Source: Candidatus Altimarinota bacterium
GTDB lineage: Bacteria; Patescibacteriota; Gracilibacteria; BD1-5; UBA6164
DNA: 50,750 nucleotides
Direction of reading: 5' to 3'
Assembly (NCBI GenBank): GCA_019454605.1
Contig: JACFNZ010000007.1
Span: forward strand, 1-50,750
Shown here: positions 1-50,750 of the stretch, in pieces
How the letters are laid out: the number at the start of each line of letters is the position of its first letter
How positions within the stretch are numbered: the first letter of the stretch is position 1
Notes under the pieces: model-generated
The model's input: only the letters and a program-made list of their open reading frames with translations
Database searches by the model: none
What the model was told of the DNA's origin: nothing
Program-made: the position numbers and the translations under genes

Positions 1-249
1 AATAAACCTTTTTTATGGGATATATACAAAGAAAATAACAATGCTCATATTCATAAGTTAGATGATTTTGGATATTTTTTAAACTTAAAACTAAGCTCTT
101 TTAATGAATATAATATGATATTAAAAGAATTTAATATTTGAGATAAATCATTATCTTTAAATAACTTTTTAAATTTAAAAATACCTCAAAATAACCTAAA
201 AAATCTAATTGAAAATAATTTAATAAATAATATTAAAAAATATATTTAA
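1..249 (+). CDS. C-terminal part of an unidentified protein
   Basis: The frame is open from the first base of the window to a TAA at 247-249. It gives the last 82 residues of a protein whose start lies outside. The fragment is rich in Asn, Lys, Leu and Ile, has one UGA-encoded Gly, and shows no transmembrane segment or recognisable motif. I do not recognise the family. It ends 64 bp before the next gene, which has its own promoter-like sequence, so the two are probably separate transcripts. Confidence 0.6.
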
Positions 250-253
250 TTTT

Positions 254-282
254 TTGCAATAAAAAAAAATATATGTTAATAT
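254..282 (+). promoter_or_regulatory. putative sigma70-type promoter for the surface protein gene
   Basis: TTGCAA (254-259) and TAATAT (277-282) are separated by 17 bp and lie about 30 bp upstream of the ATG at 314. There is no Shine-Dalgarno sequence in front of that ATG, as for most genes in this window. Confidence 0.45.
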
Positions 283-313
283 ATTGTTACATTTATTTAT
301 TTAATTAATTTTT

Positions 314-1276
314 ATGATTAATACAAAAAAAATCCTTTGTGTTATGGCATTATCTGCTATTTCATTAACTACATTTGCTGAAACTCCAGTAACTACAAGT
401 GCTTCTCTTACTTGAAACACTATGTCTTGAACTACAACAAATAATGAAGTTCAAACAGCTTCTTATATAGTAAATAGTGTAAAAACTATTGACGAAACAA
501 CTCTAACAGTAGATTTTGATAAACAATTACCTTCAATTTCTTGAGACTCTGTATCTAAAGTTTTAGAAGATATGGGAGGAGTGAGTGTTGCAACTGATGA
601 TAAAGATGAAAAAAAGTTATCTTTAAGCTTAGAAACTCAATTAGTTAGTTGAGAAAAATATAGTTTAATCTCTATTGCTGAAGATTTTGATGCAAGTGCT
701 GATTTTACTTATACTGCCTGACAAAATGAAGTAAAACTTCAAAATAATTCAAAAATTGAAAAACTAGTTTTTGCATCTCCAAATAGTGTTGATGTATATT
801 TAACTTCAAAAAATGAAAGTGCAAAAAATGAATTCAAACTTTATAAAGAAATAACTTCTCAGTCAATGTTTTCTGATTGAGTAAACTTAAATATTTCTTT
901 ACCAACTGCTCTTGCTTCTAATAAAAGTTATATTTTAACTCTTGAATTAAAAGATGATGCTTGAAAAGATTTAGAAGTTGAAAATTCTTTATTTGATTTT
1001 ACAACTACTGAATTTAACTCTGCAACTAAAGAAGAAGATCCTACACAATTAACTAATTTAGAAAATGTTTTAACAAATATGACTAATTCTTGAAGTCTTG
1101 AAAATACAACTAATTCAACTTCTTCTTGAGAATTAACATCTACTTGAAATATTGAAGAAATTGCATTAAATGCACAAAAAACACCAGAAACATGAACAAA
1201 AACAAATTTATTAATTCTTGTTACATTATTAAGTAGTGCTTTAATTTTAGTTAGAAAAAAAAGTTTGAAAATATAA
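314..1276 (+). CDS. secreted surface protein with sortase-like C-terminal anchor
   Basis: This 320-aa protein starts with a typical signal peptide (Lys-Lys, hydrophobic stretch ending SLTTFA). The body is rich in Ser and Thr and ends in a tripartite tail: TPETGTK, then a hydrophobic segment of about 18 residues, then RKKSLKI. That tail matches the layout of LPXTG cell-wall sorting signals, with Thr in place of Leu. The middle contains Ig/fibronectin-like beta-rich stretches, judged only from alternating patterns, so this is weak. UGA encodes Gly many times. I infer a wall- or membrane-anchored surface protein. The exact role, and whether a sortase is present, cannot be seen here. Confidence 0.75.
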
Positions 1277-1297
1277 TTTTTTTTAATTAAAATATTT

Positions 1298-1334
1298 AAA
1301 AGTAATAATTATAATTATTATTATTACTTTTTTT
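1298..1334 (+). terminator. rho-independent terminator-like hairpin
   Basis: AAAAGTAATAAT (1298-1309) pairs with ATTATTACTTTT (1320-1331), followed by more T residues. It lies between the surface protein gene and pilT. Confidence 0.55.
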
Positions 1335-1358
1335 AAAATAATAATAATAATTATAATT

Positions 1359-2441
1359 ATGAAAGGAACAATAAAAGAAGACCATCCTCTTAGAGACCAG
1401 TTACTACAAGTTATGATTGATAATGAATGAAGTGATATGTATATAACTGTTTGAACTTTTCCTGCTATAAAAATAAAATGAGATATAGTAAAGATAGATG
1501 AATGAATTGATAAATTATCTTGGAAAGATACTATGGAATTTACTCAATCAATAGTTACTGAAAAACAACATGACAATTTAGTAAAAACAAAAAATCTTGA
1601 TTATGCTTTTTCATATAATGAAAGAAGATTTAGAGTAAATGTATCATTTCAAATGTCTAACTACATGATAGTTATAAGGCTTTTATGAAATAAAATACCA
1701 ACTTTAGATGATTTAAATTTGCCTTCTATTTACAAAGAAATTACAAAGATTTGACAATGACTTATACTTGTTACTTGACCAACTTGAAGTTGAAAATCAA
1801 CAACTTTAGCTGCAATGATTAATCATATAAACCAAAATTCAAATAAGCATATTATAACTATTGAAGATCCTGTTGAGTACCTTCATCCGCATGCTCGCTC
1901 TATAGTAGAACAAAAAGAGATTTGAAAAGATGTCCCTGATTATAAAACAGCTCTTGCTTGAGCTATGAGACAAAATCCTCAAATCATACTTTTTTGAGAA
2001 ATGAGAACTACAGAAGAAATTGAAATGGCATTGACTTTAGCTGAAACTTGACATCTTGTTTTTTCAACTCTTCATACAAGAAGTGCTTATCAAACTATAT
2101 CAAGAATTATTGATAGTTTTGAAGCTTGACAACAAAATCAAGTTAGATTACAACTTGCTGATAGTTTAGTTGCTGTTTTTTCTCAAAGATTATTAAAAGC
2201 AAGTGATGGAAGTTGAGTAAAAATGGTGAAAGAAATTCTTACTCATAACTCAGCTATAGCAAATTTGATAAGAGAAAATGACTTACACCAAATCCCTTCT
2301 GTAATGCAAATGTGAAGTAGAGAATGAATGCAAATTTTAGAAAAAGATATAATTGATTTAGTAAATATGTGATTTATTTCAGAAGAAGAATGATTAAAAT
2401 ATGCTAATAATCCAAAAATTGTTAAAGAATGAATTAATTAA
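1359..2441 (+). CDS. pilT: PilT-type pilus retraction ATPase
   Basis: This 360-aa protein is full length for PilT, the hexameric cytoplasmic ATPase that powers type IV pilus retraction. Walker A GPTGSGKS lies at about residues 140-147, with all three glycines encoded by UGA. The Asp box (ITIEDPVEYLH), a Walker B region (NPQIILFGEMR) and the His box (GHLVFSTLHT) follow in order. The AIRQNPD motif of the family appears as AMRQNPQ. The prepilin peptidase gene lies in this window about 7.5 kb away, so a pilus system is expected. A hairpin terminator follows the stop codon. The alternative is PilU, a PilT paralogue. The general assignment is firm. Confidence 0.93.
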
Positions 2442-2445
2442 AAAA

Positions 2446-2474
2446 ATAAAAGTCTTTGGACTTTTATTTTTTTT
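2446..2474 (+). terminator. terminator after pilT
   Basis: AAAAGTC (2448-2454), a four-base loop and GACTTTT (2459-2465) are followed by a T run. It lies directly after the pilT stop codon. Confidence 0.75.
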
Positions 2475-2501
2475 GACATTTTTTTAAAAAATGTATATTA
2501 A
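2473..2501 (+). promoter_or_regulatory. sigma70-type promoter, TTGACA-17-TATTAA
   Basis: A perfect -35 box TTGACA (2473-2478) is followed 17 bp later by TATTAA (2496-2501). It lies about 30 bp before the ATG at 2532 and abuts the pilT terminator. It probably drives the coiled-coil protein, dcd and amidase genes. Confidence 0.6.
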
Positions 2502-2531
2502 TATATAATTAAATAATTAACATCAAAAAAT

Positions 2532-2951
2532 ATGAAAAAAATTATCTTAATTATATTAATAATAATTGTTTGTTATATACTTTCAATATTTGCCTTTCCT
2601 ATAAAATCAGACTTTATTTGAGAAAAGATTTGACTTATAAACTTTAATCAAGAAGTAAGAAAAATTAGAGATGATTTTAATGATTTTATAACAAATTTTG
2701 ATTTAATTTGAAAGTATAAAAATACAAAAAATCAAGCTGTAGATATAAAAAATGATATAGAAAATCAAATTCAAGACACAAAAAATAAAATAGAAGAAGT
2801 CCAAAAACAAGTAGATGAAACTCAAAAAGCTATAGAAGATACTACTAATTCTATAAATAATTCAGTAGATAAATTAAATAATTTAAAAAATAGTGTTTGA
2901 GATGTTATAACTCCAATAGATAACTCAAACTCTTGAAATATTAATAAATAA
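2532..2951 (+). CDS. membrane-anchored coiled-coil protein, unknown function
   Basis: The 139-aa product has an N-terminal hydrophobic segment (residues 4-22) that could be a membrane anchor or signal peptide. It is followed by a region with heptad-like spacing of Ile, Val and Leu and many Lys, Glu, Asp and Gln, consistent with a long coiled coil up to about residue 125. No catalytic motif is visible. It lies 11 bp upstream of dcd and is probably cotranscribed with it. The coiled coil may be extracytoplasmic, but the topology is inferred. Confidence 0.75.
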
Positions 2952-2962
2952 CTTTAAAAAAA

Positions 2963-3538
2963 ATGATACTTTCAGATAGTGAAATAAAAAAACTAATAAA
3001 ATCTTGAGATTTAAAAGTTGAGTGAAATTCTAAATATGATATTTTACAACAAATTTGACCTGCTAGTTTAGATTTCAGGCTTTGAAATACATTTAAATAT
3101 TATAAAAGAGATTTAATTTCTATTATAGATCCTAAAAAATGAGTTTGAGAAGAACATATTGAAACTATTACATTAGATGAAAATACTCCTTTCATACTTC
3201 ATCCAAGACAATTTATTTTGTGAGTAACTTTAGAAAAAATTAAAATACCTAATTTTTTAGTGGCAAGATGTGAGTGAAGATCATCAATTTGAAGACTTTG
3301 AGTAATAATCCACTCTACAGCTTGATATATAGATCCAGGTTTTGAATGAACCATTACACTTGAAATTACAAATATAAATGAAATTCCTGTTGCATTGTAT
3401 CCAGGAATGAGAATATGACAATTTGCTTTTGAAAACATATCTTGAATTGTAGATATACCTTATGACAAAAGAGTTTGAAGCAAATATAATTGACAAATTT
3501 TACCACAAATATCTAAAATTAATACCGATTTATACTAA
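2963..3538 (+). CDS. dcd: dCTP deaminase, possibly bifunctional dCTP deaminase/dUTPase
   Basis: This 191-aa protein deaminates dCTP in the route to dTTP. It carries the family signatures: GPASLDFRLG near residue 35, the RCEGRSSIGRLG nucleotide-binding loop, HSTAGYIDPGFEG, and TITLEI with the expected catalytic Glu. The HxTAGxIDPGFxG form is the one I associate with bifunctional enzymes that hydrolyse dUTP directly, whereas E. coli Dcd has a different residue after TA. Bifunctionality is therefore an inference. Its TAA stop overlaps the ATG of the next gene by one base (TAATG), indicating translational coupling. Confidence 0.93.
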
Positions 3539-4746
3539 TGAAAAAATTAATCTCAATACTTTTAATAATACTGCCTTTACACCTAATTTCAAATTTTGAA
3601 TATAATAATTGTGGAGAAGAAACTATTTTTTATGTAAATGAAATAAATTATAAAAAAGCTTCTTTATCTAGTTTTTATTGTGATTTTTGAAGAGTAAAAG
3701 AGTATCAAGTAAAAATTAATAACTCAAAAAAAGGAAATTTTGTATTTTATGATCAAAAAAATAAAACTCTAAATCCAATCTCAAAAACTGATTTATTAAG
3801 CTATGTAAAAAGATTAAAAATTGATTTAGAAAATATAAAAGATGATGAAATTACAAAAGATAAAATATGAAGTGAATATATTAAAAACTATAGAGATCAT
3901 TTAGATGTATTATCTAATTTTTATAAAAATAGTATTTTTTCAAAAAAAGAGCTTGTAAAAATTATTATCGAAATAAATAAAGAGCCTTATAAAATATTTG
4001 AAAAAACATTTTGAGATAGACTTTTAATGAATTGAGAAATTATATCAAGAGAAGAATGGTGAGCAGATGAAAGTTTTTCAAATCCTGAAATTTATATGAA
4101 ATGATGTGAAGATGGAAGCTGTATTTGATGACCTATTGCTAAAAATCAATTAAAAGATAATTATTTAAAATATTTTAATGAAATAGACAAAAAAAATGTA
4201 AAGATAAAATCTTTTACTGATTGAAGAGATAATTTAAAGTATTATCCTGTTGATAGAATTATAATTCATCATACTGCTTCAAAATATGTTCCAAATAAAG
4301 AAGAATGAATAAAATATATGCAATCTTTACAAAAATATCATGCATTAACTTTAAGATGGTGAGATATATGATATCATTATTTAATCGACTGAGAGTGAAA
4401 TATATATGAATGAAGAGCTTGAGGAAAATATGTTTTATGAGCACATGTTGCTACTCATAATTACTGATCAGTTTGAATATCATTAATGAGTGACTGATAT
4501 TATAGTGATAAAATGCTTGAATCTCTTAAAAAATTAACTATATACTTATGAAAAGAGTATGATTTAGATTTAACAAAAAAAACAACTACAAGAAATAATG
4601 ATCTAACTTGATATGGAAGTGGCTGGGCCATAGTTGCTCATAAAGAATTAGATAGTAGAAAGCCTCTTGACCCTGAAATAAATATGGATTTATTTAGAAG
4701 CGAAATAGCAAGTATAGTTTTAAAAAATAAAGTAGTAAAAAAATAA
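3538..4746 (+). CDS. secreted N-acetylmuramoyl-L-alanine amidase (Amidase_2/PGRP fold)
   Basis: The 402-aa protein begins with a signal peptide (KKLISILLIILPLHL). The N-terminal half is not recognised. The C-terminal half is an amidase_2/PGRP domain: IIIHHTAS (His244-His245), GDIGYHYLIDGEGNIYEGRAGG, GAHVATHNYGSVGISLM, and VAHKELDSRKPLDPE. These contain the expected zinc ligands and the substrate-groove Tyr. It should cleave the lactyl-peptide bond in peptidoglycan outside the membrane. It could act in the cell's own wall turnover or on a host cell wall, and the sequence does not distinguish these. It is translationally coupled to dcd. Confidence 0.88.
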
Positions 4747-4750
4747 AATT

Positions 4751-4779
4751 TTGTTAATTTAAATTAATTATGTTATAAT
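4751..4779 (+). promoter_or_regulatory. sigma70-type promoter, TTGTTA-17-TATAAT
   Basis: TTGTTA (4751-4756) and a perfect TATAAT (4774-4779) have a 17-bp spacer and lie 29 bp upstream of the ATG at 4808. Confidence 0.6.
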
Positions 4780-4807
4780 TAACTTATAATAAATTAATAA
4801 TAAAAAA

Positions 4808-5674
4808 ATGAAAAATTTAATAGAAATAGACTTTGATTCAATATGAAAATCTTCTTCTAAAGATTTTGAGATAAGTCAAAAGAAACTAGATGGTAAAGAA
4901 GAAATTGAAAATAAATTTAATAGTTCTGATTTTGAAATAAATGAAGATTTTATCAATAAAAAAATAAAAGATGCCATAAGTGATACAAAGAAAGATGTTT
5001 CATCAACTATATCAAATATACCAATTATTGATGAAACATTTTTTGATAATCAATTTAAAAAACAAATAAAGCAAAAAACTACAGAAAAAAAAGTTTCTAT
5101 AAAAAAAGAAGACTCCCAAAAAAAGGAAATAGTAGTTGATAAGCCTTTTGATGAAAAATTTAAATACTTCTTAATTAGAATAATTTATATATTACAAACT
5201 GCTAATACAGAATCTAAAGAAGAGGCATTAAAATCATATACAAAAGCTTTAATTTATATACTTGAAAAATTTAAAATATTTGAAGATAAAACAAAGCAAA
5301 TTGAAATATTAATTTACTTAAGAAAAAGTATTTGAGATATATGATATTCTGATTTAGATTTAAAATTAGGATATATAAAAGAATTATCAGATAATACTTC
5401 ATATATTATAACATCTTGATTGGCTAAAGAAGATTTATTTTTACTTTATAATATTTTTTTTGATAATTTTTCAGAGCTTAAAAAAGAAGTATGAGATTTA
5501 AGTAAAATAAATCATAAAGAAAATAAAGTTAAAATTTTAAAAAAAATATGAGAAATTGAAAAAGAAATGTTATGAGAGTATTTAAAAACTAAAGATATTA
5601 AAAATAAAATTAATAAAAAAAGACTTGAAATTAGAAAAAAAAGAGAAGATAAAAAATTAAATAATCAAAACTAG
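4808..5674 (+). CDS. unknown acidic/basic cytoplasmic protein
   Basis: The 288-aa product has no signal peptide. The first 110 residues are charged and low in hydrophobics, probably disordered. The remainder is predicted helical, with repeated Lys/Glu/Leu patterns and a very basic C-terminus (KKRLEIRKKRED). UGA codons encode Gly at several places. I recognise no family. It is convergent with the glycosyltransferase gene, and the two TAG stop codons share the palindrome CTAG at 5671-5674. Confidence 0.7.
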
Positions 5675-6765
5675 TTATTTACAAAGTTATTTATTAATTT
5701 TTCAAAATTTTCTAGCGAAAATTCTTTAGCTCTATATTCACACTCATATCTCATTTCAAGAGATTTTTCTGGTGTTAGTAAATTTACTGCATTTATAATA
5801 TCTTCAACTCTTGCCTCTTTATCAATTAAAATTCAAGTTTTTTCACCAATTATAGTTTCTTTTAATCATCAATCATTTACTCAAATTACAGGTTTTCAAC
5901 AAGACATACTTTCAATTGAACTCATTCAAAAATCTTCATCTATTGGGATATAAATAGTAGCTATAGCATTTCACATAATTTCTACAAACTCTGAGTCTAA
6001 AGGAGATTTTATAAATGTTATATTTTCCATTCACTTTGCAAGTTCAAATATTTTTTCCTTTTGAGGATCATTAACTCAATAAGTACAAATCAATTTTTTA
6101 TCTGGCATTTGTTTAAAGGCCTCTATAATTCTATCAACCCTTTTAGCATCAGATAGTCTTGCAAAAGACATATAATAGTCTTTTTGTCATAAATATTTAA
6201 ACTTTGCTAAATCAACAGGTGGGTATAAAACTTCACTATCAATATTTAAAAATTCTTTAATTCTTTTTTGTGTGTTTATTGAATTTGTCAAAATAAGATC
6301 CATTTTTTTTATATCACTTTCATACATTTTTCTAAATATTTTACAAGTAAATGTAAAAACTCATTTTAAGTATTTAGGAACTTTTTCTAAATAAAGATTA
6401 TGCAAATCATATAAATATCTTGGTGGAGTATGACAATAATAAATCTTTTTTTGGTTTTTAGAGGCATTTCTAACTGCACTTATTGAATCTCAAGAAAAAA
6501 TTAAAGTATCATAACTTTTTATAAATTTTGTTTTAAATAAAAAAGCATATTTTAATTTTATATGACGAAATCATTTTTTAAAAATTTCTCAAGATATTGG
6601 AATCATCTTCCCTTCAAATCATTCTTTTCTTAAATCAAAGCTTCAAGATGAAAAAAATCAAGAAGCAATATCTGCTTTTAAAGCCTTTGCCATCATTAAA
6701 ATAAGTCTTTCTCCTCATCATTTATATAAAAATGTATCATGAAGTATAAGTGTTTTTTTGGACAT
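5671..6765 (-). CDS. GT4-family glycosyltransferase
   Basis: The 364-aa protein has the two-Rossmann layout of GT-B, family 4 enzymes. The N-terminal acceptor domain contains YKGGGERLILMMAKAL. The linker region has TNSINTQKRIKEF followed by VLYPPVDLAKF. The C-terminal nucleotide-sugar domain contains SFARLSDAKRVDRIIEAF and the E-x7-E type motif in PIDEDFGMSSIESMSCGKPVIG, followed by GGLKETI. It should transfer a sugar from an activated donor to a lipid or glycan. Substrate cannot be told. It stands alone, and its stop overlaps that of the convergent gene in a CTAG palindrome. Confidence 0.9.
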
Positions 6766-6833
6766 AAATTGAATTATTTTTTATAAAATTTTGTTTAGTT
6801 TAATAAAAAACTATAAAAAAACAAATTTTTGAT

Positions 6834-8204
6834 TTAAGCTTCTTTTTTTAATTCACTTAGTATATTTAAAGCTTCTATTGGAGTTAAAGTATTAACATCT
6901 ATTTTTTTTAATTTTTCTAAAGCTTTATTTTCTTTATAAACAATTTTTTCATGCTCTATAACTTCTAAATTTCATAAACTTAATTGAGAAAAGTTTTTAT
7001 GATTTTCAAATTTCTTTAAAAAATCTTTTGCTTCATCTAAGACATTTTTTGGAAGTCAAGCTAGTTTTGCAACCTCAAGTCAATAACTTCTTGAAATTCA
7101 TCCTGGAACTACCTTTCTTAAAAAGATTATATTATCATCATTTTCTGAAATAGCTACTGAAAAATTTTTTACTCAAGATAGTTTTTTTGATTCTCAAATA
7201 AGTTCATGATAATGAGTTGAAAGTAGTGTTTTACACTTTATTTTATCATTTAATTCTTTTAAAATTGCCCAAGCTAGACTCATACCATCATAAGTTGAAG
7301 TTCATCTTCAAACTTCGTCAATTATCACAAAAGATTTAGAAGTAGCATTAGATAAAATATTTGAAACTTCTTGCATTTCAACCATAAAAGTAGAACTTCA
7401 TAAAACTTGATTATCAGATGCTCAAATACGAGAAAAAATCTTATCAGTTATAGGAATTTTAGCACTTTTTGCAGGGACAAAACTTCAGGTGTGAGAAAGC
7501 AAAATAATTAAAGCATTTTGTCTTAAATATGTAGATTTTCATCACATATTTGGTCAAGAAATAATATTTATATAATTTTTTGAATCTAAAAATAATTCAT
7601 TTGATATAAAGTTTTTTTCAAGTTTTTCAACTATAGGATGCCTTCAAGATACGATTTTAAGTTCTTGATTTTGAGTTATTTCAGGTTTTGAGTAATTATT
7701 TTCTAAAGCTACAAAAGATAGATTTGTTATAAAATCTATTTTTGTAATAATATTTGAGTGACTTTTGATTTCATTAAAAGATTTTAGTATTTGACTTGAA
7801 ACTTCTTTAAAAATATCATATTCTTTTTTGTATAAAATACTTTCTGCACTTGAAATTTTTTTATTAAATTCATCAAGCTCTTGTGTAGTATATCTTAAAT
7901 TATTAACTAAAGTAGTTATTAATCTAAATTCATCAATTGCTTTGTCTTTTTGTGATAATGGGATTTCTATAAAATAACCATTTTGTGTAGTATATTTTAT
8001 TTTTAGGCTTGAAATAGATGTTTTATCTATTAATTTTTCATTATAATTGTTTAACCATTCATTTGAATTATTTATAAAATCTCTCAATTCATCAACTTCC
8101 CTATCAAATCAATTTTTTATAATTCATCACATAGTTAAAAGGTTTTGCGAATCTTGAGAAATAGAGTTTTCTATTAAAGAAATTATATCTTTTAAATCTT
8201 GCAT
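6834..8204 (-). CDS. mutS: MutS-like protein without mismatch-recognition domain
   Basis: This is the C-terminal half of MutS1: a lever/clamp region ([12 protein letters not shown], then [12 protein letters not shown]), GRHPIVE, Walker A GPNMGGKST (about residue 220), STFMVEM, Walker B FVIIDEVGRGTSTYDG, STHYHEL and RSYGLEVAKLAGLP. The product is only 456 aa against about 850 for MutS. Upstream the frame is open for 13 more codons without ATG and then hits TAG, so domains I and II (the Phe-x-Glu mismatch reader and connector) are absent. It ends with an alpha-helical [12 protein letters not shown] tail typical of MutS. Either the N-terminal half is a separate gene elsewhere or this is a reduced MutS. 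It has no C-terminal Smr domain, so it is not MutS2. Confidence 0.88.
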
Positions 8205-8278
8205 ATTTTTTATTGCTAATTTTAGTTTTTTTATATAATCAAACTATAATTAATTTTTTAAAATTTCAAATAGAAAAA

Positions 8279-9928
8279 ATGATAAAAATATTACCAACTG
8301 ATACAATAGTAGATGTAGTTAACAAAATAAATGAATGCAAAGAAGATGAGATTTTAATAGAATTTCCTTATTGACATAATATACTAAACAATTATTTGTC
8401 TTTAAAAATATTAAAAAATAAAGCAAGAAATAAAAAAATCACTATTTTAAATAATGATCCTTCTTCAAAAAAAATTTGAGAATCTATTTGAATAAACTAC
8501 TCAATAATTAAAGACAAAGATTTTTTAAAAGAAAAAAACTTTAAACAAGAAATTTTAAAACACAATTATACTTTTTTAGAGTATTTTATATTTGTTATAA
8601 AAAAATACTTTACAAGTTTTGTAAATTATTTATGAAGAAAAGCTAAAATAGATACTTTAAAATACTATAATCCATACAATAAAGTTAAAAAAACTTGAGT
8701 TGTATTTTTGTTTACATGACTTTTAGTTTCAATTGGGATGTTATTTTTTATATTTTATTTTGCTGTTTCAAAAACATATATAAATATAACTCCTGAAATA
8801 ACTATTCAAACAAAAGCAACAAATATAACTTATGAAGAATTACCTTGAGAATTAAGTATTTTATCAAAAGATCTAAAAGTCCCTTTAAAAAAGATGACTC
8901 AAACAGTAAAGTTAAGCTATACTCATAAAACTACTTGAATTGATTATGAAAAAACTGGAAGATCATCATGAGAAGTTGAATTTATAAATGAATTAAGAGA
9001 AGAACAAACTTTTAGACCAAAAACAAGAGTTCTTTCAAAAGACTGATTTATATATGAAACAACAGATTGGATAAAAATCCCAGGAAGAACAACTAACTGA
9101 AGTTGAGAAACTTTATTTTGAGTTACAAAACGAAAAGTTATAGCTCAATTGTATGATACTGACTGAAATTTTGTTTGAAGTAAATGAAACCTAAAATGAG
9201 AAAATTTATTTACAATTCCTTGATTAAAATTTTCTCAAGACAAAATTTATGCTAAACAAGTTTGAGAATTTGTAGGTTGACAAGACAATGTTGTTTATAT
9301 GGTTTGAGATGATGACTTAGAAAATTCTAAAAAAATACTTGAAGAAATGTTAAAAAAAGAAGCTATAAATACATTAAAAAATACTATAGATGAGGAAAAT
9401 AAAATTTATCTATGAAAATATGAAATACTTCCAATAAAAGATATATTACAATACAAAAATCTTGAAATATCAACAACTCCAGAAAAAATAAAACCTTGAG
9501 ATAAAATAGATACTTTTACTTTAAACTGAACTATAACTGTTGAAGCTTATGTTTATGATAAAAATGTAGTATTAAATCTGCTGAAAAATATAATAAATGA
9601 TAGTTTACTAACCTGAACTGATAAATTAATTATGATAGATGAAAATTCTATAAAAATGACTTTAGTTTTAGATAAACAAACAAATCCATTAAGAATAAAA
9701 GCAACAACAGAAGTTAATATATGAGTTTCATATGACTTTGACAATAATGCAAGTAATTATAATCAAAGGTTAAAAACTATGATTTTATGATTATCAAATG
9801 ATGAAGCAAAAAATATATTATTAAATGAATGAAAAATAAGCGATATAGAAATAAAAAATACTCCTTTTTTTATAAATACAATTTCTTCAAATATTGACAA
9901 TATAATACTTAAAATAGTTTCTGATTAA
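8279..9928 (+). CDS. large single-pass membrane protein, unknown, upstream of pilD
   Basis: The 549-aa product has a cytoplasmic N-terminal domain of about 140 residues (MIKILPTDTIVDVVNKI at the start), one strong transmembrane segment (VVFLFTGLLVSIGMLFFIFY) and a large extracytoplasmic C-terminal part rich in beta-like alternation, with no Cys. The layout resembles proteins that Patescibacteria genomes often label baseplate J/gp47-like, but I cannot verify that. It ends 7 bp before pilD, so the two are almost certainly cotranscribed. A role in pilus assembly or secretion is possible but unproven. Confidence 0.75.
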
Positions 9929-9935
9929 AAACCCC

Positions 9936-11018
9936 ATGGAATACCTAATTTATACATATATATTTATTTTTTGAACTTTATTTTGAAGTTTTTCATCAGT
10001 GATTATTGATAGATTAAAAAATAAAAAATCTTGAATAATATCTTGAAGAAGCGAGTGTCCAAAGTGTCATCATAAACTAGCTTTTTATGATTTATTTCCA
10101 ATATTTTCATTTTTATCTACTTTTTGAAAATGTAGATATTGTAAAACAAAAATAAGTTTTTTATACCCAATACTTGAATTATCCACTTGATTATTATTTT
10201 TTTTAACAAGTTATTTTTTGGTAGATATAAATTTAGTTTTATCTTGAAATTTTGTTGAAATATACAAATTATGATTTTTTTTAAGTATAGCATTTTTAAG
10301 CATTGTTTATGTATTTTATGATATTTTATATTTAGAAATTCCTGATTCTATACTCATTATATTAATACTTTTAAGCTTTATAACTATATCTTTACAATCA
10401 ATTATTCCATGATTTGAAATAATTAATTTATTGCCAACTTTAACTTGAAGTTTGTTTGATATTTGAATAATTATTTGAGTTTGATTAATTATGATATCAT
10501 CAATGTATTTTATAATGTTTAAAGAATTAAAAGAGATTTATGATGTTTTGATATTAACTGTGATATGAGTTATTTTCTTAATTTTAAAATACTTTTTGTA
10601 TATAAATTTAGAACAATATGCAATTTGAAGTGCTATTTTAGCTTGATATGCAGTATTTGTATTTTTATTTTTACAAATTATTGTCTCAAGATGAACTTGG
10701 ATGGGATGATGAGATTTAAGAATAGCTATTTTTATAGGACTTTTAGCTTGATTAAGCTATAGTTTTTATGCTGTATTTTTGTCATATTTAGCTTGAAGTA
10801 TTATATGACTTTTAATTATTTGATATCAAAAGACAAAAAATCATTATATTGAACAAAGGAGATTTTTAAATAAATTTAGGAAAATTTTATGATTAAAAAA
10901 GAAAAATATATCACTTGAAACTAAAATGCGATTTGGTCCATTTCTAGCTATATGAATATACTTAGTATTATTTTTTGATGAAAATATTATTAAATTTATA
11001 GATTATATTTGGCAATAA
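9936..11018 (+). CDS. pilD: type IV prepilin peptidase/methylase
   Basis: The 360-aa polytopic protein belongs to peptidase family A24. The N-terminal methylase part has GSFSSVIIDRL, then two CxxC pairs (CPKC and CRYC) that bind zinc, and PILELSTG. The catalytic aspartates are seen in FYDILYLEIPD and in MGGGDLR (the GxGD motif). FGPFLAIG near the end is also typical. It cleaves and N-methylates prepilins at the membrane. It is about 70 residues longer than usual because of extra membrane segments in the middle (after LLPTLTG). It is paired with the upstream 549-aa protein gene. Confidence 0.92.
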
Positions 11019-11103
11019 AAAACAAAAAAGTAAATACTTTTTACTTATAACAAAATATATTTTATATATAATCATATAATAATATTTATTAAATAAAAAC
11101 AAA

Positions 11104-11649
11104 ATGGAACAAAAAAAGATATTAGCTATAAAGGATTTTATAGAGTCAGCTGAAAAATCAGTTAAAAATGCTAAAAAACTACTGTTAGAAGTTTTAAAAG
11201 AAAATTGAGTAGAATTAAATGATATTGTTTTAGATACATCTTGATTAACTGATTATAAATCAGATGATAATAAAATAATAGAGTGAGTTTTTACTTGAGA
11301 AGAAATGCTTTGAGCAGATTGATTTAAATACCCTGTTCCAGCAAATTACGCATCAAAATCAAAATTAGTTCAATGAGATAAATTAAAACTTACAATAGAT
11401 CCTATTTGAAAAATGTTATATAAACAAATTTCACCTATTGAAAGAGAACATAAAGTATGATTAATAGTTAAAGAAAATTGAAAATATCAAGTAGTTTCAG
11501 AATGAAAAACTTATTCATTATTAACAGCTGCAGTAACTCATTTTAAATGAGAAATATGAGATAGTATAACTATTATATTACCATCTTGAAAAGAAGCCAC
11601 TTTTGCTGCTATTGAAGCTGTTATTCCTAAAAATTTAAAAAAAGATTAG
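11104..11649 (+). CDS. conserved small protein of unknown function
   Basis: The 181-aa product has a helical N-terminus (KDFIESAEKSVKNAKKLLLE), an acidic linker, then a compact beta-rich domain containing YPVPANYASKSKLVQGDKLKL, YKQISPIERE and LLTAAVTHFKGEIGDSITIILP. The last block looks like a conserved Patescibacteria protein family that I remember but cannot name with certainty. No catalytic motif is evident. It is monocistronic: the stop codon sits inside the 5' arm of a strong terminator shared with the convergent division genes. Confidence 0.75.
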
Positions 11650-11671
11650 TTTTAAAACTAATCTTTTTTTA
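11641..11671. terminator. strong bidirectional terminator
   Basis: AAAGATTAGTTTT (11641-11653) is followed directly by AAAACTAATCTTT (11654-11666) and T residues. It includes the TAG stop of the + strand gene and lies 13 bp beyond the stop of the convergent ftsL-like gene. Confidence 0.8.
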
Positions 11672-11683
11672 ATAATTTATTTT

Positions 11684-12052
11684 TTAATAATTAAATGCAT
11701 ATCAAGCAGAATCTTTTACTACAAGATATTCTCATCAATTCAATTTTTCCATATTTTTAATTCATTCCCATTTTGTTAAACTTGCTAAACTTTCAAGTTC
11801 TAGTATTTTTACTTCAAGTAATTCATTTTCAACTACTAAATTATTTTTTTTAAGTTCTAGAGTTCTTATGTTATATCATTTTGTTGCATTAACATTTAAT
11901 ATCCAAACATAATAAATTCATAGAATTCATATAAAAAATACAGATAATATAAAAGTTGTATTTACTCATAATTTAAAATTTTCTCTTGTAGTTTTTCTTT
12001 CTGAAAAAAAACTAAATCTTGGAGATTTTATTACAATTAAGTTTGGATTCAT
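11684..12052 (-). CDS. FtsL-like division protein
   Basis: The 122-aa protein has a short basic cytoplasmic N-terminus, one transmembrane segment (about residues 33-52) and an extracytoplasmic leucine-zipper-like stretch (IRTLELKKNNLVVENELLEVKI is the region). This is the FtsL/DivIC/FtsB layout. It follows rsmH by 24 bp, the usual position of ftsL in the division and cell-wall cluster. Sequence conservation of FtsL is low, so the name rests on layout and neighbour. No ftsI or mur genes follow, and the cluster is cut short here. Confidence 0.65.
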
Positions 12053-12076
12053 AAAGCTTAATTTTTTTGTTAAATT

Positions 12077-13045
12077 TTAATTTTTGTTTGCAAGTTTTAT
12101 AGCAAATCTTGCTTTTGCACTTCTACTTCTAGGATTTGCTTTAATTTCTGTTTGGCTAGGAAGTAGTGGTTTTTTAAATATATTTTTTAATCTTTTTTTG
12201 TGTCTACAAACACATATCAACTCTCTACAATTACAATCTCTAGTTTCATCTCTAAAAATATTTTTTATAATTCTATCTTCAAGCGAATGAAAACTAATTA
12301 CAAAAATACTTCATCATTCAAGTAATAACTCTATAGCATCTTTTATTGATTTTTCTATAGTTTCAAGTTCTTTATTTACTTCTATTCTAAGAGCTTGAAA
12401 AATTTTGTTTTTTGTTTTTGGATAACTTGTAATACTTTCTATCAAAGAAGTTAAATCTTTAGTATCTTTAAATCTAAATCAAGATTTTCTTTTTACTAAA
12501 ATTTCTTTTGCAATTTTTTTTGCTTGAGATTCTTCCCCGTATTCAAAAAATATTTTAACAAGTTCATCTTCTTTGTATGAATTTAATATTTGACTTGCTG
12601 TAATTCAAGAGTTTACATTGTATCTCATATCAAGTGGTCAATTTAGTTTAAAACTAAATCATCTTTCTGCCTCGTCTACATGTAATGATGAAATTCACAA
12701 ATCATAGTAAATTCAAGTTATATATTCAATACCTATTTTTGATAAATTTAGTTTTAAATTTTCAAAATTATCATTTACAAAAAAAAATTCAATTCATTTT
12801 CAATCAAACTCTTTTAATAAATATGGTTTTGCAATATCTAAATTTCTCTTATCAGCATCAAATCATATAAATATATCTCACTTATTTAATCTTTTTATTA
12901 TCTCTTTTGCATGTCATCACATTCATAGAGTGCAGTCAACTATTATATTTTTTTTATCTTTAAATATAATTATACTCTCACTTAACTCATGTAATAATAC
13001 TGACTTATGTAAACTACTCAAATCTTTTTGCTCTAATCAATTCAT
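12077..13045 (-). CDS. rsmH: 16S rRNA (cytosine-1402-N4)-methyltransferase
   Basis: The 322-aa protein is the SAM-dependent RsmH (MraW). It shows [11 protein letters not shown] at the start, the SAM-binding VDCTLGMGGHAKEI (glycines by UGA), [19 protein letters not shown] with [18 protein letters not shown] and [12 protein letters not shown], all in family order. A run of cysteines ([14 protein letters not shown]) near residue 275 fits the family pattern before the basic C-terminus. It modifies C1402 in the decoding centre. It is the first gene of a pair with the ftsL-like gene. No mraZ is found upstream. Confidence 0.95.
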
Positions 13046-13364
13046 TTTTGTTAAAAAAATGTTAATAAGTGAATTTTTGTTTTTATTTTTAGTTGTTTTT
13101 GTAAATTCATATTTACTCTTTTTTTCTACAAAGTCAAACCTTTATTTTAAAATCTTTCAAAATAGACTAGACATTTTATTTATTTAGTTTAAAGGATTAA
13201 TTATTAGTTATTTACATTTTATTAACAATTGAGTTAATATAGCTTTATTTAATTGATTTATTACAAAAAAGCAATATTTATATATCTTGTTCTAAATATT
13301 TAAACAAAACTTGAAAAATACTAAATTTTATATAGTATGTTTGTAAATTAATTACAATAAAATT
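13046..13364. other. divergent intergenic region between rsmH and sufC
   Basis: These 319 bp separate two divergent genes and must hold their promoters. I see only weak boxes. A dyad ATACTA...TAGTAT lies just upstream of sufC and could bind a regulator. No credible ORF or RNA gene is seen on either strand. Confidence 0.5.
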
Positions 13365-14108
13365 ATGATAGAAATAAATGATTTAAAAATAAATGCCCAA
13401 GATAAAGAAATATTAAAATGATTAACTATAGATTTTGAAATTTGAAAAAACTATATACTTGCTTGAAAAAACTGAAGTTGAAAATCTTCTTTAGCTAATT
13501 TTTTGATGTGAAGTCCTGAATACTCTCACTCATCTTGAGAAGTTTTAATTGACTGAATTGATTTATTATCTCTTGAAGTTTGGGAAAGAGCTCAATTAGG
13601 AATATTTTTATCTTTTCAAAATATTCCAGAAATTCTTTGAATAAATATGTGAGAATATTTAAGGATTATTTATAATAACTATCTAAAAAATCAAAATAAT
13701 ACTGACTGAAAAGTAGCTCAATTATCACCTTTTGTTTTTAAAAGATTTATAAAAAAATACCTTGATGAACTAAAAATAAATGAGGATTTTTTAAAAAGAG
13801 ATTTAAATGTTTGATTTAGTTGATGAGAAAAAAGAAAAATTGAATTATTACAAATAAAATTATTAAATCCAAAATATATAATTTTAGATGAAATTGATTC
13901 ATGACTTGATGTAGATGCTTTAAAAGTAGTTTCAAATGGTATAAAAGAAATTAATTCTCCAAATAATTCAATAATTATAATAACTCATCATTTTGAGATT
14001 ACAAAATATATTGATATAGACAAAATCTATGTTTTAAAAAATTGACTTTTAGATAGAGTTTGAGGAAAAGAAATTATAGATGATATTTTAGAAAATTGAT
14101 TTAATTAA
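13365..14108 (+). CDS. sufC: Fe-S cluster assembly ATPase SufC
   Basis: The 247-aa ABC ATPase has Walker A GKNGSGKSSL near residue 36, Q-loop FLSFQNIPEI, signature FSGGEKRKIELLQ and Walker B YIILDEIDSGLDVDA, followed by ITHH. The SFQ-PEI and DEIDSGLD wording is diagnostic of SufC rather than of transporter ATPases. It drives the SufBCD scaffold. It is the first of three suf genes on this strand (sufC, sufB, sufD) with unusually wide gaps (197 and 282 bp), each occupied by a small antisense ORF. Confidence 0.95.
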
Positions 14109-14141
14109 AAAGCCAGTTTTTTAAAACTGACTTTAAAGAAA

Positions 14142-14249
14142 TTAAGTATAATCTTTTTTATTATTTAATATTTTTCTACACTTTAATTCAAGATTGAACT
14201 TAAATAAAGAATCAGAAAAATTATCCAAAATAAATAAAATTATATTCAT
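14142..14249 (-). CDS. small 35-aa ORF antisense in the sufC-sufB gap
   Basis: It codes for 35 residues (MNIILFILDNFSDSL at the start), ends in TAA and has no glycine. Support comes from signals rather than from length: the start has a strong Shine-Dalgarno sequence (AAAAAGGAG, about 8 nt before ATG), rare in this window, and the promoter TTGACA-16-TATAAA is nearly ideal. The leader contains TTAGTTTTTTAACTAA, a small hairpin just before the ribosome site. Its product may be a membrane-associated peptide. Function is unknown. Confidence 0.45.
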   Translation of the reverse strand: MNIILFILDNFSDSLFKFNLELKCRKILNNKKDYT

Positions 14250-14284
14250 AAGTAGTACTCCTTTTTAGTTAAAAAACTAAAAAA

Positions 14285-14312
14285 TTTATATCTAAATTAA
14301 AAAAAATGTCAA
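14285..14312 (-). promoter_or_regulatory. antisense promoter overlapping the sufB start codon
   Basis: On the - strand TTGACA (14312-14307) and TATAAA (14290-14285) have a 16-bp spacer. The -35 box is formed by the first codons of sufB (ATGTCAA read in reverse). It would drive the 35-aa ORF and could interfere with sufB expression. Confidence 0.5.
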
Positions 14313-15709
14313 ATCCAAATAATATAAATATTTCTTGAACATGGGATTTTCATGATAATATTGATTATGACTCAAAGCCAATTCCTGGTTTAAGTCTTGA
14401 TTTAATTTATGAAATCTCAAAAAAAAATAAAGAACCATCTTGGATGCTTGATTTAAGACTTAAGGCTTATGATATTTTTTTAAAAAAACCATTTCCATCT
14501 TGGTGACCAAATTTAGAAAAATTAGACCTTGATACAATTTATTTTTTTGCAAAACCAAAATGATCTTGAGCAAATAAAACTTGGGATGATGTGCCTGAAA
14601 ATATTAAAAAAACTTTTGATAGACTTTGAATCCCCGAAGCAGAGAAAGAGGCTCTTGCTTGAGTTTGAGCACAATATGATAGTGATGCAGTTTATCACTC
14701 TTTAAAAGATGAATTAAAGCAAAAGTGAGTTATTTTTGATGATCTAACTCATGCACTTAGAGAGCCTGAATATGAAAAAATAGTTAAAAAATATTTTTCA
14801 AAATGTATTTCAATTGCTGATCATAAATTTTCAGCACTTCACTATGCTGTTTGGAGTTGAGGAACTTTTTTATATGTACCTTCTTGAGTTAAAATTGATG
14901 AGCCATTACAATCATATTTTAGAATGAATGTAAAGTCTGGATGACAATTTGAACATACTTTAATTATTTTAGAAGATGACACAAAAGCTCATTATATAGA
15001 GTGATGTAGTGCTCCAAAATATGATAAAAACTCTCTTCATGCTGGGTGAGTTGAAATATTTGTTTGAAAAAATTCACATATGCGTTATAGTTCTGTAGAA
15101 AATTGGAGTATCGATACTTTTAATTTGAATACAAAAAGAGCTTTTGTGCAAAAAAATTGATTTATGGAATGGGTTTCTTGAAATATGTGAAGTAATACAA
15201 CAATGCTCTATCCTTGCAGTATGTTGATTTGAGAAAATGCAAAAGCAGATCATTTATGAATTGCTTTTGCAAATTCTGGGCAAAATCAAGATACTTGAGC
15301 TAAAGTTATACATATTTGAAAAAATACTTCTTCAAATATTATATCAAAATCTCTTTCTAAATGATGATGAATTTCAACTTATAGATGACTTGTAGATATT
15401 AAAAAAAGTGCCCTGTGAAGTGTATCAAAAATAGATTGTGATTGACTAATTCTAGATGAAATATCTTCAAATAATGCAATTCCTACAATAAATATTGAAA
15501 ATAGTTTTTCAACTGTAGCACATGAAGCAACTGCTTGAAAGATAAATGAAAAAGATTTATTTTATTTAACAAGTAGATGAATTGAAGAGTGAGAAGCTAC
15601 TTCTATGATAGTGAATTGATTTATTTCTCCTATTATGAAGGAATTACCACTTGAATATGCAAGTGAAATGAATGTTTTAATTGCAATGGAGTTTGAATGA
15701 GGTTTTTAA
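14306..15709 (+). CDS. sufB: Fe-S cluster assembly scaffold SufB
   Basis: The 467-aa protein is full length for SufB. Seen in order: KPIPGLSLDLIYEIS and EPSWMLDLRLKA at the N-terminus, AVWSGGTFLYVPSGV, the beta-helix with IEGCSAPKY and LHAGGVEIFVG, MRYSSVENWS, and the C-terminal HEATAGKINEKDLFYLTSRGI with EGEA. The Cys in GCSAP and the C-terminal His and Glu are expected cluster ligands. It builds Fe-S clusters with SufC and SufD. The ATG overlaps an antisense promoter. No SD is visible. Confidence 0.96.
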
Positions 15710-15740
15710 AAAAAAGACCAAAAAATGATCTTTTTAAGGT
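15710..15740. terminator. weak bidirectional hairpin between sufB and the antisense ORF
   Basis: AAAAAGA and TCTTTTT arms flank an A-rich loop just after the sufB stop and just beyond the UGA of the antisense 60-aa ORF. T runs are present on both strands. Confidence 0.45.
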
Positions 15741-15743
15741 TTT

Positions 15744-15926
15744 TCACCTATCTTTATCAAATAAGAAGAAAATAGGTGAAAAAAGAAGCGAAATAATTAT
15801 AGCAAGTATAACTCTAGGCAAATCTTTTATTTTTATATCATAATAATTTTTTGCAATAAATATTGTTAAAACAATACTTATAAAAAAATAAGCTGATACA
15901 AAAAAAATTATATAGTTACTATTCAT
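15744..15926 (-). CDS. small two-helix membrane protein antisense in the sufB-sufD gap
   Basis: This 60-aa ORF encodes two hydrophobic segments (about residues 5-24 and 39-55) joined by a basic loop, and ends DKDR. It has a strong Shine-Dalgarno (AAAAAAGGAG) and a TTGACA-16-TATAAA promoter overlapping the sufD start. As drawn, it stops at UGA (15746-15744), just before a hairpin. With UGA read as Gly the frame continues to a TAA at 15633, giving 97 aa, and runs antisense into sufB. The body has no glycine, so the code used cannot be told from within. Function is unknown. Confidence 0.55.
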   Translation of the reverse strand: MNSNYIIFFVSAYFFISIVLTIFIAKNYYDIKIKDLPRVILAIIISLLFSPIFFLFDKDR

Positions 15927-15970
15927 ATAAAACTCCTTTTTTAAAATTACAAGAATAAAAACTAATTAAA

Positions 15971-15998
15971 TTTATATTAAAATTAATAAAAATGTCAA
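15971..15998 (-). promoter_or_regulatory. antisense promoter overlapping the sufD start codon
   Basis: On the - strand TTGACA (15998-15993) and TATAAA (15976-15971) have a 16-bp spacer. The sequence between and after them closely matches the promoter at 14285-14312, and again uses the ATGTCAA start of a suf gene as the -35 box. Confidence 0.5.
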
Positions 15999-16645
15999 AA
16001 ATATTAGAAAACTGATTTTATAACATAAAAGAAAAAGATATAACAATAAAAGAAAATAATTATGTTTCTATTTTTATAAGTGAATTTGATAGTGATGTAG
16101 TTATAGATTTGAAAGATAATTCTAAGCTAGATTTATATATGTTTTTTTTAGATAAATCTCCTAAAAATATAATAATTAATCAATTAAATAATAATTCTAA
16201 ACTAAATTTAAAAGCTATTTTTTTGAATAAAGATAGTGATATAATTTCAAATATTATATCAAATATAAACTCAGTTAATTCAACCTCAAATATAGAAATT
16301 ATATCAATAGTAAAAGAAAATAAAATCTCTATTGATTCAAGTATAATAGTTAATAAAAACTCAAGAAATATAAATGCTTCTTTAAGTCTTGAAAATGTAT
16401 TTAATTGAAATAATTGAAGTATAGTTTCAAATCCAAATTTATATATAGATACTAATGACATAAAAGTAAGTCATAGTAGTAAAACAACTAGAATTAATGA
16501 AAAAAATATACATTATTTAACATCAAGATGACTAGATAAAGATCTTAGTATAAAATTAATTTTAGATAGTTATTTTAAAAATTTTTTCAAATGTATAGAA
16601 ATGTATGATAAAAACTTATATGATGATATTTATCTAAAATTTTAA
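15992..16645 (+). CDS. sufD: short SufD-like Fe-S scaffold subunit
   Basis: The 217-aa protein follows sufB. Its C-terminus carries the SufB/SufD signature in short form: IKVSHSSKTTRINEKNIHYLTSRGL, matching H-x7-9-I-x-E-x3-YL-x-SRG. The preceding part consists of Asn/Ile/Ser-rich repeats compatible with beta-helix strands. Typical SufD is about 400 aa, so the N-terminal domain is missing. Both the SufD name and activity are inferred from position and the C-terminal motif. Its TAA overlaps the stop of the convergent gene in TTAA. Confidence 0.75.
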
Positions 16646-16824
16646 AATAAATCATCTATTTTTTTATCAAGTTCATCTAATTCATTTTTTTCAAGCTCTT
16701 GTTTTAATAATTCTCTTTCAAGTTCTATCTTTGCTATTTCTCTTTTTTCTTCCATTTGTTTAATGTATTTTTTTACTTGAGCTTTAGTCATTCTTGCTTT
16801 TCATCAGCCTTGAATTGATTCCAT
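16642..16824 (-). CDS. small charged coiled-coil protein
   Basis: The 60-aa product starts MESIQGGGKARMTK and continues as one charged helix (VKKYIKQMEEKREIAKIEL and onward), probably a coiled coil. It lies 19 bp downstream of recR on the same strand and is likely cotranscribed with it. No family is recognised. Its stop codon overlaps that of sufD in the palindrome TTAA (16642-16645). Confidence 0.65.
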
Positions 16825-16843
16825 AATTTTAAAAATTAAAAAA

Positions 16844-17449
16844 TTAAATTTCTTTTCTTTCTTTTATTGAGTTTATTAAAGTAATATTATCTGCATATTC
16901 TAAATATCAACTTGATAATCATCTTGAAAGTCTTGTAATTTTTACAAATTTTTTAAATCCTCTTTTTTGTATTTCTTGCAAAATATATTGAGTAGTAGCT
17001 TCTCATTCTATATTTGGATTTGTTGCTAGTATAATTTCTATATGATTTTTTTCTTTTGCAATTTTTTCAAATAATTTTTCAAAATTTAAATCTCATATAA
17101 ATATTCAATTTATTGGTGAAATTGCTCATCATAATATATGGTAAATTCAATCAAAAATTCATGATTTTTCAATAACAAGCATATCATAATACTCTTCAAC
17201 AACACAAATTAAATTATTATTCCTATTTCAAGAGCATATATCACAAATTTCTTTATTTTTATCTATTAAACCATAACAACTAGGACATTTTTTAATATTT
17301 TGTTTTAATTCAACTATATTTTGTGAAAAATTATTTAAATAATTTTGATTTGAATTTAATAAAAAAAAGGCTAATTTTGTAGCTGATTTTTCTCATATTC
17401 AAGGCAACATACTAATTATTGAAATAAGTTTTACTAAACTTTCTGGCAT
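16844..17449 (-). CDS. recR: recombination mediator RecR
   Basis: The 201-aa protein matches RecR in length and order: helix-hairpin-helix LPGIGEKSATKLAFF near residue 15, a zinc finger of four cysteines (CPSC and CDIC), and a Toprim domain beginning ICVVEEYYDMLVIEKSG with YHILGGAISPINGI. A C-terminal SSGYLEYADNITL corresponds to the usual GGDLEYAD segment. It loads RecA in gap repair with RecF/RecO. An inverted repeat TATACT-N6-AGTATA lies about 20 bp upstream of its start. Confidence 0.95.
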
Positions 17450-17508
17450 ATTTTTATAATTTTATTTTTATACTTTATATAGTATAGTTATTTTGTATAA
17501 AAAACAAT

Positions 17509-17538
17509 AAAAAAGTATCATTTTTGATACTTTTTTTT
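17509..17538 (-). terminator. terminator of the tsf/tRNA-Trp transcript
   Basis: AAAAAGTATCA (17510-17520) pairs with TGATACTTTTT (17525-17535) across a TTTT loop, with a T run on either strand. It lies just past the 3' end of tRNA-Trp and in front of recR. Confidence 0.75.
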
Positions 17539-17545
17539 CTTAAAA

Positions 17546-17620
17546 TGGCATCCCCACTAGGAGTCGAACCTAGCCCGCAGGATTTGGAATCCTGAATTCT
17601 AACCGATAAACTATGGAGAT
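17546..17620 (-). tRNA. tRNA-Trp (anticodon CCA)
   Basis: Read on the - strand, the acceptor arms ATCTCCA and TGGGGAT pair with one G-U, followed by discriminator G and an encoded CCA. The anticodon stem CAGGA/TCCTG holds the loop TTCCAAA, anticodon CCA. The T arm contains GGTTCGACTCC. A CCA anticodon reads only UGG, in line with UGA not being tryptophan in this organism. Confidence 0.95.
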
Positions 17621-17650
17621 ATATAAGAAAGTTTTTTAACTTTCTTATAT
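17621..17650 (-). other. hairpin directly upstream of tRNA-Trp
   Basis: ATATAAGAAAGTT (17621-17633) and AACTTTCTTATAT (17638-17650) form a perfect 13-bp stem between the tsf stop and the tRNA. There is no T run after it on the - strand, so a processing signal for a tsf-tRNA transcript seems likelier than a terminator. Confidence 0.55.
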
Positions 17651-17651
17651 A

Positions 17652-18431
17652 TTAAATTGTAAATCTATAAAATGATGAAATAGTTTCATTTCCTATAAAA
17701 TCTTTTACTTTTTGGTCTGGATTAATAACAAATTGTTGTTCAAGTAAAGCTACTTCTGAAGCAAATTTTCCCATTTTACCATCAATAATTTTAAGTAAAA
17801 CTTCGTCTGGTTTTCAAGCCATTTTTGGATCATTTTTCATTATTTCAAGTTGAATTGATTTTTCTTTTTCAATTACTTCTGTTGAAATATCATTTACTGA
17901 TAAAAATTCAGGATTTGCAGCAGTAATATGCATAGCTACTTGTTTTAATTTTTCACTATCTGCCTCTTGTTTAGCTAAAACTACTGATGCTAATTTATTA
18001 TTTGAATGAACATAAGCTCAAACAGAAACTCATTCTAAAGATATGAAATCTTTAACTTGTAGATTTTCTCACATTTCAAGAGAATAATCTTTATCTATCA
18101 TTGCTTTTACATCTTCTTTAGTTTTTCAATCTTTTAATAAAGAAATAACATCATTTAACATATCTTGATATCTTGGAGTATTTGCTAAAAAGTCAGTTTC
18201 ACAAGATACTGAAACAACATATGCTTTATTTTGTTCAATAACTACTTTTATAGCTCATTCTAAAGCTTCTCTATCTGCTTTAGCTGCTGCTTTTGCTAGT
18301 CATTTTTTTCTTAATTCTTCAATAGCAAGTTCGATATCTCAGTTAGTTTCATTTAATGCTTTTTTACAATCCATCATTCAAATACCTGTTCTATCTCTTA
18401 ATTCTTTTACTAATGCTGCTGTAACTTCCAT
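17652..18431 (-). CDS. tsf: elongation factor Ts
   Basis: The 259-aa protein begins with the EF-Ts UBA-like domain (VKELRDRTGIGMMDCKKALNE), followed by DIELAIEELRKKGLAKAAAKADR, the conserved VSCETDFLANT and later AMHITAANPEFL. It recycles EF-Tu-GDP. It is part of the rpsB-tsf cluster, but a membrane-protein gene separates it from rpsB. tRNA-Trp follows downstream after a hairpin. Confidence 0.96.
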
Positions 18432-18457
18432 ATTTTTTTAGTTAATTGTTAAATAAT

Positions 18458-18844
18458 TTAAAGAGGATTTTCATCATCTTTTTTAGTTTTTTTATCTTCT
18501 TTTGTTTTTAAAAAGCTAGTTATAATATTTTCTAAAAATGAAATTTCTACATATAAATCATTGTATGCTTTAGTTCCAAAAAATATTACTCATAAAAAAT
18601 ATATTATAGTAAATAAAAAAGAAATTGAAAATGAAATAATAGACAATACTATAAATCATACCATATAAAGCAAAAATATTGCAATTCATTGATTGAAAAA
18701 TTTTTTATTATTTTCATTTATTTCATGTCATTTTGAAACTAAAATAAATATATTTAGAAAAGGTATATATGCTAAAACATTAAAAAATTTATCTTTATTA
18801 GTATTTTTTTCTTCTAAATCATATTCTTTAAAATCATTATTCAT
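18458..18844 (-). CDS. small membrane protein inserted between rpsB and tsf
   Basis: The 128-aa product has a charged N-terminus (MNNDFKEYDLEEKN), three hydrophobic segments (around 22-36, 52-68 and 70-90) and a Lys-rich cytoplasmic tail. The pattern resembles DUF4870-type small membrane proteins (a segment before WHEIN-like residues, FFNQGIAIFLLYM), but I am not certain. It lies 29 bp after rpsB and 26 bp before tsf on the same strand, so it is in the same operon. This is an unusual break in a highly conserved gene pair. Confidence 0.75.
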
Positions 18845-18873
18845 AATCTTTAAATTAAAAAATATTATTATAA

Positions 18874-19659
18874 TTATTCTTTTACTTCAACTTCTTTTTT
18901 AGTAGTTAGTTTTTTAGTTGTTTTTTTAACTCATGAAATATTGTCTTGATCTACTTTTTTAATAGTAGCTTTTGTTTGAGTAGTTGATGCTTTTACAAAA
19001 CTTCCAAATAATTCTCAAGCTAAATAATCAAATGATTTAGTAGAGTTAGTATTTGCTGGAATAAAATTATTAACTAAATCTCTATCTCAGTTTGTATTAA
19101 AAATAGCAAAAGTTTTAATATTTAAATTATTTGCTTCTTTTAAAGCTTGTCTTTCATAAATACCATCTGAAGCAACTATAACATCTGGTAATTTTTTTAA
19201 ATCTTTTAACCCTGAATATGCTTTATCTAATTTTTCTAATATAAGCATTTTTGATGCTTTTTCTTTTTTAGTTAAAACATCAAATCCTCAATTTTGAGAA
19301 TCTTGTAAAAGTTGTAAATATTGAGCTATTCTTCTTTTAATAGTTTTGAAATTAGTTAAAAGTCCAGGAACCCATTTATCACAAACATAGTATGATCAAG
19401 TATCTGTTGCTAATTTTTTAAAAGCATCTCTTGATTGGATTTTTGTAGCAACTATTAAAACTTTTTTACCTTGAGAAGTTAAATCTTTTAATTCAGCTTT
19501 TACTTCTTCTAATTTTTCTGCAGTTTTTAATAAATTAATTACATGAATTCCATTTACTGAACCATAAATATATGGTTTCATTTTAGCATTCCAAAAATTT
19601 GTTTTATTTCAAATGTGTAATAAATTATCAAACATTGAATTTAGAGTATTTTTTTCCAT
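18874..19659 (-). CDS. rpsB: 30S ribosomal protein S2
   Basis: The 261-aa protein carries S2 features: HIGNKTNFWNAKMKPYIYG, HVINLLKTAEKLEE, VLIVATKIQSRDAFKKLA, YYVCDKWVPGLLTNFKTI, LPDVIVASDG and a C-terminal NNFIPANTNSTKSFDYLA. The family's GxR-HW motif near the start is altered to NKTNFWN. A Lys/Thr-rich tail of about 40 residues extends past the usual end. It is the first gene of the rpsB-membrane protein-tsf operon. Confidence 0.95.
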
Positions 19660-19758
19660 TTTATTGTTATTATTAATGTAAATCAGAAATATAAATATTT
19701 CTTAAAACTATATTTTTTGATTTCAAATGTTTCCCAAAAAATATAAACATTTTTAAAA

Positions 19759-20967
19759 TTATTCTTCTACTTTTTCTTCTGTTTTTTTAGTAGTTTTTTT
19801 TGCTTTTTTTTCTTCTTTAGCTTCTTCTTTAGATTCTTCTTTTTTAGCCTCTTCTTTAACTTCTTCTTTAGCAGTAACTGGAGCTTCTACTAAAGCTTTT
19901 AAAGATAATCAAATTCTTTTTTCTTTTGGTTCAAAGTTTATAACTTTAGCTTCAACTTCTTCTCAAACTTTTATGAAATCTCTTATATCTTTAACAACAT
20001 TGTGTGATATTTCAGATAAATGAATAAGTCATTGAATTCATCCATCAAGTTCCATAAATGCTCAAAATTGAGAAATTCTTGAAATAGGAGCTTTAATAAC
20101 ATCTCAAACTTTATATTTTCTTGCAAGTACATCCCAAGGATTTTCTTGTAATCTTTTAACTGAAAGAGAGATTTTATCATTATCAAGTCAAATAACTTTA
20201 ACTTTTATTTTTTCTCAAACTTTAGCAAATTTTGAAGGATTATTTACATGTCCCCAATCAATTTCTGAAACATGAACTAGTCATTCAAGTCCATCAAAAG
20301 TAATAAATAATCAATAAGTTAAAATACCTGAAACAGTTCATTCAACTATATCTCAAACTTTTAAATTTCAAAGTGCTTTATCTCTATTTTCTGATATTGC
20401 AGCTTTTTCTGAGAAAATAATTTTCTTTCAAGCTTCATCAACATTGATAACTTTTACTTTAAATTCTTTTCAAACAAGTCAGTTTAAATGTTCTAATATT
20501 TTAGCAGGATCTGCTCATTCTACTCTTGGATAATTTAGTGGAGTTAATTGAGATACTGGAATAAATCATTTTAATCCATCGATATCAACAAGTAATCAAC
20601 CTTTATTAGCTTCAGTTGGTCTAACTGTAATAATTTCTTCTGATGTTCTAAATTTAGTTAAATTAGATAGAGATTTAATTTGATTAGCTCTTTTTAGAGA
20701 TAAAATTAATAACCCTCTTTCTACTGAATCACCTAAAACCATAACATCAACATTATCTCATGATTTTATAGAGTTAAAATCTACAGTATTTCAAATTTCT
20801 TTTGAAATAACAAGTCATGAAAATTGATTATTAACATTAACTAAAATGTTTTTTTTCTCAATTTTTACAACAACTCCATTTATAACGTCTCATTCACGAG
20901 GGTATTTTATTTCAGGAGAAGCTTCAAATAGCTCTTCAAACAAAGCTATGTCTTTATTATCTGCCAT
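19759..20967 (-). CDS. rpsA: 30S ribosomal protein S1 (four S1 domains)
   Basis: The 402-aa protein has four S1 RNA-binding repeats. The second contains GLLVDIDGLKGFIPVSQL, the third GLFITFDGLEGLVHVSEIDWG, and the fourth GAFMELDGGIQGLIHLSEIS. The first is more divergent. It ends in an acidic and Lys-rich low-complexity tail of about 45 residues (repeated KEEAKKEE-like runs). Four domains is the number common in CPR and Gram-positive S1-like proteins, against six in E. coli. It binds mRNA on the 30S subunit, which may matter where SD sequences are rare. The start MADNKD was chosen over an upstream in-frame ATG. Confidence 0.93.
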
Positions 20968-21095
20968 ATAATAATATGTATTAAAAAATAAAATATTTGA
21001 AATCCTTAAGTCAGAATTTCTAAATTTAAAAATTAAGTAGTAAAAATATGATTTTAAAATTTGAAAGCAAATTTTCACTATACAATCTTCAAAAG

Positions 21096-21128
21096 ATTTT
21101 TTAATTTTAAAATGGGGTGCCCAAAGGG
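21096..21128. repeat. direct repeat of the tRNA-His 3' end, distal copy
   Basis: These 33 bp are identical to 21263-21295, which covers the 3' end of tRNA-His (part of the T arm, acceptor arm, CCA) plus 17 bp of 3' flank. The remainder of the tRNA is absent from this copy. The pair resembles a duplicated attachment site or a decayed tRNA duplication. Confidence 0.85.
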
Positions 21129-21262
21129 GTTTCGGTGCCTTTCAGGTCAGCCACTCGTTTTGAAAGCTCTTATTCATCGCTTTCAAATTTTTGCATTCGC
21201 AAAAAACCTCACTTTCGAACCCTAAAAACTTTAATATATTATCAAAATTTTATAATTCTATT
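21129..21262. other. structured, GC-richer non-coding module between tRNA-His repeats
   Basis: The left part of this stretch is visibly richer in G and C than its surroundings. Two adjoining perfect hairpins are present: TTTGAAAGC (21159-21167) with GCTTTCAAA (21179-21187), then TTTTTGC (21188-21194), loop ATTC, and GCAAAAA (21199-21205). A TTCGAA-type motif near 21210 recalls a tRNA T loop. The only long ORF crossing it is antisense to the tRNA and not believable. It may be a small RNA, a tRNA relic or a mobile-element remnant. Confidence 0.5.
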
Positions 21263-21295
21263 ATTTTTTAATTTTAAAATGGGGTGCCCAAAGGG
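21263..21295. repeat. direct repeat of the tRNA-His 3' end, copy within the intact tRNA
   Basis: Identical over 33 bp to 21096-21128. It contains the 3' part of tRNA-His with CCA and its 3' flank. Confidence 0.85.
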
Positions 21296-21356
21296 ATTCG
21301 AACCCTCGACCTCCAGAGTCACAATCTGGCATTCTAACCAACTGAACTATAGGCAC
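21280..21356 (-). tRNA. tRNA-His (anticodon GTG)
   Basis: On the - strand the acceptor arms GTGCCTA and TGGGCAC pair, with discriminator C and encoded CCA. The anticodon stem CCAGA/TCTGG encloses TTGTGAC, anticodon GTG. The T arm has GGGTTCGAATCCC. A G precedes the first acceptor base (position 21357), as needed for the G-1 that identifies tRNA-His. Confidence 0.96.
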
Positions 21357-21395
21357 CACATAAAAATTGCTTATTTTTTTTAAAAAAGCAGTTAA

Positions 21396-21423
21396 AGTAT
21401 ATAAAAAACAGTTTAAAAGTCAA
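21396..21423 (-). promoter_or_regulatory. promoter of tRNA-His
   Basis: On the - strand TTGACT (21423-21418) and TATACT (21401-21396) have a 16-bp spacer and lie about 40 bp upstream of the tRNA. Confidence 0.65.
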
Positions 21424-21439
21424 AAAAAAATATTAAAAA

Positions 21440-21838
21440 CTATTTTAGTTTATCTAAAAGTTTTTTTATTTCCAACAAAAATACTTTTTGTTTATTAAGT
21501 AAGAAATTTTCATCAAAATCAAAAAAATCATGAACTAATTTATTTCTAATTTTATGTAATTCCCAAATTTTATTTAAATCATCAATAATAATAGGTTTTT
21601 GTTTTAAAATACTTCAAAAATCTCAAACATATCAAGCTTCAAGCAATATTTTATGATAAAGTTTATCATAATCAATTATTTTTTCTTTCGATGAGATATT
21701 TACTTCGATTTGCTTTAGTTTCTTTTGAAAATCTTTAATTTTTTTACTTGTTAGTTTTCTAGGTTTGTTATAAATAAATATTATATAAATTCAAAATATT
21801 AGTATCAAAAGTATTATAATATATACAATTATTTCCAT
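21440..21838 (-). CDS. membrane-anchored protein with HEPN-like C-terminal region
   Basis: The 132-aa product has one N-terminal transmembrane segment (residues 3-22), a basic helical linker and a helical C-terminal part containing WELHKIRNKLVHDF. The R-x4-H spacing with flanking helices resembles HEPN-type or DUF4145-like domains, often RNA-binding or RNase modules. This is a motif-level guess. It starts 2 bp after the end of the peroxiredoxin gene on the same strand, so the two form an operon. Confidence 0.65.
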
Positions 21839-21840
21839 TT

Positions 21841-22305
21841 TTAATTACTTTTTAATTCATCTAAAACTTTTTGAGCATGGTTTTTTGCTTTTATATTTTT
21901 CCAAGATTTTAATATATTAAAATTATTATCAATTAAAAAACTAGATCTTATAACTCATAAAATGAGTTTTCAATAATTATTTTTTTCTCAATAAGCTTTA
22001 AAATATTTATGTAATTCTAAATTTTCATCTGAAATTAAATCGTTTTCTAAATTGTAATTAGAAACAAATTTTTTATGGCTGTCTATACTATCTTTTGATA
22101 CTCAAATAAGCTTAATTCATATCTTTTCAAATTCATCTTTTAAGCAAGAAAAATCCTTGTTTTCTAAACTACATCAAGGAGTATTGTCTTTTGGGTAAAA
22201 ATAAAGCAAAACTTTAGAATTTTTTTGCAAAATACTCTCAAGTGAAGTATTTTTTTGATTACCTAAAGACAATATCTCAAACTCTTTTTTGAAAATTGAA
22301 TCCAT
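21841..22305 (-). CDS. bcp: Bcp/PrxQ-type thiol peroxidase
   Basis: The 154-aa protein is a peroxiredoxin of the Bcp/PrxQ subfamily. The active-site segment is VLLYFYPKDNTPGCSLEN, with the peroxidatic Cys in TPGCS and a second Cys six residues later in DFSC. GVSKDSIDSHKKF follows, and a conserved Arg occurs in GVIRSSFLI. It reduces peroxides at the expense of thiols. It is divergent from the copper ATPase gene copA, and the 152-bp gap contains the copA operator-like dyad. Confidence 0.92.
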
Positions 22306-22393
22306 AATTTTAAAATTAAAATATAAAATTATATGTTTATTATATTATTTTTATAGCAATAATCAATTATTTATTAATAGTAAAAAATAAACT

Positions 22394-22421
22394 TTGACAT
22401 TTTAAAAAATAAAATTATTAT
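22394..22421 (+). promoter_or_regulatory. copA promoter, TTGACA-16-TATTAT
   Basis: TTGACA (22394-22399) and TATTAT (22416-22421) are spaced 16 bp apart. The -10 box runs into the dyad at 22420-22438, so a protein bound there could block transcription. Confidence 0.6.
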
Positions 22422-22438
22422 ACCTATACCATAGGTAT
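22420..22438. promoter_or_regulatory. operator-like dyad upstream of copA
   Basis: ATACCTAT-ACC-ATAGGTAT is a perfect 8-bp inverted repeat with a 3-bp centre, placed at the -10 box and start point, 20 bp before the copA ATG. Its form resembles the ATACC...GGTAT dyads bound by CsoR-type copper repressors. No repressor gene is in the window, so the regulator is inferred. Confidence 0.6.
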
Positions 22439-22457
22439 TAAAAACTAATTATATATT

Positions 22458-24758
22458 ATGAAAACAAAACTTTCTATCTCTTGAATGCACTGCACAAGCT
22501 GTTCAAAACTTATTGAAACTACTTTAAATAAAAATGAATTTATTACAAATGCTAAAGTTAATTTTTGAAATAATAAAGCATTGATTGAATATGATAATTC
22601 AAAAATTTCAAACAATGAAATTATTTCTATAATCAAAAAAACTTGATATGAAGCTTTTGAGGATGAAAAATTAGAAGTAGATGAAAGTAAAGTATGGTTT
22701 AAAAAAACAATTTTTGGTTTTGTATTATCAATTCCTTTAATAATTTTTATGTTATATGATTTTTTCCCAAAACTAAATTATCATGATTTATTTATGCCGT
22801 ATATGGCAATTATATCTTTTATAATAGCAACAATTATACAATTTACTTTGTGACTTGCTTTTTACAAATGAACTTTTGCAGCTCTACATCAAAAAACTGC
22901 AAATATGTATACATTAATTGCTATTTGAACAACAACAGCTTATATTTATAGTTTGTATTCTTATGTAAATTATTATTTAAGTAATTCTAGTTTAATTGCT
23001 TTAAATTGAAGTAAAATTGAATGAATTTACTTTGAAGTTTCAGCACTTTTAATAACTTTTGTATGTTTTTGAAAATTTTTAGAAACAAAATCAAAAGCAA
23101 AAACTTGAGATGCAATTAAAAAATTAATGTCTCTTACTCCAAAAACAGCTTTTGTTAAAATTGATGGAACATTCCAAGAAATAGAAATAGAAAAAATTAA
23201 AATTTGAGATATTATTTTAGTAAAGCCTTGAGATAAAATCCCTGTTGATTGAAAAATAATTTCTTGAGAAGCCTCTATAGATGAATCAATGCTTACTTGA
23301 GAAAGTATGCCTGTTGATAAAAAAATAAATGATAATGTAATGGCTTGAACTATAAATAAATTTACTTCTTTTGAAATTTTAGCAACTAAAATTTGAGCTT
23401 GAACTATGTTATCTCAAATAATAAATTTGCTTGAAGAAGCTAGTATTTCAAAATCAGATATAGAAAACTTTGCTGATAAAATTTCAAAATACTTTGTTCC
23501 AATAGTTATTTTAATCTCTATTTTAACTTTTATTATTTGGTATTTTTTACTTAATAATGACTTTGAAACTTCTCTACTTTTAGCAACTAGTGTTGTTGTT
23601 ATAGCCTGTCCTTGTGCTTTAGGTTTAGCAACTCCTACTGCTGTTATTGTATGAACTTGAATTGCTGCAAAGAGTTGAATTTTGATAAAATGATGACAAT
23701 CTTTAGAAAAAGCATCTAAAATAAATGCTGTTGCTCTTGATAAAACCTGAACTATAACTATTTGAAATCCTTTTTTACAAGATATAAAAATTTTTTGAGA
23801 TTTAGATGAAAAAAGAGTTTTAGAAATATCTTACTCTCTAGAAAATAATTCAAATCACCCAATATCTAAAGCAATAATTAATTATTCAAAAGAAAAAAAT
23901 ATAAAGTTAATAAATAGTGAAAATTTCAAAATAATAAATTGAAAATGAATTTTTGGAGATATTGAGAAAGTAAAATATTTTATTTGAAATCTATCATTAG
24001 TAAATGAAAATAATATATCTGTTCCTGATAATATAAGTAAAATTTATAATGAATTATTAAGTGAATGAAAAACTGTATTATTTTTAACTGATGATAACAA
24101 AATACTTGCTTTACTATCTGTTAGTGATAAAGTAAAAGAGTCTTCAAAAAAAGCAATAAAAATGATGCAAAGTATGTGAATTGAAGTATTTATGATTACT
24201 TGAGATAATAAAAATTCAGCTCAATTTATAGCAAATCAAGTGTGAATTAAAAAAGAAAATATTTTTGCAGAAGTATTACCAAATGAAAAATGAGAAGTAA
24301 TTAGTAAAATACAAAAAAAATGATTTAATATCGCTATGGTATGAGATGGAATAAATGATTCTATTGCTATGGAACTATCTAATTTATGAATAAGTATGTG
24401 AAATTGAAATGATATAGCTCTTGAAAGTTCTGATATGGTTTTAATGAAAAATGATTTATTTGATATAATTTCTTCTATAAAAATAAGTAAAGAAACTACT
24501 TTAAAAATAAAACAAAATCTATTTTTTTCATTATTTTATAATTCATTATGAATTCCTATAGCTTCTTGATTATTTATAAGTTTTTGATATTTATTAAAAC
24601 CAGAACTTGCCTGACTTGCTATGGCTTTAAGTAGTGTTTCTGTAGTTATAAATTCACTTCTTTTAAAAGTAAAGATAAAATATTTTTCTACTATATCACT
24701 TATATTATTACTTTTAATATTTACATCTATTTTTATATTTTTTGCATCAATAAACTAA
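22458..24758 (+). CDS. copA: copper-translocating P1B-type ATPase
   Basis: The 766-aa protein exports Cu(+). It has one N-terminal heavy-metal domain with GMHCTSC (residues 9-15), eight predicted membrane segments, the phosphatase motif GEASIDESMLTGES, the CPC metal site VIACPCALGLATPTA (about residue 383), DKTGTIT (about 428), the HP motif NSNHPISKA, and GDGIND (about 629). The late membrane motifs fit P1B-1 (YN in SLFYNSLGIP, MALSSVSVV). It is monocistronic, with its own promoter, operator-like dyad and terminator. Confidence 0.96.
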
Positions 24759-24792
24759 AAAAAGACTTTTTTATAAAAAGTCTTTTTTTTTA
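24758..24792. terminator. terminator between copA and rplL
   Basis: AAAAAGACTTTTT and AAAAAGTCTTTTT form a long A/T-rich hairpin followed by T residues. The two genes converge, so it can serve both. Confidence 0.7.
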
Positions 24793-24803
24793 ATAAATAA
24801 TTA

Positions 24804-25181
24804 TTATTTTACTTCAACAGTAGCTCCTTCAGCTTCTAATTTAGCTTTAATTTCTCAAGCTTCATCTTTAGAAACATTTTGTTTAACTACTCATCCTGCA
24901 TCAGCTAAATCTTTAGCTTCTTTTAATCCAAGACCAGTAATTTCTCTTAAAGCTTTAATAACAGCTATTTTACTTCCTCAAGCTGATTTTAATTCAACAT
25001 TGAATGAAGTTTTTTCTTCAGCTTCACCTCAAGCTCATCCAGCAGCAGCAACCATAACAGGAGCAGCAGCAGAAACTCCAAATTCTTCTTCCATAGCTTT
25101 AACTAGGTCATTTAATTCAACTATAGTTAGTTCTTTAACTAAATCCATAATTTTTTTTGCATTAGCACTTAATTCTGCCAT
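24804..25181 (-). CDS. rplL: 50S ribosomal protein L7/L12
   Basis: The 125-aa protein starts with the helical dimerisation domain ([26 protein letters not shown]), followed by an Ala-rich hinge ([16 protein letters not shown]), then the C-terminal factor-binding domain with [22 protein letters not shown]. Length and layout are normal. It follows rplJ after a 96-bp gap that holds two hairpins. Confidence 0.97.
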
Positions 25182-25217
25182 AATAAAATTTTTAAAAAAT
25201 AAATAATTAATTTGATT

Positions 25218-25266
25218 CTAACTAATTAATAGTTAGTTTTTAGGATTTAAAAAAATTAAATCCTAA
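25218..25266 (-). other. two tandem hairpins between rplJ and rplL
   Basis: CTAACTA (25218-25224) pairs with TAGTTAG (25230-25236), and TTAGGATTTAA (25240-25250) with TTAAATCCTAA (25256-25266). They lie in the rplJ-rplL spacer. A role in processing or in setting the L10:L12 ratio is inferred. Confidence 0.5.
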
Positions 25267-25277
25267 TATACTAAGCA

Positions 25278-25847
25278 TTAACTTTTAGTTTCTTCTTTTT
25301 TTCATTCTAATTCTCAAACTTTAGATTTGTTAGTTGTTTCAAGTTCTTTAGATGCAGCATCAAGAAATCTTGCCATACCTGATAATGGAGACATCATAGA
25401 TCCAACAAGTCTTCCAAGTAGAGTTTCTCTTGAAGGCATTGAAGCAATTTCTTTAGTAGCTTCAAGTCATTGAATTTGTCATTCAAAAATAGATGCAACC
25501 CAAGATATTTTTTGTACTTGAACTTTTTTATTATAAGCTTTAGTTATATAAGCATTTGCTTTTGATAATCAAGCGATAGTATCATCATTTGAACAAATAA
25601 CTCATACTTGCCCTGGTAATAAATCTAAATCTAAATCTAAACCTAAAGCTTCTTTAACAGCTAGTTTAACTAAAGTTTTTTTAGCTAAATTGTAAGTTGA
25701 ATTAACTGTTCTTAATTCTTTTCTAAGATCTGAAAATTCAGAAACTGTCATAGCATTTGTTTGTGCAAATCATACTGATTTTGCATTTTTTATATTTTCA
25801 ACTAAAGTTGAAAGTATTTCACTTTTTCTTGCTTTTGTTACTGCCAT
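25278..25847 (-). CDS. rplJ: 50S ribosomal protein L10
   Basis: The 189-aa protein has the L10 core: an N-terminal segment with VTKARKSEIL, FAQTNAMTVSEFSDLRKELRT, YNLAKKTLVKLAVKEA, and a C-terminal region containing PSRETLLGRLVGSMMSPLSG followed by helices for L12 binding. It anchors the L7/L12 stalk. An L10 leader lies upstream and suggests autoregulation of the rplJ-rplL operon. Confidence 0.95.
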
Positions 25848-25912
25848 ATTGTTTTATGCTAATTAAAATATTTTTCTTTCTTATAAATAAAAAAATCTTT
25901 TTACCAAATAGA

Positions 25913-25990
25913 TAAAAAGACAATATTTAAATATTATTTAAAAAATCTTCTATCTCGGCAGGACTTATTTTTATGCCTAGCTGTCTTTGA
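25913..25990 (-). ncRNA. ribosomal protein L10 leader
   Basis: On the - strand the leader begins with AAAGACAG, continues with CTAGGCAT...AAGTCCTGCCGAG, and closes with TTGTCTTT, which pairs with the first element (AAAGACA/TGTCTTT). The order AGACAG-AGG-CCTnCCGAG-TGTCT matches the L10 leader known from Firmicutes, in which L10(L12)4 binds its own mRNA. It lies about 65 nt upstream of the rplJ ATG. Confidence 0.75.
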
Positions 25991-26009
25991 TATTTAAGAA
26001 AGTAATTAA

Positions 26010-26036
26010 ATTATATAAAAAAAAATTATAAGTCAA
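26010..26036 (-). promoter_or_regulatory. rplJ-rplL promoter
   Basis: On the - strand TTGACT (26036-26031) and a perfect TATAAT (26015-26010) have a 15-bp spacer, a short distance upstream of the L10 leader. Confidence 0.55.
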
Positions 26037-26108
26037 ATTATTTTAAACTTTTGGATTTTTTATAATTAACATTATATTAAGTAAAATTATTATTTAAATT
26101 AATAAATT

Positions 26109-27290
26109 ATGAAAGCAATAATACTACGAGCTTGAGAATGATCTCGTTTAAGACCTTTTTCTAACACAATTCCAAAACCACTTATAGAAATTTTTTGAAA
26201 ATCTATCTTAGAACACAACCTAGAAAATATTTACAATTCAGTAGATGAAATAATTATAGTAGTAAAATACAAAAAAGAAGAAATTATAAATAAATTATGA
26301 GATAACTTTAATTGAGTAAAAATTAATTATTTTATACAATGAGATGATAAATGAACAGCTTGAGCTTTAAGGTGAATAGATATTAAAAATAGTGATATTT
26401 TAATATTAAATTGAGATTCAATTTTTTCTAAAAGCGATTTAGATAAAATAATAAATTTAAAATGATATTGAGCTTTAGTAAAAGAAGTTGAAGACCCTTC
26501 TAAGTATTGAATTTTCTCACAAGATAACTTTTGATTTGCAACAAAAATAATTGAAAAACCTAGTGAATTTGTATGAAATTTGGCTAATTTATGAGTATAT
26601 AAATTTGATAATTCTATATTAGAAATTTCAAATAATATCTCTTTATCTCAAAGGTGAGAGTATGAAATAACAGATAGCATAAATGAATTTATTAAAAATA
26701 ATAAATTTAATTTAATTCCTATATCTTGAGATTTTATAGATGTTTGATACCCTTGGGATATTTTATGAGCAAATAAATATTTTCTAGACCATCTAAATGA
26801 AAGTAAAATTGATTGAATTGTTGAGGATTGAGTTACAATAAAAGGAAACATAATTCTAGCTCCTTGAGCTATTTTAAAATCATGAACTTATATTGAATGA
26901 AATATATATATTTGAGAAAATACTTCTATTTGACCAAATGCTTACTTAAGATGAAGTAGTGTTATTTGAAAAAATTGTCATATTTGAGCATCTGTTGAAA
27001 TAAAAAATTCTAGTATATGAAATAAAACAAATATTGCTCATTTAAGTTATATTTGAGATAGTATTATTTGAAATAATATAAATATAGGATGATGATTTAT
27101 AAGTGCAAACTTAAGACATGATAATCAAAATATAAAAGTCCCTGTAAAATGAGTTTTAACAGATACAAAACTTAGAAAACTTTGAATTATTATTTGAGAC
27201 AATTCAAAACTTTGAATAAAAAATTATTCTTACCCTTGAAGAGTTTTAGAAAATTGAAGTTTTACGCCTCCTTGAGAAATTATAAAATAA
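26109..27290 (+). CDS. sugar-1-phosphate nucleotidyltransferase with left-handed beta-helix
   Basis: The 393-aa protein has an N-terminal nucleotidyltransferase domain: ILRAGEGSRLRPFSNTIPKPL (the usual LAGGxGTRLRP with changes), GTAGALRGI and LILNGDSIF. SGDFIDVGYPWDILGAN then leads to a C-terminal left-handed beta-helix of hexapeptide repeats (IKGNIILAPGAILKSG onward) containing AHLSYIGDSIIG and NLRHDNQNIKV, which resemble the GlmU acetyltransferase part. It is shorter than GlmU (about 450 aa). It may make UDP-GlcNAc or another NDP-sugar for surface glycans. Substrate is uncertain. Confidence 0.85.
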
Positions 27291-27312
27291 AAAAGACCAA
27301 ATGGTCTTTTTT
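27289..27312. terminator. symmetrical terminator between convergent genes
   Basis: AAAAAAGACCA (27289-27299) and TGGTCTTTTTT (27302-27312) form a perfect palindrome. It contains parts of the stop codons of both the nucleotidyltransferase and yebC. Confidence 0.85.
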
Positions 27313-28081
27313 AAGTTCTAAATGTATTTTTTTCTATAAAATCATCTACTTCCTTTTGTAATTTTTCATCAATATTTAAATTAGATGAAATTTTTTCTAC
27401 ATCATCATCATTATTAAAGTCCTCAATCATTTTAGTTAATTTCAATGCTTTATCAAAATCAGTTACATCGACTGTATTTGTTGGTATGAAATCTATATCA
27501 GCAAATTCAAAGTTAATATTTTTAGATTCAAATATTTTTTTTGTATCTAAAAAATCTTCTAAAGATGTAATTACTTTAAACATTCAATTTTCTTCAAAAA
27601 AATCTTTTGCTTGAGTTTCAAAAACTATTTCTTCAAGTAAGTCTTTTTTATATTTATCTAAATCAATAATAATTATTCAATCTCTTTCAAACATATAAGA
27701 AACACTACCTGATTCCCCCATACTTCAGGCATATCTTGTAAAAATATGTCTTATATTTGAAGCTGTTCTATTTTTATTATCAGTTAATGTAGATACCATA
27801 AAAGCAATTCCTCAAGTTCAGTATCACTCATAAACTATTTGCTCTATTTTATTTGAGTCTTTATCTTCTCAAGTTCATTTTTTTATAGCTCTCTCTATAT
27901 TATCATTTGGTAAATTATCTTTTTTTGCTTTTTCTATAGCGTCATGTAAACTTGGATTTAACATAGGATCTCATCATTTTCAAGCAGCAATTGAAATAAG
28001 TTTTGCATGAATTGTAAAAACTTTTTGCTTAGCAGCATTTGAGACTTCTTTTTTTTTGGCAACAACTGGTCATCTTCACAT
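27311..28081 (-). CDS. yebC: YebC/PmpR (TACO1) family protein
   Basis: The 256-aa protein follows the YebC pattern. The N-terminus is [22 protein letters not shown] in place of MAGHSKW, then come [33 protein letters not shown] ([22 protein letters not shown]), [23 protein letters not shown] and the switch [12 protein letters not shown]. Family members act as transcription regulators or as translation factors that relieve ribosome stalling. The C-terminus is more acidic than usual. It lies 64 bp downstream of recJ on the same strand. Confidence 0.92.
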
Positions 28082-28145
28082 ATACTTATGATTAAAAATA
28101 AAATATTTTTTTATTATATTAAAAAACTTTAAAAATCAACTAAAA

Positions 28146-29783
28146 TTAATTAATAATATCAATAACTTTTGCTTTTAATTGTTTTTTTCAATTCCATTCA
28201 TCTTCCATCAAATCAAAAATAATATTTAATGTTTTTTTACCTTTTAGTTCATCAAAATATTCTCAAAATCAAAATCATAAAATACTTATTCAATACTTAT
28301 TTTTTATGGTAATATGTTCTTTGGTAGTTCATAAATATTCTATTTTTTCAATTTCAAAGTCTTGAAACATAAAAACAGGCTTTAAATTACCTATTCCATA
28401 AGGTTTATATTTTTTAATTTTATCAATCAAACTAAATCAAAACTCCTCTATGTTTAAAATCTTATCAACATTTAAAGACTTTATATTATTTGAAAAATCA
28501 ATGGAGTTTATTTTTTTAGTAAATTCTTTTTTAAATTCTTCAAATTTATCTACTGATATAGAAAATCAAGCAGCTTGTTTATGTCATCAAAAATGCAAGA
28601 AATAACTTTTATATTTTTCTAAATATTCAACTAAAGAAAAATACTCAGGACTCCTACAACTAGCTACAAGTTTATCTTTTTCTTTTTTTAAAACTATTGA
28701 TGGTTTAAAAAACATTTCAGTAATTCTTCAAGCAACTATTCAAATAATTCAATGCTCTATTTTATCACTATCATAAAATATGATATTATTATTTGGATCA
28801 ATATTTTCTAAAGCATCTTGAAAAAATATTTTTGTTAAATCTTTTCTTTTATTATTTATATTTTCAATATCTTCTATAGTTTTTTCAACACTTTCTGTAT
28901 TATTTAATATCAAATTAACTGCTTTATATGGAGTATCCAATCTTCAAGCAGCATTTAATCTAGGTCAAATTAAAAATCAAAATAAATCAGCATCTAAATC
29001 ATTATGTATTTTATCTTCTATCAATTTCTTAATTCCTAAAAAGCGAGTATTTTTAATTTGTTTTAGCCCTTCTGTAACTATTACTCTATTTTCATCAATT
29101 AATGGCATACAATCAGCTACTGTTCATATTGCAGCAATATCTATACTTTGAGTTATATATTCTTTTGCTTCTTTTTCTTCTAAAAATTCAAAAGCTAAAG
29201 CACTCATTAATTTAAAAGCAACTCAAGCTCAAGCAAGAAAAGAAAAAGGATATAAACTATCAAGTCTTTTTGGGTTTATTATAGCAATTGCCTCTTTAGG
29301 AATTTCATCAGGAACAGCATGGTGGTCAGTAACTATTACATCTACTCCCAAACTTTTAGCATATTTAATTATTTCAATATCTTTAGTTCAACAATCAACT
29401 GTTATTATCAATGTAACTCAAAGAGAATGAATTTCATCTATAAAATAATTTTTTAATCAATATCCATCTGTAATCCTATTTGGCAATCTATAACTAGCTA
29501 GCAATCCTATTTTTTTAAAAAAATGCATTAAAATAGAAGTCGATGTAACTCAATCAACATCATAATCTCAAAAAATCATCACTTTTTCATTATTTTCTTT
29601 TGCTTTTTTTATTCTATCTACAGCTTTTTCCATATCTGGAAGCAAGTATGGATCATACAAATCATCTATATTTTTATTTAAATCTAAGTTATCAAATCTA
29701 TTTTTTAAAATCTCTTCAATATCTAAAAATTTAGTATTTTCATCAAAAATTATTTTATTTCACCTTATACTTAATTTATCCAT
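28146..29783 (-). CDS. recJ: single-stranded DNA-specific exonuclease RecJ
   Basis: The 545-aa protein is full length for RecJ. The DHH phosphoesterase domain has MIFGDYDVDGVTSTSIL, DCGTKDIEIIKYAKSLGVDVIVTDHHAVPDE and IWTVADCMPL-type residues (IGTVADCMPLIDENR). The DHHA1 domain has SRSPEYF-like CRSPEYFSLVEYL and the HKQAAGFS motif, followed by an OB-like C-terminal domain (KPYGIGNLKPVF). It degrades ssDNA 5' to 3' in recombination and repair with RecR nearby. Many motif glycines are UGA. Confidence 0.95.
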
Positions 29784-29847
29784 TTTTATTAAACTTATTA
29801 TTTTTTATATTAATTATTATATATTTATTTAAAAAATTTCAAAAATA

Positions 29848-29873
29848 AAAGAGACCTTTTTAAAGATCTCTTT
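29848..29873 (-). terminator. terminator of the 69-aa foreign-looking gene
   Basis: On the - strand AAAGAGATC (29873-29865) pairs with GGTCTCTTT (29856-29848), followed by TTATTTTT. It begins 12 bp after the UGA of the gene. A code-25 reading would run through the hairpin to a TAA at 29831-29829. Confidence 0.7.
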
Positions 29874-29885
29874 AGTTACTCAAAG

Positions 29886-30095
29886 TCAGAATGTTATTTT
29901 AATAAAATCTTTCAACGAGTTAGATACTTCACTTCCACACTTTGTGTAAACTTTGTCATTTTGTTGGCCAAGTTTATAGCCAACACTTTTTCCATTCACA
30001 TAAACACCTCGGTCTTGTCCTCGCAACCCAGAAGGTACTTTCACTCGGACTTTTTTACCAGTGCTTGTTTCCATATTTGTATCAATATATGCCAT
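29886..30095 (-). CDS. 69-aa protein of foreign composition, ends at UGA
   Basis: This small gene stands out. By hand count it is about 36% G+C, well above its neighbours. All eight glycines are GGN (GGT, GGG, GGA, GGC), although UGA is the main Gly codon in neighbouring genes, and three of its four arginines are CGA. It has a strong SD (AAAAAGGAG), a TTGCTT-17-TATAAT promoter, and stops at UGA just before a terminator. With UGA as Gly it would continue 19 residues through the hairpin. The product starts MAYIDTNMETSTGKKVRVKV and looks like a small beta-rich protein with one Cys. No family is recognised. Recent transfer from a standard-code organism is the simplest reading. Confidence 0.6.
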   Translation of the reverse strand: MAYIDTNMETSTGKKVRVKVPSGLRGQDRGVYVNGKSVGYKLGQQNDKVYTKCGSEVSNSLKDFIKITF

Positions 30096-30127
30096 TTATT
30101 GCTCCTTTTTAGTTAAATAGCTAGACT

Positions 30128-30156
30128 ATTATATTCAAAATATAATAAAAAAGCAA
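30128..30156 (-). promoter_or_regulatory. promoter of the 69-aa gene
   Basis: On the - strand TTGCTT (30156-30151) and TATAAT (30133-30128) have a 17-bp spacer. The leader then reads TTTAACTAAAAAGGAG, a 16-base match to the leader of the small ORF at 14142-14249. Confidence 0.6.
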
Positions 30157-30161
30157 AATTA

Positions 30162-30188
30162 TTGCAAAAACTTTTTTTTATATATAAT
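30162..30188 (+). promoter_or_regulatory. promoter of tRNA-Arg
   Basis: TTGCAA (30162-30167) and TATAAT (30183-30188) with a 15-bp spacer lie about 20 bp upstream of the tRNA. Confidence 0.55.
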
Positions 30189-30209
30189 AACTAAAATTTA
30201 TTTTTAAAT

Positions 30210-30285
30210 GCTCTCATAGCTCAGTTGGAAGAGCACCAGGTTGCGAACTTGGTTGTCGTAGGTTCGAGCCCTGCTGGGAGCACCA
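30210..30285 (+). tRNA. tRNA-Arg (anticodon GCG)
   Basis: Acceptor arms GCTCTCA and TGGGAGC, discriminator A and encoded CCA are present. D arm AGCTC...GAGC is canonical. The anticodon stem CCAGG/CTTGG (one G-U) encloses TTGCGAA, anticodon GCG, reading CGC and CGU. The T arm has AGGTTCGAGCCCT. Most bacteria instead use ACG deaminated to inosine by TadA, so GCG hints that this deamination may be missing. Confidence 0.95.
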
Positions 30286-30303
30286 TTTGAAACTCAAAGT
30301 AAG

Positions 30304-30328
30304 CCAAGATTTAATCTTGGTTTTTTTA
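30304..30328 (+). terminator. terminator after tRNA-Arg
   Basis: CCAAGAT and ATCTTGG flank a TTA loop, followed by seven T residues. Confidence 0.85.
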
Positions 30329-30388
30329 TTTAATTTATAAACAAAAATAATAAATTTTTCTTGATAGTTTTACTTTATTTCGTATTTT

Positions 30389-30574
30389 ATGGTAGAAGTT
30401 TTCTGAAATCATAATGAATATATAAACTATATTGATGTAAAAAATGTAAAAAATAAAATATTAGAAATTTGACAAAATAAAGAAAATACTAAAATAAATA
30501 TTTTTTGATTCTTTGTTGATTTACCTGATACTGAATTAAAGAAAAATCTTGAAATAGAATTTTTTAAAAATTAG
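30389..30574 (+). CDS. small unknown protein (61 aa)
   Basis: The 61-residue product starts MVEVFGNHNEYINYIDVKN and has a mixed, soluble composition with UGA-encoded glycines, ending in TAG. A palindromic terminator follows 25 bp later, and a terminator precedes it, so it is a single-gene unit. No family is recognised. Its Gly codon use is native. Confidence 0.55.
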
Positions 30575-30599
30575 AAAAATTTAAATAATTGAGAAAAAT

Positions 30600-30625
30600 A
30601 AAAACCAGCTGGTTTTTATTTTTTT
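30600..30625 (+). terminator. terminator after the 61-aa gene
   Basis: AAAAACCAG directly followed by CTGGTTTTT, then ATTTTTTT. Confidence 0.8.
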
Positions 30626-30656
30626 GCAAAAATTTTAAAAGTTTATATACTAAATC

Positions 30657-30823
30657 TTGCTAAAATATTACATAAAAATTACGAAAGTAGTTTACTATAA
30701 AAGTAAAGAAAGGGTAACTTAGGTTACTCGCCCTTTTTGTTGATTTTTATAGTAAACAAAATTGTAATGTTTTAGCGAACACAAGAGAAAACTTAAGTTA
30801 CCCTTTTTTGTTTGCTAAAATAT
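30657..30823. other. palindromic element with two mutually exclusive folds
   Basis: Segment A (30657-30672) pairs with B (30763-30778) over 16 bp including two G-U pairs. Inside lies a perfect 13-bp stem, GTTTACTATAAAA (30690-30702) with its complement at 30745-30757, and at the tip AAAGGG/CCCTTT and GTAAC/GTTAC. Alternatives: 30767-30780 also pairs with C (30810-30823) over 14 bp, and 30709-30723 pairs with 30792-30806 over 15 bp. It fills the gap before the 366-aa membrane protein gene. It might be a 6S-like or attenuator RNA, or a miniature inverted-repeat element. Confidence 0.55.
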
Positions 30824-30869
30824 AAAAAGATATATAATATTTTAAGAGTTTATATTTTAATTTTTTATT

Positions 30870-31970
30870 ATGGATGATATATATTGGTCTTGATATACAA
30901 TAGCATTTATTTTGGAAATAATATCAATAATAATTGCTTTCTCTGAAAAATATTCTATTAAAGCTAAAAATTTTAGTAAAGTATGACTTTATTATAGTTT
31001 AACTCAATGAAATTTTATTGAATGAAATAAACCTTGATTTTTTTCTAATTTTTTCTGAATAATATTTAGATTATTAATAAATCCTTTTTTTAGTTGGATT
31101 ATGGTTTTGATAAGATGATATTGATTTATATCTTTAATTAATCAAAAAATATCAACTCCTGAAAAATTAAAGGAAATTCAATATAAATTATGAGCTAGTT
31201 TATTAAGTGAAGAAGAAGTTAAAAAATTAATAAGAGAATCCGCTAGCTTTATGTGAAAAGATATAATTTTTAAAGATGAAGAAGATGAAAATAATACTTT
31301 GATTTTAGAAAATGAAGAAGATTGATGGTATGCAGAAATTTCATTAGATAAAAAAAATAAAAAAGCTTTTTTATATTCACATTCTCCTGATTATGATAGT
31401 GTCTTTACTACTACATATGAATATAAAATAGAATGAAATTCTTTGTATTGGAGATTATTAGAAAAAGAAATTGAACATTGGTGAAAAAAGGAATATGAAG
31501 TTAAAGATTGAATAATTTTAAAAAGTTATCTAAAAGAAAAAAGTGAGGAAAAATTATCATTTTTCAAATATGAAGATAAAATAAAAGAATTAAATGAACA
31601 AATTAATTGGAATACAAATTATAATTATAAAATAAAATATTATATTTTATCAAAACATCCTGAAATATTACCACAAAATGAGTTTAGACAAATTGTTATA
31701 AAAGAGTTAGAAAGAGTTAAATTGTGATTTATGGAAATTTCAAATTTTTGTAAAGATTATGATATAGAATTAGTTTATAATAAGGAAGATAAGTATTATC
31801 AATTTAAATACAAAAATGAAGAAAAAAATGACAATATAAGTTATACAGATTTTTCAGATAAATTAGAATCAGCTTTTATTCAAGCAAATTGTAAAAGAAC
31901 AGAAATTGAAAATTATAATGATTTTTTAGATACAATTAATTTATATTTATGAGAACAAAAAAACGACTAA
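30870..31970 (+). CDS. membrane protein with soluble C-terminal domain, unknown
   Basis: The 366-aa product has an N-terminal hydrophobic segment (residues 7-22) and one or two more hydrophobic stretches between about 60 and 92. A long charged region of about 270 residues with no recognised motif follows. TATAAT at 30833-30838 gives a likely -10 box. It contains many UGA glycines and native codon use. It converges with a 44-aa gene, and both stop codons lie within one 35-bp terminator palindrome. Confidence 0.75.
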
Positions 31971-31987
31971 TAGTCGTTTTTTTGTTC
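31953..31987. terminator. bidirectional terminator containing both stop codons
   Basis: GAACAAAAAAACGACTA (31953-31969) and TAGTCGTTTTTTTGTTC (31971-31987) are perfect complements of 17 bp. The TAA of the + gene and the TAG of the - gene are in its centre. Confidence 0.85.
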
Positions 31988-32101
31988 TTTACATTTAGGA
32001 AGTTTTGTTGGAATACTTCTTTTATGTGCTGGAATATTCACGGTTTTTGGACCTGGTTTTCAGGTAGTTCTTGTTGGTCTACACTTAGTCTTCGTTGGCA
32101 T
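31967..32101 (-). CDS. 44-aa basic Pro/Lys-rich protein
   Basis: The product begins MPTKTKCRPTRTTGKPGPKT and continues with VNIPAHKRSIPTKLPKC. It is very basic, rich in Pro and Thr, with two cysteines and no hydrophobic segment. It uses one UGA Gly, so it is native in code. It begins 3 bp after the GIY-YIG gene on the same strand and is probably cotranscribed with it. It could bind nucleic acid, but no family is recognised. Confidence 0.55.
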
Positions 32102-32104
32102 AAA

Positions 32105-32440
32105 TTATTTATTAGGATTTAAAAGTATATTACAATTAGGTTTTTGAGTTTTTATTAATTCTTCTTCAATTTCTGTTCTATCTTTTGACGAATTTATTTC
32201 TAAAAATCAAAGACAATTACAATTATTATCTTTAAAACATTTTATATTATTATGATTATCCATTCATCTATTTGATAAGTCATCTGTCTTTCAAATATAT
32301 TTTAAAGAAAATTTAGATTTATCATTATTTAATACTCAAACAATATAAATTCAAGATTTTTCATAATAAGGAGCTTCATAGGTATATAAATTAAATTTAT
32401 ATTTATTTAAATATGTTATCGTTAAGTTTAATTTTTGCAT
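32105..32440 (-). CDS. GIY-YIG domain protein
   Basis: The 111-aa protein shows the GIY-YIG nuclease fold in short form: SGIYIVGVL, then LKYIGKTDDLSNRGMDNH with the conserved Tyr, Gly and Arg, and a later Glu in EIEEELIKTQKPNCN. These match the catalytic Tyr, Arg and Glu of the family. Single-domain GIY-YIG proteins occur as UPF0213-type proteins and in mobile elements. The substrate is unknown. The N-terminal 30 residues are extra. Confidence 0.7.
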
Positions 32441-32481
32441 AGTTGCTTTTGTTACTAATAAAGATTTGTAATTTTTTTTTT

Positions 32482-32573
32482 TTGACTTTTGCTTATAAAA
32501 CCATAAAATTCCTCTGCTACAAAAAATATACTTATGGAAAACATCAGCTCCAAACTAGTTGGTGTTTTTTATT
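32482..32573 (+). ncRNA. candidate small RNA with promoter and terminator
   Basis: TTGACT (32482-32487) and TAAAAT (32504-32509) have a 16-bp spacer. About 35 bp downstream, AAACATCA and TGGTGTTT form a hairpin followed by a T run (to about 32573). The transcript would be roughly 60 nt. A short ATG frame crosses the terminator and is not convincing as a gene. The promoter faces away from the GIY-YIG gene. Confidence 0.35.
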
Positions 32574-32644
32574 TTGCTAAAAATTTCATAATTTTCAATT
32601 ATCAACTAAACTATAAATATTATAGTGATATTTTTCTAAAATCA

Positions 32645-32695
32645 AATTAAAAATAGAATAAAATAGAATATTATTCTTTTATTCTATTTTTAATT
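32645..32695. repeat. 51-bp palindrome with embedded LexA-like box
   Basis: AATTAAAAATAGAATAAAA (32645-32663) is the exact complement of 32677-32695, a 19-bp stem with a 13-bp centre. The centre and edge contain TAGAAT-ATT-ATTCTT (32664-32678), almost the same as the dyad in the lexA promoter (TAGAAT-TAT-ATTCTA). It may act as a terminator, as an operator, or both. Confidence 0.65.
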
Positions 32696-32735
32696 AAAAT
32701 GCTTTAAAATAAAATATAAATTAGTAAAATATTTT

Positions 32736-32763
32736 TTGACTTTAGAATTATATTCTATATAAT
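32736..32763 (+). promoter_or_regulatory. lexA promoter with LexA-box-like operator
   Basis: TTGACT (32736-32741) and TATAAT (32758-32763) have a 16-bp spacer that is filled by the perfect dyad TAGAAT-TAT-ATTCTA (32743-32757). A repressor bound there would block RNA polymerase, as expected for LexA autoregulation. Confidence 0.7.
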
Positions 32764-32793
32764 GAGTCACATAATTATTTTTTATATTATTTT

Positions 32794-33393
32794 ATGATAA
32801 AAAATTTAACTTCAAAACAACAAAAAGTTTTAATATATTATGAAAATTATATTAAAAGTAATTGATATGCACCAACTTATCAAAAGGCTTGAGATGATTT
32901 AGATATAAGTCCAAGTGTTGTTTTTAGTCATATTAAAAATCTTGAAAAAAAATGATATTTAGTTTCATCTTGAAAAGATAAATCGGTTCAGCTTCTTTCT
33001 GATTCTCAAAGCATACCTTTAATATGAGAGATTGCTTGTTGAGTCCCAATAAGTGTTTATGAAAATTTTATTGATTATATTGATATACCTAAAACAATGC
33101 TAAAATGATGATGAAATTTTTATTGTTTAAAAGCTATTTGAAAAAGTATGATTAATGTTTGAATAGATAATGGAGATTTTTTAATTATTAGAAAACAAAA
33201 TGATGTGAATGATTGAGATATATGAGTTGTTGTAATTTGAGATTATGCAGATGATGAAAGCGCTACTCTAAAGAAAATATATCATTCTTCAAAAAGTTTA
33301 ATTTTAAAACCTGAAAATGATGATTTTCCAACAACTATAGTTACAAATTGACAAATTAGATGAAAATTAGTTTGAGTTATAAGAAATTATTAA
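32794..33393 (+). CDS. lexA: LexA SOS repressor with Cys-Gly cleavage site
   Basis: The 199-aa protein has a winged-helix N-terminus (TSKQQKVLIYYENYI, GYAPTYQKAGDDLDIS, VVFSHIKNLEKKGYL) and an S24 self-cleavage domain: site IACGVP at Cys82-Gly83, catalytic Ser118 in GKSM and Lys160 in ATLKKI. The usual LexA site is Ala-Gly, while Cys-Gly is the form known from UmuD. It represses SOS genes until RecA filaments trigger cleavage. The upstream dyads are its probable operators. Confidence 0.93.
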
Positions 33394-33402
33394 TAAAATA
33401 AA

Positions 33403-33420
33403 AGACTCTTTTAAGAGTCT
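33403..33420 (+). terminator. hairpin after lexA
   Basis: AGACTCTT and AAGAGTCT with a short T/A centre lie 10 bp after the stop. The T run is poor, so termination is uncertain. Confidence 0.45.
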
Positions 33421-33431
33421 AGTAAAAAGTT

Positions 33432-33502
33432 TTGACAAATAAGTTTCTATATGATTTAATGTTATCACCACAACAACATTATTATAAAACATATAGAAAC
33501 TT
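33432..33502 (+). promoter_or_regulatory. promoter region with large inverted repeat
   Basis: TTGACA (33432-33437) and TTTAAT (33455-33460) have a 17-bp spacer. AAGTTTCTATATG (33441-33453) is the exact complement of CATATAGAAACTT (33490-33502), so the repeat brackets the expected start point. An inner AATGTT/AACATT pair adds to it. It may be an operator, or an RNA hairpin if transcription starts further upstream. Confidence 0.45.
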
Positions 33503-33525
33503 GTTTATTTACTAAATAAGTTCTT

Positions 33526-33771
33526 ATGTTTAGTGTTTTTGGTAAATCCATAGGCACTAAAGATATGTTTTTTTATATCTGAAATTTATATTCAATTTAT
33601 TGAATATTGTTTAGTTTGGAAATAAAAAATATTATATTTAATTTTATAATTTTATTATTTTTAACTTTTTCAAATATAAAAGTAAGAATTTATTTACTAA
33701 AGAGATTAAGCACTTCAATAGTAATTATATTTTTAAATTATTCAATAGTCTATGGTAAAATAAAAAGATAA
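33526..33771 (+). CDS. small membrane protein (81 aa), tentative
   Basis: The frame runs from ATG to TAA with two UGA glycines. The product starts MFSVFGKSIGTKDMFFYIG and has two hydrophobic segments (about 15-32 and 36-50) followed by a basic C-terminus. The TAA lies at the start of a strong terminator. The start codon lies in ACTAAATAAGTTCTTATGTTTAGT, which can fold by ACTAAA/TTTAGT. No family is recognised, and coding status depends on context alone. Confidence 0.4.
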
Positions 33772-33800
33772 TTTGTATTTACAAACTATCTTTTTATTTT
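33762..33800 (+). terminator. terminator after the 81-aa ORF
   Basis: AAAAAGATA-TTTGTA pairs with TACAAA-TATCTTTTT (one bulged position), followed by ATTTT. Confidence 0.7.
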
Positions 33801-33953
33801 GTTCTAAAATTTAAAAATCTCTCTATCTTTCCTTTCTAACCTCAACTTTTATAAAGTTATCAGAAATTCAAGTTTCACTATTTTTAATAACTACTTGATA
33901 TATAAAAAAAATATATATAATTAAAACAATTTTTAATTAAATTTAACAAAAAT

Positions 33954-35270
33954 ATGGACCTCCAAATCACTTTTATTTTTTTATCTCTTTTTTGATTATC
34001 TGCTTTTTTTTCTGCTTCAGAAATAGCTTTGATGAGTTTATCACCACATAAAATAGACTCATTTATTAAACAAAATAAATTTTGATCAAAAGACTTAAAG
34101 TTTATAAAACAAAAAAATGATAAACTTTTAATCTCTATTTTAATTTTAAATAATTTGGTAAATATTTATGCTGCTGCTTTTGCAACACAAATAGCTATAA
34201 ATATATCAAAAACATCTTCTTTAGAAGAATCTTTAATTGTTTGAATATCAACTTGAATTGTTACATTTTTTATAATAATGTTTGGTGAAATAATCCCTAA
34301 AAGTTATGCTACAAAAAATATTGATAGTATAGCTTTATTTGTTGCTAAATTTTATAAATTTATAATTATTATTTTTACTCCCTTATTATTTTTTATAGAA
34401 ATAATAAATAAAATATTTTCATGAAAAAGTAAACAAATAAATATTACAGATGAAGAAATAGAAAGTTTTATAGATTTATGAATGGATAATTGAGTTTTAG
34501 AACCAGAAGAGCATGAAAAAATAAAAAATATGTTGGAATTTTCAGATGTAACAGTTGAATCAATACACACTCATAGAGTAAAAATTGATGCTCTTGAAAT
34601 TAATACAACCATATCTGATGCTATAGAATTTGTCTTAAAAAATACTCATTCAAGGATACCAATATACGAAGAAACTATTGATAATATAGAGTATATAGTA
34701 AATTTAAGATTTTTAATTGAAGAATTTAGAAAGTGAAATTGAGATTTAAAATTAAGTGAACTAAAAAATTTAACAAAAGCTATCAAAATACCTCTAAACT
34801 ACCCTATTGATAAACTTCTTGAAATATTTAAGATGTCAAAAATTCATTTAGCAATAGTGCTTGATGAGTATTGATGAGTAGCTTGACTTGTAACTTTAGA
34901 AGATATTATAGAAGAGGTTTTTTGAGATATACAAGATGAATATGATAAAGAAAAAAAAGAAATAATAAAGGTTTGAGAAAATAAATATGAGGTTAGTCCA
35001 AGTGTAATATTTGAAGATTTACTTGATGAATTAAATTTATCATTTTATAATATATGACTTGATGAAAAAGAATATTATGCTACAACACTAAATTATTTTA
35101 TAACTGAAGAGCTTGAAAGATTTCCAAAAACTTGAGAAGTTTTAGAAAAAAAATTAACTTGAGAATGATTTGATGATGAAAATATACTTATAAGCTTTAA
35201 AATAAAAAATGTAGTTGATTCTATTATTGATTCAATTGAAGTAGAAATAACTAAAAAAGAGTTTTTATAA
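33954..35270 (+). CDS. CorC/HlyC-type membrane protein with CBS domains
   Basis: The 438-aa protein has a CNNM/DUF21 membrane domain (SAFFSASEIALMSLSPHKI; LLISILILNNLVNI; MFGEIIPKSYATKN), a CBS pair ([65 protein letters not shown]) and a C-terminal CorC/HlyC transporter-associated domain ending LISFKIKNVV. Such proteins act in Mg2+/Co2+ transport or homeostasis. Here the second-half motif [18 protein letters not shown] is canonical. The stop lies inside a bidirectional terminator. Confidence 0.92.
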
Positions 35271-35288
35271 TCATAAAAACTCTTTTTT
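35253..35288. terminator. bidirectional terminator after the CorC-type gene
   Basis: AAAAAAGAGTTTTTAT (35253-35268) and ATAAAAACTCTTTTTT (35273-35288) are perfect complements with a 4-base loop. Confidence 0.85.
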
Positions 35289-35480
35289 AATATCTTTTCT
35301 TATATCATTGTCGTGAAATTTTAATAAGTTATCATTAATAATAATTCCATACGGTTTGTTTAGTTTTAAAAAACTATGTTTTGTCTTAGTTAAAAAAATT
35401 TTTTTTAATATATTATCTATTAATTTTAAAAAAGTAGGAAATTTAATAAATTTATTTAAATATAATTTTATAGTAGTCAT
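35265..35480 (-). CDS. small basic protein (71 aa), unknown
   Basis: The product starts MTTIKLYLNKFIKFPTFLK and is rich in Lys, Leu, Ile and Asn, with NKPYGIIIND in the middle. With UGA read as Gly it ends at TAA (35267-35265), two codons after the UGA at 35273-35271, inside the shared terminator. It is divergent from rpmH. No family is recognised, and composition is close to that of random AT-rich DNA, so it is moderately supported. Confidence 0.45.
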
Positions 35481-35547
35481 TTTTTTATTTTTATTTTTTA
35501 AGTTAATTATATTTTAGCATATATAATAAAATATTGCAAAAAATCTT

Positions 35548-35575
35548 TTGACTTTTTTACCCATTTATATAAAAT
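35548..35575 (+). promoter_or_regulatory. promoter of rpmH-rnpA-yidC
   Basis: TTGACT (35548-35553) and TAAAAT (35570-35575) have a 16-bp spacer and lie about 100 bp upstream of rpmH. Confidence 0.5.
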
Positions 35576-35673
35576 ACTCACACTTTTAAATAAAATTTTG
35601 GTAAAGGCAACTAAGATTTATTAAAAAACAAAGAAAATAAACTAGAAAATTATTATCATTAATACTAAAAAAT

Positions 35674-35919
35674 ATGTTAGGTAAATTAAAAAAAAGAAAA
35701 AGACTTAGAGTTCATGGTTTTCTTGCTAGAACTAATACAGTTGGATGAAGAAAAGTTTTAAGAGATAGAAGAAGAAGATGAAGACATGTATTAACTGTAT
35801 CTTATCCAAAAAGACTTCAACTTGTTGATTGAAAAGCAAAACTTCATATAATAGCTTGAGGAACTGCTAGAAAATCGCCTTTTGATGGAAAATGAAATTA
35901 TGTTAACAGATCTAATTAA
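35674..35919 (+). CDS. rpmH: 50S ribosomal protein L34 with C-terminal extension
   Basis: The L34 core is clear: KKRKRLRVHGFLARTNTVGG, RKVLRDRRRRGRHVLTVS. Two features are unusual. The start MLGKLKKRK lacks the conserved KRTYQPS segment of L34. After the core there are about 35 extra residues (YPKRLQLVDGKAKLHIIAGG and more). At 81 aa it is nearly twice the common length of 44-46. It begins the classic rpmH-rnpA-yidC cluster near the replication origin in many bacteria. Confidence 0.92.
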
Positions 35920-35927
35920 TTTTAAAA

Positions 35928-36281
35928 ATGCTTAAAAAAGCTTATAGATTAAAAGAAAATGAAGTAAAAAAGGTTTTAAAATATAAAAAACCTTTTTTTT
36001 CTTATTGAGTAAATGCAAATATAACAAAAACATATAATAATAGTAATAGATTTGCTATTATTATTTCTTGAAAATGTGTAAAAAATAATGTTAACAGAGT
36101 ATTTTTTAGAAGAAAATTCTATAATTTAGTAAAAAAGGATTTATTTTTAAAAAATAATAGCTTTTTTGATATAGTATTTATTGTAAAAAAAGAAAAAATA
36201 CTTGATAAAAAAGATTTAGAAAGTATAAAGCTTTTTGAAAAAGATATAAGATTTTTAATAAAAAAAATATTCCCTTTATAA
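35928..36281 (+). CDS. rnpA: ribonuclease P protein component
   Basis: The 117-aa protein starts MLKKAYRLKENEVKKVLKYKK and shows the family RNR motif as NNVNRVFFRRKFYNLVK, preceded by RFAIIISGKCVKN. It binds the RNase P RNA and helps process tRNA 5' ends. It follows rpmH by 8 bp. Confidence 0.93.
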
Positions 36282-36296
36282 TTTATAATAATTAAT

Positions 36297-37454
36297 ATGA
36301 AAGATAAAATAATTAATCTACTACTTATATTTATACTAGTTTTTTTAACATTAAATTTATTTACTCAAGAAAAAAAACCAACTATAACAAATTCTATTTC
36401 TTTAGAAACTGCAAAAAGTTATTCAGTTCCTGCTTGAGTTAAAATAAATATAAAAAATGATACTTTAAAAGATTTTTCTTTTAATACTTGTAAAGACTTT
36501 TCCATAAAAAAAGATTCATTAATTATAACTCCCCTAAAATGTGAGGATATAAATATAAAACCTCAAAAAAGTTATTTAGTAGATTTTAGTGATGAATTTA
36601 AAAAATTTGAAAACACTTGAGTTTATTATGCTAATTTAAAAAAAGATTCTCTTGACATAATTAGTCAATTTGAGATAGAACATAAATGAGTTATTTCAAA
36701 AATATTTACATTTTTTTTCTATGCCCCTATTTATAATTTAATGGCTTTCTTACTTGAAATTACAAATTATTCTTTATGACTTGCTATAATAATAGTTACA
36801 ATAATTATTAGATTAATTTTACTTATTCCTCAACATAAAATGATGCTTTCTCAAGCTCGTATGCAACAAATACAGCCAAAAATAAAAGAAGTTCAAGATA
36901 AACATAAATGAAATCATCAAATGCTTTGAGTTGAGCTTATGAAACTATACAAAGAAGAAAAAGTAAATCCTATGTGATCTTGTGGGATGTTATTGATACA
37001 AATGCCTATTTTAATAGTTATTTATAGAGTAATACTTTGAATTCAAGATACTTCAAATACTTATTATTTATATAGTTATTTAAGTGATTATAATATGTGA
37101 AGTATAAATGCAAATTTTTACTGAGTAGATTTATTTTGAATTTGATGAACTAATTGAATTATTTTAGCAATAGTTATATGATTATTACAATTTGTTCAAG
37201 TAAAATTATCACTACATTTTAATAAAGCAAAAAATAATACTAATATAGTGCTTGAAAAGAAAAAAGACGCAAACAATTATTCAAACTTTATGCCTGATCC
37301 TGAAGTTTTAAATAAATTTATGTTATATGGTATGCCTATAATGATAGCATTTGCAACCTATACTTTTTATGCTTGAGTATGATTATATTGGGGAATTTGA
37401 ACTATATTTATGATATTTCAACAATTAATTGTAAATAAAATTTTAAAAAAGTAA
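36297..37454 (+). CDS. yidC: membrane protein insertase YidC
   Basis: The 385-aa protein has an N-terminal transmembrane segment and a short periplasmic region of about 110 residues. The YidC core then includes FYAPIYNLMAFLLE, a segment with a conserved Arg (IIIRLILLIPQHKMMLSQARMQQIQPKIKEVQ), EEKVNPMGSCGMLLIQMPILIVIYRVI, and a late region ending FQQLIVNKILKK. It inserts proteins into the cytoplasmic membrane. It lies 15 bp after rnpA and is followed by a terminator. Confidence 0.95.
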
Positions 37455-37467
37455 ATACCTTTTATTT

Positions 37468-37499
37468 AAAAAACTGTCTATTTTTTTGACAGTTTTTTA
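37468..37499 (+). terminator. terminator after yidC
   Basis: AAAAAACTGTC and GACAGTTTTTT flank a T-rich loop, then more T. Confidence 0.85.
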
Positions 37500-37546
37500 T
37501 TTTTATGGTAATATAGTAAAGTATTTTATATTTAATTTTAAAAAAT

Positions 37547-38269
37547 ATGTTTAAAAAATCTCTTTTAGTAGCAACTTTATTATTATCTGCTACTGTTACA
37601 AGCACTTATTGAGCTTATGAAGAAGTTAATTGTTCTTCAAAAGCAGTTTACTCTGAGTATAGTTGTACTCAATGTTTTAATTGATGAGAAGTATCTAAAT
37701 GAACAAATATATCATTTTTAGATGATTTATGGGTAAATGATACTTGAGTTAAAAAAATAATGTATAAAGAAGAACAAACTATGCCTGTTATGACTGCATT
37801 GAATTGATCTGAAATTAAAAAATCTCCTAACAGTGATAGTTTTTGGGAATATACTTCTGAATTTAATGCATTACTTGATAATTCATTAGATTGATATGTA
37901 TTACCTGCTTGAAAAACTATTTCTTGGTTAAAATCAGCTATGTGAGCTTGATTTATGGTTGATAAAACTCCAGCTAAATGACAAGATGTTTGAATTTTAG
38001 TATATGATATAACTTCACACAATATATTAGAAAGTGGTGAAGTTGCTACAAATAATACTCCACATAAAGAATGTGTTGTTTATACTTCTTGAGAAAATAC
38101 TGTTCCACCAGTAGTTGAACAACCAAAACCAGAACCAAAACCAGTTCCAGAAAAAATGACAGAAGTAAAAACTTGACCAGAAATGTATTTTTTAATATTA
38201 TTAATGGCTTTTGCTTTAAGTTTAGTTGTAATGAATAGGAAAGTTATTTTAGAAAAAATTAAAAAATAA
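37547..38269 (+). CDS. secreted protein with C-terminal KTGPE-type anchor
   Basis: The 240-aa protein has a signal peptide (MFKKSLLVATLLLSATVTSTYG), four cysteines near the mature N-terminus and one near residue 182, a Trp-rich middle, a Pro/Lys/Glu linker (VVEQPKPEPKPVPEKM) and a tail VKTGPEM, hydrophobic stretch, MNRKVILEKIKK. The tail has the sorting-signal layout of sortase substrates or of other C-terminal anchors. It opens a run of surface genes. I infer attachment to the cell surface. The function of the body is unknown. Confidence 0.75.
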
Positions 38270-38317
38270 TTTTAAATTTAAAAAAACAAAAACAAATTTA
38301 TTTTATAAAAATAAAAA

Positions 38318-41300
38318 ATGAATAATACTTTAAAAGAAAGACAAAACCAAGCTCTTGAACAAGTAGAGTGAAAAGAAAGATTTCTTAATATAATTGAAAT
38401 TAAAAATAATTATATTGAAGGATTAAAAAAACTTTCTTGAAAAACTGAAAAAGAGTTAAATGAAGATGATAAATTATTAATTAAACAAGCAAAAGAATTT
38501 GCTGAAGTTTTAGAAAAACAAAAAGAAAAAAAAGATTTATATATAAGTCAAGCACAAGATTTACATAATGCTTTAAAAATTAATTTTTTAAAATCAGGTG
38601 AAATAAAAACTGATTCTACAGTTGCTAGAGTAGATGTTTCTGTAGAAGTAAATAATGATTCAATAAAAACTCCTAAAGGATTAAATGAGACTAAAGAAAC
38701 TCAAATTTATAAAAAAGAAAATGAGGCTATAGCATCATATTTAAAACTAGATAAAAAAGATATTGATGATATAAATTTAGCATCTGCAATAAAAGTATTA
38801 TCAAAAGTAAATTGAAATGATAATGCATCTTGGGAACAAGCCTGATATAAAGCAGATTGATTTTTTTGACCAACTGAACTTAAGCAATTAAATAATTTAA
38901 AAAATAATACAAGTATTAAAGAGAAGTTAAATAAATTAAATTCTTGGCAAGAGTTAGGAATTGATTTATTAAGTATAATTAATTCTATCTCAACTATTGA
39001 AAACAATTGAATTGAAAAAGTTTTAGAATCTCTTTGTGATTTAAATGGAGATGGTAAAATAGACCAAATTTTAGATAAATGACTTATTTCTTGAAAAGAA
39101 TTACTTGATTTTATTGAAAAAAATAAATCAAAAGAAAGTGAAATTATAAAAAATATTTCATTAATAACTTGAGTTAGTTTTACAGATAAAGATTCTTTAT
39201 TTCAAGCACTTAAAAATGATCCTTCTATAAAATATACTTTTTTCTCAAACCTATATTTTTTATGAATGTCTTGAGCTAATTTAAAAAACTCTTTAATTGA
39301 TTGACAAAAAGGTATTAGTAATAGTATGACTTCTTTATGAAGAAACCTTGAAATATCAAATAAACTTACTGAAAGTTTAATCCCTTGATTTGAGCAAAAA
39401 TATGATGAAGTTATATTAAAACTAAAACAACAAATAGATAGTGAAACTAATACAGAAAATAGAAATAAATTGAATGAATTACTATCTATTTATAAGTCAG
39501 ATAAAAAATGATTTTTAGAATCATTTAAAGTAAATATGTCTTGATTTTGAATAAGTTTAATTCAAGATAAAAAATGATTTTGAGCTTGAGCTAATTTAAC
39601 TAATGACCAAATTGATAAATTTATAAGAGGTAAATCAAATGAATTAATTAAATCAATGCAAATAAACCTATGATTTAGCCAATCTGGAAAATGATTTATA
39701 CCATGAATTTGAGTGAATTTTTCTTCAAAAGATTTTGAAGTTTGAGAAAATACAAAAGCAAACTTTAATACATGACTTTTTTTAACTACACCATATCTAA
39801 TTTGAACCTTAAAACATAATTATAATAGTGAAGATATAAAAAATGCTTGATTAAAAGATTTTTCAACTGATGCAAAAAATATATCTTTAACTTGAAATAT
39901 TTCTACATTAGCAAATTGAATAACTTTATGATGGAGTAAAGATAAACTAGAGGCAATTGATCAAAAAGAAAAACAATTTAAATGAGTTTTAGATCAAATT
40001 ATAACTTTAGATTCAGATGCTATTTCAATTATATGAAAATTAGAAAGTTTAAACTTACAAGCAGAAGATAAAAAATATATGAAGTCCTTTGCTCTAAAAA
40101 TAGGTAATACTTTAAATATGATTTGATTTGATAAATTAGATAATAATCAAAAAATACTTGCAATATCTTGAGTAAAAAATGCTTTATTAAATGAATGGAA
40201 AACTTGATTATTTATTGAAGCTCAAAAAGAGTGATTTAAATTTACTTGAGCTTGAATATGATTACAATTTATTGCTTGATTTTTACCAATTATCACTGCT
40301 TGAATACAATTCTCTGATTACAAAGCATCTTTTGCTCCTGATAAGCATGCTAATGCTAGACAAAGAGCTTCTAGTTCTACTTTATGACAAACTACATCTA
40401 CTCAATCAGAAAAAGTATCTCAAGAAAAAATAATTTCTTCTTTAGAATCTTTAAAAAATAGTGATATAGATCAATATTTACAAAAAAATATTTCAAAATT
40501 TGATTGATCTCAAAATAAAGACCAATCTCCTATTGCTATGAGAAATCCTAGAGATTATCCTAAATTTTTTAATGCTTTAAAATGATGAGAAATAGAAAAT
40601 GCATTTAATATTTTAAAGACTATATTAAAAACAGATGTTATATTAAAAAATGATAAAGAAACTAAAGAAATTTTAAAAAAACTCAATTGACTAAAGGATG
40701 ATAATGCTATAAAATCTTATATAGTAGCCCAATTTATGGATGTAATGTTTAAAGATAAAAATTCAATAGAAAAAGTTATTCGTAATGATGAATTATGGAA
40801 TGGAAGAGAAAAATGATTAGAATGAGTTTATAATAACAATTGAGTTTATTTAGAAATTAAAAAGCTAAGAGATAAAATAAGAGGTCAAGTAATTTGATAT
40901 GAAAACCCTGAAAATATTTCAAATGTTATGTGATTTGTAGCTTCTTATAAAATATGATGGGAAAATTGAAAAGCAAAATCATTATGAAAATGAGAGGCTG
41001 TAATACCTCCTGGGCTTGCAACTGCTGTAGGATGAAAAAATTGAATTGAAAAAGTAACTGACTCTAATTTAATAGATCATACTTTATCTAACTTAGAAAA
41101 AACTCCTTTTTATGAAAAGTTAAAAAATTCTTTAGGAGGTATAATTTCTAAATCATACCCTAACTTTAACCTAGATAACTCAAATTTTAACAGTTTATTA
41201 AAAACTTGAGAGTTAAAAATTTGAGAAAAAACTATTAAATTAGATAGAGATTTTGTGTTTTTCTTGTATTGAAGATGTGCTAATGAAACTTTATGACTTG

Positions 41301-41656
41301 AAATAAAATGACTTGATTTATGAAACTGAAAAACTGAAGAAATTAAATTTGATTCTAATTGAGAAATTACATTATATATGCCTGTACTTGATACTAATAG
41401 ATGGAATTTTTGAGTAGTATGAGGTTGAGAAGAAAAACCTAAACCACCAGAACCTCCTAAACCACCAGAACCACCAGAACCTCCTAAACCACCAGAACCT
41501 CCTAAACCACCAGAACCTCCTAAACCACCAGAACCTCCTAAACCACCAGAACTTCCTCCTCAAACATCAAATCCTTGACAAACAGAAATTTGATGACCTT
41601 GAACATGAGGTGGATGATGAACTCCTACTCCTCAAGGGCCTTGATGAAGAAATTAA
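38318..41656 (+). CDS. 1112-aa peptidoglycan-binding, EF-hand and PPEPPK-repeat protein
   Basis: No signal peptide is seen at the N-terminus, which is helical and charged. A peptidoglycan-binding-like segment (AIKVLSKVNG...AGYKADGFFGPTELKQL) lies at about residues 163-190. An EF-hand-like loop DLNGDGKIDQIL follows at about 242-253. The middle is Gly- and Asn-rich, with beta-like strands (IGLQFIAGFLPIITAGIQFSDY). The C-terminus has (PPEPPK)n over about 40 residues, followed by a Gly/Pro-rich end. The Pro repeat resembles spans that cross a wall or periplasm. It lies between two secreted-protein genes. Role unknown; a large structural or surface-linked protein is plausible. Confidence 0.75.
41438..41560 (+). 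repeat. 18-bp tandem repeat encoding PPEPPK
   Basis: Units of the type CCACCAGAACCTCCTAAA recur, with one shorter unit near 41470. The near-identical units could change number by slippage, which would alter the length of the Pro-rich spacer without shifting frame. Confidence 0.9.
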
Positions 41657-41674
41657 TTTTATAAAAATAATTTT

Positions 41675-41857
41675 ATGTATAAAGCTTTACTTTTGATATT
41701 TTTAAGTATAATGATATCTTCTTGTTTTAAAGATAGTGATATTAAACAAAAACAAAATGATAGTATCCTAAATACTCAAATTAATACTTGAGTAATTAAT
41801 GAGAGTAAGAATTGATGATGAAATTGACAACCATCTTATCAAGAATTAAAAAGATAA
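41675..41857 (+). CDS. small lipoprotein
   Basis: The 60-aa product has an N-terminal hydrophobic segment ending in a lipobox-like ISSC (Cys19), typical of a lipid-attached protein. The mature part is Asn/Gln/Lys-rich and unstructured in appearance, with a Gly-Gly-Gly run encoded by TGATGATGA. It lies 18 bp after the 1112-aa gene and 20 bp before the next, suggesting an operon. Confidence 0.65.
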
Positions 41858-41877
41858 TAGATATTAATAGCAAAACT

Positions 41878-44148
41878 ATGAAAAAATTTTTATTGATTTT
41901 TATATCAACATTATTGTTTAATACATCCATTTTATATGCTGATTTCAATCAATGTGACCAAATTTTTGATTGATGAATGTTAAGATATGACTATAGTTAT
42001 AAGTTTCATGATGATTGGAATAACAATACAAATAAAAATGTATATTTAAATGATTCAAGAGTTGATTTTGAAAGTCCAACCTACTTAGATCAATGAACTA
42101 AATTTGACTGGACTCAAGCTCTTAGAAATAATAATTATACAGTAAATCCAAATTCAAGTATGAGGATTTTAGAAACTTGAACTACAAATTGGAGGATTGC
42201 AAATCACCCTACAACAAGAACTGCTTGAACTAGAAATAGTCATGATTTTTGAATATCATATACAGTATATTATGATTATTCAAATAATTATCCTAATGCT
42301 AGTGATGATATATCTCATAAAGAATGTATTTATTATAGTGTATCTTGGTGTGGAGATGGGGTGCTTGATAATAATTTAGATTATAGTTGAAGACCATATG
42401 AAGTTTGTGATTCAAATGACCCAAATAAAACTGGATGGTGACCTTGATGATGTTCAAATACTTGTCAACCAATTATAACTCCAGCACCTATTTGTAACAA
42501 TTTAACTATATCTCCAAATAGTTGAAATAGTCCTTTAACATCAAGCTTTAACTGTAATGCAACTAATGCAACTAGTTATAGAATCGATATAATGAATTCT
42601 CTATGAAATATCATTAATACTATAAATAATTCAACTTGAACTTATACTTTCTCATCAACTTGAAGTTATTCTGCTAGATGTAGTATAAATTGAAATATAA
42701 CTTCAAATAGTTGTTTATGAAATATTTCTGTAAATCCTCCTGTAATACCTCCTCCTTCTAGTAGTTCTTCTTGAGGTTGAAGTTCTTCTAGCTCTTCTAG
42801 TTCGTCTAGTTCTGGGTGATGAAGTTCTTGATGAAGTTCTTCTTGATGATGAAATTATTGTTGAGACTGAGTACTTCAAAGACCCAATAATTCTTGACAA
42901 ATGGAACAATGTGATTTCTGAACAAATACTGCTAATTGGCCGGCTTGGTGTGTAAGATCTACTTGTTCTATAAATGAAAATACTAAACCTTGAGGATGAA
43001 CAGATACAAATAATACTCAACCTTGAGGATGAAGTATATTATTTACTCCTTGAAATACACTAGTATTATGATGAAATATGTGAGTATTTGAATATCTGTC
43101 TTCAAATTTTGCAACTATAAAAAATAATTCTACTTCTGATATATATATAGACAAACCTCTTTGTGTATATAAATCTTGATTTAGTTATAATTCTTTAGTA
43201 TGAAATAATATTTGTTCTTCAAATAATATTTGATTATTATCTAAAAATTGATGAGCTGTAAGATTAAATATTTGAGATAGACAATTTTATAGTGATATAA
43301 CAAGTCTGCCAAATTGAGTAAATTATGTAGATTGAAATATTATAACTACTCTGCAAGGATTACAAAACAATGACACATTTTTAAAATCTATTTTAAAAGT
43401 TAGAGTTGCAAAACCTAGTGTAAGTACAACTGGTTGATGAGCTTGAAAGGTAAATTGAACTAATTTATCTGATGTAAATCAACTATCAAACAATTTTTGA
43501 GACTTAGATCCAAATAAAAATAAAAATATTATTTGAACAAGTGTTTGAAATAATTCACTATCTACTTCTACAAAAAAAATTACAAATAATACAGATGTAA
43601 ATAAATCTACTTCTAAAGAAAACAAAAACCTATCTTCTTTAGATAAAACATTTACTTCTTGAGATAATACTACTTTAAACTCACTTCCTACAACTAAATA
43701 TAATTGATTTGATAATATATTTACTCATAAATGAAATTTAAGCTTGTCTTCTCAAACTATTAGTGGTTGAAATAAAACATATATTATAGAAGATTGAGAT
43801 TTGACAATTTCTTGAGATATTAAATCAGATAAAAATATATTATTTGTTATAAAAAATTGAAAAGTTATAATTACAAAAGATGTTAAATTAATTGATGCTG
43901 TTATAATAAATTTAAATTGATGAAGTATTGTTTGAGATGAGCAAACTACAAATAAATTGATAGTTAATTGAGCATTGTATTGAAATGTAGATAATCTTTT
44001 ATCAAAAAGAACTTATATAAAAGATAGATGAGAATATATAGATGTATGAACTAATATAAACTTTACTTCAAAAATTATATCATCTCCTCCTCCTTTATTA
44101 TCTAAATTCTTATGAGAATATATAGAGTGAACAAAAGCTCCAAAATAA
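41878..44148 (+). CDS. cysteine-rich secreted adhesin-like protein with Ser/Gly linker
   Basis: The 756-aa protein has a signal peptide (KKFLLIFISTLLFNTSILYA). Two modules of the type CGDGVL...C...C...C resemble DUF4215/Myxococcus Cys-rich repeats: CGDGVLDNN...EVCDSND...GCSNTCQ and CGDGVLQRP...EQCDFG...WCVRSTC. A Ser/Gly linker of about 35 residues (runs of S and GGG) separates an Ig/PKD-like part (SPNSGNSPLTSSFNC) from the second Cys module. The C-terminal 300 residues are beta-rich with repeats suggestive of a beta-helix. No C-terminal anchor is present. A surface or secreted adhesin is inferred. Confidence 0.75.
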
Positions 44149-44179
44149 AAAAAATGTGATTAAAAATCACATTTTTTTT
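44147..44179. terminator. bidirectional terminator
   Basis: AAAAAAAATGTGAT and ATCACATTTTTTT flank a short A-rich loop. It overlaps the stops of both the adhesin-like gene and the convergent methyltransferase gene. Confidence 0.8.
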
Positions 44180-45221
44180 ATTTTGGAAAAAACATACCTT
44201 TAACTTCTTTTTTATATTTTATATAATCATCATCTAAACTTAAATGATTTTCTTCTGTTTTTGCTCTAAAATAATAAATCAAACTCCAAAAAGAAAGTCA
44301 AATTATAGCATAAAAAAATGTTTTAAAATCTCAAGAAGATATTGAAAAAATTATTATTGGCAATCATCAAATCCACCAAGATAAATTTTTACATAAATAT
44401 GCTGGATGTCTTATATACTTATAAGGTCAAGTTTTAACAATTCATCTATTTGTTAAATTACTTGCTTTTAATCAAAGACTAAAAGATGCCCAAGAGTATA
44501 TTCACATTAAAATAAGTATTAAAATATTTAAAATTATATGAATATAAAAGTTAGAAAATTGAGGAAAATCAGTCGAATACCATCATAAAATAGTATTTGT
44601 TGTCTGATTTAATGGTGGATACGAAGCAAGTGCTACAAACCATCAAAAAAAAGTAGGCTCAACTGAAATAATTTCATTTTTAAATATTTTTCACTCTATT
44701 AAATATCATAAGGTAAAAAATAAAACATCTAAAAATAAAATCAAACTAAAAGCTGTATAAAAAAAATACTGATTAAAATAAGATAAAAAACTTTGATTTA
44801 TTAAGTCAAAATTAATATATGATTTATATAAATTGTTTGTTAATTCAAATATATGTCAAGTAAGCCAAAAAATCATTAAAGGAGCAAAAAATCATTTTAC
44901 AATCCAAGCAAGTATTGCAGTTTTTTCTGCTTGAGTTATATTTTTTTTATTTCTTTTAATTATTTTATTGTATAAAAATCATAAAATAATCCTTGCTTTT
45001 GATTCTCAATCAAAAAAAGCATAAAAAGGTATTAATAAAATAAAATACAATTTTATAATAATTAAAAATATTTCTTTAATATTTACCTTAAATCAATCTA
45101 AAAATAAAAAACTATACTCTCAAACAAAAAATCAAGCATAATACTTCTGTGTAGAGTAAAATATATAAAGAAAAATTATAAAACTAAGAGTTGATATATA
45201 ATTTTTTAAGAAATTTAACAT
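44178..45221 (-). CDS. isoprenylcysteine methyltransferase (ICMT)-like membrane protein
   Basis: The 347-aa polytopic protein has at least seven hydrophobic segments. The C-terminal part has the ICMT/PEMT signature: NRGIVKTGPYKYIRHPAYL, then a pair of helices and AKTEENHLSLDDDYIKYKKEV, in which the RHPxY and EExxL elements bind S-adenosylmethionine. Bacterial members methylate diverse small or lipid substrates. The substrate here is unknown. The N-terminal 200 residues are a membrane domain I do not recognise. It is downstream of the A2M gene on the same strand but is separated by a terminator. Confidence 0.8.
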
Positions 45222-45294
45222 TTTTAAAAATAGTTAGATTATATTTAGATTAAAATATAATTTATTTAATTTAAATCAAATAAAAATAAAAAAT

Positions 45295-45315
45295 AAAACC
45301 TAACTCTTAGGCTTT
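45295..45315 (-). terminator. terminator after the alpha-2-macroglobulin gene
   Basis: On the - strand AAAGCCTAA pairs with TTAGGTTTT (one G-U), followed by ATTTTTTATTTTT. It lies 5 bp past the stop codon. Confidence 0.75.
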
Positions 45316-45320
45316 ATTTT

Positions 45321-48300
45321 TTATTTTATCTCAAATTTTCATCAACTACTTCTTCCCCATATCTCTTTAGAGTTTATAGTTTCTGCTATAGTTGGTTTTA
45401 AATTATAATTTCAAATATTATTTGCTTTTGCTACAAAAGTATATGTATAAGTTCAAGCATTTAAATGTTTTGCATATAAATATAATCCTGCTTCTTTTTG
45501 TTCTACAAAATCAAAACCTCAATGCCAAAATCATTTATTTTGTTCTCAAGAAATATCTTTTATCTCACTTGAAGTTGTATCAAAATTTGTATTTAAAATT
45601 TCAAATCAAGCTGGTATATATGAATTTATTACTAAATCTTTTCTCTCTACTGGAATAGTAATTTTTATTTCTCAAACTACTAAATCTCATTTTTTTGATA
45701 AATTTATATTATCAATATTTTTTGTTTTAATTGTTTGGCAATTTGGAAGTATATAATATCACCACCAAGGAGTAAAACACTCTTTTTTATAAGCAGAATT
45801 ATAATCATTGTAATTGTAAAAATTTCTTTCAACTATAATTCACTCATCTCTTGGTTTTAAATCAGAAACTGGTAAATAATATCTAATTCAAATATCATAA
45901 TAAAGTTTTCAAGTTCAAGTTTTTGAGAAAAATATAGAATCATTTCACTTTAAAATAGATAAATCAAAAACTTTTGTCAATTTTTCTAATTTATTTTTTT
46001 CATTAAATGAAGTAGTTAAAATTTGTTTTCAATTCAAACTAGTTTCTGCAGTAAATCAAACTCACTTAAGCTCTTTTGTATAATCAATATAACTAGAAAT
46101 TGCATCTATAATTTCAGAAAAACTATAAGAATAATAATTTCCATTTTCATCTCTATTTCAAATCAAAAATCTAGTTAAATTTTCTAATAACAATTTATCA
46201 AAAGATTTTTTATTTATCAAAACCTCAATCATTTTTGCAGTTGATAAAGAATCATTTCATGGAACAAAAGATTTATTTGCTGGTAACACAGATGCTCTTG
46301 CTTCAATTAAAACACTATTTTTTAGTTCATTTAAAAAATCATTTTCTTTCCCTCAAATAACTCAAAGTTTGTTATAAATATCTAAATATTCTAGTTTTTC
46401 TAAATTTGATAATTCAGGATTTAAAACTAAATTATTTTTTATAAATTCACTATCTTTATATATTGCAAGTGGAGTAAAGTAACTTAAATCTATATTATAA
46501 TTATATCTTTTAGCTTCATTTATTTTTTGGATTAAAGCATTTTTATAATAATTTAATACTTTTTGATTTGAAACTCAATCTACTTCTATATTTAATAGTA
46601 AAAAATCTTTTGTTACTTCTAAACTTGAACAAGAATCAAAACTAAACCAAGAAGAACAGTTTTTAAAGTATGAAAGCCCAAAATCACTTTGAAGATAATT
46701 TTTTATATCTTTTTTTGTTAAATCTATAACTTCTTCTATTTTAAAGGTTTTAGAGTTATAATCAGTTAGTGTTATGTTTTCAAAATCATTTAGTTTTCAA
46801 AGTTTTACATATAAATTTTTTAACGAATTTGCATTTTTTAAAAAAGTAATTTTTGAATTTAAGTCATCATATGGAAATACTAAAACTTTATCTAAATTTT
46901 TTGTAAGATTTGTTAAAATACTTGCTCATAAAGATATTTCTAGTTCTCATCAATTTTTTAAATTATTTAAAAAATTAAGTTTTTCTTCATAACTTGAATC
47001 ATCTGTATTTCAATTTGTAAAAACATATTCTGAAGTTTTTGATGGATATATAACCTTATTTAAAACTATATTATCTTGATAGTTTGGAGATGATAAGTTT
47101 AATTTTATTGTTGTATTTGATGTATTATTTAAAATATTTGGATTAATATTTACTTTAAATCAAACATAACTTTGTGATTTTTTATCTAAAGTAACTGTTT
47201 TTTCTATTACTCAAGAATTAGTTATATTTGTCATATCAAGAGAAACTTTTACTTCTCTTTTTTCATCTAAATTATTTAAAATTAAAGCTCATATTTCAGT
47301 TTCATCTCAAGATAAAAAGAAATTTGGTATTTGAGGTATTAAAGACAACTTTTTCTCAACTACAAAGTCTTTTTCAAAGTCTCAAACTTTTTCCATATTA
47401 TCATAAACAAATCAAGAAATTATCCATGATGTTAAATTGTCTGGAAGTTTTGGAATTATAATACTTGCCTTTCAGTCAATAACTTCTACTTTTGATTTAT
47501 AAAAAGCTAAATCTTTAAATTCTGTTCTTAGTTTTGACTCATTTGTATTAGTTTCTTTAAATTCTTTTTTAGATTCAACTCCCTCCATATCAAACATTGG
47601 AGCCTCTACCAAACTATCACTAACCATGTTTTTTGCTTGTCCCATAGATGAAATTCATCATCAAAACGATTCTCTTTCTATAGAATTATCTAAATTTGAT
47701 TCATCTTTTACTAGATTAAAATCAATTCTTTTTATTAAATTATCTAAATTTCAAAAAGTAGGAATATTATTTTCTTTATTTGAATAAAAATAATTGTTTA
47801 TATTTACTTTATTATTTTTTAAAGCAAGTAGTGATTTATCAATAACTGAAAAACTTAGTTCTCAAGATACTTTATTTTTTAAAGAATCTAAAACTTCAAA
47901 ATCAAGTTTTACTTTATCTCAAGGTAAATAAGTAGTTTTATCAAGTTTTATCTTACTTTCTAAGTTTATTGAAGTTGTTTCTACATTTAATCAAATATTT
48001 CAAGAATAATAATTTGGCAATATTTTATTTAATAATTCTCTTTCTTTTTGTCTCAAATCAGCTAATTTTATTAAATCATCAAAATTATAATTTAAATCAT
48101 CTTTTGGCATTATACTTAAATCATAAATTCTATATGGAACAAAATCATTATTTTTTTCTTTTGCTAGTTTTGCTTCTAATTTTTGCATTTCAACTCTTAA
48201 AGTTTTTAACTCATTTAAGCTATCTCAACTGCTTTTTATATCTTTTATCAAATAAACTCAAACATTAAAATTTGGTAAATAGTCTTTTGTAACAGGCACC

Positions 48301-50750
48301 TCTATTTCTTGTGAATAGTTATTTATATCAATTATTTTATAATCAAGAATTTTATTTAATTTTTCAATAGTTAAAAGTGCTTTTACTCAAATAACTGGTG
48401 ATGAAATAAGTATTTTGACATTTTCTCAAATATTATAAATATCTTTATCTGAGATTAAATTTAAACTATGATCTTGGTCTATTTGATTTAAAATATCTCA
48501 AGATGAAATATACATAGTTTTTGTAGTTTTGTATGTTCAATTTGTTAATTCAAAGCGATATTCTCAAGGTGTTGAAAATATAAATTTTGATATAACTTCT
48601 CAAGAATTTGAGGAGTTTAGTTTAGAAGTTTTAATTAAATTATCAGTTGTTTCATAATCATAAGTATTTTTATTATAATTATAATTCACTTTATATATAT
48701 TTAAATCAAAAGATTTATTTTTTAATTTTTCTCAATCCAAATTTGTTACAACAAAAGAAATATTTGCTTCATCTAAAAGTGAATAATAATATTTATCAAA
48801 CTTTATACCTAAAAATTCATCTCATCTTAAAGCTTTAAAAGTAGTATTTTTAGAAATTGATTTTTTAGTATTTGGGTCAGTTACTGTAGTAGATAAAGTA
48901 TAAATTTTATCAATATTTGAATTATCAAGCATTATTTTAAGTTGTGTAGTTCAAGCATTATCTAAAACAAAATTTCAACTTTTTTCTAAACTATTTTGAT
49001 TCATACTTCAAATATTTTTTCATCTTATATAATCAAATAAATAACTTTCTTCTTCTCAAAAATGATATCAAGGTGTTTTTTGTCAATCAAAAATATATTT
49101 TGAAGAGCTTAGTTTATAATTTCATTCTCAAAATGAAAGTGGCATCCCAGCATAATAATCTCACTTTACATCTATTAAAGCATTTTCTCAAAATAAATAA
49201 TTTTCTTTTTGAGAATTTAATTCTATTTTAAAATCTGGTTTTTGGTATTCTTCAACTAAAAATTCTAAATTATTATTTCAAATTAAAATATTATAACTTC
49301 AAAGTGGAGCATCTTTTGGTAATAAAATACTTGTTTCAAAAGATCATAATTTATTTAAATTTAGATTTTTATTTAAAATTTCTTTATACTTTGAATCAGT
49401 AATTGATATATTTATATTTTTATTATTTATTTCAAATTTTGTAGGGGTTAGTATTTTTGAAATTCAAAATATATTTACCTCTTCTCAAGCTTTGTAAATA
49501 GGTTTATCTGTTTGTATAAAATTATAAACTTCATCATTAGAGTTTGTATAATTATACATATTATCAATTAAAATTTGTTTATTTGATTTTAAAGTAATTA
49601 GTAAAATATTAAAATTTCAGTTTTCAATTTCATAAAGTCAATTATCTTTTGGAGTAAAATCTACATCTTTTACAAAAGATATTTTTTGTCAATCATATCA
49701 TCAAAAACTATTATATTTTGCTTTATTTGTATATGATTTTATATTTAAAATTTCATTACTTAATGACTCTCAAGAAACATAATTATGTAACCATAAAATA
49801 TTATTTTTTCATGATTTCAAAGTAGCTCAAATATCACTTAAAATAAATTTTGTTTTTCTTAAATCATGTCATCAAGTGATTTCATAAGTTGATTTATCTG
49901 TTAAATTTTTTGATAATTCTACACTTACAACTTTATCTTTTAATTCTACTCATAAAATTTTTTCTAAATCAATAACTGAAATATTTGGTTTAAATCACAA
50001 GTTATTTAAAGAGATATTTTGAGTTTTACAAATCTCATTTTGTAAATAATTTTCATTATCAATTTTAAAGTCTCAATAACAAACTTTTAATAAAGCACTA
50101 TCTAAATTTATTGATTTTAAAGCTACTGAAAGTGGTTTTATACTATTTGGAACTAAAATAACTCATCTTCCATCAACTAAAGAAATATTTTTATCTTCAT
50201 TTTTAGCTTTTGTAGTTGTAAAACTATATTGATAATCTTTATCTAAAGTATAATTATCATTATCAAGTAAAGTTTTTTTAATTGTTAAATTATATTTTAA
50301 ATTTGGATTTAATCTCATATTTAAAATATATTTATTTTTCCCAGCTTCATAGATGCAGTTTTTGTTTTTAGTCCACTCATTTACTTCACTTAAATAATCA
50401 ATTTTTGCATATTTATCAAACACAAAATCTCAAAAATCATTTAAAGATAAAGTATTTTTTGATTCTAAACAAGCTGATTTATAGTCTATTTGAGTGTATG
50501 AAATAATAGTATTTTTTTGTTTTGTTTTAAAATTTAGTATTTTATCATTTGATGATGAAATAGTTGAAAGTTTTAATTTTAAACTAAAATCATTTGTTAT
50601 AGTTCAAGAAAAAGTAATTAAAATTTGTTTTTTATTTTCTATTAATTTTTTAGTTTTATCTTCATAATTTGGTACTTTTATATAGTTTAATTCAAAAGGA
50701 AGTTTTGATTCAAATAATTTTTTAGAAAGTTCTACTTCTTTATTAAAAGT
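45321..50750 (-). CDS. alpha-2-macroglobulin family protein, N-terminus outside window
   Basis: At least 1809 residues are seen, and the frame is open to the window edge. Bacterial A2M landmarks occur in order: an MG domain with FIQTDKPIYKAGEEVNIFGI, ALLTIEKLNKILD, FSVIDKSLLAL, a Gly/Ser/Met-rich bait-like stretch, LRTEFKDLAFYKSKVEV with IPKLPDNLTSWIISGFV, the TED region and a C-terminal GTYTYTFVAKA...EIWGRSSGG. The thioester motif (PYGCxEQ) is replaced by FPYDDLNS (around 46860-46880), so it cannot form the thioester. It is an extracytoplasmic protease-trapping or structural protein. Signal peptide or lipobox status cannot be seen. Confidence 0.88.

Follow-up and report, generated by a model that had tools for sequence, protein, structure and literature searches.

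A conserved small gene family of code-25 Gracilibacteria with UGA at the end of its reading frame

The reassignment of UGA to glycine (genetic code 25) has been described in SR1/Absconditabacteria and Gracilibacteria (PMC4032931, PMC8629427), and for a BD1-5 relative it was proven by proteomics, as peptides with glycine at UGA were detected and none was unique to UGA read as stop (PMC4032931). Code-11-compatible phages, i.e., phages with no in-frame UGA within genes, with UGA at gene ends and with backup stops nearby, are predicted to infect Gracilibacteria (PMC10746230). In ciliates, where context-dependent termination (PMC4967479) concerns the whole gene set, a codon that is apparently sense in most genes ends a gene when it stands close to the mRNA 3' end. 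Genomes are usually regarded as having reassigned a codon either throughout or not at all. In the case of prfB (encoding RF2), a programmed frameshift at an in-frame UGA senses the capacity of the cell to terminate at UGA.

The small gene analyzed in this work lies within a window (i.e., the whole analyzed stretch of DNA, 50,750 nt) of a code-25 genome, but it shuns UGA inside its frame and treats UGA as its end. It resembles the genes of code-11-compatible phages in lacking in-frame UGA and in having UGA at the end; however, it is chromosomal, syntenic and, judging from its relatives, vertically inherited, and 13 of the 16 intact family members tabulated have no backup stop before the terminator. 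With ciliate context-dependent termination it shares a codon that is apparently mostly sense and a gene end near the mRNA 3' end, although here a single small family is concerned, RF2 was not found, and UGA near the ends of other genes stays sense. If the gene acts as a switch (discussed below), its UGA would, like that of prfB, be a sensor of UGA termination capacity; prfB was not found here, however, and its UGA is located inside the frame, whereas that of the small gene is at the frame end.

The small gene and its host genome

The gene is encoded on the minus strand as a conserved, UGA-free frame of 69 codons (30095-29889), closed by UGA at 29888-29886. Its eight glycines are specified by two GGT, two GGC, three GGA and one GGG, with no internal UGA, all three arginines are CGA, and the G+C content is 0.36, which confirmed all counts given in the preliminary description. 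The same applies to the Shine-Dalgarno sequence AAGGAG (30107-30102, minus strand), read from the sequence ahead of ATG and having GGAG/GGAGG equivalents upstream in relatives, and to the intrinsic terminator directly after UGA, i.e., an 11-bp hairpin (29873-29848, minus strand) with a T-tract, the stem beginning 15 nt downstream of the U in the terminal UGA. A good promoter had also been claimed. The candidate read from the sequence (TTGCTT-17-TATAAT, 30128..30156, minus strand) has a perfect -10 element (TATAAT at 30128-30133) and the -35 element TTGCTT at a spacing of 17 nt, but a promoter scan revealed no excess of such sites over shuffled sequence (4 vs 4.1). The strong Shine-Dalgarno sequence and the monocistronic layout suggest a well-expressed gene.

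The neighbors of the gene are a divergent tRNA-Arg(GCG) gene (30210..30285, plus strand), kept in orthologous loci, and, downstream, a recJ-like gene of the DHH family (28146..29783, minus strand) written in code 25, with 25 UGA codons. Under code 25 the small-gene frame gains, as previously described, 19 residues (GLGVTKEIFKKVSFIFEIF) through the hairpin, up to TAA at 29831-29829; this tail (18 more codons and TAA, 29829..29885, minus strand) is unconserved in relatives. The TAA is located at +57 and the T-tract begins already at +38, i.e., there is no UAA/UAG before the terminator. The peptide across the terminal UGA would be FIKITFGLGVTK if this codon is decoded as glycine, and the C-terminus would be FIKITF if it ends the protein.

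A structured RNA in place of a gene was considered because of the high G+C content for this genome, and was rejected, as most substitutions leave the protein unchanged (dN/dS of about 0.1 for the closest pairs) and Rfam matched only tRNAs in the window. The 69-aa protein is predicted to adopt a small beta-rich fold with one C-terminal helix (mean pLDDT 82.6, pTM 0.64), for which the fold search returned nothing with E below 0.001. No second intergenic ORF with ATG and a Shine-Dalgarno sequence, at least five GGN codons, no UGA and a UGA end was found across the 1.0-Mb genome.

The genome of the window (G000; 1,003,338 bases, G+C 0.218) has the features of code 25. UGA constitutes 84.5% of its glycine codons (14754 UGA vs 2699 GGN), and CGA accounts for 2% of arginine codons genome-wide; the preliminary description had noted UGA as the main glycine codon of the neighboring genes. 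A tRNA with anticodon UCA is encoded at C8:58572-58650 (labelled Sec by ARAGORN), and the only release factor found is of the RF1 type (motif PET); RF2 was sought in this genome and not found. A single release factor was also identified in each other carrier of the small gene with a match, G018 excepted; in carrier G124 the search found none. The additional factor of G018 (a 500-contig, 2.7-Mb bin) has the RF2 motif SPF and is encoded on a UGA-free contig (L210, G018:C153), and this standard-code RF2 probably comes from a contaminating bacterium, which could conceivably be a partner. A sub-threshold Rfam match in G000 (C2:35603-36070, L088), having a CCA end, is probably a tmRNA; in its possible tag, read by eye (ANNRIAKGLNAFKKALTPSFAPTFA), glycine is encoded by GGT and the stop is TAG. 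Among the 685 ORFs in G000 with a length of 150 aa or more, the stops of which were set by construction, 617 end with TAA and 68 with TAG. UGA occurs within the last three codons of 56 of these 685 genes, and its share of glycine codons in the last 5-10 codons is 72-73% vs 84.5% overall.

Distribution and inheritance of the family

Convincing relatives were found only inside one family of the class, their public names being Gracilibacteria/Patescibacteria MAGs. They form two subfamilies, i.e., type 1, including the window gene (G000, G001, G003, G007, G125, G032, G018, and G030), and type 2 (G006, G024, G124, G031, G122 with two copies, G019, and G026), the proteins of which are shorter and usually end with GLIK. 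Beyond this family, no members were detected in 353 class genomes or in a 380-genome sample of the phylum. The search for a homologue in standard-code bacteria and phages, proposed in the preliminary description, found none: public-contig matches were all to Gracilibacteria/Patescibacteria MAGs, phages, plasmids and IMG/VR viral contigs contained no homologue, and the best matches in Pfam, NCBIfam, PHROGs, PDB, and BFVD were non-significant.

Type-1 orthologues are present in seven other code-25 genomes. The order of divergent tRNA-Arg(GCG), small gene and recJ is shared by six genomes (G000, G001, G003, G018, G125, and G032), and in G007 the tRNA-Arg(GCG) gene is on the same contig as the small gene. 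The gene is thus syntenic in five genomes besides that of the window, but it is missing from the congener G002, in which recJ lies within about 140 bp of the tRNA. The absence from G002 and from many family members indicates that the gene is dispensable. Compared with the window copy, the small protein is 67% identical in G003, 65% in G001, 55% in G007, and 52% in G018, which is just below the values for RecJ in the same order (70, 68, 60, and 57%), and dS between the window genome and its congeners is 1.3-3, i.e., synonymous sites are saturated. Based on the synteny, the RecJ-matched divergence and the saturated synonymous sites, the gene is vertically inherited and lineage-specific to code-25 Gracilibacteria and did not arrive recently. 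The preliminary description had put forward a recent transfer from a donor with the standard code, the gene being caught before its stop was changed; this is rejected in view of the syntenic code-25 orthologues, the divergence like that of RecJ, the saturated dS and the donors not found in the searches above. The refuting condition named there, i.e., orthologues in related code-25 genomes with a conserved longer C-terminus, gave a split outcome, as such orthologues exist, yet the longer C-terminus is not conserved in them.

In other genomes, the interval between tRNA-Arg and recJ contains UGA-free small ORFs (L121 of G017 and L128 of G012) or a code-25 transposase-like ORF (L131 of G011), all unrelated to the small gene. 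Attenuation of recJ by ribosomes entering the terminator was rejected as a general role, since the recJ start is some 560-620 nt more distant in G125 and G032, and the type-2 genes sit at other loci.

The foreign-like codon usage of the gene, the unrelated inserts in this interval and the code-11-compatible phages reported for the clade (PMC10746230) would fit dual-code mobile DNA (phage or plasmid), which repeatedly entered the interval from unsampled standard-code sources. We regard this as quite unlikely, considering that homologues are lacking in phages, plasmids, IMG/VR and the 380 phylum-wide genomes, that none occurs outside the family in the 353 class genomes, and that divergence tracks RecJ; moreover, UAA or UAG would be expected as the stop of a genuine dual-code gene.

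The window genome also carries a two-gene cassette of the same family (G000:C6:158265-158722, L014), localized between a pilin-like gene and leuS. One of the genes (C6:158549-158722) is a type-1 copy frameshifted at an A-run, the second frame of which reaches TGA at the equivalent place. The other (C6:158268-158483) is a type-2 gene with eight GGN codons and TAA at the aligned end (KKIGYIK-TAA vs KSQGLIK-TGA).

UGA as the last codon of the frame and its avoidance in the body

All 16 intact members tabulated (15 genomes, seven genera) close with UGA where the conserved domain ends, and this is retained even though the domain end has moved by one or two residues in G032 and G026. The C6 copy with UAA at the same place is outside those 16. 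In the bodies of the family, all 131 glycine codons (100 counted and 31 read from translations) are GGN and none is UGA, vs 42-86% UGA among the glycine codons of flanking genes; conserved glycine columns switch among GGA, GGT, GGC, and GGG, with TGA appearing in none of them. The Fisher test for terminal (16/16) vs internal (0/100) UGA gave P = 6e-20, a value uncorrected for shared ancestry, as each of the two subfamilies may stem from one UGA-ended ancestor. Inertia from such an ancestor is disfavored because synonymous sites are saturated.

Alignments revealed that the sequence after UGA is unconserved and differs even between congeners. The read-through tails (3 to 127 codons) have no common sequence, the base at +4 may be C, G, T or A, and no 3' context is shared. 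The distance from UGA to the terminator stem is 6-24 nt across the members, as for an ordinary stop. In 13 of the 16 there is no in-frame UAA/UAG before the terminator T-tract, compared with 1 of 47 control genes (Fisher P = 7e-10, kinship again ignored). The controls were those of the 685 ORFs of G000 that have a strong hairpin, the one exception having its T-tract upstream of the stop. The script overlooked five bulged hairpins, which were assessed from their folding and by visual inspection. Because no UAA/UAG precedes the U-tract, code-25 translation of these 13 would run off the mRNA, and transcripts mostly without a stop do not sit easily with efficient translation of the gene. In G001, G125, and G032, TAA is located 9-12 nt past UGA, and the read-through product would be just 3-4 residues longer.

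These data show that selection keeps the body UGA-free and the last codon UGA, and leaves the sequence beyond unconstrained, for which the best reading is that selection sees UGA as the end of the protein. As the UGA end is kept and the sequence after it ignored, we infer that UGA acts as the end at least sometimes, and TAA at this position in the C6 homologue argues that termination occurs here and that no glycine is required. Taken as an evolutionary statement, the earlier claim that UGA is still used as a stop holds, since all intact orthologues end there and nothing beyond is conserved. No other UGA-ended genes were found in G000, and no convincing additional family of this kind in about 1.0 Mb (~85%) of G001.

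The same conservation pattern, the placement of UGA relative to the terminator as for a normal stop, and the signs of good expression (the strong Shine-Dalgarno sequence and the monocistronic layout) are also consistent with UGA truly terminating in normal growth through an unrecognised site-specific release or stalling activity, in which case the 69-aa protein would be made constitutively, without any switch. This appears unlikely, as RF2 was not found and there is no common context after UGA. The presence of UGA in the last three codons of 56/685 genes demonstrates that nearness to the 3' end alone cannot terminate, and makes a general 3'-end-dependent termination at UGA unlikely. Without any UGA-reading release factor found and with UGA not excluded near gene ends, the gene does not fit context-dependent termination; neither does it fit an ordinary code-25 gene, as no UAA/UAG precedes the terminator and the extension past UGA is unconserved.

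Regarding the body, the codon-adaptation comparison upheld the foreign-looking codon usage: the small gene is among the most atypical coding genes (rRNA/tRNA-overlapping ORFs aside), with low likelihood under both the genome and the ribosomal codon tables and GC3 of 0.25 vs 0.085. The chance of no UGA among eight glycines is 3e-7 at the genome rate and 0.11 at the rate of the S-layer gene of G000. In the S-layer (SLH) genes (G000:C3:84570-87896, L190:9252-12609 and homologues), glycine UGA is strongly depleted across the family, i.e., 22/92 in G000, 0/82 in G001, and counts of 0-14 in other carriers, where the matches are partial in several genomes. The S-layer protein is presumably the most abundant one, and this depletion suggests that, in abundant proteins, translational selection favors GGN at the expense of UGA. 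Strong expression can thus empty a gene of UGA. Consequently, the GGN-only body, which the preliminary description treated as a sign of foreign origin, is atypical but constitutes weak evidence of such origin, because very highly expressed genes of the clade avoid UGA too.

These observations bear on the reading in which UGA is simply glycine, the body owes its codons to high expression, and the terminal UGA, inherited as a glycine codon, is followed by a tolerated tail. The nearly UGA-free S-layer genes, the probability of 0.11 and the glycine meaning proven in a relative (PMC4032931) speak for it. We nevertheless consider it improbable, as UGA is shunned at 131 sites yet kept at the one preceding junk, the tails are unconserved even between congeners, 13/16 genes would give non-stop mRNAs, and a homologue has TAA at this position. 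High expression lowers, rather than raises, the likelihood that a terminal UGA would be conserved as glycine. It also covers the GGN body but neither the terminal UGA nor the arginines, which are all CGA in the small gene and all AGA in the S-layer genes of G000 and G001, and was therefore rejected as a full explanation.

Several other genes poor in UGA were noticed. A secreted glucosaminidase (PF01832) is UGA-free in G000 (C5:11056-11580, 0/12 glycines) and G001 (L157:11185-11713, 0/10), with the same neighbor in both, some CGA and a TAA stop, and is a second vertically kept UGA-free gene. Two adjacent genes, PAS-domain and chemoreceptor-like (G000:C6:65838-67395; UGA at 0/9 and 1/14 glycines), are likely a recent acquisition, and the UGA-free gene C3:79716 of G000, having no relative in 35 other genomes, looks like another.

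Possible role of the terminal UGA

We tentatively favor the explanation that this is a conditional gene, the proper product of which would be made only under conditions in which UGA is not read as glycine. More cautiously still, the family, kept under the old meaning of UGA, may possibly constitute a code-dependent switch that yields a functional protein only when UGA loses its glycine meaning, e.g., upon an attack on tRNA-Gly(UCA), when a release factor invades the cell, when glycine is limiting, or when translation takes place in a partner cell with the standard code. In the mechanism that we infer, a ribosome reading UGA as glycine would enter the terminator region and then either run off the mRNA, with rescue by tmRNA, or add a Phe-rich tail, and the read-through product would probably be removed. 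UGA would stay undecoded when tRNA-Gly(UCA) is uncharged, cut or titrated; alternatively, a UGA-reading release factor might arrive with a code-11 phage or with mobile DNA of another kind. Then the protein would be released or halted at its native C-terminus, the UGA-free body making full translation possible under such conditions, and the gene would report the loss of UGA-glycine decoding.

The UGA end in 16/16 members, the GGN-only bodies, the unconserved tails and the rarity of UAA/UAG before the T-tract favor such a switch, as do the single RF1-type factor, the UCA-anticodon tRNA and the tmRNA candidate in G000. Since code-11-compatible phages are predicted for the clade (PMC10746230), conditions in which UGA is a stop have a possible ecological source. 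On the other side, proteomics of the BD1-5 relative yielded no peptides unique to UGA-stop (PMC4032931), read-through in G001, G125, and G032 adds only 3-4 residues, the GGN-only body is explicable by high expression, the TAA-ending C6 copy shows that UGA is inessential in some members, and the gene is dispensable.

The UGA-free body, the non-native codon usage and UGA rather than UAA at the end could also indicate a gene meant for translation in a standard-code partner or prey receiving DNA or RNA, with UGA keeping the product of the native code inactive; Gracilibacteria are indeed thought to be host-dependent (PMC11452946). However, no delivery system, signal or partner is linked to the gene, and UAA would do equally well in the partner, which makes this explanation most improbable.

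The small gene is a conserved, unexplained exception to the cell's own genetic code. Gene callers applying table 25 will mis-end such genes. If the old meaning of UGA has been kept across seven genera, in cells in which no release factor for this codon was found, a single gene can stay outside the code of its cell, and the code difference may serve this gene as a signal. It is thus a concrete target for work on the fate of UGA in code-25 cells and on the monitoring of lost sense decoding.

Follow-up and report, generated by a model that had tools for sequence, protein, structure and literature searches.

The element at positions 30657–30823 of the window, by which we mean the whole 50,750-nt stretch of DNA analysed here, is predicted to form a 5′ leader of ~190 nt that possesses its own promoter and ends at the ATG of a gene encoding a protein of 366 aa. 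This leader probably acts in cis as a bistable attenuator, providing on/off control of the gene directly downstream. The original prediction had considered a switch or attenuator, and this reading is supported, at the level of sequence, by the existence of homologues, by covarying and mutually exclusive pairings and by a putative promoter-driven leader that ends at a start codon.

Segments A, B, C, D and E were all located at the coordinates that had been claimed for them. The proposed pairings hold as well: A pairs with B over 16 bp, B with C over 14 bp, and D with E, the latter taken as 30792–30806, over 15 bp including one G-U pair. The local pairing of D was likewise found, its partner being segment D′ (about 30724–30738). 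As a unit, D and D′ are complementary to about 20 nt preceding the U-tract, and the exclusive choice between D:D′ and D:E is central to the element (Table 1). The repeated GCTAAAATAT and GGGTAACTTA are pairing arms and not transposon ends. Folded as RNA, 30657–30780(+) reached −43.5 kcal/mol, compared with −17.5 ± 3.1 kcal/mol for shuffled sequences (z −8.5; 0/200), and the opposite strand of this rod only −28.3 kcal/mol. Candidate F is weak in the window, and the terminal hairpin that is found in other copies is absent from the window's genus.

Table 1. Features of the leader and its surroundings in the window (feature, position, strand, remarks)
−35 box TTGCAA, leader promoter	30624–30629	+	family signal TTG(C) at −34 to −31 before A, 64 copies
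−10 box TATACT	30646–30651	+	T −12, A −11, T −7 before A, 64 copies
Segment A	30657–30672	+	partner B (16 bp) or, partially, candidate F
Stem I, 5′ arm	30690–30704	+	variable sequence; pairing maintained by compensatory changes
Segment D	30709–30723	+	partner D′ (local hairpin) or E
Segment D′	30724–30738	+	3′ side of local D hairpin
Stem I, 3′ arm	30743–30757	+	
Segment B	30763–30780	+	partner A or C
Segment E, paired part CTTAAGTTACCC	30792–30803	+	partner D
U-tract directly 3′ of E	30804–30809	+	proposed termination point T1
Segment C	30810–30823	+	partner B
Candidate F (TAATATTTTA)	30835–30844	+	complementary to 30661–30670 of A; read from sequence
Downstream gene, 366 aa (code 25), ORFan	30870–31970	+	

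Generic promoter scoring gave no information on the AT-rich flank (8.66 observed versus 8.60 for shuffled sequences), and the promoter signal was resolved instead by aligning the copies of the family on A. In these alignments, TTG(C) at −34 and TAtaaT at −12 are fixed, and the RNA is therefore expected to start at A, at ~30657. The window translates with TGA as glycine and the organism is a Gracilibacterium. The 366-aa gene starts 40 nt past the end of the model match; it had no matches in Pfam, NCBIfam or PADLOC and no homologues in 47 other family genomes. Homology of the window to its closest copies extends from promoter to start codon (30614–30872), and the genes behind this block differ. 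Located 5′ of the element are a tRNA-Arg gene and what is left of a longer ORF; the latter is intact in genome G001, where the orthologous locus has the upstream flank in common and carries different downstream genes. The 61-aa ORF at 30389–30574, 5′ of the leader, resembles the degraded tail of a 191-aa ORF in the orthologous place of G001 (L025:3951–4526). On the other side, a LexA-like protein (Peptidase_S24 plus LexA DNA-binding domain) is encoded at 32794–33393, and a GIY-YIG ORF (32105–32440, − strand) lies between it and the leader's gene.

Homologues, which the original prediction had called for, exist. By DNA search, 34 of 60 relatives had a match, the weaker matches being short in many cases, and the covariance model R1, built from 23 copies, identified 66 copies in 33 of these 60 genomes. 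Several copies per genome occur; the window's genome has three, namely the one in the window, the one on C6, which precedes a C5-methylase gene, and the one on C3, which precedes an EcoRI-type methylase gene. An order-wide search with the covariance model yielded matches in 41 of 77 genomes, many genomes being without a copy by this model. Samples taken across the class (288 genomes) and the phylum (379 genomes) gave no match outside the order; since all matches fell inside it, the family, insofar as the model can detect it, is restricted to this order. The named records that contain the conserved 26-mer are Candidatus Gracilibacteria or unclassified Patescibacteria MAGs. Some copies are incomplete: at L025:5281–5364 a half copy, comprising only B to C and lacking promoter and rod, is located between two genes, before a T5orf172 gene, and the copy L095 (G014:C25:12436–12547) has lost B:C and has no ORF behind it, being followed by an apparent tRNA gene on the other strand. 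A match to the E pattern on a phage contig (L149:3251–3285) was rejected as a leader, because its AAGTTGCCCTTTTTTGTT is the right arm of an ordinary terminator (AAAGGGC..GTTGCCCTTTTTTG) after a phage gene.

Pairing in the relatives is maintained and not lost: A:B, B:C and D:E are conserved while their sequences change. Duplexes of arms from the same copy were more stable than those of arms from different copies, with −20.4 versus −12.4 kcal/mol for A:B (z −23), −21.9 versus −12.7 kcal/mol for D:E (z −19) and −18.1 versus −13.0 kcal/mol for B:C (z −13), z values that overstate the number of events because the copies are related and non-independent, although the arms are wholly different between distant copies. 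The duplex statistics were weak for A:F and C:F (z −5 and −4). Whole arms have been replaced together, as in D:E of G002:C20 (GGAGGAAATTAAC:GTTAATTTCCTCC) and in A:B of G006:C9 (GCAGACACATCAAG:CTTGATTGTCTGC), and column-wise covariation counts for A:B, B:C and D:E exceed shuffled and slid controls. By energies and covariation counts, the exclusive helices D:E, A:B and B:C are thus under selection; D:D′ is supported by its energy and by reading. The G-U pairs had been taken as a sign of selection on structure, and the counts bear this out: in the best registers over 65–69 copies, G-U cells outnumbered A-C cells by 110:19 in A:B, 80:6 in D:E and 108:15 in B:C. As G-U is kept and A-C is not, the selected molecule is the + strand RNA and not a DNA hairpin.

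Of the 66 copies, 58 are followed by a same-strand ORF that begins at most 65 nt past the end of the model (median 42 nt). The family members hence lie between promoter and start codon on the same strand, the position of an attenuator leader. The targets include DNA methylases, restriction genes and secreted and membrane proteins. By Pfam they comprise EcoRI_methylase, C5 DNA_methylase, N6_N4_Mtase, Tsp45I, ResIII, Mrr_cat, HNH_4, SNase with Excalibur, Peptidase_S8, Peptidase_S74, N_methyl (pilin-type signal), YccF, zinc ribbons and T5orf172, and many leader-bearing genes are without known Pfam identity. These genes are unrelated and have no common pathway among them. The leader is present at 12 of the 14 EcoRI-type methylase genes of the family, the two without it being in G003:C1 and G018. 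The gene in G018 (L124, G018:C489) also lacks an in-frame TGA and may be foreign, possible explanations being contamination or recent import. In genome G030, four leader-bearing genes (L028, L029, L033, L081) encode a common N-terminal stretch, KxxFLGGLVFLGT..., and different C-terminal parts, one of them ending in a Peptidase_S74 domain; the quartet is possibly a recombining surface-protein family. A gene of many near-identical repeats (KNGKWGFIDKNGNVVIDFIYD) is located directly 3′ of a leader-driven gene at L025:14590–15768.

A U-tract of 4–7 U follows E in 64 of 64 copies, giving the combination of helix and U-tract expected of an attenuator. Four or more U after D′ are present in only 17 of 64 copies, and no more than 30 have a 5′ flank of D that consists entirely of A, from which it follows that the U-run behind E is not retained merely for pairing. 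On average, the D hairpin has about −11.5 and D:E about −25.0 kcal/mol; the energy model used cannot weigh D:E alongside an intact rod, since the two together make a pseudoknot. D:E with its U-tract, set against the earlier D:D′, has the predicted anatomy of an intrinsic terminator opposed by a hairpin. Sequence comparison shows a rod, closed by A:B and with the hairpin D:D′ at its tip, in an RNA expected to begin with A. We propose that E, when it emerges from RNA polymerase, could invade D:D′, and D:E plus the U-tract would then act as terminator T1, turning the gene off. If E fails to invade, the rod would be kept, and read-through would turn the gene on.

A terminal hairpin follows UUUUGG or UUUUAG in about 35 of 62 copies, starting with the GG or AG of this motif and ending at the start codon. 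Most of these hairpins carry U4–6; some lack a U-run, and translational control fits the latter better. B:C is stronger in copies with the terminal hairpin (−24.4 versus −16.1; p = 2e-6, with related copies counted as independent). Both A (GCCAAAA) and C are complementary to UUUUGG. G048:C8 has an entirely different A and B, and there F (UCUCGG), judged by reading, fits A (CCGAGA) but does not fit C. From the terminal hairpin, the B:C energies and the complementarity of F, we propose two successive decisions, D:D′ versus D:E at the U-tract and then A:B versus B:C/A:F. In the second stage, in over half of the copies, C would capture B from A, and the freed A could pair with F (UUUUGG), the foot of the terminal hairpin abutting the start codon, whereupon the hairpin would open and the gene would be on. 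In the window's genus, the first decision appears to be present and the second at most in a weak form. The balance may be tipped by a metabolite, a protein, another RNA or the speed of the polymerase, and no ligand is predicted. As the downstream genes are unrelated, the trigger should be a cell-wide signal, or there may be no signal at all. That the family represents a new, order-restricted class of riboswitch-like or riboregulator elements, placing methylases, restriction and surface or secreted genes under one cell-wide signal through two successive RNA decisions, is a tentative idea that we regard as possible and rather doubtful.

Instead of acting on termination, the leader might act on translation, its alternative folds hiding or exposing the start-codon region, by means of the terminal hairpin or of the region after C, with no role for termination. 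The closeness of the terminal hairpin to the ATG, only a few nt away, and the missing U-run of this hairpin in G054, G014:C11, G032:C16 and G031 are in line with such control; however, most terminal hairpins carry U4–6, the U-tract at E is present in 64 of 64 copies, and where the terminal hairpin is missing, as in the window's copy, nothing structured extends to the ATG, which makes a purely translational leader unlikely. Its own promoter, its compact fold and the U-tract after E would also suit a free-standing sRNA, 6S-like or otherwise acting in trans, that ends at the U-tract with the downstream gene being coincidental; the sequences of D and E are identical among the G001 copies, and pairing between copies is conceivable. 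We consider this quite improbable, given that 58 of 66 copies have a start codon close by on their own strand, that B:C and the terminal hairpin extend beyond the U-tract and that Rfam yielded no 6S match. The comparison with 6S RNA in the original prediction is accurate as to shape, with A:B closing a long rod, and fails as to identity, the element being multi-copy, tied to genes and without such a match.

The suggestion that the repeated parts mark a miniature transposable element was not upheld. A DNA element, whether of this kind or a recombination (cassette) site, would account for one 260-bp unit preceding unrelated genes and for the G001 locus that keeps the upstream flank and has other genes downstream. 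Yet G-U is far above A-C in all three helices, whereas G-T would be no better than A-C for a DNA hairpin; moreover, the orientation and distance to the genes and the distance between promoter and A are fixed, and changes in the rod are compensatory. On the grounds of the G-U bias and of orientation we reject a MITE or DNA cruciform and hold any DNA element to be very unlikely. The opposition of a pre-emptor hairpin and a terminator also resembles the architecture of pT181-type plasmid attenuation, in which case an antisense RNA would be transcribed across the D hairpin; the window's element showed no promoter-like site on its minus strand, and we give this mechanism hardly any credence. A leader peptide was rejected, since A and stem I vary freely and retain only their pairing, and no conserved ORF was seen on reading. 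Rfam at gathering score detected only tRNAs in the window, permissive Rfam searches, including riboswitches, T-box and 6S, returned only chance-level matches, and no known aptamer, T-box or leader peptide was found in the leader. The cis-acting attenuator is the reading that we retain.

The family provides at least 66 instances in one order with a directly testable structure, and a list of targets comprising restriction-modification, secreted nuclease and proteases, pilin-like proteins and ORFans. Riboswitches have been named as a hope for inducible expression tools (PMC11665869). If confirmed, the leader would be a native switch in bacteria still without such tools and would offer a handle on the genes that these host-dependent cells turn on together. 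Searches of the open-access literature turned up neither a regulatory RNA described in Gracilibacteria nor an RNA of this kind in CPR.

With the attenuation leaders of riboswitches, T-box and trp-type systems (PMC10907184, PMC3369936), the family shares its promoter-proximal position, exclusive helices, a U-tract and a nearby start codon; it differs from them in that its competing arm can pair with an entire hairpin, which forms the end of a rod some 70 nt upstream, and in that one leader type serves unrelated accessory genes. Fluoride-type riboswitches (PMC11077080) similarly involve competition between a pseudoknot pairing and a helix during transcription, but the leader described here is much larger, with 10–20 bp in D:E, and has no Rfam match. 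With 6S RNA it has in common a long rod of about 150–190 nt with internal loops, and it is distinguished by multiple copies per genome, an ORF behind it, a pseudoknot-type second fold and the lack of a model match. The controller systems of restriction-modification operons (PMC3695507, PMC5282649) likewise regulate methylase and restriction genes; these controllers, however, are DNA-binding proteins (C proteins, methylase autoregulation), whereas here it is an RNA leader. The family is a new one of a known general kind, the attenuator leader, with an unusual architecture and unusual targets.
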